Source of the DNA: Cornus controversa
Taxonomy: Eukaryota; Streptophyta; Magnoliopsida; Cornales; Cornaceae
DNA length: 64,000 bases
Direction: 5' to 3'
NCBI GenBank assembly: GCA_026545225.1
Contig: CM048847.1
Location: 5,828,001 to 5,892,000, forward strand
Shown here: positions 1 to 64,000 of the stretch, in pieces
Position numbering within the stretch: position 1 is the stretch's first letter
Layout of the letters: the number at the start of each line of letters is the position of its first letter
Notes under the pieces: generated by a model
What the model was told of the DNA's origin: nothing
The model's database searches: none
The model's input: the letters and a program-made list of their open reading frames with translations, nothing else
Translations under genes and position numbers: made by a program

Positions 1-1
1 G

Positions 2-2206
2 GTGAAGTTCCTAGGACACGTGGTGTCAGAAGGAGGAGTATCGGTAGACCCTTCTAAGATAGAAGTGGTAATGGATTGGGAGAGGCCTAAGAGCGTATTC
101 GAGATACGTAGCTTCTTGGGGTTGGCAGGATATTACCGGCGCTTCGTGAAAGACTTTTCGAAGTTAGCGGCGTCGATGACCAAACTTACTCGTAAAGGAG
201 TTAAGTTTGAGTGGAACGAGGCTTGCGAGCATTCCTTTATGGAATTGAAGCGTAGATTGACTAGTGCTCCAATATTGATTATTCCCGAGCGCGGTTTGGG
301 TTATGTCATCTACTGTGATGCTTCATGGGATGGTTTGGGATGTGTGTTGATGCAGACCGAGAGGGTTGTTGCATATGGTTCCCGACAGTTGAAGATCCAC
401 GAGCAGAATTACCCGACTCATGACTTGGAGTTGGCGGCGGTAATTTTTGCCTTAAAAACGTGGAGGCATTATCTCTACGGAGAGAAATTTGAGGTTTTCT
501 CCGATCATAAGAGTTTGAAGTACCTTTTTACGCAAAAGGACTTGAATATGAGACAGAGGAGATGGGTTGAATACATGGAAGATTACAACTTTGATCTTCA
601 GTATCACCCGGGGAAAGCTAATGTGGTTGCCGATGCATTGAGCAGGAAATCACATGGTACTTTGGCTAGCATCGCCATTCGTGAATGGAAGATGATGGAA
701 GACATCTCAGAAATGGGATTGTGCTTCAGTGAGAGTGATGGATATGCCACTTTGTTCACACTCATAGCGCAACCAACTCTAGTGAGTAGGGTGGTTGAGG
801 AGCAGAGGCATGACACAGAGTTAGAGAGCATTCGCACTCGGATTACGGGTGGTGAGGCAGTGGAGGATTGGGTTATCCATTCAGACGGAGGTCTGAGGTT
901 CAGAGGTAGAATGGTTGTTCCATTGGCTTGTAGGGATGAGGTTCTAAGGGAGTTTCATAGCTCCAGACTTGCAGTACATCCCGGTTGTACCAAAATGTAC
1001 CAAAACCTTCGTAGACAGTATTGGTGGAAGGGCATGAAAAAAGACGTCGCACAGTTTGTGGCGAGGTGCCTCACTTATCAACAAGTGAAGGCCGAGCATC
1101 AGAGACCGGCAGGTTTGTTACAGCCCTTACCGGTAGCTATGTGGAAGTGGGAACACGTTACTATGGACTTTGTGACGGGGTTACCTAGGACAAGGAAGAG
1201 TCATGATGCAGTTTGGGTCATTGTGGATAGGTTGACCAAGGTGGCTCATTTCCTTCCTATTCGAGTGACAGATGATGTGGATGCCCTTAGTCGGTTGTAT
1301 ATTGATCAGATTGTGAGACTGCACGGAGTGCCAGTTTCCATTGTGTCTGATAGAGATCCGAGATTCACATCACGATTTTGGCAGAGTTTTCAGGCTGCAC
1401 TTGATACGGACCTCCATTTCAGTACGGCTTTCCATCCCCAGACAGATGGTCAGTCGGAGCGTACTATACAGATTTTGGAGGATATGCTTAGAGCATGTGC
1501 ACTTGATTTTTGGGGTAGTTGGGAGGATCACCTTCCATTGGTGGAGTTTGCATACAATAATAGCTACCAAGCTAGTATTGAGATGGCTCCATTTGAGGCC
1601 TTGTATGGTAGACCTTGTAGGTCGCCAGTTTGTTGGACAGAGGTCGGTGAGACAGTGGCTTTGGGGCCAGATATAGTCAGAGAGACTACAGAAAAGATTA
1701 AGATCATACGGCAGCGTTTGCTTACGGCTCAGAGTCGTCAGAAAAGTTATGCTGACAGAAGGCGGAGGCCTTTAGCATTTGAGGTGGGGGACCATGTCTT
1801 CTTGAAGGTCTCACCACGACGGGGTTTGATGAGGTTTAGGCGTAGCGGAAAGCTAGCCCCACGGTTTATCGGTCCATTCAAGATATTGGATCGTGTGGGT
1901 GAGGTTGCATACCGCTTGGCATTGCCACCGCAATTGTCAAGTGTGCACAATACTTTCCACGTTTCGATGTTGAGAAAGTATGAGCCGGATCCTTCACATG
2001 TATTAGATTGGACAGATCTTGAGGTGGAGGAGGATGTGTCTTACGAGGAGAGACCGGTACAGGTTTTGGATGATAGGGAGCAAGTGCTTCGGGGCAAGAC
2101 TATTCCATTGGTTAAAGTCCTTTGGAGACATCACGGAGTCGAGGAGGCTACATGGGAGCGAGAACAAGAAGTCCGCTCGAAATACCCTGAGTTGTTTTCT
2201 ACTTGA
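2..2206 (+). CDS. pol: Gypsy Pol, C-terminal part: RT end, RNase H, integrase, chromodomain
   Basis: This is the C-terminal 734 residues of a Ty3/Gypsy polyprotein; its start lies off the window. In order: the RT thumb/connection (FLGHVVS near residue 3, [12 protein letters not shown] near 38), RNase H with acidic residues at about D106, E143, D168 and D211, a linker, the integrase N-terminal zinc-binding region (about 319-360), the integrase core with D389, D450 and E486 in D,D-35-E spacing, a GPF-type C-terminal module ([13 protein letters not shown]) and a terminal chromodomain (about 680-731) ending 50 bases before the LTR. Family knowledge: the enzyme copies element RNA to cDNA in cytoplasmic particles and inserts it in the nucleus, the chromodomain steering it to chromatin. 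The domain order and terminal chromodomain place it in the chromovirus lineage, Tekay/Del-like given the long LTR. Confidence 0.93.
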
Positions 2207-2240
2207 GGTACGTTTCTAATTTCGGGGAGGAAATTCCCTT

Positions 2241-2253
2241 AAGGGGGGGAGGT
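2241..2253 (+). promoter_or_regulatory. Polypurine tract of element A
   Basis: A purine run (AAGGGGGGGAGG) abuts the TG that opens the LTR. It is the expected primer site for plus-strand cDNA synthesis. Elements B and D have the same arrangement in minus orientation (AAGGAGGGGAGGT before TGTAAGGACC), which ties the coding and non-coding families together. Confidence 0.85.
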
Positions 2254-3437
2254 TGTAGAGACCGTGACCAATTTTGGCCGGTTTTGCATTTTTCGCATTA
2301 TAATTTCCATAAATGCATTTTGAGTGGTGTTTAACATGTTTTGAGTGTAGGAAACATGTTTGGGAAGTGTTTTTAAGGTTTTGGGAAGTTTTCGGGAGAA
2401 TCGGAGAAGTTTGACTTTTTGGTCAAACCGGGGCCCGGGATGCGACTTAAGTGGGCCCAAAAATTCGGAAAATTCTCAAAAATATTTATTTTTGGGAATG
2501 GCTTAGATGAAATGTTTAGAGAGTTAAGGAAGTGATTTCGAGGCCGTAGGAGTTTTCGGAATCGAAAAAGGAGTCCGGGAAGGTACGTTAAGTGGCCTAG
2601 GGGTATTTTGGTCTTTTCGTGACCTAGGGGCCTTAAATGGCCAAAATCTGCAGAGATATTTCATATCTCACGGCTGCTTCTCTCTCTATATTGCTCCCAC
2701 TTCTTCTCTCTTCCTTCTCTCTAGATTTTGGTGGTCTTCGGCTTGGATTCAAGGCTTGCCGAAGGAGGGAGATACGTAGGGGACGGCTAGGGCTTCCCTT
2801 TGAACCGATCAAAGTCGCGGTTTGGCAAGGTTGACATTGCTGGAAATTTGAGAAGTGCTTGGAAGGCCTTCATCTTTGAGGTAGGGGTGTTCTTTCTCAT
2901 CTACTTGTCGATTCTAGGGTTTCGGGTGAAGTGGTGAGAGCTAAGGTTGAGTATTGCATGTTTTAGAGATGTAAGAGGGATGGGATAAGGTGTTTTTATT
3001 CTTCTCTTGAGTCTCTTGTGTGCAATAGATGTGTATCTCCTAGTATGCATGATGTGAGTGACAAATGCATGAGAATGTGGGAGGATGAGAGCATGTATGC
3101 TTATATGCTAGCTTTTGTGCATATATGTGGAAATGTGTTATATTGGGCATATATGTGTTATATGTTGTAAGTGAGTTAAATGCATGCTATATTTGTATAG
3201 AAAATATGTGCATTTGTAAAGCATGATTAAAATGTGCTTAAGTGAAGTTTTGTGAGCATATGTGGATATTATGCTAGAATATATGTGTGGTGTAGTGGAG
3301 ATAAAATGCATGCTTTATGTTTTTATTAATTAGCATGTGCATTGTGAGGCATAAAATTAAATGCTTGATGTTTATATGTTTGAAAATGCATATATTGGGG
3401 CCGTTGTGAGGAAACGGGGAAGTGTGGTTGAATTGCC

Positions 3438-3733
3438 TAGAGTAGGTCAATACTCGGAGAGGGCGTTGGAGTGGTTGCGTCACCTTGGAGTAGGTAGATA
3501 CTCGGTGACGGTGGTTTACTCACCTTGGAGTAGGTAAATACTCGGTAGAGATTCTAAAAAGGTTGCCCAATCGCCTTGGAGTAGGTAAATACTCAGTGAT
3601 TGTGGTTAGTCACCTTGGAGTAGGTAATTACTCGGTGAGAATTCAAGAAAGGGGGGCCAAGTCACCTTGGAGTAGGTAAATACTCGGTGACGGTGGTCTA
3701 TCCACCTTGGAGTAGGTAAATACTCGGTGGCGG
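3438..3733 (+). repeat. Tandem hairpin array in the LTR of A
   Basis: About seven imperfect units of roughly 40 bases. Each holds the core GAGTAGGTAAATACTC (5-bp arms GAGTA/TACTC), most with outer CACC and GGTG that could extend the pairing. The F LTR carries the related core GAGTA..TACTC at the matching place (41787-41990). L2 retains three such units near 56420-56545. Confidence 0.85.
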
Positions 3734-4626
3734 AATTGGAATGGTGTGGAAAAGTGTCTCGGTTTCATGATTCGGTCAAGAATTATGTTGGGATGTCGGG
3801 TTGAGTCCGAGAGAGAGACAAGTGTATGATTATTGCCTTCGTTTGAATTATGAAGCATGATAAGTGTTTAATGCATCCCTATATGTATATATGCATTGTT
3901 GTGAGTGAACATGATATATGTTGAATGATATGAGAAATGTTGTGACATGCATCCATGTAGGTCGTGTCGGGTCGGCACTTAGGTGGGTTGGGGTATCTCT
4001 ACTGAGCCGCAGTGGTGCTCACCCCTTTATTCTAAATATTTTACAGATAAAGCGCCGATGACGGATGGGACATGAGTGTCCAAGTGGAACACTAGTGGTG
4101 GTTTTGCTATCTTTTGATTTTTGTGGCTATCCATGCCGGCTTGTGGCATGTGACTTATGTTTTGAGTTATGGTTGGACTTTGGACATATGTACTTTTGAT
4201 GTATGTATTGGATTATAAACTTGTTGGGTGTGAAAAGACAACGGTTTAATATATGTAGCGCCCATGGTGGCATTTTATTCATTTTGATGATGTTTTCATT
4301 TTGAATGGGTTGTGTGCGTGAAAGAAATGATTCATTTTGGTGTATGAATTCAATTATGAAAGTGATTTGAGTGTGAGATTGGTGTTTTGGAAATGAATTT
4401 GGAAATCAAGGTTGGTTTATACACTTGAGTTATGGGTGTATTGTGAACCTAGGGAAATTTCTATGATTATGCAAGATTTGAGACTCAAATGTGTAGGTTG
4501 ATGTGTGAGTATGATTTTATATCAATGGTAGATGATTTATATGAAATATGAATGATCTAAGGTGGTTTGGTTGAGATTTGGGTTCAATTTGATCTTGTAT
4601 AGGTGTTTGGGAATTTCCGGGCAGTG

Positions 4627-4873
4627 CATTTCGATTAATCGAAATGCCCATTTCGATTAATCGAGATGCCCATCTCGATTGATCGAAATGGTTGTGAGAT
4701 TTTATGTATTTTCAGGCCTTATTTCGATCAATCGAAGTCCCAGTTTCGATTAATCGAAATAATGCAGGTCCAAGATACCGAGAGGGTGTTTGCTTCGATT
4801 GATGGGGTCAAAATTTCGATTAATCGAGATGCATTTCGATTGATCGAAATGCCAATTTCGATTGATCGAGATT
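4627..4873 (+). repeat. Palindromic minisatellite (TCGATTAATCGA type) in the LTR of A
   Basis: About nine copies of a 16 to 20 base near-palindrome such as TTTCGATTAATCGAAA or CTCGATTGATCGAAAT, spaced unevenly. The unrelated LTR of element J carries copies differing by as little as one base in 20 (60072-60191). Confidence 0.88.
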
Positions 4874-5249
4874 ACTATTCACAACTTTTTCCAAAACTTC
4901 ATTTTGACGTAATTTCTTCGTTCTAGATCGGAATTGAGCGTGGTTTTTTTTGAACTTGAGTATTTTTGGATTCTATATCCAATGGTGTAAGCCTGAGTTC
5001 CAGATTCCAAACACAGAAAGTTTTGAGGCTCGAAAGTGAGTGATTCTTAAAAGTGTGGGCGTGTAAATGTTCACTAAGGTGTGTGATTTGATGTAGGGCA
5101 CATGGGGATTGGTTAAGATGGATTTGTGTGCATTCATATGCAAGAATTAGGTTAAGCTTCCGCAGGGACTAAGGGTAATGAGGGTCCATTGGGACTAATG
5201 GACGGGTTAACCTCCGGTTGCCCGGGAGACGGCGAATCGGGGCGTTACA

Positions 5250-6260
5250 TAAATCCACCCAAGCTCAAACGTGAGCTACCAATCCAATCAGCCGAGCTCC
5301 AACCTCAGCCGACCTCACCGCCGTGAGACCACCTTAGCAGCACCAATAGCCACCTCCCTGCGATGACCCAGCCAATACCAACCCGGAACCAAACACAGCC
5401 CAAACAAGCCGTGCGCACCATCCTTGGGCCATCCGAAGCCAACCCAACACGACCCACCGCCGAGCCTCTGTCGGTCGTCGATCGGAGCTCCAAGTCGGAC
5501 CACCATACACGGCCGAGCAGCCTAAACGATCGAGCTCAGTCGAGTCCCATCGGCGTCTGAACCTTTGGCCGAACCAGCGAACCCAGTCCGTGCGCATCTC
5601 CTCCAACCCGCGAGCTCCACCGCCGGAGGGACCCATCGGCGACGCCTCTGCCGGAGACGGCTCCCGCCGCAGCTGCTGGGGCCGCCGGGACCGACCCCAT
5701 CCGCGGCCGTCGCGGCCTCCCTCTCTCTTTCCCCCAATCTCTTCCTCGGCTTCTCTCTCTCTCTCCCCGATCTCCTTTTTCTCTTCTTTTCTTTTCTTTT
5801 CTTTTTTCTTTCTTTTTCCTTTTCTTTTCTTCTTTTCTCTTTTCTTTCTTCTTTTCTTTCTCTCTTTTCTTCCTCTCTTCAGCCGAGACCACTAAGGTGG
5901 TCTTCCCTTTGGTTGACCACTCTTGGTCCACACATTATACATATATATTATATATATATATATATATATAATATACTACACCATACACAAAATACATGTA
6001 TTCTATGTATTTCCCCACACTTATATAAATACAAAGGCCCCTCCATCTTTATCCATAATCACATATTGACCCACCCTATATTTATAATTTAATATAAATA
6101 TAGGAACTATATATATATATATAGATATATATATACATATACTCACCTTCCACTTGTATGGAAATATATCCACACCCTTTCCGGAATCTAATTAATCCGA
6201 AAAAAATTTCAACAGGTCAAAATTCACCCGGAACCAGTCAAAATAATTCCGGTCCTTACA
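5250..6260 (-). repeat. 3' LTR of B (5' portion only)
   Basis: Matches 11876-12886 nearly base for base, including the pyrimidine-rich tract, the TA repeats and the terminal GGTCCTTACA (minus: TGTAAGGACC). It stops at 5250 where A inserted; the remainder should lie left of A, off the window. Confidence 0.9.
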
Positions 6261-8409
6261 ACCTCCCCTCCTTCAAGGAATTTCGTCCTCGAAATTAACA
6301 TAGTCATCGTCTTTCGAAAACCAATCCTTACCAGACGTCATTCTCGCCAATGATCGTCACTTTTCCTTTCCACATACCCTAGGCGCTACACTTGCAACAC
6401 CTAACTCATAACACTCAAGTCTTGCACAATAGTGCATTTCGACTTGCTTCCTAGAGTCCACAGTCTCTACCTCAAGACCTACCCAGTCCATCTCTATCTC
6501 TAGTCTAAGGTAACACCTTTGACTAATCATTCCAATCACTCACAGTGATACGTCCCCTATAATCCGGGATCATCAATACTCAAAGTCATTCTTTTATTAG
6601 CAAACATGACTTTCAATTTCTGGCATACCATTCCCGGGCTTAGTCCAATATCCTGGGCATCATCACAACACAAACCACATCAATCCAGTGCATATCACAA
6701 GCGCACTCACCAGCAAGGCACATGACAGTGCACCCGCCGATCAAAACCATATAGCGGTGTACTTGCCGCAGCAAGCCACATAATCCTGCCCAGTCTCATA
6801 GACTACAACCCACTGGAATCCAATGCCAAGTCCAGGATCTCACATCTTACTGGTTTTACAATCTCGTTATTCAAGAGGAGATCCATTTCCCATTTTCATC
6901 TTTCACACCAAGGAACCAGTTGATAGTTAGAGAGAATTCCTTTCATATCAGCACTTCACTTTAGACAACCCTCACCAATGAAAGTTTGAGGTCACCTACA
7001 GTAGCCAAACAGCAGCCATACAGTGGCTGCAACCCACTGCGTCTACACGTCTACTGCGTCCACCTCTCCCCTTCACGGTAAGAAATTATCCTCATTTCAG
7101 ATACCATATGTCAGGATCCTCCTCCACTATCAACCCTTCGTTCTCTTAGCATCATATTCACACTATGATCCAACTGTATCAATCATGCGCGTATCACAGC
7201 ACACCACTGAGGTCAAGGCACATAAGGAGTGCACTTGTCAAAACAAATCATCCAGTCCTATCCATTTTTTGTGGACTACATTCCATTCCTTTCCAGCATC
7301 TCATTTGAGACCCAAGATCCTGACTGCTTCGTCTAGGACCCTACAAATCTTTCCATGCATCACCATTGCAATGATTACAACACAAATCTGAATCACCAAA
7401 CTCTTGGTTTGGGAAACTACAAGGTAAATCACACCTTTCCCAACAATTCCAGACTCATACTTTCAAAGTCTATCACTACATGTCTATTTCAACATCATAG
7501 TCCACTCGGGTTCAAACCTCTACCCAAGTTTACCAATTCTCAAAACCAGAACTCCTAGGTGACTACATGTCACTACTAGCCATGCAACGCAAAATGAACA
7601 CTAAAGTGCAATGCTCAGTTACATGAATCATATATACCACATAGCATATAACACACAACATGCTAATCAAATAAACACGCACCATGCATGATATGACATA
7701 TGATGCATAAATCAATATCCTAGCCCTCGGGCTAATACTAGGAAAATACCCCTGACCATACACGGTCCTGGTACCTCCTCTGCCTGAGCAAGCGTGTAAA
7801 ACACGGCCCAGTCCCCCTAGTATACACATACTAGAACACAAAATCTAGAGTGGTTCAAACCAACCTACTCTCATCCTCTATACTCATTGGTAAACACCTA
7901 CCAATCTATCCACATCTGTAGTCGAAGGTAGTATCCTTGACTATCTACACCAATCACTTTCAGTGACATATCCCTACTATTGGGAATTCTTTATCTGTCG
8001 TCATCTAGACGAAACAACTCAACGTCTACAAGAGCCGGCGTATTGTAAGAGAAACGCTAATCCAAGAAAAATGTCTGGCAAGGCCACTTTTCTCAGTTAG
8101 CCCAACTCCGGCAATATGCCTTCCTTGTATCCCATCTCAATCTCAATTGCCCCCCTCGGCAATACACTTGCCAACCTTGGCAAAAACAATTATCAACAAC
8201 ACATCATAAGCCCCTAAGTATCTCTAAGGACTTAAACGCTCGCAATATCCCTTGCGGCATCTATTCGTTGCTCACTAATGAGACTTAGTCACCAAATCAA
8301 AGGTCTAAACTCAATCAATTCTGGGAGTTATTACCAACCGAAACTAGTTTCACACACCAACACTTTGATCTTTCATTAGGATTGCTCAAACCGAGCAAGT
8401 CACTCCACT

Positions 8410-8717
8410 ACCGTCCATAGGTAATCAAACCTATCATCTAGACAACTATCACCCATTGCCTATCTCCAAACCACCACGTGATTTGACCATCCGTCCTTAG
8501 GTATTCGAACCTACGACTTTGATACCGTAGGTTTTCAAACCTAATGCTTTAACAGCAATCCAGAGTTCCTCAACCCTTACCCGTCGCCCCTAGGTATTCC
8601 AACCTAGTGCTCTCATAGCATTCTGGTATTAGGTACATAATCCAACCTTCTCAACCATACACATGATACGTCCATTCCCGTCGTCCCTAGGTATTCCAAC
8701 ATAGAGCTCTGATACCA
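8410..8717 (-). repeat. Leader repeats with primer-site-like motifs in B
   Basis: At least four degenerate units built from CCTAGGTATTCNAACCTA followed by a GCTCTGATACCA-like 12-mer. The unit next to the LTR holds the real primer site (minus TGGTATCAGAGC, 8717-8706), matching the 3' end of plant initiator tRNA-Met. Upstream copies (near 8505 and 8600-8635) are decayed. D has the same arrangement at 35860-36195. Confidence 0.72.
8706..8717 (-). promoter_or_regulatory. Primer binding site of B (tRNA-iMet)
   Basis: Minus-strand TGGTATCAGAGC, three bases from the LTR end (TGTCACGCCC on plus at 8721). It is complementary to the 3' end of initiator tRNA-Met, as in Tekay/Del-type elements. Confidence 0.85.
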
Positions 8718-8720
8718 TCC

Positions 8721-11700
8721 TGTCACGCCCCGATTCCCGAGGCCCGGAAACTGAGGTGTGAACCCCGTGAGATCACCCTCACGCTTTAACCACCACCTGA
8801 TCATGCAACCTCAATTTCCTATCATTTTTACAAAAATTGGGCATGACCCATTCTAAATAATCAGCTCCTGGCATGATATACCTGCTTTACAGTTTATATG
8901 GACACTTCTGGGCACGTGTCCCCCGAGCATTTCTACAACATGCATAATACAATCATGAATATACATGCCTCAGTCATTGAATGTCTGTATTAAATACATA
9001 CATCACATGAATAAATACAATTGAAGGAACTGAATCAATATAATCGCTTTATACATTTAACCCAAATGTAAAGTATCTATCTATCCACTACCCTGGACAT
9101 GCATCAGATTCTAAGGAATCTAGACACTACCTCTGCAACCGGTGCTGTCAGTCCCCTAACTAGCTCCGTACTCAGCAATACCTGCAAAACCTGGGAGGGG
9201 CTGAGCTCAAAGGCCCAACAAGGTATGTAGAACCATACTATCACCGCTGCAGCAGGTCGATCCTCACATATTCTCAAAAATATACATATGCACTTAAATA
9301 TATCACAATATTTAAGACCATGCCCCACCTAGCATGCATGAACCAATGATGTATATGGCTACTCTAGCACATATGAACATACAAAACCCACAACACATGA
9401 TTTTAGAAATCATTTTCAACATGCTTGAAAGCAGTAACCATTCCGCACCAATATGTATATAGAACATATATGTCAACACATTTACATAAACGATGTAAAT
9501 CAACTACCACATCTCCTACTCGTCAAGTAGCACATCACAAATGCAATAAAGATGCATTTAAATAGGAAAACATGCTTAACAGATAAACACATAAGCATAA
9601 AGGTATTTTTCACCTTCTACGGTCATAATCTGATACATAAGACAAGCATCAAAGCTTTCACATACTCTCACTCTCGTTCCTCATCCGATACCCCACATGA
9701 TTGGCCCACTCTGAGGATCATGTGACCTAGGACAACTCCGATAACCATCCTATGACCTGGACCACTCCGAAAGGTCATCCTACTCTGGGAATGTATAGGA
9801 TTGCCATTATGTGAGGGGACAGCTCTGAGGCTCACATTCATTGGACATACTCTGATTCCCAGGCTTTAAGCCTTAGCATGGCGGGTCCACTCCGAGGGCC
9901 ATACTTATTGGACATACTTTGATGGCAATATATTAGTTTGCCAAATTGTGAGGGGGCAACTCCGAAGCTCACAAACGTTGGACATACTCCGATTCTAGGC
10001 ATAAAGCCTTCGTATGGCGGGTCCACTCCGAGGGCTATACGCAGTGGATAGTTATACCACTTCTCGTGACACGGTTGGACCACTCCGAAGTCCCGTACAC
10101 CTCTTTTTGCGTTAATTTTCCCGCAACCTCCCATATATGCAATATGGATGCATACGTAATCAAGCATTCTATTTTATGCTATCCCAATGCACCAGCTAGT
10201 ATATAAGTACATAACATGCATTTCCCTCTACATAAACCCACATATAACCACGTATGTGTCATTTCCCTCCTATACATGCAATATGGATGCATATATATAC
10301 AGCATAGTACATTCATGCTTCAACCCATGCTTATGAATACTAAAAAGAAGTATTTGGCATGCTTTTCATCACATTCCAACACATATAGCACATATATGTT
10401 CAAAACCCGCATAAAACCTCTTATATGCAAACAACTTCAACTTAACACATTTTTATCATGCTATAACCAATGCATGCATTCAATATATATATATATATAT
10501 GAAGCTAGCACGCATCTCACATTCACATTCCCACATATAAACACATATATGTCCAATCTTGCATATAAGTCCTATATGCACGTACACTAGCAAAAGTACA
10601 GTCATGCTCTCATTCAATGCATGTATTCACTACAAGTAGCTAACATGTATTCCAATCACAATATATATACACACATATATATTACGTCACCCACATATGT
10701 ATCAAGAACATATAAAGCACTTAGCACATTTCATGCTTTTTAAATACTCGCCAAAAGTTAAATTCAAACTTAGCATGCATATCTACTGCTGCAACCATAT
10801 ATATAATCACCTATATATATACTGAACCTCATGCATAAAATCCACATATGCATACAAGACAACATATAGCTAAACATGTATTATTTAGCGTACTCTTCAT
10901 AGACTTTAATCTATACATACATGCATATCACAATGCAATTAGGCGATAAATCTAACATGTTATCGCTTCCCAAACCCGCACATACATATATATACACACA
11001 CACATATGTATATCCTCTCACGTCCCATGTATGTACCACATTCCCTATACACATATATATATAAGCGCCTACATATATATGTATATACACATACCACATA
11101 TGATTAAATTGAGACATATGTAAATTACTCAACATACATAAAATATTTATATGAGATAGAGGCAAGAATCAACTTGCCTTAGGTCCCGCTTTAACGGTGC
11201 CCGCGCCTGCAAAGCGGTCCAGACCCAATCTCGATCCAGTCCTGTGTCGAAATCCACTCAAACGATCCTTCGGGCCACTTCGTCTCCATTTTAGTTTCCA
11301 TGCTTGACCCAATTTAATTAGGCAAGCCCAATTACATTTCTTCGCAGCCCACACTGCAAGGCTTACTTTCCAAAGTCCAATCTAATCAAATTGAGGCCCG
11401 ATTTACATTAACCAAACTCAAAAGTAGTCAATGTAATCCATCCCAATAATAGTTTAGTGGCAGCCCATTCTCATGTGAACCCACAAGCAAATCACCAACA
11501 AGAATCCAACACAAGGACCCCTCGGCTGCACATCACCAAGCCTCCACCGTCAACAAAATTAACCAAAGCCCAAACTGTGACCATCCCCGTCACCAAAGTA
11601 GGCTGTCCGAACAGCCGTGAGAATGCCACCATCGGCCACTTCAAGCCACCATTATCTAAACAGGATAGAACCCACAGACCAGCCACAATAAGCTCCACAA

Positions 11701-12886
11701 ACCCGAGTTAAAACTGCCCCTAACCGAGCCATTACCTCGCTGCCAAACAGGCCAAAACACCCATTGTCCAGCCACCCAAAACCCACCATCATCTGGGCCT
11801 CCACCAGCCACCCGTGAACCTCCAATCACCAACCCAAATCCACCGGGACTAACCACCAAACAACCACCCGAAGCCATCTAAATCCACCCAAGCTCAAACG
11901 TGAGCTACCAATCCAATCAGCCGAGCTCCAACCTCAGCCAACCTCACCGCCGTGAGACCACCTTAGTAGCACCAATAGCCACCTCCCTGCGATGACCTAG
12001 CCAATACCAACCCGGAACCAAACACAGCCCAAACAAGCCGTGCGCACCATCCTTGGGCCATCCGAAGCCAACCCAACACGACCCACCGCCGAGCCTCTGT
12101 CGGTCGTCGATCGGAGCTCCAAGTCGGACCACCATACACGGCCGAGTAGCCCATACGACCGAGCTCAGTCGAGTCCCATCGGCGTCCGAACCTTCGGCCG
12201 AACCAGCGAACCCAGTCCGTGCGCATCTCCTCCAACCCGCGAGCTCCACCGCTGGAGGGACCCATCGGCGACGCCTTTGTCGGAGACGGCTCCCGCCGCC
12301 GCTGCTGGGGCCGCCGAGACCGACCCCATCCGCCGCCGTCGCGACCTCCCTCTCTCTTTCCCCCGATCTCTTCCTCGGCTTCTCTCTCTCTCTCCCCGAT
12401 CTTCTTTTTCTCTTCTTTTCTTTTCTTTTCTTTTTTCTTTCTTTTTCCTTTTCTTTTCTTCTTTTCTCTTTTCTTTCTTCTTTTCTTTCTCTCTTTTCTT
12501 CCTCTCTTCAGCCGAGACCACTAAGGTGGTCTTCCCTTTGGTTGACCACTCTTGGTCCACACATTATACATTTATATATTATATATATATATATATATAA
12601 TATATTACACCATACACAAAATACATGTATTCTATGTATTTCCCCACACTTATATAAATACAAAGGTCCCTCCATCTTTATCCATAATCACATATTAACC
12701 CACCCTATATTTTAATTTAATATAAATATAGGCACTATATATATATATAGATATATATATACATATACTCACCTTCCACTTGTATGGAAATATATCCACA
12801 CCCTTTTCGGAATCTAATTAATCCAAAAAAAATTTAAACCGGTCAAAATTCACCCGGAACCAGTCAAAATAATTTCGGTCCTTACA
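8721..12886 (-). repeat. 5' LTR of B
   Basis: A 4166-base LTR, TG..CA ended, read 12886 to 8721. In element order: TGTAAGGACC start, TA-rich DNA, a purine tract (complement of 12412-12512), a CpG-rich stretch, long TA/ATGC-rich sequence, the CACTCCGAGG repeats (about 9700-10090), the conserved block ending in a TTTTGCAG-like site near 9182, a single GGACACGTGCCC motif (near 8905-8930) and the end GGGGCGTGACA. No protein function is supported. Confidence 0.88.
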
Positions 12887-14092
12887 CAAAACTTGGCCAA
12901 GAGGAGGTGCTCCCTTCGGGTTAGTAACCCGATAAAGCACAAGCAGAGTTTGGGTGCCGAAGAGACCCTTACTATGGATGGAGTGATAAGCTAGTCCCCA
13001 TTGAAGTGATTTTTGAAAATTTGTGGCGTGTGTTATATATACGAAATGTGACTGTCAAGTTGATATACATATGTATATATATATATCTATGTATATGCAT
13101 TGAGGTGGAAAGCATCACGCATGATTTGAAAAACGTGATTGTTTATGGGTAAAAAGTATGTATACATATCGTGTAGACATGTAGCGATTTAATGTGCATT
13201 TATGCATGACTCTATGGATCTTGTTGAGTAGGTGATGTGGTATTTGATTTACATTGTTTATGTAAATGCTTCTGTTCATATATATTTTCTATACATAATG
13301 ACGTTGGATGGGTATTGCTTTTGAACATATTGTAAATGATTTTCACAAGTTATGTATAGTTGATTTAAATGTTCATAAGTGCTTGAACTGCCACGTGCAT
13401 TGTTAGTTCATGTATGCTAGGAGGGGCATGACTTTAAATATCATGATATATTTAAGTGCATGTATATTTTTGAGAATATGTGAGGATCGACCTGCTGCTG
13501 CGATGATAGTATGGTTCTACCTACCTTGTTGGGCCTTTGAGCTCACCCCCTCCTAGGTTTTGCAGGTGTTGCTGATTACGGAGTCAGTTAGGGGACTCAT
13601 AGTACCAGTTACAGAGGTAGTAGTTAAATTCTTTAGAATTTAATGTTTAACTAGGACATTGGATTGATGTTTCTCATTGGATTAGATGAATGGAGCAATT
13701 GTGTTGATTCAGCTCCTTCAGTTGTATTTTATTCATGTGATGTATGTATTTAATACGGACATTCGAGGACTGAGGCATGTATTTTGATTATACTATGCAT
13801 GTTGTAGAAATGCTGGGGGGACACGTGCCCAGAAGTGTCCATTTTTATTGTTAGATATAAATATTGGGGGGACACGTGCCCAGAAGTGTCCATATGAATT
13901 GTAAAGCAGGTGTAACATGCTAGGAGCTGATTATTTAGAATGGGTCATGTCTAATTTTCATGAAAATAATAGGGAATTCAGATTGTATGATCAGGTGGTG
14001 GTTATAGCGTGAAGTTGAGTAAACGGGGTTCGCGACTCGGGATTTGGGTCAGTCCGGGGGAGTCCTGGCGGTTCGGATTTTGGGGCGTGACA
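12887..14092 (+). repeat. Element K: 3' portion of a D-type LTR, plus strand
   Basis: About 1.2 kb matching in reverse the LTRs of D (compare 17348-18540 and 36199-37340), ending GGGGCGTGACA at 14092. No primer site follows, so it is a solo LTR or a 3' LTR. Its left part is cut off by B at the sequence CAAAACTTGG. To its right is F coding sequence (14093-14114). A strong hairpin CGGGTTAGTAACCCG lies at 12917-12931, and two GGACACGTGCCC motifs at 13819 and 13870. Confidence 0.85.
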
Positions 14093-14114
14093 ATCACCCT
14101 CAGGTGTGCACACT

Positions 14115-15620
14115 TGATAGGCATTGAATGTTACGCATTCTAGCCTCTTAACTTATATATTTTATTCTCTTAGTGATAGATTATTTTGTTATTTTACTTT
14201 GTTTTAGTGTTTCTGTATTTTCAGGGCCTTAATGATAATTTCAGTTAAAACCAAGATTTTGGGCTTTTAAAGAAGACATCCAAGATGGGTAGATGAAGCC
14301 TACATCAAGGAGATTCATTCAACCATTTATTTCAACTCAAATCAGCCCAAGGAAGAGGTCCAAGAGAGTTACAGCTGCTTAAGAAGGTTTCGGGCCTGAA
14401 GCCCAAATCTGCGCATAATACAGTCTTAATCCCATTTTGGAAAATGGACCAGAAGTCTTATTTCGGAGCCTGAAATTGACATATTTACACACGGGGTTGA
14501 ACGAAATTTGAGTCTGCACACTTTTGTATTTCACAAAAATTTCGAAATCGGACTTCTAGTGGGTCAAAAGTTGGACCGAAGTCAGTAGGAAAAACCCACC
14601 TGATTAGTGCTGTGGGAAACCCTAATTTATTCCTAATTGGATTAGGACTTTGATGTATTCTCTTGGGGAATAAAGTGAAGACTTGGAGGTTGAGTTTGGG
14701 GGGAGAAGATTACAGAGACTGGAGAGTCTGAGAGGGCTGAGAAGAGAACAGAAACATATTTGCAGAGCCATTGGAGAACGAAGTCATACGCATAATTCAT
14801 GAAGATGATGCCTTCTTCCTCAACAGTTGAAGCTTCTTCTTCTACCATGAGCGGCTAGTTCATCCACTAGGGTTTTGATGTAGCCATAACAAAGCATCAA
14901 TGGTTTGATTGTTTTAATTATTGGGGATCTTTATATACATGCATAGATTGTGTAATTTAGAGGATTCTTATTATAGAATTGAGCAATAAAAGTCTTGTAA
15001 ATTCAATCTCAATGATTTCTTATCTTGTCTTAGATATTTAGTTGTTGTTATTGAACTCAATCTCTCTTGTTTTCTGTGATTATGAGAGTGATTATTACAC
15101 AATGATAATTACTGAATATATTGTTAAAAGCTTTGATAGATTATGCCTAGAGAAGATGAACCATACTGCACCCTAGATTAGAGTAGTTAGGCAGATGGCC
15201 CATGCCAATCGAAGATAGTCCATGGCTTAGCCTTAATCATATGTTATCTTCTTGACGGATGAAGGTGAGCTTGTAGCCACCGACACCACTTATGCATGAT
15301 GTAATTCCCCTATAGTTGATTCAATTGACCATTGATTGTGGAGTTAGTGGTGAAGTCAAACACCCTAGATTTCTCCCATATTATCTTCACTATCTATTTT
15401 ACTTTGATTTATTTTATTTTACTTTTAATTAGATTAAAAATTAGATTTCTTCTCTTTATAAATTTAATTAGAATTAATTCAGTATTCCAACTCATCAGAC
15501 CATAATCCCTGAGGTACGATACCCCTTTCGATAGCCCTATTCTGCAAGAAATTCGTTCTATTGCAAAGTGTGAAAAATTTTAATTGATATACTTTTTGAG
15601 TCACACTCACACACGAATCA
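14115..15620 (+). repeat. Element G: solo LTR (P family)
   Basis: A 1506-base LTR starting TGATAGGC and ending ACACGAATCA, with a perfect 5-bp target duplication ACACT at 14110-14114 and 15621-15625. It matches, in reverse, the 3' LTR of P (48174-49671). No internal region remains, so recombination between two LTRs removed it. It interrupts the protease-downstream coding of F. The ORF at 14642-14848 has a counterpart in the P LTR only because the DNA is similar. Confidence 0.9.
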
Positions 15621-15625
15621 ACACT

Positions 15626-17185
15626 GTCACTCTCCTATGGAGACAATCAATCGTGGCTCTAAATGTAGATAGCCAGTCCATACCTAGAATGACATCAAAA
15701 GTGGTCATGTCTAGCAACACAAAGTCGGACACTAGTCGACGCCTAGCAACCTCGATCTCGCAAGACCGACATACTCTATTCAGGGTAACCCTACCCCCAA
15801 CTGGTGTATCAATGGACAATGGTGACTCCAGTGATGACACCCTTAGCCCCAAGGCCCAAGCAAATGCAACAGATATGAATACATGTGATGTACCTGAATC
15901 TACCAACACCCTAGCCCATGAGCTAGAAACCAGGAAAATACCTCTGACCACTGACGGTCTCGGTATGTCCTCTGCCGGACCAAGTGTGAACACACGACCC
16001 CGCGACTGCTGACCAGTCCCCTGTAACCCTGATTGCTGACTAGAAGCAGGCGTAGGACCCCTCGCTACTCGAGATCCCTGAGCTGACTGTGCTGGATGAG
16101 GTGACGGTAATGCCTTGAAGCCAGACTGAACCGTAGCTGTCTACCCAGCTCTCTGCTGAGACCCTGTGCCACTAGGCGTCCCCTGTCTCTGTGGGCAGTT
16201 AGGCCTCAAGTGTCCGGGCTGCTTACAAGAAAAGCACACCTTTTCCCTTGCCATCCCTGCGGGTCCTGATGTCACTGCATATCCTTGTGGGCAATCCCTG
16301 GTAAAATGGCCAACCTGTTGGCAATTAAAGCACACCACTGAAGATCGTAAGGATTTGGTAGGTAAGGCCATTGAAGATACCGAGTGAGCTTGCTGCTGTA
16401 CCCGAAAACCTGACATACCCTCTCTGTTCCTCTTCCATCCTTGGTTACCCGAAGATGCCCCCGCACTCTTCACTTGCTGTTTAGACTCCCATATCCTTTG
16501 GGTGTCTCTGTCATCTTCCTCAGCCACTAAGGCTCTATCAACCACGCCACTGTAGGTCTTCAAGCCCAAGATGGACACCCTCTTTCTAATTGAGGTTTTC
16601 AATCATTTCACAAACTTTTTCACCTTTAGCTCTTCATTAGCTACCATCTCCGGGGTAAATTGAGCCAATGATGTGAATTTGGTCTCGTACCCCATCACGT
16701 CTAAGTCCCCTTGGACTAAGTCTATGAACTCTTGCCTGATTCGGTCTCTAACTGAAGTTGGAAAGAACTTATCGAAGAATAAACCCTTAAAGGTTTCCTA
16801 GTCCATATTCTCAATGTCATGGGTATTCCCGATGAACTGCCACCACCAATCCGCTTCCCCTTGCAAGCGAATTGCCGCTATTCCCACTTTCAAATACTCA
16901 TCGATTGCAAGAGCAACCATGAGTTTATGGGTTTGTTCTATCCAACCCTCCGCCACTAGTGGGTCATGTGCACCATCAAAAGTAGGTGGCTTAAATTTTA
17001 CATATTCTTTCATCGCTACCATTTGGCGACTTAAGGCAACCCTAGGCAATGTCGGAACCTCCTCTTCTCTGGCTTTCCTAGCCATCCACCTCATAGTGTC
17101 TCCCATATCACGCATAAACTGCATTCCATCATTTGGCTCCTAAGGAGCATTATCGCCTATGTCTCGCACTCTCCTTAGAGGCATT
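15626..17185 (-). pseudogene. gag-pro: Gypsy gag and protease of element F (fossil)
   Basis: Minus strand. The start MPLRRVRD near 17185 is typical of Tekay-like Gag. The capsid part (about 17124-16798) has KFKPPTFDGAHDP and GEADWWW, usual in plant Gypsy Gag. Two CCHC zinc knuckles follow: CFNCQQVGHFTRDC at about 16332-16291 and CFSCKQPGHLRPNC at about 16236-16195. The aspartic protease shows VLVDSGTSH and DVILGMDWL (15930-15650). Gag packages element RNA and the protease processes the polyprotein. The reading frame is broken in several places. RT, RNase H and integrase of F are not in the window. Confidence 0.85.
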
Positions 17186-17347
17186 TTGCTATATGCACCA
17201 CAAGAAGAAAAATTTAAAACCAAGAAATGTACTCTTCTTACATCATTTCTATCATGCCTACACACACCATGTCAATTAAGCCCATATAGGCATGTTAAGA
17301 AAGCGTAAACATACATCAAGTTTCACATAAGCAATTTCAACTTAAGG

Positions 17348-20300
17348 TGTCACGCCCCGATTCCCTAGGCCTGAAAATCGAGGTGAGAACCCATGAGATC
17401 ACCCTCACGCTATAGCCACCACCTGATCATACAATCTCAATTTCTTATTATTTTCACAAAAATTGGGCATGACCCATTCTAAATAATAAGATCCTGGCAT
17501 GTTGTACCTGCTTTCAATTCAAATGGACACTTTTGGGCACGTGTCCCCCCCAGTATTTATATCTAACAATAAAAATGGACACTTCTGGGCTCGTGTCCCC
17601 CCAGCATTTCTACAGCATGCATAATATAATCCAAAATTATACATGTCTCAGTCCTTGAAAGCCCGTATTATATACATACATCACATGAATAAAATACAAC
17701 TGAAGGAACTAAATCAACATAATCGCTCCATACAATTAATTAAAATATAATGCGTCTATCTAAAATCCTGAACATAAGTTAGATTCTAAGGAGTCTAAAC
17801 ACTACCTCTGCAACCGGTGCTGTCAGTCCCCTAACTAACTCCATACTCAGCAATACCTGCAAAACCTCGGAGGGGGTGAGCTCAAAGGCCCAACAAGATA
17901 TGTAGAACCATACTATCATCGCAGCAGCAGGTCGATCCTCACATATTCTCAAAAATATACATGCACTTAAATATATCACAATATTTAAAGTCATGACCTC
18001 CTAGCATACATAGTCCAACAATGCATATGGCAGTTCTAGCACTTATGAACATACAAAATCCACTCCACATGACTTATGAAAATCATTTACAACATGCTCA
18101 AGAGCAATACACATCCAACATCATTATGTATAGAAAACATATATGAACAGAAGCATTTACATGAACAATGTGAATCAAATACCACCTCACCTAGTCAACA
18201 AGATCCACTGAATCATGCATAAATGCACATGAAATCGCTATATGTCTACATGACATATATACGTGCTTTTTACCCATAAACAATCACGTTTTTCAAATCA
18301 TGCGTGATGCTTTCCACCTCAATGCATATACATAGATATATATACATATATATATCAAATTGACAGTCACATTTCATATATATAACTCACGCCACAAATT
18401 TTTGAAAATCAATTCAATGGGGACTAGCTTATCACACCATCCATAGTAAGGGTCTCTTCGGTACCCAAACTCTGCTTGTGCTTTATCGGGTTACTAACCC
18501 GAAGGGAGCACCTCCTTTTGGCCAAGTTTTGGGTCTTTCACCATAGGGACCATTCCCTCATCTTAATTCTCAATGTTGTCACGCACCAAAAACTCACTTT
18601 TCAAATAGTGCACATAATCACATCAATGCACTTACCCACACCAGGAATGCATTTTTGTCAAATCAATACATTTTTCTTTCACCTCAAGATTGTCACAATG
18701 TCATCACACTCATATCATGGAAATCATCATGCTTATGCATTTTTCAAGAAAATCAAATCTTTCATGCATAAATCTATAAACATCACATTTTCACCAATGA
18801 ACACATTTTTCATCGAAATCATCATAGTCACATTTGCACATACACAACACATATATATATCACCTCCTACATATAATCACATATATACGTATATTAGCAT
18901 AAATATAATCATGCTTTCATTCCAATCATGCATTTACTACGAGCAACCAACATGCATTCTTACAACCATATGCAATCACACAAATGTATATATATATATA
19001 TATATATATATCATGTCACCCACATAGGTAGTGAAACATACATAACCCTTCACACATTTCATGCTTTTACAATGCCCTTCTATGCTATAATCAATTTAGC
19101 ATGCAATTCTACTACTGCACCAAATATAAAATCACATATATATTTACGTATACTCAACTCAGGCATAAGAATCATATATGCATGCAAGGCAACATCTAGC
19201 TAAATATATATATATAATTTAGCATACTTCACATGGTTCAACGCGTAAATTTGCATATAACAATGCAATTCGACATCTACATTTAATAATATTTTCATCC
19301 CCCAAGCCCACACATACACACATATATATATATATACACACATATATATATATCCTCACATCCCACGTATATATATATATATATATCCACCTTTATATAT
19401 ATATATGCACATATATATATGCAAACGCCACATATGACCAAATTAAGAACATGTGTAAAATTAATCAACATAGTCAAAATATACATAGAGATAGAGGCAA
19501 TAATTAACTTGCCTTAGGTCCCGCCTTTACTATGCCCGCGCCTGCGAAGCAGCCTACTTCCAAGCTCAGTCCAGTCCTGTGTCGAAGTCCACACGAACAA
19601 TTCCATGAACCACTTCATCTCTTTTTGTTTCGATGCTTGGTCCAACCCACGTCTTGGTTCCAATCCAGTCCGGTTCCATTTCAAATCTAAAGCCCAATTG
19701 ATCTCAAGGAAACCCAATATGGCAGCCCACTTTAATTTAAAATTTGAGGCCCAAACTACTCGCCTAGGCGCAACCCACAAACAATTCCCATGGTTGTCTC
19801 TCTCAACCAATACTCACCATATACCTTCATCATCCATACATATACATATTTATATATGTATATATACATATCACATTCACTACAAAACCAAGCTGCCAAA
19901 TTCATGACCCTCATCTCTAAAGCCACAACCAAAGACTAGCTAAACGCCACAAAACAGGCTATCCAACAGCCGTGAGAATGCCACCATCTATCACATCAAG
20001 TCACCATTATCAAAACCAAATGGAACCCACAAACCAGCCATGATAAGCCCTACAAACTTGAGCTTAAGTAGCCCCTAATCGAGCCATCATCTTGCTGCCA
20101 AACAGTCCAAAACCAGCCCCTATTTCGCTGCCATTGGAGCACCTTCGACACAGCCATCAACAACCTTCAATACTCCACCATATCACCATTGAAATCGGCT
20201 ATGATAGGCTATGGTCCAACCATGAACCCAGCCAAAAAACCAACCTCTGCCACTGTCCACCACAGTCAGCATAACCAACCCACACGGCCAGCCCACGATG

Positions 20301-21172
20301 GCCACACCGAGACCACCCAAACAGGCCATTCCCGGCCACCACCACAGAACCCACTTGTTGAAGCAACACCAAAAATCTGAAGGCTTCAACCCATTCAACT
20401 TGAAGACCCATAGTCGAACCCAAATCCACTATGAATAACCTTGAATTCGAACCCACCTGGAACAACCCATCAGCCGAAACCCATCTCTTCCTCACGACCG
20501 TCAAGACCGTGAGAACCACCGTCGGGATCATCGCCGGTCGAACCTTCCATTGAACCAGCGAACTCAACCCAGTCGCGAACAGCTCAGTCGAATCGAGCCG
20601 CCACACAACGCCGGACAACACCACCGTGGGCAACCACGGCCGCCGTCGACGCCTCTGCTAGAAACGGCCCCCGCCATCGCTGCTAGGACCGCCGGAACCG
20701 ATCCCCTCTTTCTCGCCCTCGATTTCTCTCTCTTCTTCCGATCTCGACTTCTCTCTCTCCCCAATTTCTCTCTCCTTTTCCCTTTCTTTTCTTCTTCTTT
20801 TTCTTCTTTTTTTTCTTTTCTTTTCTTTTCTTTTCTTTTCTTTTTCTTTCTCAGCTGATTCATTCTCCTCCTTTCATTTCTTATCCTCTTTTCTTGTTTT
20901 CTTATACACCACATGTACACATATACTTGTAATCATGCATGTGTACCCACATTTCTTCATAATTGCATATAAGCCCACCATATATTTATAATTAAATATA
21001 AATATAGGCACCTTGTATATATATATATATATAGATATATATACATATACATACACCTTCCACTTATATAGAAATCCCTATATCCACACTTTTTTGAATC
21101 TTAATTAATCCAAAAAAATTTAATCCGGTCAAAATTCACCCGAAACCGGTCAAAATAATTTCGGTCCTTACA
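17348..21172 (-). repeat. 3' LTR of D
   Basis: A 3825-base LTR, TGTCACGCCC at the left and GGTCCTTACA at the right, followed by the polypurine tract complement (21173-21190, acctcccccccttcaagg). It carries two GGACACGTGCCC-type motifs near 17530 and 17577, the conserved TTTTGCAG-type block near 17865, the hairpin CGGGTTACTAACCCG near 18487, several TA repeats and a pyrimidine tract (20770-20860). Confidence 0.9.
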
Positions 21173-21664
21173 ACCTCCCCCCCTTCAAGGAATTTTATCC
21201 TCGAAATTAGCATAGTCATGGTCTTTCCAAAACTAATCCATACAAGACGTTATTCTCGCCAATAAGCGTCACTTTCTCTTTCCACATACCCTAGGCGCTA
21301 CACTTGCAACACCTAACTGATAACACTCAAGTCTGGCACAATCAATGTGTCTCAACTGCCGTAAAGCAATATAACCACTTCCGTGACATAGCTGAGTAAC
21401 TCCTAAGCCCATGTACGATTCACTTTCACTTTCCTCCGAAGCACTTGCTTCCTAGAGTCCACAATCTCTACCTCAAGACCTATCCAATCCATCTCTATCT
21501 GTAGTCTAAGGCAACACCTTCGACTAATCATACCAATCATTCACAGTGATACTTCCCTATAATCCGGGATCATCAATACTCAAAGTCATTCTTTTATTAT
21601 CAAACATGACTTTCAATTTCTGGCATACCATTCCCAGGCTTAGTCCAATATCTTGGGCATCATC
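21173..21664 (-). other. Internal region of D, PPT-proximal piece
   Basis: Non-coding; matches 6261-6680 of B. It starts with the polypurine tract next to the 3' LTR and stops where C inserted. Confidence 0.8.
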
Positions 21665-21669
21665 ACAAC

Positions 21670-23189
21670 TGATAAGTAATGAATATTGCATATTCAGTAT
21701 CCCTAAATTATATGAATTAGTGTCTTAGTAATATTTCTTTAATATTTTTATTAATAATTTTATAATTCCAGGTGATGAAGGGTAATTCTGATTAATAATG
21801 GTGAAATCGGGCTACAAATGGTACTCATTTAGTTATCATTGAAGCTTAACCCATGAGAGATATTTTTATCTTGAAGATCCAAACTAAATGGACTGAAGAA
21901 ATGGGCTGCAAATAAATGTAAATGAAGGAAAGGAGCACGGGCCCATTCGCATTGAAGATTGGGCCAATTCAGGCCTAAAAAGTCCTGGACCCGTGTTGGT
22001 ATTCAGACCATAACTCCGTACACGATTGTCAAAATGACCCAAACTCCATGTGGGTTGAAGGAAATTCAATTCTGCACAATTTCATATTTCACGAAAATTT
22101 TCTAAAACGGACGTTTTCATCAACTTTCTGCCCTATTTGCGCAGCTGCCACTTTTTGGGCGCAAATGCCACTTTGTGAGGAGCAAGTGCCATTTTCTTAT
22201 GCGCACTTGCCACTTTGGGAAGGCCAGGTGTCCCATCGGTTTGGTTTTGCAAATTAAAAATGATGAAACGAAGGAAATTAGGGTATTCTGGAGGGGGGAA
22301 GTAGAGAGAGATACACAGAGGCGATTCGTGACGATACGGGCAAGACGACGACGACTTCATCATCGTTCAAGCCTGGACCTCCGATCATGAGTGGCTAAAC
22401 ACCATTCCGGGGAAGTGATGTAACCCTAACCTGTCTTTCAATGTTTTAGTTTGTATATTAATTTGAGGATTATTTATTTTATGCATTGATTGTATAACCG
22501 AGACATAAAAAATAGCTGTGCTATTGCTTTCAATTTGAATGTATTGTTTCATTGCATATTTACTTTTGTTCTTGTAGAATGAATGCAAGTTTGCAGTGGT
22601 TAGGGTTTAGTTCTTTTCAATTTATGTGATTTTTTTAAGATAGGTTATACAATAGTTTTCATAGATCATTCAATTTAGGATTTTTATAATTCGTACTAAG
22701 CGAAGATGGGTTATCATATCATTAGTTAGTCTGATGTATAGGCCATGCTATGCGAAGACGAGTTATGCTTAATTGTATGTTGAATGAATCCTCTTGATAG
22801 AACTGAATTTGGCTTGTAGCCATTCTTTTCTGAATGCATAGATTAAACATCCCAAATTAATATCACTGTCATTGTCAGAAGGTTAGTGGTGAAGTCAATT
22901 TCCAGGACCCTCTCTCCAGTGTCTACCATTTATTTATGTTGTATTTCATTTCATTTAATTTCAGCACCTTAGAATTAAAACCAAATCAAATTCTCTTTCA
23001 ATTAAATTAGACAAGATCTGGATAGCTTAACAACACAACCAATGCAGTCTCTGTGTGTTCGACCCCTACTCACCACTTTACTAATTCTAGTAGAGTATTT
23101 GTAGGGTTTTATAAATCCTTTTTTTGTCGAGGTGTAAAACAACAACGACATTATTCCATATTATTTTATCACGTTTTGCACGTCGAACA
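21670..23189 (+). repeat. LTR1 of element C
   Basis: A 1520-base LTR, start TGATAAGTAATGAATATTGC, end CACGTCGAACA. It is directly followed by the primer site, so it is the 5' LTR. The phrase GCCACTTTnTGGGCGCA.. and several tandem variants of GTGCCACTTT lie near 22145-22220. Confidence 0.9.
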
Positions 23190-23192
23190 AAA

Positions 23193-23210
23193 TGGCGCCG
23201 TTGTCGGGGA
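23193..23210 (+). promoter_or_regulatory. Primer binding site of C (tRNA-Asp)
   Basis: TGGCGCCGTTGTCGGGGA, three bases after the LTR, matches the 3' end of plant tRNA-Asp with one difference. Athila-type and many Tat-type elements use this primer. Confidence 0.85.
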
Positions 23211-23499
23211 CTGCGGTCATGATTGTGTTGTTATGTTTAAAGATTAAGTCTTGTTTAATTATAATTTAGGACTTGTATATATTCTATTTTTAATTTGTTT
23301 TAGGTGTTTTGTGTGTTTGAATATAGGTACAAGAGTTACTACAGAAGTGGAAAGAAGTTGAAATTTCAGGACCTCTTGTGAGTTTTTGTATTTTAATTCA
23401 TGCACTTATGATTAGGGTTGTTAGTTTCTTTTAATTTTGAATTTTATTTTTATTTATTTATTTATTTATTTTTGTTTTTTTTTTTTTTTTTTTTTAAAC

Positions 23500-24327
23500 A
23501 TGTCATTTGAGTATGAGTATCCTTCGGAGGCATGTTTTGATCAAGTTGGTTGTGATGTGGATTTTGGATATCAAAATTCAAAGGATTTGTCCACCCAATT
23601 GGATGAATTATCATGGAAGTTGGAACAATTTATGAACGTTGGTCATGTTCCTACTCCTACTTACTTTTCCAAACCACATGAGTTCTGTGTATGTTGCTAT
23701 AGTCCTTATCATCATGTGAGAGATTGTCCTATTACGGGACAATGTTCTAATCTTTCTCATGGACAAACAAATATAAATTTCTCTATACCGGGGAATGACT
23801 CTTATTCAAATACTTATAACCCGGGATTTGAGGACAAAGTTTTGGCTACACTTGGCAAACTTGAGGAACGAATTAGCAACCTTGAGGAACAAACTAATTT
23901 GTTAAATTCACATTCGTAATCTATAGCTAGGCTAGAAGTTCAAATTGAGCAGATAACCAATGCTTTGAATTGTGAAGATCAAGAGGAACTTCCAAGTCAG
24001 CCCGTGACTAATATTGAACTCACACAACCAATTGAGTTAGACCATGCCCCCTTTGTGGAACCATTACTCATACCGGACTCCAAAAATTTACATGAAGAAC
24101 TTAAGTGTGATCACTTAAGTCATAATGAGAGTCCACCTTTTACCTTTGTTTTTGACTTGAGTAGTCACAAATTAGATATCAATGAGAAAATTAGTCAAGA
24201 ACAAGTTAAAGGGTCATGTTTTCCTGAATTAGTCGAATTTTATTCGATTGATTCATTTTTCTTAAAACCTCACATTGATATAGATAAGAGGTGCCTAAAT
24301 TGTTTGGATTCCGGCACAAGAAAGTGA
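23500..24327 (+). pseudogene. Gag-like ORF with one CCHC zinc knuckle (fossil)
   Basis: A frame starts MSFEYEYPSE just after a long T run and carries a CX2CX4HX4C knuckle at residues 63-76 (CVCCYSPYHHVRDC), then a likely coiled coil (LGKLEERISNLEEQTNLL). The region continues to 24327 as an acidic stretch rich in E, D and P with no known motif. No capsid domain, protease or RT is visible. Such gag-only, pol-less LTR elements are known in plants (TR-GAG type). The knuckle suggests RNA binding; a role as packaging adaptor is inference. The region is broken by about one break. Confidence 0.65.
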
Positions 24328-25155
24328 GGACAAAATAGGGGGGACACTTTTAGAGCTCCTCAAGAGATGTGGTATAGGGTGAACCTTCCATCAAAAGTAG
24401 TAGTTAGGAAGTGTGTGTTTTTCTTTTCATTTATTTTTATTTATTTTTGCTTTTGTTTGAGTTAATTTTTCTTTGTTTTAATTATTATTTGTGTTTGTTT
24501 TTCATTTTGTTGCATTCTTTTTTATTTTATTTTTTTATTATTTTTTTTTCTTTTAATATGCGTGGTGTGTAGTTGCATTTTTTATGACAGGTTCTTGCAT
24601 CCAAGTTTGGGGGGATGGCCAACCCTTATTCATGTGAATGCTTTGCCAAATTTTTACATTTCTACCACTACGGTAATATTGTTCTATCACTTACCATACG
24701 CTTTATATTTTTGTTACACATTGAGGACAATGTGTGATTTAAGTTTGGGGTTAAGGAAGAACACTTTTGTTTGTTTATTTATTTATTTATTTATTTTAGG
24801 TTGTTTTGTTTTCAGTTTAAACGTTTTAATACCAATCAAGAGTTTAATACTTTATGTAGGTTCTTGACTTGCAATTGTAGTGTATGTGTAAAATTTCTAG
24901 AAACTATGGTTTGAATGCAGTGGGTTAAGTCGTTATTTGCATTGACATGACTTGGAGTGGTTGACTCTAGTTCTTTTCACAATTCACACGCACACTAGTA
25001 GAGTTAGTGGGGTTTGTACTTGGCTTTGAGTATCAATTATGTGTGCTGAATATAAGTCGGTATCCCTTGAGAATAAACATTTTAAACATGCTATACTTAA
25101 AAAATATATATATAATAAAATAAAAAAATAAAAAAATAAAAAATAATAATAATCC

Positions 25156-25468
25156 TATGGTTTGTGGCCGTTTTGATTCGAGTTATTAGGTCCCTCGAGG
25201 TATCTTGAAACCTGGTGCCCTAAAGCCATTTGGTTTGGGAGTCACAGGCTGAAAGCTCACTACATGGACCAATTCGAAAGCCTAATAAACCTAGGCATTG
25301 CGTTATTGGTTAGTCTATGGTTTGTGGCTGTTTTGATTCGAGTTATTAGGTCCCTCGAGGTATCTTGAAACCTGGTGCCCTAAAGCCATTTGGTTTGGGA
25401 GTCACAGGCTGAAAGCTCGCTACATGGATCAATTCGAAAGCCTAATAAACCTGGGCATTGCACAACCA
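25156..25468 (+). repeat. 160-bp tandem duplication in C
   Basis: Two nearly identical units starting at 25156 and 25316. Each contains CCTGGTGCCCTAAAGCC and TGGTTTGGGAGTC (25211-25243 and 25371-25403), a block also present once in P (50233-50265) and J (60858-60889). Confidence 0.9.
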
Positions 25469-25470
25469 TA

Positions 25471-25508
<38 letters not shown>

Positions 25509-25956
25509 AATTGCATGTGTTCATGTTTTGAGTGATACATTTAATAAGGGGATCCAATAAATTGAAGGGACTTATAATTGCTCACTCAGGGTCGGGTTAA
25601 ACCACACTGATGAATGCTATTTCACTTTTCACGAGGGGGCTAGAGTTGGTTTCTCTGAGTTGTGTTGTTGTAAATTTTGTATGAGAATCATTGTTTCGAA
25701 TTATGGGATTTAGGGATTTGAAAGTATTCTTGAATGCAAGTCTTTTAACTACATTTTGTAGTTTTCGTCTTGATTAATGTTTGAAACAGAAATTTTGGCA
25801 TGTTTGTGGGTAACATCTCTGGAAACCCTCACGAGACTTTACTCGTCCACTCGGGGTAACCTAGGGGTTTAAAAGGCTTGTTGCATATGCTAAATGCAAT
25901 CGGATCTCCCACGAAAGAGGAAATAGTTTAGTGTTTTACTTCATTTTTAGTTTTGT

Positions 25957-25993
25957 ATTGCTAAGAGACTAGCAATTTGTAAGTTTGGGGGTG
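25957..25993 (+). promoter_or_regulatory. Hairpin plus polypurine tract of C
   Basis: ATTGCTA-AGAGAC-TAGCAAT forms a 7-bp perfect stem at 25957-25976, four bases before AAGTTTGGGGGTG, which abuts the TG of LTR2. The same stem occurs at the same place in P and J. Confidence 0.85.
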
Positions 25994-27478
25994 TGATAAG
26001 TAATGAATATTGCATATTCAGTATCCCTAAATTATATGAATTAGTGTCTTAGTAATATTTCTTTAATGTTTTTATTAATAATTTTATAATTCCAGGTGAT
26101 GAAGGGTAATTCTGATTAATAATGGTGAAATCGGGCTACAAATGGTACTCATTTAGTTATCATTGAAGCTTGACCCATGAGAGATATTTTTATCTTGAAG
26201 ATCCAAACTAAATGGACTGAAGAAATGGGCTGCAAATAAATGTAAATGAAGGAAAGGAGCACGGGCCCATTCGCATTGAAGATTGGGCCAATTCAGGCCT
26301 AAAAAGTCCTGGACCCGTGTTGGTATTCAGACCATAACTCTGTACACGATTGTCAAAATGACCCAAACTTCGTGTGGGTTGAAGGAAATTCAATTCTGCA
26401 CAATTTCATATTTCACGAAAATTTCCTAAAACGGACGTTTTCAACAACTTTCTGCCCTATTTGCGCAGCTGCCACTTTTTGTGAGGAGCAAGTGCCATTT
26501 TCTTATGCGCACTTGCCACTTTGGGAAGGCCAGGTGTCCCGTGAGTTTGGTTTTGCAAAGTAAAAATGATGAAACGAAGGAAATTAGGGTATTCTGGAGG
26601 GGGGAAGCAGAGAGAGATACACAGAGGCGATTCGTGACGATACGGGCAAGACGACGGCGACTTCATCATCGTTCAAGCCTGGACCTCTGATCATGAGTGG
26701 CTAAACACCATTCCGGGTAAGTGATGTAACCCTAACCTGTCTTTCAATGTTTTAGTTTGTATATTAATTTGGGAATAATTTACTTTGTGCATTGATTGTA
26801 TAATCGAGACATAAACAACAGCTGTGCCTATAGTTTTAAATTGAATAGATTATTTCATTACATATTTAATTTTGTTCTTGTAGAATGAATGCAAGTTTGC
26901 AGTGATTAGGGTTTAGTTCTTTTCAACTTCTGTGATTTTGTTAAGACAGGTTATACAATAGTTTTCACATATCATTCAATTTAGAGTTTTTATAATTCGT
27001 ACTAAGCGAAGATGGGTTATCATATCATTAGTTAGTCTGATGTATAGGCCATGCTAAGCGAAGACGAGTTATGCTTAATTGTATGTTGAATGAATCCTCT
27101 TGATAGAACTGAATTTGGCTTGTAGCCATTCTTTTCTGAATGCATAGATTAAACGTCCCAAATTAGTACAACTGTCATTGTCAGAAGGTTAGTGGTGAAG
27201 TCAATTCCCAGGACCCTCTATCTCCAGTATCCATCATTTATTTATGTTATTTAATTTCATCAACTTGATTTAAAAACAAAACAAATTCTCTTTCAATTAA
27301 ATTAGACAAGATCTTGATAGCTTCACAACGAAACCAATGCAGTCTCTATGGGTTCGACCCCTACTCATCACTTTACTAATTTTAGTAGAGTATTTGTAAG
27401 GTTGTATAAATTCTTTTTTTTTTGTCGAGGTGTAAAACAACGACATTATTCCATATTATTTTATCTCGTTTTGCACGT
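25994..27478 (+). repeat. LTR2 of element C
   Basis: About 1.49 kb, starts TGATAAGTAATG directly after the polypurine tract and stops a few bases short of the usual LTR end, where it joins mid-LTR sequence. It differs from LTR1 by a few per cent. Confidence 0.88.
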
Positions 27479-27479
27479 T

Positions 27480-28612
27480 AAAGGAAATTCAATTCTGCAC
27501 AATTTCATATTTCATAAAAATTTCCTAAAACGGACGTTTTCATCAACTTTCTGCCTTATTTGCACAACTGCCACTTTTTGGGCGCAAATGCCGCTTTGTG
27601 AGGAGCAAGTGCCATTTTCTTATGCGCACTTGCCACATTGGGAAGGCCAGGTGTCCCGTGGGTTTGGTTTTGCAAAGTAAAAATGATGAAACGAAGGAAA
27701 CTAGGGTATTCTGGAGGGGGGAAGCAGAGAGAGATATACAGAGGCGATTCGTGACGATACGGGCAAGACGACGGTGACTTCATCATCGTTCAAGCCTGGA
27801 CCTCCGATCATGAGTGGCTAAACACCATTCCGGGGAAGTGATGTAACCCTAACCTATCTTTCAATGTTTTAGTTTGTATATTAATTTAAGGATTATTTAT
27901 TTTATGCATTGATTGTATAACCGAGACATAAACAATAGTTGTGCTATTGCTTTCAATTTGAATGTATTGTTTAATTGCATATTTACTTTTGTTCTTGTAG
28001 AATGAATGCAAGTTTGCAGTGATTAGGGTTTAGTTCTTTTCAATTTCTGTGATTTTGTTAAGATAGGTTATACAATAGTTTTCATAGATCATTCAATTTA
28101 GGATTTTTATAATTCGTACTAAGCGAAGATGGGTTATCATATCATTAGTTAGTCTGATGTATAGGCCATGCTAAGCGAAGACGAGTTATGCTTAATTGTA
28201 TGTTGAATGAATCCTCTTGATAGAACTGAATTTGGCTTGTAGCCATTCTTTTCCGAAGGCATAGATTAAACGTCCCAAATTAGTACAACTGTCATTGTCA
28301 GAAGGTTAGTGGTGAAGTCAATTTCCAGGACCCTCTCTCCAGTGTCTACCATTTATTTATGTTGTATTTCATTTCATTTAATTTCGGCACCTTAGAATTA
28401 AAACCAAAACAAATTCTCTTTCAATTAAATTAGACAAGATCTGGATAGCTTAACAACACAACCAATGCAGTCTCTGTGGGTTCGACCCCTACTCACCACT
28501 TTACTAATTCTAGTAGAGTATTTGTAGGGTTTTATAAATCCTTTTTTTGTCGAGGTGTAAAACAACAACGACATTATTCCATATTATTTTATCACGTTTT
28601 GCATGTCGAACA
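27480..28612 (+). repeat. Partial LTR of C, plus strand
   Basis: About 1.13 kb matching LTR1 from its middle (GGAAATTCAATTCTGC) to the end (CATGTCGAACA). Its tail variants match LTR1 rather than LTR2. A few bases after its end the inverted LTR begins. Confidence 0.88.
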
Positions 28613-28613
28613 A

Positions 28614-29971
28614 AATTGGTTTCGTTGTTAAGCTATCAAGATCTTGTCTAATTTAATTGAAAGAGAATTTATTTTGTTTTTAAATCAAGTTGATGAAATT
28701 AAATAACATAAATAAATGATGGATACTGGAGATAGAGGGTCCTGGGAATTGAGTTCACCACTAATATTCTGACAATGATAGTTGTACTAATTTGGGACGT
28801 TTAATCTATGCATTCAGAAAAAAATGGCTACAAGCCAAATTCAGTTCTATCAAGAGGATTCATTCAACATACAATTAAGCATAACTCGTCTTCGCTTAGC
28901 ATGGCCTATACATCAGACTAACTAATGATATGATAACCCATCTTCGCTTAGTACGAATTATAAAAACTCTAAATTGAATGGTACGTGAAAACTATTGTAT
29001 AACCTGTCTTAACAAAATCACAGAAGTTGAAAAGAACTAAACCCTAATCACTGCAAACTTGCATTCATTCTACAAGAACAAAATTAAATATGTAATGAAA
29101 TAATCTATTCAATTTAAAACTAACAGCACAACTGTTGTTTATGTCTCGATTATACAATCAATGCACAAAGTAAATTATTCCCAAATTAATATACAACTAA
29201 AACATTGAAAGACAGTTTAGGGTTACATCACTTCCCCGGAATGGTGTTTAGCCACTCATGATCGGAGGTCCAGGCTTGAACGATGATGAAGTCGCCGTCG
29301 TCTTGCCCGTATCGTCACGAATCGCCTCTGTGTATCTCTCTCTGCTTCCCCCCTCCAGAATACCCTAGTTTCCTTCATCATTTTTACTTTGCAAAACCAA
29401 ACCCACGGGACACCTAGCCTTCCCAAAGTGGCAAGTGCGCATAAGAAAATGGCACTTGCTCCTCACAAAGTGGCATTTGCGCCCAAAAAGTGGCAGCTGC
29501 GCAAATAGGGCAGAAAGTTGATGAAAACGTCTGTTTTAGGAAATTTTCGTGAAATATGAAATTGTGCAGAATTGAATTTCCTTCAACCCTCACGGAGTTT
29601 GGGTCATTTTGACAATCGGGTACGGAGTTATGGTCTGAATACCAACACGGGTCCAGGACTTTTTAGGCCTGAATTGGCCCAATCTTCAATGCGAATGGGC
29701 CCGTGCTCCTTTCCTTCATTTACATTTATTTGTAGCCCATTTCTTCTGTCCATTTAGTTTGGATCTTCAAGATAAAAATATCTCTCATGGGTCAAGCTTC
29801 AATGATAACTAAATGAGTACCATTTGTAGCCCGATTTCACCATTATTAATCAGAATTACCCTTCATCACCTGGAATTATAAAATTATTAATAAAAACATT
29901 AAAGAAATATTACTAAGACACTAATTCATATAATTTAGGGATATTGAATATGCAATATTCATTACTTATCA
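28614..29971 (-). repeat. Inverted terminal LTR of C
   Basis: About 1.36 kb matching LTR2 in reverse; its LTR start (TGATAAGT on minus) is at 29971 directly at the ACAAC duplication, while its LTR 3' end is missing at the inner junction (near 28614). Confidence 0.9.
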
Positions 29972-29976
29972 ACAAC

Positions 29977-30900
29977 ACAAACCATATCAATCCGGTGCAC
30001 ATCACAAGCGCACTCACCAGCAAGGCACATGACAGTGTACTCGCTGATACAAACCACATAAGCGGTGTACTTGCCGAAGCAGCCACATAATCCTACCCAG
30101 TCTCATAGACTACAACCCACTGGAATCTAATGCCAAGTCCAGGATCTTACATCCCACTAATTTCACAATCTCATTACTCAAGAGAACTATTTCCCATTTT
30201 CATCCTTCACACCAAGGAATCAGTTGACAATTAGAGAAAATTCCTTTCATATTAGCACTTCACTTTAGACAACCCTTACCAATGAAAGTTCGAGGTCACC
30301 TACAGTAACAAAACAGCAGCCATACAGTGGCCGCAGCCCACTGCGTCTACACGTCCACTGATCCTCGACAAATGAATCTCACTTACCCGTCCATTGATCC
30401 TAACGGACGTTTTTGACTTCCCAGGTATTTATCCATTCCTTTCCAGCATCTCACTTGAGACCCCAAGATCCTGACTGTTTCGTCTAGGACCCCACAAATC
30501 TTTTCATGCATTACTATTGCATTAATCAGCACCTAGGCATTACGATGCATTGCCAATGCATCATCAAAATCATCACATGTCCGCTGACTCCAAGAATTAG
30601 GTCAATTCCGAGTCCTCAATAATCGTGTAATGATTATAATGCTAATGCAAATCATTACCAAAATCATTATCAAACTCTCGGTTTGGAAAGTCCAAAGGCA
30701 AATCAAGCCCTTCTTCACCCACACTAGACTCTTACTCCAAAGTCTATCACAACATGTCTATTTCAACATCACAGTTCGTTCAACTCCAAACCTCTACCTA
30801 GGTTTGCCAATTCTCAAGACTAAAATTTTTAGGTGACTACATGTCACTACTAGCCATGTGACGCCAAATGTAACATAAAAAGGTAATGCACAGTCACATA
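29977..30900 (-). other. Internal region of D, middle piece
   Basis: Non-coding; aligns with roughly 6671-7625 of B. It lies between insertions C and L1. No gene is visible. Confidence 0.75.
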
Positions 30901-33055
30901 AATCATGTAAGGACCAAAATATTTTTGACCGGTTCCGGGTGATTTTGGACCGGACCGATTTTTTTTCGAATAAATAAAAATTCGAAAATATGTTATAAAT
31001 ATATATATATTGAATTATATATATATTTATATGAAGTTGGAGGATATAGATATATATATATATGGGAATATATATATATATATGCACATGGTGGGTCTAT
31101 ATGTAATTATAGATAAGTAAAGAGGGACCTTTGTCTTTATATAAGTAAGTGTGGAAAAATACATGTGAATACATGTATTGTGTGGTATTATGTATATATA
31201 TATATAAATAATGTATATATATATGTGGAGGAGGATAAGTAGTAAAAATATGTGGACCAAAATGAAGAGAAAAGAGAGACCACATGTGGGTCAGCCGAGA
31301 AAAGAGAAAAAGAAGAAAGAAAAGAAAAGAAAAGAAGAAAAGAAAAAGAAAAGAAAAGAGAAAGGGAGAGAGAATCGGGGAGAGAGGAAGAGAACCCGAG
31401 AAGGAGAGATCGGGGAGAGAGAGAGAAGTCGAAGGCGAGATCGGCTGGCGGTGCTCACGGCGGGGCTTCGCCTTGGCGACGGCGATGCTCCAGCAGCGGC
31501 TGATGAGTGGCAGTGGTCGTTTCACGGCTGGGGTTGCGGGTCGGGTTCGCTGGCGGCGGGCCGGTGACGGCAGCTGATGGTGGCTGTGATGGTGGTTCCG
31601 GCGGTGGTTGCAGGTGGGTTCGGTGGTGCGAACTGCCTGGTTTGCAGCTTTAGCTGGTGGTGGTTCGGCTGAGCACGACTGGGTCGTGTTTGGCTCGGTT
31701 GGGTTTGGTTCATGGTGGTCCGATCATGGAGAGGTGGTTGTTGGTTCGGCTTTGGGTGATTCTCGGCTGGGATGGCTGAGGCTAATTTATAATTGGGTTC
31801 ATGGTTTGGCTGAGTTCACTTCCATAGTTGTTGATTGGGAGGTGGTCCGGCAGTGCAAGGTTCAGCTGGGACAATGACATGGATGGTGGTCGGAAATTGA
31901 TGTCCGACCATGGTAATGGAGGAGCGTGGCTCACGGGTCTGTGGAGTTATGGCTTCACGACTGTGGTGAATTTGGATAGGGTTTGTAGTTGATGGGTTTT
32001 GCTTGGGCAGCCACAGTTTTGGGCTGTTATGTGGGTTGTGCATTGTTATTGGATGGTTAATTTGGGTGTGGTATGGATCTGTTTATGGGTTTAACAGAGG
32101 ATGATTTAGTTAGTTAGATGTTTGGAGTGACATGGGCTCCCAGTTGCATATATTGGGCTTGAAAGTAATGGTTTGTGATTTAGGCCCTCATTAATAGCGG
32201 GCTTGGACCTTGGAGTTGGGTTGGTTCACTTTATTTGGGTTGGACCGAAAATTAGAAAGGAAACGAAGTGGCCCGATGGATGGTTCGGGTGGGTTTTGAC
32301 ACAGGACCGGACTAGACCGGGATTTGGAAATGAACCGCTTTGCAAGCGCGGACTTGGCGAAAGCGGGACCTAAGGCAAGTTGATTCTTGCCTCTATCTCT
32401 TACAAATACTTTTCTTACGTTGAGTAATTTACATATGTTATTAATTTAATCATATGTGGCGGTCGTGTATATATACATATATGTGTGCATATATATATGT
32501 ATAGAAGTGGACATTGGGCATACATGGGATGTGAGAGAATGTATATATATATGTGTATATATGTATATATGTGGGGTTTGGGGAGCGATGGCATGTTTAA
32601 ATTCATCGCCTAATTGCATCGAGATATGCATGTATTGTATTGATTGAAATCATATAGAAAGCATGCTAAATAATACATGTTTAGCTATATGTTGTCTTGT
32701 ATGCATATGTGGTTCTTATGCATGATGTTCAGTATATATATATATATATTTATAGGTGATTATATATATATGGTTGCAGTGGTAGGAATGCATGCTAAGT
32801 TGAGTATAACTTTTGGCGAGCATTTGAAAAGCATGAAACGTGCTAAGTGTTTTATATGTTCCTGATATATATGTGGGTGATGTAATATATATGTGTATAT
32901 ATTGTGATTGGAATGCATGTTAGCTACTTGTAATGAATACATGCATTGAATGAGAGCATGATTGTATTTATGCTAGTGTACGTGCATATGTGATTTATAT
33001 GCAGGATATGACATATATGTGTTTATATGTGGTAGTGTGGATACGGATGCATGCT

Positions 33056-33057
33056 AG

Positions 33058-33100
<43 letters not shown>
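33056..33100. repeat. TA dinucleotide repeat in L1
   Basis: An uninterrupted TA run of about 40 bases. Similar runs occur at matching or nearby places in other LTRs: 37140-37168 and 37805-37845 (D 5' LTR), 18987-19011 (D 3' LTR), 42148-42183 (F), 46760-46780 (N) and 25467-25508 (C). Confidence 0.9.
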
Positions 33101-33101
<1 letters not shown>

Positions 33102-34893
33102 AATGTGTGCATCGGTTATAGCATGATAAAAATGTGCTAAAGTTGGAGTGTATTGCATATATGAGGTATTATGCAGGTTTTGAACATGTATGTGCTATAT
33201 ATGTTGGAATGTGATGAGAAGCATGCTAAATACTTCTTTTTAGTATTCATAGGCATGGGTTGATGCATGAAAATATTATGCTATGTATATATGCATCCTT
33301 ATTGCATATATGGGAGGGAAATGACACGTACGTGGTTATGTGTGGCTTTATGTGGAGATGAAATGCATGCTATGCACTTTTAACTAGCTTAGGCAGTGTG
33401 AGGCATGAACATTGAAATGTTTAGTTATTATATGTTCGAAATGCATATATGGTGCCGTTGTGAGGAAATGGGGAAGTGTGGTTGAATTACCTAGAGTAGG
33501 TAAATAATTAGTGGCGGTGCTGATATGGTCTAACCACCTTGAACCATTTAAGACTCGGTGACGGTGCTGATATGGTCTAATCATCTTGAGTCAAAATAAG
33601 CTCAGTGGCGGTGCTGATATGGTCTAACCACTTTGAGCCACCTAATACTCGGTGACGGTGCTGATACGGTCTAATCACCTTGAGTAAACAAATAATTGGT
33701 GACAGTGCTGATATGGTCTAATCACCAATGGGCAAACCAAAATATTGCCCCGGAGGTATGACGTTGGCGGAGTAGGTCAAGGTCGTGAGATGGTTATGGG
33801 AGGCGTCCCAGGTCACATGGTTGGAAAAACATCATGTTAGGATATCGGGTTGAGCCCGAGAGAGAGACAAGTGCGTGAACTTGCTTACATTTTATATTGT
33901 GAGGCATGCTATGTGTATAACGCATTCTTATATATGCGTTGTTTGTGACAGAACATGATATATGTTGAATATCTATTGCTTTTACACATGCTATATGGTT
34001 TAAATGCATCTTTATTGCATTTGGGATGTGCTACTTGACGAGTAGGAGATGTGATCGTTGATTTACATCGTTTATGTAAATGTGTTGATATATATTATGT
34101 TCTATATACATATCAGTGCTGAATGTTTACTGCTTTCAGGCATATTGAAAATGATTTTCCTAAATCATGTGTTGTGGATTTTGTACGTTCATATGTGCTA
34201 GAGTAGCCATGTACATCATTGGTTCATGCATGCTAGGTAGAGCATGGTCTTAAATATGGTGATATATTTAAGTGCATGTATATTTTTTTGAGAATATGTG
34301 AGGATCGACCTACTGTAGCGGTGATAGTATGGTTCTACTTACCTTGTTGGGCCTTTGAGCTCACCCCCTCCCAGGTTTTGCAGGTATTACTGAGTGCGGA
34401 GTTAGTTAGAGGACTGACAGCACCTGTTGCAGAGGTAGTAAGTAGATTCCTTAGAATCTAATGCATGTCCAGGATAGTGGATAGGTAGATGCTTTACATT
34501 TGGATTAAATGTATAAAGCGATTATGTAGATTCAGTTCCTTCAATTGTATTTATTCATGTGATGTATGTATTTAATACGGACATTCAAGGACTGAGGCAT
34601 GTATATTCATGAATGTATTATGCATGTTGTAGAAATATTGGGGGGACACGGGCCCAGAAGTGTCCATTTTTATTGTTAGATATAAATGCTGGGGGGACAC
34701 GTGCCCAGAAGTGTCCATAGAAATTGTGAAGCAGGTATATCATGCCAGGAGCTGATTATTTAGAATGGGTCATGCCCGATTTTCGTAAAAATAATGGGAA
34801 ATTGAGTTGTATGACCAGGTGGTGGTAATAGCGTGAGGGTGATCTCACGGGGTTCACACCTCGGTTTCTAGGCCTCGGGAATCGGGGCATGAC

Positions 34894-35000
34894 AGGATGG
34901 TATCAGAGCATGATACTTTATAAAGGGTCAAAAGGGTCCATTGGGATTAATGGGTGGGTTAACCTCCGGTTTCCCGGGAGTCGAGGATCGGGGTGTTACA
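34894..35000 (+). repeat. Primer-site plus LTR-end unit inside L1
   Basis: 107 bases: TGGTATCAGAGC, ACTTTATAAAGGG, GGTCCATTGGG, GGTTAACCTCCGG and GGGGTGTTACA. The same unit occurs twice in F (40119-40328). The perfect target duplication lies outside the unit, so it was part of the inserted molecule or formed within it. Confidence 0.85.
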
Positions 35001-35005
35001 AATCA

Positions 35006-36198
35006 CGTATAGCACATAGCATATAACATATAACATGTTAATCAAATAAACACATACCATACATGATATAAAATATAATGCATCAAATCAAATCAAAACC
35101 CTAGCCCTCAGGCTAACACTAGGAAAATACCCCTGACCATACACGGTCCCGGTACTTCCTCTGCCTGAGCAAGTGTGAAAACACTGCCCATTCCCCCTAG
35201 TACACACATATACTAGAACACAAAATCTAGAGTGGTTCAAACCAACCTACTCTCATCCTCTGTACTCGTTGGTAAACACCTACCAATCTATTCACATTTG
35301 TAGTCTTAGGTAGCAACCTTGACTATCAGTACCAATCACTTTCAGTGATGTATCCCTACTATTGGGAATTTTTTATCCATCATCATCCGGATGAAACAAC
35401 TCAACATCTACAAGAGCCAGTGTATTGTAAGAGAAGCGCTAATCCAAGAAAAATGTCTAGCTAGGCCACTTTTCTTGGTTAGCCCAACTTCGGCAATATG
35501 CCTTCCTTGTATCCCATCTCAGTCTCAATTGCCAACCCCGGCAAAACACTTACCAACAACACATCATAAGTCCCTAAGTATCTCTAAGGACTTAAACACT
35601 CGCAATATCCCTTGCGGTATCTCTTCATTGCTCACTAACAGGACTTAATCATTAAGCCAAAATCTAAACTCAACCAACTTTGAGAGTATTACCAAATGAG
35701 ATCTGTTTCACACCTCAACACTTTGATCTTTCATTAGGATTGCTTACACCGAGCAAGTCATTCCACTATCATCCATAGGTAATCAAACCTATCATCTAGA
35801 CAACTATCAACCATTGCCTATCTCCAAATCAACACGTGATTTGACCCCTTCCTTTCGTCCTTAGGTATTCGAACCTACGACTTTGATACCCTAGGTTTTT
35901 CAAACCTAATGCTTTAACAGCAATCCAGAGTTCCTCAAATCCTCCACCCTTACCCGTCACCCCTAGGTATTCCAACCTAGTGCTCTAATAGATACCATTC
36001 TGGCATCAGGTACATAATCCAATATTCTCAAACCATACACGTGATATGTCCATTCCCTTCGTCCCTAGGTATTCCAACCTAGAGCTCTGATACCATGCTG
36101 TTGGTATCAGACACTTGATCTAATCGTCACAATCCCAACGTAATCTGACCATCACCCGTCGTCTCTAAGAATTCTGACCTAGATCTCTGATACCATTC
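35006..36198 (-). other. Internal region of D, primer-site-proximal piece
   Basis: Non-coding; aligns with 7630-8720 of B. The last 350 bases hold leader repeats (CCTAGGTATTCNAACCTA) with primer-site-like 12-mers at 36084-36095 and near 35978, besides the true site at 36184-36195. Confidence 0.75.
36184..36195 (-). promoter_or_regulatory. Primer binding site of D (tRNA-iMet)
   Basis: Minus-strand TGGTATCAGAGA, three bases from the LTR; a better match (TGGTATCAGAGC) lies 100 bases further in (36095-36084). Confidence 0.75.
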
Positions 36199-37128
36199 TG
36201 TCACGCCCTGATCATACAATCTCAATTTCCTATTATTTTCACGAAAATTGGGCATGAACCATTCTAAAAAATCAGATCCTGGCAAGTTATACCTGCTTTC
36301 AATTCAAATGGACACTTCTGGGCACGTGTCCCCCCCCCCCTCCAGCATTTATATCTAACAATAAAAATGGACACTTTTGGGCTCGTGTCCCCCTAGCATT
36401 TCTACAACATGCATAATATAATCCAAAATTATACATGTCTCAGTCCTTGAAAGTCCGTATTATATACATACATCACATGAATAAAATACAACTGAAGGAA
36501 CTGAATCAACATAATCGCTCCATACAATTAATCCAAATGTAATGAGTCTATCTAAAATCCTGAACATAAGTCAGATTCTAAGGAGTCTAAACACAACCTC
36601 TACAACTGGTGTTGTCAGTCACCTAACTAACTCCATACTCAGCAATACCTGCAAAACCTGGGAGGGGGTGAGCTCAAAGGCCCAACAAGATATGTAGAAC
36701 CATACTATCATCGCAGCAGCAGGTCGATCCTCACATATTCTCAAAAATATACATGCACTTAAATATATCACAATATTTAAAGTCATGCCCCTCCGAGCAT
36801 ACATGAACCAACAATGCATATGGCAGTTCTAGCACTTATGAACATACAAAATTCACTCCACATGACTTATGAAAATCATTTACAACATGCTCAAGAGCAA
36901 TACACATCCAACATCATTATGTATAGAAAATATATATGAATAGAAGCATTTACATGAACAATGTGAATCAAATACCACCTCACCTACTCAACAAGATCCA
37001 CTGAATCATGCATAAATGCACATGAAATCGCTATATGTCTACATGACATGTATAGGTGCTTTTTACCCATAAACAATCATGTTTTTCAAATCATGCGTGA
37101 TGCTTTCCATCTCAATGCATATACATAG

Positions 37129-37170
<42 letters not shown>

Positions 37171-37801
37171 AATTGACAGTCACATTTCGTATATATAACT
37201 CACCCACAAATTCTCGGAAATCAATTCAATGGAGACTAGCTTATCACACCATCCATAGTAAGGGTCTCTTCGGCACACAAACTCTGCTTGTGCTTTATCG
37301 GGTTACTAACCCGAAGGGAGCACCTCCTCTTGGCCAAGTTTTGTGTCTTTCACCCTAGGGACCATTCTCTCATCTTAATTCTCAATGTTGTCACACCCCA
37401 AAAACTTGCTTTTCAAATAGTGCACATAATCACATCAATGCACTTACCCACACCATGAATGCATTTTTGTCAAATCAATGCATTTTCCTTTCACCTCAAG
37501 ATTGTCACAATGTCATCACACTCATATCATGGAAGTCATCATGCTTATGTATTTTTCAAGAAGGTCACATCTTTCATGCATAAATCTATAAACATCACAT
37601 TTTCACGTTTTCACCAATGAACACATTTTTCACCGAAATCATTCATAGTCACATTTGCACATACACAACATATATATATATCACCTCCTACATATAATTA
37701 CATATATACGTATATTAGCATAAATATAATCATGCTTTCATTCCAATCATGCATTTACTACGAGCAACCAACATGCATTCTTACAACCATATGCAATCAC
37801 G

Positions 37802-37848
<47 letters not shown>

Positions 37849-40015
37849 TGTCACCCACATAGGTAGTGAAACATACATAACCCTTCACACATTTCATGCT
37901 TTTACAATGCCCTTCTATGCTATAATCAATTTAGCATGCATTTCTACTACTACACCAAATAAAAAATCACATATATATTTACGTATACTCAACTCATGGA
38001 TAAGAATCATATATGCATGCAAGGCAACATCTAGCTAAATATACATATATAATTTAGCATACTTCACATGGCTCAACGCGTAAATATGCATATAACAATG
38101 CAATTCGGCATCTACATTTAACAATATTCTCATCCCCCAAGCCCACATATATATATATATATATCCTCACATCCCACGTATATATATATATATATCCACC
38201 TTTGTATATATATGTACACATATATATATGCAAATGCCACATATGACCAAATTAAGAACATATGTAAAATTAATCAACATAGTCAAAATATACATAGAGA
38301 TAGAGGCAATAATCAACTTGCCTTAGGTCCCGCCTTTACTGTGCCCGCGCCTGCAAAGTGGCCTACTTCCATGCTTGGTCCAGTCCTGTGTCGAAGTCCA
38401 CACGAACAATTCCATGAACCACTTCATCTCTTTTTGTTTCCATGCTTGGTCCAACCCACGTCTTAGTTCCAATCTAGTCTGGCTCCATTTCAAATCTAAA
38501 GCCCAATTGATCTCAAGGAAACCCAATATGGCAGCCCACTTTAATTTAAAATTTGAGGCCCAAACTACTCGCCTAGGCCCAACCCACAAACAATTCCCAT
38601 GGTTGTCTCTCTCAACCAATACTCACCATATACCTTCAAAATCCATACATATACATATTTATATATGTATATATACATATCACATTCACTACAAAACCAA
38701 GCTGCCAAATTCACGACCCTCATCTCCAAAGCCACAACCAAAGACTAGCTAAACGCCACAAAACAGGCTGTCCAACAGCCGTGAGAATGCCACCATCTAT
38801 CACTTCAAGTCACCATTATCAAAACCAAATGTAACCCACAAACCAGCCATGATAAGCCCTACAAACTTGAGCTTAAGTAGCCCCTAATCGAGCCATCATC
38901 TTGCTGCCAAACAGTCCAAAACCAGCCCCTATTTCGCTGCCGTTGGACCACCTTCGACACAGCCATCAACAACCTTCAATACTCCACCATATCACCATTG
39001 AAATCGGCTATGATAGGCTATGGTCCAGCCGTGAACCCAGCCAAGAAGCCAACCTCTGCCGCTGTCCACCACAGTCAGCATAACCAACCCACACGGCCAG
39101 CCCACGATGGCCACACCGAGACCACCCAAACAGGCCATTCCCGGCCACTACCACAGAACCCACCTGTTGAAGCAACACCAAAAATCCAAAGGCTTCAACC
39201 CATTCAACTTGAAGACCCATAGTCGAACCCAAATCCACCATGAATAACCTTAAAATCGAACCCACCTGGAATAACCCATCAGCCGAAACCCATCTCTTCC
39301 TCATAACCGTCACGACCGTGAGAACCACCGTCGGGATCATCGCCGATTGAACCTTCCACTGAGCTAGGGAATTCAACCCAGTAGCGAATAGCTTGGTCGA
39401 ATTGAGCCGCCACGCAACGCCGGACAACACCACCGTGGGCAACCACGGCTGCCGTCGACGCCTCTGTCTGAAACGGCCCCCACCACCGCTGCTAGGACCA
39501 CAGGAACCTATCCCCTCTTTATCGCCCTCGGTTTGTCTCTCTTCTCCCGATCTCGGCTTCTCTCTCTCCCCGATTTCTCTCTCCTTTTCCCTTTCTTTTC
39601 TTCTTCCTTTTCTTCTTTTCTTTCTTTTCTTTTCTTTTCTTTTCTTTTCTTTCTTTTCTTTTCTTTTCTTTTCTTTTCTTTTCTTTTCTTTTTCTTTCTC
39701 AGCTGATTCATTCTCCTCCTTTCATTTCTTATCCTCTTTCTTGTTTTCTTATACACCACATATACACATATACTTGTAATCATGCATGTGCACCCACATT
39801 TCTTTATAATTGCATATAAGCCCACCATATATTTATAATTAAATATAAATATAGGCACCATGTATATATATATAGATATATATATACATATACATACACC
39901 TTCCACTTGTACAAAAATCTCTATATCCACACTTTTCTGAATCTTAATTAATCCAAAAAAATTTAATCCGGTCAAAATTCACCCGGAACCGGTCAAAATA
40001 ATTCCGGTCCATACA
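36199..40015 (-). repeat. 5' LTR of D
   Basis: A 3817-base LTR, nearly collinear with 17348-21172. Ends TGTCACGCCC (left) and GGTCCATACA (right). It has the same hairpin (37300), TA repeats and pyrimidine tract (39590-39690) as its partner. Confidence 0.9.
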
Positions 40016-40103
40016 TAAAGTCTAAATCCTCACATGAATCTAACCCTCTTAATTCACACATGATGTAGCCATCACCCGTTGCCCCTAGGTATTCTAGCTT
40101 AGA

Positions 40104-40328
40104 GCTCTAATACCATTCTGTAATGCCCCGATTCCCCGACTCCTGAGAAACCGGAGGTTAACACGTCCATTAGTCCCAATGGACCCTTTTTACCCTCTAT
40201 AAAGTACCATACTCTGATACCATTCTGTAGCACCCCAATCCCCCGACTCTCGAGAAACCGAAGGTTAACCCATCCATTAGTCCCAATGGACCCTTTTACC
40301 CTCTATAAAGTACCATGCTCTGATACCA
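40104..40328 (-). repeat. Tandem primer-site/LTR-end units
   Basis: Three GCTCTGATACCA-like motifs (plus strand) at 40104-40115, 40211-40222 and 40317-40328, each followed on plus by an LTR end (TGTAATGCCCC at 40119, TGTAGCACCCC at 40226, TGTTATCACGCC at 40329). Periods are 107 and 103 bases. Confidence 0.85.
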
Positions 40329-40639
40329 TGTTATCACGCCCTGGTTTTCATCTCCTAGAAAATCAGAAGTGACTTAAACTAATCATCCAATATTTCTTAA
40401 ATTAAATGCGGACACTTTCAAACATACGTCATTGCATTGACGTGTACACATCTATACCCCTTACAATGGGACTATAGACATAACAACCAAGTCTCGGAGA
40501 TTAACTCTATATTTGAGTGGAATTTGAACTTAAAACTTACACCATTAGAAAGAGGGTTCAAAAAGAATCAATTTCAAAAAAAGAATTACTTGAATCGGGT
40601 TTGGAACAACCAAGTTATGCCTAATTCAAAATTTTGAAA

Positions 40640-40975
40640 ATCTAGAGCAGTAAGATAGTCTTCTGTCTTACCCTTCCAGAAAAGCCCAAAAACAAACAGT
40701 CGACTTTCTTTTCCTCCCAGAAAGTAAAAAGCGCTGATTTCCAAAAAATGAGGTTTCTAGAGCAGCAAGATAGTCTTTTGTCCCAACAAGGAAAGTCGAC
40801 TATCTTTCCCTCCCAGAAAATGTAAAATGTTGATTTTTCAAAAAAAGAGATTTCTAAAGCAGCAAGATAGTCTTCTATCCCAAAAGGGAAAGTCGACTAT
40901 TTTGCCTTCCCAGAAAGCTCTTAAAGCTGTTGGACAAAAAAGTCAACTTCTTTGAAAGAAAAAGTCGACTATCTT
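40640..40975 (-). repeat. GTCGACT minisatellite in the LTR of F
   Basis: About three units of roughly 115 bases with AGAGCAGCAAGATAGTCTT, TCCCAGAAA and AAAGTCGACTATC. The palindrome GTCGAC recurs in each unit. It occupies the same part of the LTR as the TCGA palindromes in A. Confidence 0.8.
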
Positions 40976-41786
40976 CACCTGGGAACCTCTTTTTAGTCTC
41001 TTTTGTCTCCAAACTAGCTCTAAACCCATACATAAACATATCCAAACATCCACAATTATAGTCTCATCATCTGAATCATACTTCAAACATAATGTTTTTC
41101 AACAACACAATCAAATTCCTCCCCTTTATACCACATATCCATTCCATTTCATTCCCAACCCATTTACTTGAGAAAAGTCCATACATAAAGTTATGACATA
41201 AGAATAGATCACAACTTTACATTCCATAAATTAAGTTTGGTCCAAGAATAAACCACAATACATATGGATTCCAAGTTTATAGTCATTACAAGGATTTCAT
41301 GCATAAGGTCCAAAAATGCTAAAAAAATCCAACCATGACTACAAATTCATAATCAACATGCTACAAGCCGGCATGGATAACCAAATATACAATATTTAAA
41401 ATATATAAAAAATGCTACCAAAGTCCCGCTTAAACATTCAAGTCCCATCCGTCATCGGTGCCTTATCTGTAAAAGAGTTTAGAATAAAGGGGTGAGCACC
41501 ACTGCGGCTCAGTAGAGGTACCCCAACCCACCTAAGTGCCGACCTGACACGACCTACATGGATGCATGTCACAACATTTCACATATCATTCAACATACAT
41601 CATGTCCACTCACAACAATGACCATATATATAGATTCATTAAATACATATCATGCTTCATAATTCAAAATGAAGGCTATAATCATATGATTCTCTCTCTC
41701 TCGGACTCAACCCAATATCCTAACATGATTCTTGACCAAATCATGCAACCGAGACACTTCCCACACAATTACAAAATCCATCACCG

Positions 41787-41990
41787 AGTATTCTCTACTC
41801 CGAGGTGATTGGACTATTGAGGAATCCCCCACCGAGTATTCTCTACTCCTAGGTGATCGGACCGTTTCAAAGTCTATCACCGAGTATTCTCTACTCCGAG
41901 GTGATTAGATTTATTTCAGATTTCATCACCGAGTATTCTTTACTCCGAGGTGATCGAACCATCACCGAGTATTCGGTACTCCAAGGTGAT
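41787..41990 (-). repeat. Tandem hairpin array in the LTR of F
   Basis: About five units with core GAGTATTCTCTACTC flanked by CACC and GGTG; homologous to the array at 3438-3733 in A. Confidence 0.82.
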
Positions 41991-42145
41991 TGAACAAGTT
42001 ACTCAACCACTCTCTCTCCCATTTACCTCACAACGGCCCTATACATGCATTTCAAACACATATGGATCAAGCACTTATATTTCATGCTTCACAATACATG
42101 AGCTAGCTATATAGGAACATAATATGCATTTTACATTCCTCAACC

Positions 42146-42186
<41 letters not shown>

Positions 42187-43184
42187 CTATATATGCAAAC
42201 ACTAGCACAATTAGCATATGCCCACAAAACTTCACTTAACCACATTTTAGCCATGCTTCACTAATACACACATTTTTTATATAAGAATAGAATGTATTTA
42301 ACTCACTCAACAACACATAATACATACATGTTCAACATAACACATTTTCACATATGTGCACAAAATCTAGCATCTATGCATACATTCTAATATCTCACAC
42401 ATTCACCCTTTATACTGTATATATAACCATATACATATCTATTGCACAATAGAGACTAAAGAGAGTAGAAGAACACCCCATCCCACTCCTCTTACCACTC
42501 TAAATCATGCAATACACACCTTAGCTCTCACCACTTCACCCAAAACCCTAGAATCAACAAATAAATGAGAAGGAGAACCCTTACCTCAAAATCCAAGCTT
42601 AGAAGTGGAAGACCCAAAGTTCACCAAGCTTCAAACTTCTCCAATGGCTACTTTCCACCGATCAAAACGAAGAGGAGAGTGAGGGGAACAACTTTTGATC
42701 TTGGCTTTACCCTCAAATCTCACTTCTTGGCCCTCAAAACTTAGAGAGAAGAAGAGAAGAGAAACTTGTAGAGAGAGAAAGTAGGAGCCGCCCAAGAGAG
42801 AGAGAGAAGTCAAAATCTAATTTTTTTCCTCTTTACACATACATATATCTATATAATACATATATTTGCTCCTTTGCAACTAAACCCTCTATCTTTCCCT
42901 CATTTGCTCTTTGTTATGGGCCATTTGTACTTATTCGCAAACTAGCCTTTCCTCATTTGCCAAAACTTCACTTATACCCTTAAACTTACATCCATACCCC
43001 CACACCACTCTTTAGAGTCCGTAGTTATTTTTCTGAGTTACCCAAACCCATTTTGGTCCCATAACCGTAACCGAAAATACAAAAAGATCATTTAATTCCA
43101 CTAAGCATGTCACTAAACAATTAATCATGCTTAAAATTTACTTAACTTTTAATCATAATTCGAAAAAAAATTTGAGTCGTTACA

Positions 43185-43877
43185 AACACCGTCTGGAATC
43201 CCTGCCAAAATCTCGAAGTGAACCGTGAATCCCTATCTGACACAATGGATACTGGGACCCCATGTAATCTCACAATATGCTCAACATATTGTTTGCTAAG
43301 TCTCGTCACATCATCATTCAATCTCATAGGCAAGAAGTGAGCTATTTTGGTTAATCTATCCTCAACAACCCAAACTGTATCATTGCCCTTGTTCGATCTC
43401 AGAAGACTCATAACAAAATCCATGGTGATATGTTCCCATTTCCATTCTGACACTGGTAATGGTTGCAACAATCCAGCCGGCTTTTGATGTTCCACCTTCA
43501 CTTGCTGACAAGTGAGACATCTCGCTACAAACTGTGCCACATCTTTCTTCATACCTTGGCACCAATATTGGCGCCTCACATTGTGATACATTTTGGTACC
43601 ACCAGGATGAACTGCAAAATGAGAATGATGAAATTCCCGCAATATGTCATCACGACAATCCAAAGGAACTGTCATCAACCCTCTGAATCGTAGACCCCCA
43701 TCTGAATGCAAGGTCTAGCCCGCTACTATAGTACCACCATCGATCTATGAGCGAATAGACTCTAACTCACGATCTTTCTTCTGTGCCTCAATCACCTTAC
43801 TCACAAGCATTGGTTGAGCTACTAGGCTAAACAACATAGCTGGCTCACTATCATCACTAAAATATAATCCCAACATG
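43185..43877 (-). pseudogene. Element H: Gypsy RNase H-integrase linker and integrase N-terminal part (fossil)
   Basis: Minus-strand coding similar to A residues 240-470: linker, integrase zinc-binding region (HHSHFAVHPGG..CLTCQQ), then the core with MDFVMSL and SDRDSRFTSRFW. It stops at 43185 where F is inserted, and begins at 43877 at a junction with truncated LTR M. The pol type is the Tekay-like type of A. Broken and partial; the other parts are not visible in the window. Confidence 0.85.
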
Positions 43878-45820
43878 TCTAGTTTCTAACCTAACTTAAA
43901 TCATCTAAAAATACCAACCAAAACTTGAGTTATACTCAAATCAATGGGTGTAGGTTAGATTTCCAACCCTTGCACCAAAACATACATATCTTTCTCAATT
44001 TAAATCGAAACAAGGCCCATGACCTATCAAAATGAAGCTAACACAATTATCTTTCCATAAACATATATAATGTACAAAAATCATAAGTCAAAAATCACAT
44101 ACACCAAAAATCATATTTGAGTGCATGAAACCGTGGAGCATGAATGATACATGTTCTCAGAATACAAATGGTCTTTACATATTCATCTCGTGCATTTGGT
44201 CCACAATCCGGACATGTATTCCAATAAAATAACATAAAGTCTTTAAAAGGACCAAAACCACTCCACGCCAATGTACTATTAGGGAGACTCCATCACCTCC
44301 TTTCCATTTCCTGAAAAATTGTTAATCCTCATGGGATGAGCAACCACAAGCTCAGTAGAAACGTTTAAAATATAATTCCACCAATTCTGTGAATACCACG
44401 TAACCTTACATTTGCATTTAACATATTAAAAATTTATGCACATAACACAACCATATCACAAACAAGGTAGAATGCAACATGATATGCACAACTCCCTCAT
44501 CCTTCCCACATATTGGTCTCCAATTCCTATGGACAACCAATCCCACCTATAGAGGGTTACCTTTACCGGAATACCTCTTAAGGGTTACCTTTACCGGAAT
44601 ACCTCACTACACATCAATCCATGAGGGTACCTTGACCGGAATACCTCACGAGGGTTACCTTTATAGGAATACCTCATCGTTTTACCGAATGGATTCCACC
44701 GTTCACATAGCTTACCTCCCTCATCATACCAATGAAGATGAACTCCACAATTTTATCAAATGTACATTCATAATTTGCAACCAATAAGGCATCTAACAAT
44801 CACACTTAAACAATTTCCCATTTAGGCATCATCTGCATTTACAATGAACATGCTTCACACCTCTACATTTCACACAACCACACATCCTTCACAATGTTTT
44901 TAGAGCAATTTATCAAATACACGAAAGTCACCCTCACAATTATACATGAATCCACCAACATAATTTCACAAATTAATCCCAACATGCTCATAAATTTCTC
45001 TAAGTCATTTATAAACATACAATCATATCAACCAACATTATTAGCACATTTGATGATATAAAATAGCATGCTTGAACATTGAGGAACACACATTTACTCC
45101 GCATAACCAATTGGTTGTCATGGATAACCAATATACTCACAAGAATCCCGGATTTTATGAGTTAAACATCCCTACCTCAAATTGGAAGAGCTTCCAATTG
45201 AATTTCCCCAAATCTCACCCAAAAGATCAACCTTCTCCAAAAAATGATTTTGGACCAATCAATCTCAAGCTCTCAACGCGTAGGTCATTTCTTCCTTCTT
45301 CGACAAACTCAAATTCTCACCCGAAGCCCCTCAAAATTCATGAAGAAAGGAAGAAGATGAAGATGCTATGTATATATATGTATAGATGCTTACACGGCTG
45401 CTAGAACAAGGGAGTGAGAATGGCTGAGTTCTCATTGGCTATTTATAGCCAAAATGACTTACTCATAATTACAAGTATGCCATCACCTTTTCACTAAACT
45501 TTCCTGGGCTCATTTTTAGAGTTTCATAACTTTGATTGACATGAAATCGATTCCGTTGCGTATAAAATATTTTATTTAAGCTACTCTCAAAATTTGAGGT
45601 CATTTCGAGACTTTAGAATTTTCTGGGCCCACGCCCCTAGGTTAACCGGACCCGAAAAAATCAACCTTTGTCAAACGCTCTGAAAACTTCTCCAAACCTT
45701 AAATAAGTTATCTAAACATGCATTTGACATTTAAAACACATATACAATCATTTAATGTCTTAATATGACAATTAAATAGAAATTTAAGAAAATCGGCGAA
45801 AAATGGTCACGGTCCTTACA
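43878..45820 (-). repeat. Element M: truncated Tekay-type LTR
   Basis: Starts on minus at 45820 with TGTAAGGACCGTGACC, like the LTR of A, and runs to 43878 without an LTR end. It carries a tandem array (44545-44675) and, near 44375-44290, a version of the TACTGAGC..GCTCATCCC..CAGG block. The ORF at 45072-45404 has no recognisable motif. It was inserted into N (the next base 45821 is mid-LTR of N); its 3' end was lost, probably by deletion joining it to H. Confidence 0.75.
44545..44675 (-). repeat. Tandem array in the LTR of M
   Basis: About four units of GGGTTACCTTTACCGGAATA followed by CCTC, the counterpart of the hairpin arrays in A and F but with a different sequence. Confidence 0.8.
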
Positions 45821-46872
45821 CATGACCACCGTATTCCACCACATCTCAGCCCACCGAAGCTGCCACTAGCCAGCACCTACAGCCGAGCCAACCACCAACC
45901 AGTCGAGAGACCCACCATTTCATCCTTTAGTCGAACCACCTTAGACCACCATTCCAGTTGTTGAACCCAAGTCCACCATGAATAACCATCCTCAAGTCAC
46001 ACCAAACACAACCCATAACAACCGAGTACCTAGCTCGTGGAACCACCTTGTTGCCGCCATTCATGGCCGTACCCAGCTACGGCACAACAACCTTGCTCCA
46101 TTTTTAGCGTCAACAAACTCACCGCCATTGAAGACCCATTGCTAGGAACCTCCAAGCTCACCAAAACTGTGACCCTCTTTCCCTTCCTCCGCCGAACCAC
46201 CTCACAACCGCAGTCGGAGCTCACCAAAATAGACCCAACACAGTCTGAGCATCATCACTTTCATCCTCTCAGTTTCTCTCTCTAGAAACACTCTCTCTCT
46301 AGACTTCACTCTTTCTCTCTCTACTTTCTTCTATTTCTCTCTCTCAAGCTCTCGATCTCTCTTCTTCTTCTTTCCTTTTCTTCTTTTCTTTTTTTCTTTT
46401 TTCTCTCAGCAGAACCACTCACTTGGTCTCTTTTTTTTATTTTGAATCATCATTCTTTCCTTCTGCTGTACACCACTCATTCACACCAACCAAAAATTGG
46501 TCCACATGTTCTATATATACTTATATACATACACAAAATACCCACATGTACATAAATACATCTCTCTCTACACATGCATAACTACATACACGTATTTCCA
46601 TATATTATAACTACATACTAATATATCCACTATACATATATATATATATATACACTCTCCATGATATATATATAATCTCATTTCTATATATATACCTACA
46701 TCCTCTAGCTATATATACATAAATTCATATATGTATATACACACACCATCTATCTATATATATATATATATATATATATATCCACACATATTTAAAATTA
46801 ATTAATTAAAAAGAAAGAAACCCGATCTAAATTTTTTTTTCGAAACCGGTCAAAAATAACCCGGTCCTTACA
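45821..46872 (-). repeat. Element N: 5' portion of a D/B-family LTR
   Basis: Minus strand from 46872 (TGTAAGGACC): TA-rich DNA, purine tract (complement of 46330-46410), then GC-rich sequence, stopping at M. No primer or polypurine tract is next to it. It was inserted into the C-type LTR O at GTGCCATTTTC. Confidence 0.78.
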
Positions 46873-47887
46873 GGTGCCATTTTCTTATGCGCACTTGCCA
46901 CTTTCGGAGGCCAGGTGTCCTGTGTGTGTTTTCTTCACAAAGATAAAGGGGATAAAAGGAGAAAACTAGGTATTCTGGAGGGGAGAAACATAGGGAGAGA
47001 TATACAAAGGTGATTCGTGACGATACGGGCAAGAAGATGGCGATTTCATCATTGTTCAAGCCTGGACCTTCGATCATGAGTGGCTAAACACCATTCCGAG
47101 GAAGTGATGTAACCCTAACCTGTATTTCAATGTTTTAATTTGTATATTAATTTGGGAATGATTTAATTAGTGCATTGATTGTATAACCAAGACATAAACA
47201 ACAGCTGTACTGTTTGTTTGAATTTTAATAGATTATTTCATTGCATATTTATTCTTATTCTTGTTCTTGTAGAATGAATTCAAATTTGCAATGATTAGGG
47301 CTTGGTTCTTTTCAACTTCTGTGATTTTGTTAAGACTAGTTATACAATAGTTTTTATATATCATTCAATTTAGAATTTTGATAATTCATACTAAGCGAAG
47401 ATGGGCTATTATATCATTAGTTAGTCAGATGTATAGGCCATGCTAAGTGAAGATGAGTTATGCTTAATTGAATGTTGAACGAATCCTCTTCATATAATTG
47501 AATTGGGGCTTGTACCCATTCTTTTCTGAATGCATAGATTAAACATTCCAAATTAGTACAATTGTCATTGTCAGAAGGTTAGCGGGGAAGTCAATTGCCA
47601 GGACCCTCTCTCCATAGTCTATCATTTATTTATGTTATTATTTCATGTTATTTAATTTCAACACCTTAGAATTAAAAAAACAAAACAAATTCCCTTTGAA
47701 TTAAAATAGACAAGATCTTGATAGCTTAACAACAAAACTAACGCAGTCTCTGTGGGTTCGACCCCTACTCATCCCTTTACTAATTTTAGTAGAGTATTTG
47801 TAGGTTTTTATAAATTCTCTTTTGTCGAAGTGTAAAACAACAACGACACTAATATATAATATTTTATCGTGTTTTGCACATCGAACA
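46873..47887 (+). repeat. Element O: 3' portion of a C-type LTR
   Basis: About 1.0 kb, more diverged from LTR1 than the LTRs of C are from one another, ending CACATCGAACA. No primer site follows, so it is a solo or 3' LTR. Its left part is missing beyond N. Confidence 0.82.
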
Positions 47888-48173
47888 ATAACCAATATCA
47901 GATTTAAAGACTGACTTTAAAGACCAATAAACAAAGCTTAAAGACTTTGCCGCTGCTCAAGACATCAAACTGACTCAACTATCACTATGTATAGTCCAAG
48001 TATTGCGATACTTTGGATACTTTGGTTATGGGAAGCGTAAGTTGGGATTGAGAGTGAAAAAGTTATGAGATTTGGTGAGAGTGGTTCAGGCTTAGGGAGG
48101 CTATGAATTGGGTGAGTGCTGGAGCGACTATGTTGTGAGTCGGGTGAGTGAGAGAGTGATTGAGAGAATTACT
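47888..48173. other. Unassigned stretch between LTR O and the LTR of P
   Basis: 286 bases that match nothing else in the window. No ORF, hairpin or repeat stands out beyond AAAGACTGACTTTAAAGACC near 47906. It may be older host DNA or part of an element not otherwise seen here. Confidence 0.5.
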
Positions 48174-49671
48174 TGATTTGTGTGTGAGTGTGACTCAAAA
48201 AGTATATCAATTAAAAATTTCTACACTTCGCAATAGAACGAATTCCTTGCAGAATAGGGCTATCGAAAGGGGTATCGTACCTCAGGGATTATGGTCTGAT
48301 GAGTTGGAATACTGAATTAATTCTAATTAAATTTAAGAGAAAAGAATTCTGATTTTTAAACTAAACTAATTAAAAAGATAAAATAAAATAAATCAAAGGA
48401 AATAGATAGTGAAGATAATATGAGAGAAATCTAGGGTATTTGACTTCACCACTAACTCCACAATCAATGGTCAATTGAATCAACTATAGGGGAATTACAT
48501 CATGCATAAGTGGTGTCGGTGGCTACAAGCTCACCTTCATCCGTTAAGAAGATAACATATGATTAAGGCTAAGCCATGGACTATCTTCGATTTGTATGGG
48601 CTATCTGCCTAACTACTCTAATCTAGGGTGCAGTGTGGTTCATCTTCTCTAGGCATAATCCATCAAAGCTCTTAATAATATATTCAGTGATTACCATTGT
48701 ATAATAATCGCTCTCATAATCACAGAAAATAAGAGAGATTGAGTTCGATAACAACAACTAAATATCTAAGATAAGATAAGAAATCATTGAGATTGAATTT
48801 ACAAGACTTTTATTGCTCAATTCTATAATAAGAATCCTCTAAATTACACAATCTATGCATGTATATAAAGGTCCCCAATAATTAAAACAATCAAACCATT
48901 GATGCTTTGTTAGGGCTACATCAAAACCCTAGTGGATGAACTAGCCGCTCATGGTAGAAGAAGAAGCTTCAACTGTTGAGGAAGAAGGCATCATCTTCAT
49001 GAATTATGCGTATGACTTCGTTCTCCAATGACTCTGCAAATATGTTTCTGTTCTCTTCTCAACCCTCTCAGACTCTCCAATCTCTCTCTTCTCCAACTCC
49101 AGCCTCTTATTCTTCACTTTGTTCCCCAAGAGAATGTCCTAATCCAATTAGGAATAAATTAGGGTTTCCTGCAGCACTAATCTGGTGGGTTTTTCCTACT
49201 GACTTCGGCCCAACTTTTGACCCACTAGAAGTCCGATTTACAGCATTTTCGTGAAATACAGAAATGTGCAGAATAAAATTTCGTTCAACCTTGCGCGTAA
49301 ATTATATCAAATTGAGGCTCAGAAATAAGACTTCTGGTCCATTTTCTAAAACGGGATTAAGACTGTATTATGCGCAGATTTGGGCTTCAGGCCCGAAACC
49401 TTCTTAAGCAGCTGTAACTCTCTTGGACCTCTTCCTTGGGCTGATTTGAGTTGAAATAAATGGTTGAATGAATCTCCTTGATGTAGGCTTCATCTACCCA
49501 TCTTGGATGTTTTATTTAAAAGTCCAAAAGCTTGGTTTAACTGAAATAATCATTAAGGCCCTGAAAATAAAGAAAATACTAAAACGAAGTAAAATAATAA
49601 AATAATCTATCCCTAAGAGAATAAAATACATAATTTAAGAGAGTAGAATGCGTAACATTCAACGCCTATCA
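48174..49671 (-). repeat. 3' LTR of P
   Basis: 1498 bases, start TGATAGGCGTTG at 49671 (minus), end at 48174. It is the inverted counterpart of solo LTR G (14115-15620), so this family inserted at least twice in the window. Confidence 0.88.
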
Positions 49672-49708
49672 TACTCCCAAACTTACATATTGCTAGTTCC
49701 TTAGCAAT
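49672..49708 (-). promoter_or_regulatory. Hairpin plus polypurine tract of P
   Basis: Minus-strand ATTGCTAAGGAACTAGCAAT (49708-49689) followed by ATGTAAGTTTGGGAG next to the LTR. Same layout as in C and J. Confidence 0.82.
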
Positions 49709-51276
49709 AGAATTAAACGAAACTAAAACAAAAGAAACTAATAAATACTAACTAAACTACCCAACTCCACTTTCATTGGAGAAACAATTGGATTTAGTAT
49801 ATGCAACAAGCCTTTGAACCCCTAGGTTCCCCCTAGTGGACGAGTATAGTCTCGTGAGGGTTTCCAGAAATGTTACCCACAAACATTCAAAATTCTATTT
49901 CAACATTAATTCAAGAAGAAGATTACAATATATAATTCAAAGCAATGGTCCCCACACATAATTCACATCAACATATCTCAAAATAATTAACTCTAGCTCC
50001 CTTGTGTAAAGTGAACTAGCAATCATCTCATGTAGCATAACCAAGCTCTGAATATATTAAGGCACATACCCCTTCCAACTCACTAGCTCCCCTTATTGAA
50101 ATCATACTTCCAAACATGAATACATGACTTTTCCATTTTTTTTTCATTCTTTTTTTCATTACTTTATTAGTTGTGCAATGTCTTGATCTATTAAGCTTTC
50201 TGAAAGATCCATGTAGCACGCTTTCAGTCAGCGACTCCCAAACCAGATGGCTTTAGGGCACTAGGCTTTAAGATACCCTGGAGACCTAATTACTCGAATC
50301 AGTCAAGCTACAAATCAAGACAACCAATGCTCATCTTTTCTCACCCTTTCACTTTTGACGTGAACACTCCGTACTTCCTGAGGCATAGAGGCCCTGTTAC
50401 TCATGAAAAGGATCAAATTGATTTGCTTATTCATCACATTTTTTCTTTTTTTTCTTTTCACTTCTTTTCTTTTTCATTGAAGTCAAGTAAAACATATTAT
50501 CGGTACTCATTCTCAAGAGTAATATCATCGGTAATATCAAGCATATGTAACTCAATAACTCAGAGCATAGGTTTATACCTCACAAGATTATGCTAGTGTG
50601 TTTGTGCATGTAAGGAAACTAAAATTAATCACTTCAAAACATGTTATTGCAAATCATGATTAAAACCACATAATTTAAACCACAGGTTTCAAAATTTTAA
50701 CACATACTCAAACATTGCAAGTTAAGCACATACATAAGGTATTAATCCCTTGAAAAATGTCAAAACATTCTATCTAAAAATAAAACAAAAGAAAATCAAA
50801 TGAACAAACTAAGAAAATAAAATAAATAAAAATCCTAAAACAAGAAGAATTTCACAAATTTCCCCCCATATTGCACTAAGCATAAAAATAGGCATCGCCT
50901 CACCCCCAAACTTAAACTATACAGTGTCCTCAATGTACTACCAATTCAAAGCATAGAGAAGAGTAAGAACGATGTTACTAGAAATTTGGAGTAGGAGTGC
51001 AAGAAAATAGAGCACACCAAGTTGTAAGAAGGCAATGCAAGCACACCCCCAAACTTGGATGGTACAACCAGTCAAAACAAACCACTATACCCCAAAAGAT
51101 CAAGTGAAATAGCATGGGTGAAAATAAAAATGAAAGAGAAAAATCTTAAAAAAAATAAATTATTTTTTTTCATTTTTAAAATTTTTTTTTTATAAAAATC
51201 TAACTACATAAAGAAAGATAAACGAAAAAGAAAAATAAAAACTAAAAATAAAATACAAAAGATGGTTACCTTCCTG
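49709..51276 (-). other. 3' non-coding region of P
   Basis: Non-coding, AT-rich. It contains the conserved ATTTAGTATATGCAACAAG (49792-49810), the block GACTCCCAAACCA..TTTAGGGCA (50233-50265), the hairpin-plus-AAGTTTGGGGG at 50936-50903 (one mismatch in the stem), and CATCCAAGTTTGGGGG near 51057-51042 (minus). Confidence 0.78.
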
Positions 51277-52453
51277 TCAAGGATGTGGTGGTGACTGAGC
51301 ATCCGGATCCAAGTTTGCTTGGCGCATCAGTGCACGTAGCATCATCCTCATCTCTAGTTGGTCTTGGCGAGTATCATGAAAGTGATCCACCATCTCTGTC
51401 CTCATTGCTCCAAACTGTGTGGAGACCTCTGTCTGTAAGGTGCCAAACTGGGCTGTCAACCCAGCAATTTGCCCCTCTAAAGACTGATAACCATGGCCAC
51501 CAGCCTGTGCATGCACCTCCTCTTCCTCTGCTTCCATCTCCTCTGGATCTTCTATCGGTGGTGGTATATCTATATGCTCTCCTCCCTGGGTCAACCGAGA
51601 TACTTCACCAGGCGCCGCTATGACTTTCTGGTGCATATGAGATCGGCTCAAATTCCAATCATGCGTGCCATAATGAAGATCACGTGGAAAGGCAAGCTCG
51701 TCCTCATGGACTGCATACCCTGTCACTTGCACTGTCTGGTGCCTTGGCCACAACCTTAGAATAGAACTTCTCCATCTGGCCCTAGACAATCTGTGGGAAC
51801 GACAGCCAATGCCCAAAATGTATAGCATATAAGGATCTGAGGAACTCTTGATGTCTCTCGATTTTATGTCCAATTGGACATACATTCTTGAGTAGAACAG
51901 CATCAAAGAACCATAAGTGATTTGACATTGAAGACTTGGAAGTTGCATTCCTTTTCGGCCTGGAAAACTGATTAGCACACAAACGTGCAACCAAATTACC
52001 CACTGACAAATCGTCGGGTAGAGGAGTATAGATATGAGACAAATCATCTGGGCACTCATGAGGATAACCCATGGCAATGGTAATGGATGACATGTCCACC
52101 TGAACTATTGTTCCATCTACTGAAGAAATAAGCACCTCCCGCTCATCAGGATTTGGCATTAGATTCTGATAAAACACCTTGACAAGCCTCGGGTAGATAG
52201 TAGAAGAGAGTGGAACAAAAATGGACGCCGACCGATGACGACGGATGTCGAAAATCCCTCATCTTATCTTGGGAAACATACCATAGAGTTCAGCGATGTC
52301 AAACGTGGTTTCAAAGTTCAAAGCCCTTGTATGCCATCTCTCTTGAATACCTTCTCGGCGAGATTGTGAAGAACCGGTAGTTAGATCATTCCTCGCTCGG
52401 CGAGGATTATGTGAACTTGAAGAACCTTGGTGACTTGCTCTCTTAGGTGCCAT
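51277..52453 (-). pseudogene. Plant-transposon-like ORF (MAPKR type) of P (fossil)
   Basis: Minus strand, starting MAPKRASHQGSSSS at 52453. The middle resembles the putative plant transposon protein domain seen in many LTR-linked plant ORFs: FYQNLMPNPDE, then LWFFDAVLLKNVCP, ERHQEFLRSLY and HFGHWLSFPQ. The C-terminal third is acidic (DPEEMEAEEEE) and then helical with QFGTLQTEVSTQFG repeats, a likely coiled coil. J encodes a clear relative (LWFLDTVLIKNACP). The function is unknown. It is broken by about two breaks. Confidence 0.72.
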
Positions 52454-52899
52454 AGAAATAGAAAAAGTGTGGTTGAGGAATTAAATCGAACACTTGGCGT
52501 GCACAATTAAATTGTAACCTTCAACCTCCTCTTTTTGGTAATTTTTTCACCCAAATCGAACAAGTAAATGCACCAAATTGATCCCCCAAACTTGGTCTTC
52601 AAAAGCCCTCTAAAAGAATTGCACAATTTCACTAAAGAAAAACTTCACTTACTTTGATGTTGAACTTGAAAAAGTGAGAGCTTCCTTTGAGAACTAGTGA
52701 TTTTTGATCCAATTTGATGTTGAAGTTGATGATGATCAATGTTGAATTCTTGTTTAATAATCACCAATTAAAGGAAATAATTTTTTAGTTGAAGTAGGAC
52801 TTGAATTGGAGTTCAAAGAGGTCTAGGATGCAAGTGGTAGCAACAAAGGAGGAGAGGTGGTCCATTTATAGGAGGGAGTCTCGGCCAGCCCACCCATAG

Positions 52900-53012
52900 G
52901 CCTGGGCGATCGATCCCCCTTAGGGTGGGTGATCGATCGCCCACCTGCTGGTGGGGACCTTCAAGAATTCACATGGGGCGATCGATCCCCCTTGACTGGG
53001 GCGATCGATCCC
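52900..53012. repeat. GCGATCGATC palindrome cluster
   Basis: Four copies of GGGCGATCGATCCCCC or a close variant, including GGTGATCGATCGCCCACC, within 113 bases in the spacer of P. Confidence 0.85.
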
Positions 53013-53284
53013 CCCCTGGATGCCTGTTGGACCTCCATCGCCCAAGTTCGACCGAGACTTGATAATTTTGAGTCTCCATCGCCCAAGGTCACCGAGAGCA
53101 CGATTTTTCACCCATCTTGAGTTCAAATACCTCGGTACACCTCTTGGCATCCTCCAGAAGCAACTTATACATCAAAAATTCAAAGAAAAAACATTAAAAC
53201 GCAACTAAAATTGAAAGAAAACTTAAGAAAACTAAAACTAAAAATTAAAATCAAAGAAAACTAAAGCAAATAAAGTATAGAAAT

Positions 53285-53723
53285 ACATACAAAACCTACA
53301 ATTTAACGTCCGTAGGAGACCATCAATTCTCCGAAGGGATTAAGTCGGATAGACGGGATCCGTCAAATCGACGGACTCTACGTCTCTTCTTAGCACACAT
53401 CCTTCCACACAATGTTTCAACCTTTGCCCATTAACTTTCATCAAACCAATTCCAAACAATTGTTCATCCAAAAATGAGTCTCGAATAGGTAATGCATCGA
53501 CCACCGACTCAAACTCAATCCGAGATAAATAGTCCGCAACCACATTCTCTGTCCCCTTTTTGTCTTTTATCTCCAAATTAAATTATTGCAGCAATAAAAT
53601 CCATCGAATAAGACGCGGTTTGGTTTCTTTCTTTGCCAATAAGTGTCTCAATGCTGCATGATCAGAGTAGACAACCACCTTAGACCCCAATAAATAAGAA
53701 CAAAACTTGTCCAGGGCAAATAC
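53285..53723 (-). pseudogene. RNase H C-terminal part and linker of P (fossil)
   Basis: Minus-strand coding with KDKKGTENVVADYLSRIE, the usual RNase H end of Athila/Tat elements, followed by PIRDSFLDEQLFGI and DLTDPVYPT. Ends at L2. Confidence 0.8.
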
Positions 53724-54015
53724 TGTAAGGATCGGAATAATTTGGACCGGACCTATTTTTTTTTTTTTGAATAAATTAAAATTCGAAAATATGTTATATA
53801 TATATATATGGAATTATATATATATATATGAAGTTGGAGGATATAGATATATATATATATATATGGGAATATATATATATATATATATAAGCATATGGTG
53901 GGTCCATATGTGATTATGGATAAATAGAGAGGGATCTTGGTAATTATATAAGTAAGTGTGGGAAAATACATGTGAATACATGTATTGTGTGATGTTATGT
54001 ATGTATATATAAATA

Positions 54016-54052
<37 letters not shown>

Positions 54053-57000
54053 GAGGAGGATAAGTGGACCAAAAGAAAGGGAAAAGAAGAGAAGAGACCA
54101 AAAGTGGTCTCGGCTGGGAAAGAAGAAAAGAAGAAAGAAAAAAGAAAAGAAAGAGAAAAAGAAAAGGAAAAAGAAAAGAAAAGAAAAAGAAGAGAGAGAA
54201 GGAGAAGTCGGGGAGAGAGAGAGTGGAACCGAGATCGGGGAGAGAGAGGCCGAGATCGGGAGAGAGGAGAAGGGCTTCGGCCGGCCGTCGGCAATGGGGG
54301 TGACCGGCGGTGGTTGCAGGTGAGCCCGGTCAGCTGGATCGCTGGTGGGTCTTGCGGGGGACTCGATTCACAGGGGCGATTTCAGCTGGGTTCGCTGGTT
54401 CGGCCGAAGGTGAGATCGACTGGTGGTGCTCACGGCGGGGCTTCGCCTGGGCGACGGCGAAGGCTGTGCTCCGGCAGCGGCTGACGGCGATGGTGGCTCG
54501 CAGTGGTTGTAGGTGGGTTCGGTGGTGCGAGCTTCCTGGTTCGCAGCTTCGGCTGGTGGTGGTTCGAGCGAGGGGGCTGTTGTGGGTTTGGGTTCACGGC
54601 TGGTGGTGCCCGTGACACGGCGGTGGTTGGTTCCGGCTACTCTAGCGGCAGCGGAGGGGATCATTTTCAACGGTGGGTTCCAATGGGTGGAACTTGGGGA
54701 CCGGGTTCCGCTGAGTGGGTTTTCTCTGTGGGTTGCTCGCAGTTTCGTAGTCCATGGTGATTCCACGGGTTGGGTCCTCGCGGCTAAAAGTTCAGGGGCC
54801 TTTGCAGGTGGTGTTAACTAGTTTCGGTTAAGCGACACATGGTGGTCGCTGGTGGTGGTTTTTCGGCAGTGGGGGGCTTGGTTCTCATGGTTGTTTGGAC
54901 AGCTTACTTTGGTAATGAGGATGGTCACAGTTTGGGCTTCGTTTGATTGTGTTGGCTGGTTTTGGTGGCAGCCAGGTTGGTGGTTGCTTGATGATGATGG
55001 TGGTGGTGTACATGGCAGAATTTGGCCTGCCTATTTACATTGTTTTGATTGGAGGATTTCCTGGGTGAAATTTGGGGCAAGTGTATATAATGGAGTGTGT
55101 GTGTTCAACACATTCATATATGGGTTGGGTTGGACATGACAGTGAGTCGAAATTGGTTATTTGGGTTAATTCAGATGTGGACTGAAATTAGTTACGGGCT
55201 TGAATTGCACATGGGGTTCGGTTGGCAACTCGGGTTGTGGGTTGTTTTGGGTAGCCGAACGAGAGGGATTCACAACTGGCTATGATTTGGCTGAACTGGA
55301 CCGGACATGGAAAAAGGGCCGCTTTGCAAGCGCGGACTTGGCGAAAGCGGGACTTAAGGCAAGTTGATTCTTGCCTCTATCTCTTACAAATATTTTTGAT
55401 ATGTTGGTTAAATTTCCTATGTCCCTTAATTTGATCATAGGTGGCTTATATATATATATGTACATTTATATATATATGTGGGTGGATGTTGCATACGTGC
55501 GGGATGTGGGGATATATGTATATATATATATATATACATATGTGTGGTTTTGGGAAGCGATGGCATGTTAAATTTAATCGCTTAATTGCATTGTGATATG
55601 CATGTATTGTATTGATTGAGATAATGTAAAAAGTATGCAAAATTACATGCATGTTTAGCTATGTGTTATATTGTATGCATATGTGGTTTTTATGTATGGT
55701 GTTGAATATATATGTGATTATATATATGGTTGCAGTGATAGAAATGCATGATAAGTATGAATGTAACTTATGGCGAGCATTTGAAAAGCATGAAATGTGC
55801 TAAGTGTTTAATATGTTCTTGATACATATGTGGGTGATGTAATATATATGTGTATATATATTGTGATTGGAATGCATGTTAGCTACTTGTAATGAATACA
55901 TGCATTGAATGAGAGCATGACTGTATTTATGCTAGTGTACGTGCATATGTGATTTATATGCAGGATATGACATATATGTGTTTATATGTGGTAGTGTGGA
56001 TACGGGATGCATACTAGCTATATATATTTATATATTGAATGTGTGCATCGGTTATAGCATGATAAAAACGTGCTAAAGTTGGAGTGTATTGCATATATGA
56101 GGTATTATGCAGGTTTTGAACATGTATGTGCTATATATGTTGGAATGTGATGAGAAGTATGCTAAATACTTCTTTTTAGTATTCATAGGCATGGGTTGAT
56201 GCATGAAAATATTATGCTATGTATATATGCATCCATATTGCATATATGTGAGGGAAATGACACGTACGTGGTTATGTGTGGGTTTATGTGGAGATGAAAT
56301 GCATGCTATGTACTTTTAACCAGCTTAGGTATTGTGAGACAGGAACATTGAATGTTTGGTTGTTATATGCTCGAAATGGATATATGGTGCCGTTGTGAGG
56401 AAACGGGGAGTGTGGTTAAATCACCAGAGTAGGTCAATACTCGGTCACGGTGAGGGTGTTGGAGCGGTTACGTCACCTTGGAGTAGGTAAATACTCGGTG
56501 ACAGTGGTCTATCCACCTTGGAGTAGGTAGATACTCGGTGGCGGTGCAGAGATGGTCTAACCACCTTGAACCATCTAAGACTCGGTGACGGTGCTGATAT
56601 GGTCTAATCATCTTGAGTCAAAATAAGCTCAGTGGCGGTGCTGATATGGTCTAACCACTTTGAACCACCTAATACTCGGTGTCGGTGCTGATATGGTCTA
56701 ATCACCTTGAGTAAACAAGTAATTGGTGACGGTGCTGATATGGTCTAATCACCAATGGGCAAACCAAAATATTGCCCCGGAAGTATGACGTTGGCGGAGT
56801 AGGTCAAGGTCGTGAGATGGTTGTGGGAGGCGTTCCAGGTCACATGATTGGTTGAGAATCATGTTAGGATATCGGGTTGAGCCCGAGAGAGAGACAAGTG
56901 TGTGAACTTGCTTACATTATCGATTGTGAAGCATGCTATGTGTTAAACGCATTCTTATATATGCGTTGTTTGTGACAGAACATGATATATGTTGGATATC

Positions 57001-57918
57001 TATTGCTTTTACGCATGTTATATGGTTTAAATGCATCTTTATTGCATTTGGGATGTGCTACTTGACGAGTAGGAGATGTGGTAGTTGATTTACATCTATT
57101 ATGTAAATGTGTTGACATATATGTTCTATATACATATTGATGCTTGATGTTTACTGCTTTCAAGCATGTTGAAAATGAGTTCTAAAATCATGTGTTGTGG
57201 ATTTTGTTTGTTTATATGTGTTAGAGTAGCCATATACATCATTGGTTCATGCATGCTAGGTGGGGCATGGTCTTAAATATTGTGATATATTTAAGTGCAT
57301 GTATATTTTTGAGAATATCCGAGGATCGACCTGCTGCTGTGATGATAGTATGGTTCTACATACCTTGTTGGGCCTTTGAGCTCACCCCCTCCCAGGTTTT
57401 GCAGGTATTACTGATTTTGAAGTTAGTTAGGGGGATCGGTAGTCCCAGTTGCAGAGGTAGTAAGTAGATTCCTTAGAATCTAATGTATGTCCAGGATAGT
57501 GGATAGATAGATGCTTTACATTTGGATTAAATGTATAAAGCGATTATGTTGATTCAGTCCTTCAATTGTATTTTATTCATGTGATGTATGTATTTAATAC
57601 GGACATTCAAGGACTAAGGCATGTATATTTATGATTGAATTATGCATGTTGTAGAAATATTGGGGGGACACGGGCCCAGAAGTGTCCATTTTTATTGTTT
57701 AGATATAAATGCTGGGGGGACACGTGCCCAGAAGTGTCCATATAAATTGTAAAGCAGGTATATCATGCCAGGAGCTGATTATTTAGAATGGGTCATGCCC
57801 AATTTTCGTAAAAATGATAGAAAATTGAGGTTGCATGATTAGGTGGTGGTTAGAGCGTGAGGGTGATCTCACGGGATTCACACCTCGGTTTTCGGGCCTC
57901 GGGAATCGGGGCGTGACA
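53724..57918 (+). repeat. Element L2: solo LTR of the B/D family
   Basis: A 4195-base LTR with a perfect target duplication AATAC (53719-53723 and 57919-57923), inserted in RNase H of P. It starts TGTAAGGATC and ends GGGGCGTGACA. Its layout follows L1 closely: TA repeats, TG repeat (54030-54050), purine tract (about 54110-54210), GC-rich stretch, hairpin and CTGATATGGTCTAA repeats (56420-56760), block ending TTTTGCAG (57397-57404) and paired GGACACGKGCCC motifs (near 57665 and 57718). The intact duplication and close likeness to L1 suggest a recent insertion. Confidence 0.93.
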
Positions 57919-58982
57919 AATACTATAGCTAGAAACTCTTTCTCTGTGGTTGTATAATTAAGTTGGGCATCAGAGAGAGTCTTACTAGCGTAGTAGATGA
58001 CATATGGTCGTTTCACTTCTCTTTGTCCCAACACTGCTCCCACTGCATAATTAGAGGCATCACACATGATTTCAAAAGGTAGAGCCCTTTTTGGAGATTA
58101 CATGATTGGTGCAGAGGATAACAAGGACCGAAGCTTTTCAAAAGCTTGCACACATTCTTCATCAAAGATAAAGGGAACATCTTTAGATAACAAATGGCAC
58201 AATTGTCGAGCAATTTTACTGAAATCCTTGATAAATCTTCTATAGAACCCAGCATGGCCTAAGAAAGATCGAACTTGCCTTACCGAAGTTGGATGACGCA
58301 GAGTTGCAATTAGATCGGTCTTTGCTTTATCAACTTCCATGCCTTTTTCTGACACAATATGGCCCAATACAATACCCTCTTTTACCATGAAATGGCTCTT
58401 CTCCCAACTAAGTACCAAATTACGTTCTCGGCACCTATGAAGCACAAGTGATAAATTGCTCAAACAGTTTTCAAAGGATGATCCAAAAAGAGAGAAATCA
58501 TCCATGAACACTTCCAAGAATTTTTCCACCATGTCAGAAAAGATGGCCATCATACACCTCTGGAATGTCGCCGGAGCATTACACAATCCAAGTGGCATAC
58601 GACGATAAGCAAAAGTACCAAAGGGATAAGTGAAAGTAGTCTTTTCTTGATCTTCTAGATCCATAGCCACTTGGTTATTACTAGAGTAGCCATCCAGAAA
58701 GCAATAATAGCTCTGATTAGCTAACCTTTCAAGTATTTGATCAATGAATGGAAGAGGGAAGTGATCCTTCCTTGTCACAGAATTGAGCTTTCTATAATCA
58801 ATGTAAACATGCCAACATGTGGCAGTACGTTATGGAACAAGCTCTCCCATAGAGTTAGGGACAATGGTAAGACCAGACTTTTTTGGAACCACTTGTGTTG
58901 GACTCACCCATGTGCTGTCAGAAATTGGATAAATGATACCTGCATCAAGTAACTTGATGATGTGGCTAAACTCAAATTATAT
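57919..58982 (-). pseudogene. Reverse transcriptase and RNase H N-terminal part of P (fossil)
   Basis: Minus strand. RT motifs: PKKSGLTIVPN, VTRKDHFPLPFIDQILERLA, YRRMPLGLCNAPATFQRCM, the catalytic FMDDFSLFG (about 58515-58489), LGHIVSEKGMEVD and SFLGHAGFYRRFIKDFSKIA, then RNase H MCDASNYAVGAVLGQR and YYASKTLSDAQLNYTTTEKE. These variants are typical of the Athila/Tat branch, unlike the chromovirus type in A. The N-terminal RT is missing beyond J. Broken. Confidence 0.87.
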
Positions 58983-60378
58983 TGTAAGCTTAATTTTGCC
59001 CTTTTTATCAAAATATAATTTAACCACTCGCAAGAGCACGAATCTTTGTAGATAAGGTTCTATATAGAGGGTATCAATCCCACGAGGACTAGTCGCAATT
59101 GTCTTAAAGAAAGATTAATTCTACTTTAATCCTAAAAACAAGTTTTTGGATTGTTGTTTATAATCTATTGCATGAATGTAATGATAATAAAAGTAAAAAG
59201 TTTAAAGTTGGGAGAGAGAACTAGGGTTGGTTTCCACCGCTAGCCATTCACATGTTCATAAGTGTAGCAAGCATGAGATTCATTAATTAAATGCCTAACA
59301 ATGTCATTAGGCTTGTGACCTCAATGACATATCAAAAGATCAATGTGTTTGTCCACCTATCATAATCCATCTTCAATAAGCATAGCTCTTCAACCTAACT
59401 AACTATCTAATTACCTTACTTTCTAAGTGAACCTACATGCATCCAAGCTACCTTATCTTGGCATGGTTTATACAAACAAACACAACACATTCATTTAAAC
59501 ACCATTATCTAGCCATCATTTGCACTTCTTGTGGAATATGCAAATGTTGGGCATTCATATGGAAGAATCTATTCTAAGACAAGAATAAAACCAAAGCCAC
59601 ATGAATATATAGAAGAAATGTATTAGTGTACATGATCACTAGGCTAAATAATCAACGTTTAATTACAAATCCCAAGTGCTACAAGAAGGAACAAGTTTAC
59701 ATGGCTAGGGGTTGAAACCAACACCCTAGTAGAAGAGTTAGTTGCTCATGGTTGCCTTGCACTCTTCCATTGATGGAGAAGATGAAGCTTCTTGGTCTGG
59801 TTCAGCTCCTTCTCCTCTCTCCCGAATGTCTCTCCTTCTAATGCTCTGATGTGTGTTGAGAGATATGAGATATGTGGCGATTTGGTGCTTTAAGGCTTCC
59901 TTTTCAACCTTGGGGGCCCACCATATATATATATATATATCAATATATACATCTATTATATCAAGAAGGTCCCCAAGGGTCTTGTTCAAGTCAGACAATC
60001 CCCTTAAGTCGTGCAAAAAGGGGGATTTTGTTGCAAGTGGGAGAGCAGGTGAGCAAGTGGCCAAGTGGGTTCTGCAGAATCTCGATCAATTGAGATTGGA
60101 TCTCGATTGATCGAGATTTCGATCAATCGAAATGAGATCTCGATCAATCGAGATCTCGATTGATCGAGATCATCATCTCGATTGATCGAGATGCCTTTGG
60201 CTGTAATTTCTGATTTTTCTCTTGAACTGCAAAAAGCCTCAAACTTTGCTCCATTTACTCCAAGACCTGCAATACATCAAAAACACAAAAATACCGTAAA
60301 CATATCTCGGTAAACGCAAAAACAGAATTAACATATGCAATAAAGAGGGTTCAAATGCATAAAATTGAACACTTATCA
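58983..60378 (-). repeat. 3' LTR of J
   Basis: 1396 bases; start TGATAAGTGTTCAATT at 60378 (minus), end TTAAGCTTACA at 58983. It contains a palindromic minisatellite (60072-60191), a short TA repeat (59922-59940) and, near its end, CCTCGTGGGATTGATACCC (minus, near 59085), a phrase common in plant LTRs of this type. Confidence 0.85.
60072..60191 (-). repeat. Palindromic minisatellite in the LTR of J
   Basis: About six copies of CTCGATTGATCGAG or TTCGATCAATCGAA in 120 bases, nearly identical to units in the LTR of A. Confidence 0.9.
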
Positions 60379-60415
60379 CACCCCCAAACTTACATATTGC
60401 TAGTCCCTTAGCAAT
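60379..60415 (-). promoter_or_regulatory. Hairpin plus polypurine tract of J
   Basis: Minus-strand ATTGCTAAGGGACTAGCAAT (60415-60396) then ATGTAAGTTTGGGGGTG abutting the LTR. Confidence 0.85.
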
Positions 60416-62219
60416 ACGATATTACAAAAATGAAATTAACTATATTATACAAAAGTTGAATCATGCTCAGTCATCACTAGATAAAGGGCGATCATCCGTT
60501 CATTTCACATTTGGCAAATGCAACAAGTATTACAGAACTATGTGGTCATTAGCAAAAATGGACTTTCACAAGCTACAAATAAACGACGGTCCCCACATAA
60601 TGGCCAGTCCGAACAAACATATCAATTCCAACCCCAAAATCCTCTTTCAAAAGTGAACATGCATTCTAACGCGCGGCTTTTGTCATATTTGGAGAAGAAA
60701 ATGAACAAATCTATTTTTAAGAGAAAAACTCATTGAAAACGCTCAACACCGTTGTTCATTATCACAAAACATTCATGATTGCTCATGTGCGGATGACCGT
60801 GCAATGCTTCGCTCTTTTTGCTTTCTTGTAAGACCATGTAGCGGCATTGGGCCAATGACTCCCAAACCAATTGGTTTTAGGGCATTAGGTGAAGAAACAC
60901 CCCTCGGACTTAATAACCGAGCTTACAAGGCGATGAGCTTAAGCAAGCCACCCGCTTATTATTGCTCAACCTTGCACACTTATACGCGAATACTCCCTGC
61001 TTTGAGGCATAGAAATCCGGTTTATTTAGTGAGAAGGCTTATTGCAAAAATTTTTCTTTTTCTCTCTTTTTCTCTTTTTTTTTTTTACAACAACCGGAGG
61101 AACTTATTCTTTAAGTTGTTCAGATAAAAATAGAAATTTACAAAATTCTCCCTCATACTTATACCCCACAGTTTAAAATGCATGTGTGCGAATTTGTGCG
61201 GTTAAGGACAAATTTAGGGCAAGAACCATACGTGTTCAAATTTAGACAAAAATGTAGACCGTTCTAGCCTACTATATAGCTTGCAAAAGTGCGGGTATTT
61301 ACAATGTTAAAGTTCTTAACTACCTGCTGCATTTACCTCGGACATTTATTCGAATGATTTGCCTTTAAAAAGTAAGACATCATGGCAAGCATGCAAAAAT
61401 ATCAAGAAAAGAAAAAAAAAATTGCTCTGCAATGACAATCAATATAACGACTGAACATTGCATGCATATGCAAGTGGTATAGCATACCGCACCCCCAAAC
61501 TTATATGCAACATTGTCGTCAATGTTTGGACAAGAAGAACAAGGAAAGAAGTTATCGGGATTGCAGAATGCGACAAAAATGGTATTCCACAGTAGCGGTC
61601 ATCCTGCAGATAAGAAAAACCTGCACAGAACACTAACTGGATACCACGAGCATTAAAAGGAACAAAAAGTATATGAAAGGAGCATAATAAAATAAGTATG
61701 CACAAAGAGACACTGCCAAGATCACTGCATGTCTAAGGGTCTGAACTGGTGTTTCCCAATTATCTAAGAGGTCTATGCGATAAGATATTGACTATCCAGG
61801 CACGCTAATGTATAGCATGCAAAGGGGCTGCCTTTCTTTATTACCGCCATACTGCGTTGAAGCAATCTCAACAGTATTGGAAATTTAAACCAGGCGGTAA
61901 TAAACGGAAATCATCAACTGAATCGCATATAACAATTAGGCAAGTGGTACTACATACATAGTCAAAGTATAGAGAACAGATATATTGACAGAAAGCACAA
62001 ATAAAGACAGTAAAGATAAGACATGGTATATAAGACATGGTATAAAAGAAAAGATAACTGTATTCCATAAATAAATAAAATGAGTTCAGTACAAATCGTA
62101 CATGCATCTGGAATACTAAAAAAAAAACTAAAAATGAAAGAAAACATGGCCAACATGGCCTATCAAACATAAAGAAAGAAAAGTATAGAAAGTAAAGCAT
62201 AAAGGATAAATAAAAGCAG
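60416..62219 (-). other. 3' non-coding region of J
   Basis: Non-coding. It holds ATTTGGCAAATGCAACAAG (60509-60527), GACTCCCAAACCA..TTTAGGGCA (60858-60889), and a perfect hairpin AACATTG/CAATGTT (61509-61526) next to a minus-strand AAGTTTGGGGGT (61501-61490). The ORFs at 61439-61705 and 61868-62308 are leucine/phenylalanine-rich and overlap no known motif. Confidence 0.75.
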
Positions 62220-63436
62220 CTACTCGAGGGCGGGTGGTGGTGGTGGTGGCTCAGTGGGAGTAGAAGTGGAGGTGGAAGCTCGTCCTGCAAATAGGAACTG
62301 CAGGTCATGCTGGAAGGCTCGGAACTCGTCTAGAATCGCCCTCTGACCCTGTGCCAGAGAAGAAATGTCCGAACGAATACCCTCCAGCTGACTCTGCGTC
62401 ACCTGGACGTCAAAACCCTGCTGGAGCCGCTCAACATCAGCTGCCAGGCAAGAATAACCCATCGCCAGGATGTCGTGCCGCTCTGCAGCAATATCCATCT
62501 CCTCATCCTCCATCTCCTCGTCCTCAGACCCATCCCCTGCAGGCTCTCCCTCCTCCATCTCCACCGGGGCATCCATTTCTACATCGTCTGGAGGATCGCC
62601 CTGGTGGTCCTGTCGCTCTAAGTGTCGCCTCACCCGCTCCTACTGAGAAGATCTGAAGCGGGTGGGCGGTGCCAACTGGATGTCAGTATCACTGACCGGT
62701 ATACTGGCACGGCTAAGAAAAGCTGCCACCAGGAAAGGAAAGGGAAGCCGCCAGCTCACTGATCGCCTCATCCTCTTGTTGACGAGGCCGTCCCAGACTT
62801 TGAACATCTGCCCCCAGACCAGTGATGGGACAGAAAACCACGTGCCCGTGTGGAAAGAATAAAGGCAACGGAGGAGGTCGCCCCTACGCTCTGCCACGTG
62901 CTGCAGGGGACACGCGTTCTTGATGAGAACGGTGTCCAGGAACCACAGTCTGCTAGGGCACATCGATTTGGACGTGCAGTTGTGACTGGGCGTGGTAAAT
63001 GCCCCGCCACACATGTCCATCATGATGGAGAACAGTGTCGTGTTTGCTGGAAGTGCGGCCCTGTAAAGTGGTCGAACGTCCTGGTCAACCATATCTGGCG
63101 GCTGCTGGTGAGGAATGCCGAGCATCTGCGCAATTCGGCTCAGCGTAATCGTGATCATCGTGGTGCCCACGACCGTCTCTAATGTGTCCGGCGCTATGCA
63201 GGAGTAGGTCATGCGCTCGTAGAAGACCTGCACTAAGCGATCGTGTGCCACATCGGTGGGAGGCACACATAGTCGGTTGAGGCGACGCCTCCTGAGCTCG
63301 GTGATAGTCCACGCGTTGTCGGGATGCATCTCAAACTCTGTCAAGTCAAAAATCTACTCCGGGTGAAACTTCTGAGACCGGAAGGCTCGCCCGGGCACGT
63401 CTCTAACTGTACCGGGTGCATTCTTCACCCTCGCCA
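62220..63436 (-). pseudogene. Plant-transposon-like ORF (MARVK type) of J (fossil)
   Basis: Minus strand from ATG at 63436 (MARVKNAPGTVRDVPGR). The central domain contains RLVQVFYERMTYS, LWFLDTVLIKNACPLQH, ERRGDLLRCLYSFHTGTWF and a basic segment KRMRRSVSWRLPFPF. The C-terminal part is acidic (EMEEGEPAGDGSEDEEMEDEEMD, interrupted reading here as two stretches), then a probable coiled coil and a proline-rich end. It is homologous to the ORF of P in layout and in the LWF-D-VL-KN-CP core. Function unknown; broken by about two breaks. Confidence 0.72.
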
Positions 63437-64000
63437 TGATCTCGGAGCAGTTTGTACTTTATTCCAAAAATTACGTAAATACAAGATAAAATGAGAGAAA
63501 TTCTAAACTAAGAATAAACTAAAAGAAGAAAAATGAAAATGAGGTCCTAGTCCATGATGCTGACAAGAATTCAAAAAGTCACTCTCAAAGAGACAGCACG
63601 AGCGGATGCAACCGAAACGAAGGGTCGTGGTTGCAAACCATGCAGAAAGCATTTGAAACAGAGAGAATGCAGTATCTTATCCCTACATGAATTCCTACCC
63701 CCCGAAACCCGCAAAATCCCATTACAAATATCGCAAATGCACCCATCCAACACAACATCAACTGTATATGTTTATTACACCGTAGAACTATCAAAAATAG
63801 CGAGAAAGTATGCAAAATATAGCCATGCATCATTTACCTCAAGGTGAAGAAGATGAACAGCACACGAAGGTGAAAACCCAACTCGCAGCCCGAAGAGAAG
63901 ATCGTGCGAGTGCTAGCGGCGGTCTCGGACTATGTCGAACGGTGGTGGATGATCGGGAATGGAAGAACACGGGTGTGATAGTGCTTGGGGAATCTCTGGA
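63437..64000 (-). other. Upstream internal region of J
   Basis: Non-coding sequence ahead of the J ORF to the window edge. No primer site is visible before the edge. Short ORFs at 63554-63847 show no motif. Confidence 0.6.

Follow-up and report, generated by a model that had tools for sequence, protein, structure and literature searches.

An 8302-bp block of retrotransposon sequence in Cornus controversa (21670-29971 of the window, the whole 64,000-nucleotide stretch analyzed) is flanked on both sides by perfect ACAAC duplications, opens with an LTR start (TGATAAGT), and closes with an inverted LTR start (ACTTATCA). The block probably originated when cDNAs of two parent copies were combined by faulty strand transfer or by end joining, yielding a rearranged cDNA that was integrated via two U3 ends. 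Template-switch complexes bounded by a single duplication have been described in plants; the block departs from them in its inverted terminal LTR and its U3/U3 ends.

Architecture and target site of the block

The structure was read from the genome assembly alone and comprises the following features (window coordinates):

6665..6669, unstranded: ACAAC of the unfilled host-repeat homologue (alignment of the joined flanks)
21665..21669, unstranded: left target-site duplication ACAAC (single copy in the empty site)
21670..23189, + strand: LTR1, full, 1520 bp, A-type tail (LTR alignment, tail typing)
23190..25993, + strand: internal region (its positions 201-800 close to the A-lineage copy L018, distant from five others)
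23193..23210, + strand: primer-binding site TGGCGCCGTTGTCGGGGA, 3 nt (AAA) past LTR1 (similar context in 8 relatives)
23500..23919, + strand: gag-like ORF counted from ATG (CX2CX4HX4C spacing by eye; no Pfam match)
25984..25993, + strand: polypurine tract TTTGGGGGTG adjoining LTR2 (sequence)
25994..27478, + strand: LTR2, B-type tail, without its last 6 nt (LTR alignment, tail typing)
27477..27479, unstranded: junction 1, 2-bp overlap GT (LTR alignment)
27479..28612, + strand: partial LTR (L3), LTR positions 387-1520, A-type tail (LTR alignment)
28613..28616, unstranded: junction 2, where the inverted LTR follows AAA(T), the sequence that separates LTR and primer-binding site (LTR alignment)
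~28615..29971, - strand: inverted LTR (L4), LTR positions ~1372 back to 1, B-type tail (outer end is the U3 end)
29972..29976, unstranded: right target-site duplication ACAAC (matches the left copy)

The sequence-only reading had described ACAAC around an 8.3-kb block, an empty site preserved in a homologous region, outer termini that are both LTR starts with the right one inverted, and an inner content of full, near-full, partial, and truncated inverted LTRs. Each of these points was confirmed. When joined, the flanks align with window positions 6442-7056 at 564 of 616 identical positions, and a single ACAAC is present there. For a 5/5 match arising by chance, P = 0.0015 was computed both from the flank composition and from the flanks' own 5-mers. 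A 29-base empty-site string matched 741 places genome-wide (≤3 mismatches, the window's own copy counted in), and the reversed string, used as a control, matched none.

TG...CA terminal repeats, a primer-binding site, which we take to match a tRNA, and a polypurine tract are all present, as in LTR retrotransposons. Three normal elements of the family have LTR ends TGATAAGT...CGAACA and, like the block, 5-bp duplications (L016, GACAT; L022, CCAGC; L034, TCACC); the LTR L025 has GCAAG on either side, but its terminus is CGAAAA. No reverse transcriptase or integrase of the element's own was recognized among its four ORFs of at least 80 aa (longest, 160 aa). Pfam families were absent from the two of four ORFs scanned, the longest from its ATG only (139 aa), and a search of viral contigs found no relatives of the gag-like ORF. 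The element is a non-autonomous LTR retrotransposon, probably of the Ty3/gypsy type, an assignment based on a presumed resemblance of the primer site.

One U3 source and two tail types

All four LTR pieces have U3 sequence (positions 1-796) from a single source, yet they carry two types of tail (R-U5), with type A in LTR1 and L3 and type B in LTR2 and L4. Among 949 four-piece columns, 33 split LTR1 and L3 from LTR2 and L4; all 33 lie at 797-1367 and none at 387-796, a clustering beyond 796 with P = 2.2e-7 under shuffled labels. The tail pairing proposed earlier, LTR1 with the partial LTR and LTR2 with the inverted one, is therefore correct for LTR positions from 797 onward and not for those before it. 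Counter-signals are columns 609 and 847, which split LTR1 and LTR2 from L3 and L4, and positions 1180 and 1191, where L3 has the B state. The columns separating the A and B clades number 22, all at ≥797 in a scan from 500 to 1520, and we infer a U3/R border at LTR position 797.

LTR1 and LTR2 differ at 15/778 sites in U3 and 56/702 in the tail, and LTR1 differs from the inverted LTR by 2.3% in U3 and 9.6% in the tail. For five normal two-LTR elements, the tail differences were 4/712, 1/709, 15/695, 24/703, and 0/716, and the U3 differences, in the same order, were 1/805, 8/805, 39/805, 37/805, and 1/806. The 41 columns used for tail typing were picked where LTR1 and LTR2 differ, which makes their 41/41 difference one of construction; the U3 and tail counts above are the unselected comparison. 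Of 20 loci fetched, 15 supplied the 20 LTRs used for tail typing; L027, L028, L031, L032, and L033 were omitted because their LTR matches end at 1246 (another tail), and so were the second LTRs of L015, L019, and L026, which are damaged or partial. An 18-bp deletion in LTR2 is absent from the other three pieces. Private substitutions number 16, 7, 15, and 11 in the four pieces, compatible with equal age (p = 0.25).

Trees were built with the block's pieces and 28 LTRs of relatives from 23 loci, picked by similarity from a family of 1089 LTR starts. In the U3 tree (31 LTRs), LTR1, LTR2, and L4 form a single clade (support, 0.981), as do all four pieces in the tree of positions 387-796 (32 LTRs; 0.887). 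The tail tree (32 LTRs) joins LTR1 with L3 (0.936) and LTR2 with L4 (0.993), the latter within a B group (1.000) that excludes LTR1 and L3. By distance, LTR1 and L3 are near L017, L018, and L040-L043 (3.1 to 3.6%), with weak placing branches (0.217 to 0.824), and LTR2 and L4 are linked to L022/L025 with a support of 0.682. Among scored matches, the closest other tails are 97% (A) and 95% (B) identical.

Eight columns at 682-781 separate the A clade from L022/L025. At seven of them, every piece with a base there has the A state, and at the eighth all pieces except LTR1 do. L022 falls near the pieces in the whole-U3 tree and not in the 387-796 tree. These A states and the differing placement of L022 led us to drop an assignment of the U3 to the RNA of the B parent. 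Internal positions 201-800 are an A-like stretch, 2.1 to 7.0% from L018 and 10.2 to 22.3% from L016, L019, L029, L034, and, where aligned, L030. At internal positions 1601-2200, L015, L016, L022, and L026 are 1.0 to 3.0% away and L034 is 2.0 to 3.0% away; at 2201-2400, L015, L016, and L022 are 5.5 to 9.8% away and L020, L033, and L034 are 2.2 to 2.3% away. The conflict at 2201-2400 caused the mosaic interior to be dropped as a clean proof of two parents.

Inner joints and routes to the proposed rearranged cDNA

Aligning the four LTR copies, the check that the sequence-only reading had proposed, places the junctions at 27478/27479 and 28612-28616 with ~2-bp overlaps (GT and AT, respectively), in keeping with the little or no homology noted there. 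Neither inner joint shows the processed CA end left by integrase: LTR2 ends 6 nt before CA, and L3 extends ~3 nt beyond it, stopping no more than ~1 nt from where an unprocessed cDNA is predicted to end (LTR plus AAA). The exact string of each joint occurs once in the genome. With mismatches allowed, joint 1 (≤3) and joint 2 (≤2) each match three places; the two places other than the joint itself are LTR sequence of the family for joint 1 and resemble neither the LTR nor the internal region for joint 2.

In the proposed sequence of events, one particle would have packed RNAs of two related copies, A and B, a co-packaging that we infer. R-U5 copies of both types would then have been continued into a single common U3, giving a main cDNA of the form LTR1(A)-internal-LTR2(B). 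L3 (A-type) and L4 (B-type, inverted), putatively of strong-stop origin, would have become attached to the right end of this cDNA, either through aberrant strand transfer close to the boundary between U5 and the primer-binding site or through end joining. With L4, the right side would gain a true U3 end, and integrase would insert the molecule by a U3 end on each side, with its customary stagger of 5 bp. The duplication, the unfilled site, and the discord between U3 and tail support the earlier suggestion of two parent copies and a rearranged cDNA integrated by two LTR starts; the internal region supports it with less clarity. Of the routes suggested with it, template switching stays viable and self-integration finds no support. 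A narrower version, which we advance tentatively, is that the block may be a chromosomal fossil of one virus-like particle's contents: a main cDNA from two RNAs and plus-strand strong-stop DNA, of A as L3 and of B as L4, fused where a copy of the primer-binding site would have mis-annealed to an LTR.

Host end joining of cDNA fragments, a route absent from the sequence-only reading, is a possible but less likely rival. Three linear cDNA pieces (the main cDNA, an A-type right-end fragment, and a reversed B-type left-end fragment) would be ligated before integration, and integrase would then use the two remaining U3 ends. The microhomology of ~2 bp at each joint, the 6-nt trimming of LTR2, and the position of the L3 end are in its favor, and it is established that hosts ligate the ends of retroviral DNA to form 2-LTR circles (PMC3148978, available text). 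Against it, three molecules and two internal breaks are required within one cell. Moreover, contig C10 contains another inverted joint, with a 5-bp match, that runs 5 nt into the primer-binding site (TGGCG) and continues with a shared CGTTG, a better fit to priming than to blunt joining; this joint also counts in favor of the main reading.

An assembly error joining pieces of near-identical copies is very improbable. The family is large, with its 1089 LTR starts, and the joints are known from the assembly alone; nevertheless, L3 and L4 carry 15 and 11 private substitutions, as expected of aged local copies, the nearest other tails among scored matches reach only the identities given above, the exact joints are absent elsewhere, and the duplication is the same at both ends. 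Two insertions at one ACAAC, one normal and one inverted, with deletions afterwards, are very improbable: nested family insertions do occur (e.g., C1:42501932), but the same 5-bp target would have to be used twice with at least two deletions, the same-orientation L3 is left without explanation, and the pieces have a common U3 source.

Self-integration, in which integrase inserts one end of a cDNA into that molecule or into a different cDNA and the product then integrates, has very little probability. Autointegration does yield internally rearranged retroviral DNA, yet the known joints start at integrase-processed 3' ends and the products are circular (PMC3148978, available text), and it is disfavored because neither inner joint has a processed CA end, LTR2 falling short of CA and L3 running past it. 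Inversion or gene conversion within a normal insertion is equally remote, in agreement with the earlier view of a later inversion: L033 does show an inverted LTR arrangement without a duplication, but the tail types here differ, and recombination between inverted LTRs cannot convert a U5 end to a U3 end beside ACAAC because outer ends are kept.

Known complexes and biological meaning

The U3/U3 insertion itself was seen once. At the C10 locus, the right end is not a U3 end and a long duplication is present. Two further candidates were set aside: C1:42496000-42509999, where a solo LTR with its own duplication, AACCT (C1:42501932), is nested in an inverted LTR, and L033, whose inverted LTRs lack a duplication (ACTAT versus ATCAT) and have U5 at both outer ends. 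No other outward U3/U3 pair within 12 kb was seen by eye among the 100 listed exact matches on contig C1, a sample of the 1089 LTR starts that says little about frequency and in which mismatched partner starts escape detection (e.g., the inverted start C1:42504325).

Plant template-switching complexes have one 5-bp duplication and extra LTRs and are attributed to RNA co-packaging together with abnormal switching of strands (Sabot and Schulman 2007, PMC1950507). The block resembles them in its flanking duplication and additional LTRs. Those complexes have three LTRs, two complete internal regions with an internal common LTR, and highly similar outer LTRs, whereas the block has one internal region, four LTR pieces, two tail types, outer LTRs that diverge as given above, and an inverted terminal LTR with U3 at both ends; the main text of PMC1950507 describes no inverted LTR within a complex. 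Tandem LTR-retrotransposon insertions are likewise multi-LTR structures, some with a 5-nt duplication, but in the available text of PMC11899658 they are head-to-tail LTR/internal arrays with no inverted LTR described, and insertion versus later recombination is left undecided.

In aberrant HIV and avian retroviral integrations, viral ends are joined to more viral DNA in either orientation, as in the block; in most of them only one end is normal, while host enzymes apparently joined the other, and the host DNA has long duplications or deletions (PMC5041404, available text). The block differs in its duplication of exactly 5 bp, the exact LTR starts at both termini, and the lack of a long host duplication or deletion, and the C10 locus is the better likeness to that class. 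Autointegration products are rearranged cDNA like the block, with inverted segments cited, but are circular and formed from integrase-processed ends, unlike its inner joints (PMC3148978, available text). A literature search of titles and abstract openings, mostly outside subscription literature, found no insertion in a plant that combines a duplication with a terminal LTR in inverted orientation.

Aberrant strand transfers are usually traceless. Here the two tail types serve as natural markers that make a plant retrotransposon's co-packaging and strand transfer readable from DNA. The inverted LTR arms (~1.35 kb around 1.1 kb) could yield a putative hairpin RNA against the family. Because two U3 ends occur with a normal duplication, the block suggests that integrase need not have one U3 and one U5 end; if the block is indeed a fossil of one particle's contents, a plant retrotransposon integrase would be able to pair two U3 ends in vivo.

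Insertion site and make-up of the block

The five bases ACAAC stand at each side of the 8,302-bp block (window 21670-29971), and the homologous stretch without the insertion (window 6442-7056) has a single ACAAC, which bears out the sequence-only reading of one duplication around the whole block with the empty site preserved. Its claim that both outer termini are LTR starts, the right one inverted, also holds, as each lies exactly at LTR base 1. The probability of a five-base flank match by chance, an objection that reading had raised against itself, is 0.0015. The window spans C3:5828001-5892000 of the 772-Mb assembly (G000; 61 contigs). The host of the block is another repeat: genome-wide, a 29-base string of the unfilled site had 741 matches with ≤3 mismatches, the window's own copy counted, and its reversed control had 0.

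The LTR of the family reads TGATAAGT...CGAACA; in eight relatives (three-digit handles), its spacer to the primer-binding site is AAA (6), AAT (L022), or AAAA (L018). The block has four ORFs of at least 80 aa (longest, 160 aa), the two scanned gave no Pfam match, and it looks like a non-autonomous element. Its internal region carries a 147-bp direct repeat (window 25155-25301 and 25315-25461; 97%), both copies of which are matched by relatives. A related LTR at window 46871-47888, 86% identical, has a good 3′ end, with the first 513 positions unmatched.

One U3 and two tails

The block holds a full LTR1, LTR2, a partial LTR (L3; positions 387-1520), and the inverted terminal LTR (L4). Of the 949 alignment columns that the four pieces have in common, 33 separate LTR1 and L3 (A type) from LTR2 and L4 (B type). 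All 33 lie within 797-1367, in the tail (R-U5), and none within 387-796, where 25 other variable columns precede them (P = 2.2e-7). Trees were built from these pieces and 28 further LTRs from 23 loci of a large family. LTR1, LTR2, and L4 were united by U3 (0.981) and all four pieces by positions 387-796 (0.887), and the tail tree gave the pairs LTR1+L3 (0.936) and LTR2+L4 (0.993). The pairing by tail sequence that the sequence-only reading gave stands for the tails only, the U3 being common. In the tail tree, a B group with support of 1.000 contains LTR2 and L4 and leaves out LTR1 and L3; LTR2 and L4 were placed with L022 and L025 at 0.682. Nearest to LTR1 and L3 by distance are L017, L018, and L040-L043 (3.1-3.6%), with weak supporting branches. 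As exceptions, columns 609 and 847 group LTR1 with LTR2, and L3 has B states at columns 1180 and 1191.

LTR1 and LTR2 differ at 15/778 sites in U3 and 56/702 in the tail. Five normal two-LTR elements differ at 1/805, 8/805, 39/805, 37/805, and 1/806 sites in U3 and, in the same order, at 4/712, 1/709, 15/695, 24/703, and 0/716 in the tail. At 41 columns selected where LTR1 and LTR2 differ, three of the five agree throughout and L029 and L030 differ at 797 only, gaps aside, so column 797 is unreliable on its own. Because all 22 columns that tell the A clade from the B clade in a scan of 500-1520 lie at 797 or beyond, the alignment suggests a U3/R border near 797, an argument weakened by some conservation of 650-796 (6.1% from the outgroup LTR versus 7.8-8.8% further on). 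Private substitutions (16, 7, 15, and 11) fit one age (p = 0.25), roughly a million years at 1.3e-8 substitutions per site per year.

The parent of the U3 and interior is less clear. Over the whole U3, L022 is nearer to the block's pieces (4.1-4.4%) than A-lineage copies are (5.3-8.8%), which points to a B source; contrary to this, the 387-796 tree does not place L022 near them. At seven of the eight columns within 682-781 where the A clade and L022/L025 differ, every piece with a base has the A-clade state; LTR1 departs from it at column 682. Interior positions 201-800 are 2.1-7.0% from L018 versus 10.2-22.3% from five others. At 1601-2200, L015, L016, L022, and L026 are at 1.0-3.0% and L034 is equally near (2.0-3.0%); at 2201-2400, L015, L016, and L022 are at 5.5-9.8%, and L020, L033, and L034 at 2.2-2.3%.

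Inner joints and other odd arrangements

At joint 1 (27478/27479), LTR2 stops 6 nt short of its terminus and joins LTR position 387, with GT common to both sides; at joint 2 (28612-28616), L3 passes the full LTR end and AAA(T) before the inverted L4, with AT common. These two shared bases per joint, from the alignment of the four LTR pieces, agree with the earlier impression of little or no homology. Were the template's spacer of the L022 type (AAT ahead of TGG), joint 2 could have ATTGG as its match, and L3 would reach 3 nt into the primer-binding site. A genome search, in line with the check proposed earlier, found the exact string of each joint once; the few inexact hits fall in ordinary LTR sequence for joint 1 and lack similarity to the element for joint 2.

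A second inverted joint lies on contig C10 (L035+L038+L039):

C10:10777722-10783077 (locus offsets 6223-11578), LTR with a primer-site piece, joined to an LTR and internal region that are both inverted

There, a full LTR runs on through AAA into the primer-binding site for 5 nt (TGGCG) and meets position 1483 of an inverted LTR, the two sides sharing CGTTG. The right end stops inside the internal region and is followed by a ∼190-bp copy of the left flank (188/195 identical), which includes TGAT, also the opening of the LTR, and resembles the long host duplications at aberrant HIV ends described in passages of PMC5041404. The C10 locus supports the inverted joint, not the U3/U3 insertion, which is one case.

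Elsewhere, L033 592-5734 (C4:28731790-28736932) has an inverted LTR, internal region, and direct LTR with U5 ends outward and lacks a target duplication (ACTAT versus ATCAT). Three LTR tails ∼3733 bp apart at G000:C4:34187118-34196018, with an inverted partial tail ∼250 bp from each, form an inverted arrangement, tandemly repeated. Five LTR tails spaced by ∼4102 bp at G000:C9:12553854-12570985 probably represent a tandem multimer of this family; tandem LTR-retrotransposon insertions are already known (passages of PMC11899658). At L011 1114-2631 (C10:15491450-15492967), two LTR-start matches, ∼80% identical, lie near each other in the same orientation. G000:C1:42501932-42504325, at first sight a palindrome, is a solo LTR within an inverted LTR, with the duplication AACCT.

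Proposed origin of the rearranged cDNA

Minus-strand transfer to the same or a co-packaged RNA is established in retroviruses, according to passages of PMC3187697. The pairing of one U3 with two tails would be explained if minus strong-stop DNAs of both types had been extended on a single U3. L3 ends near the expected start of minus-strand synthesis and L4 exactly at that of plus-strand synthesis, so both look like strong-stop DNAs; the order of steps by which the rearranged cDNA would have formed is one that we infer. Self-integration, the other route that the sequence-only reading had offered, is disfavored because, in the portions of PMC3148978 that treat it, it starts from processed ends and yields circles; here, LTR2 falls short of its terminus and L3 runs past the LTR end.

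The block works like the template-switching complexes with duplication already known in plants (PMC1950507) but lacks two of their defining features. For the inverted terminal LTR, the U3/U3 ends, and the two-tail record, no published case was found among the open-licence papers searched. We consider it fairly probable, slightly less so because the interior and the parent of the U3 are less clear, that cDNA of two parents was rearranged by a strand-transfer error (or end joining) and inserted by two U3 ends.
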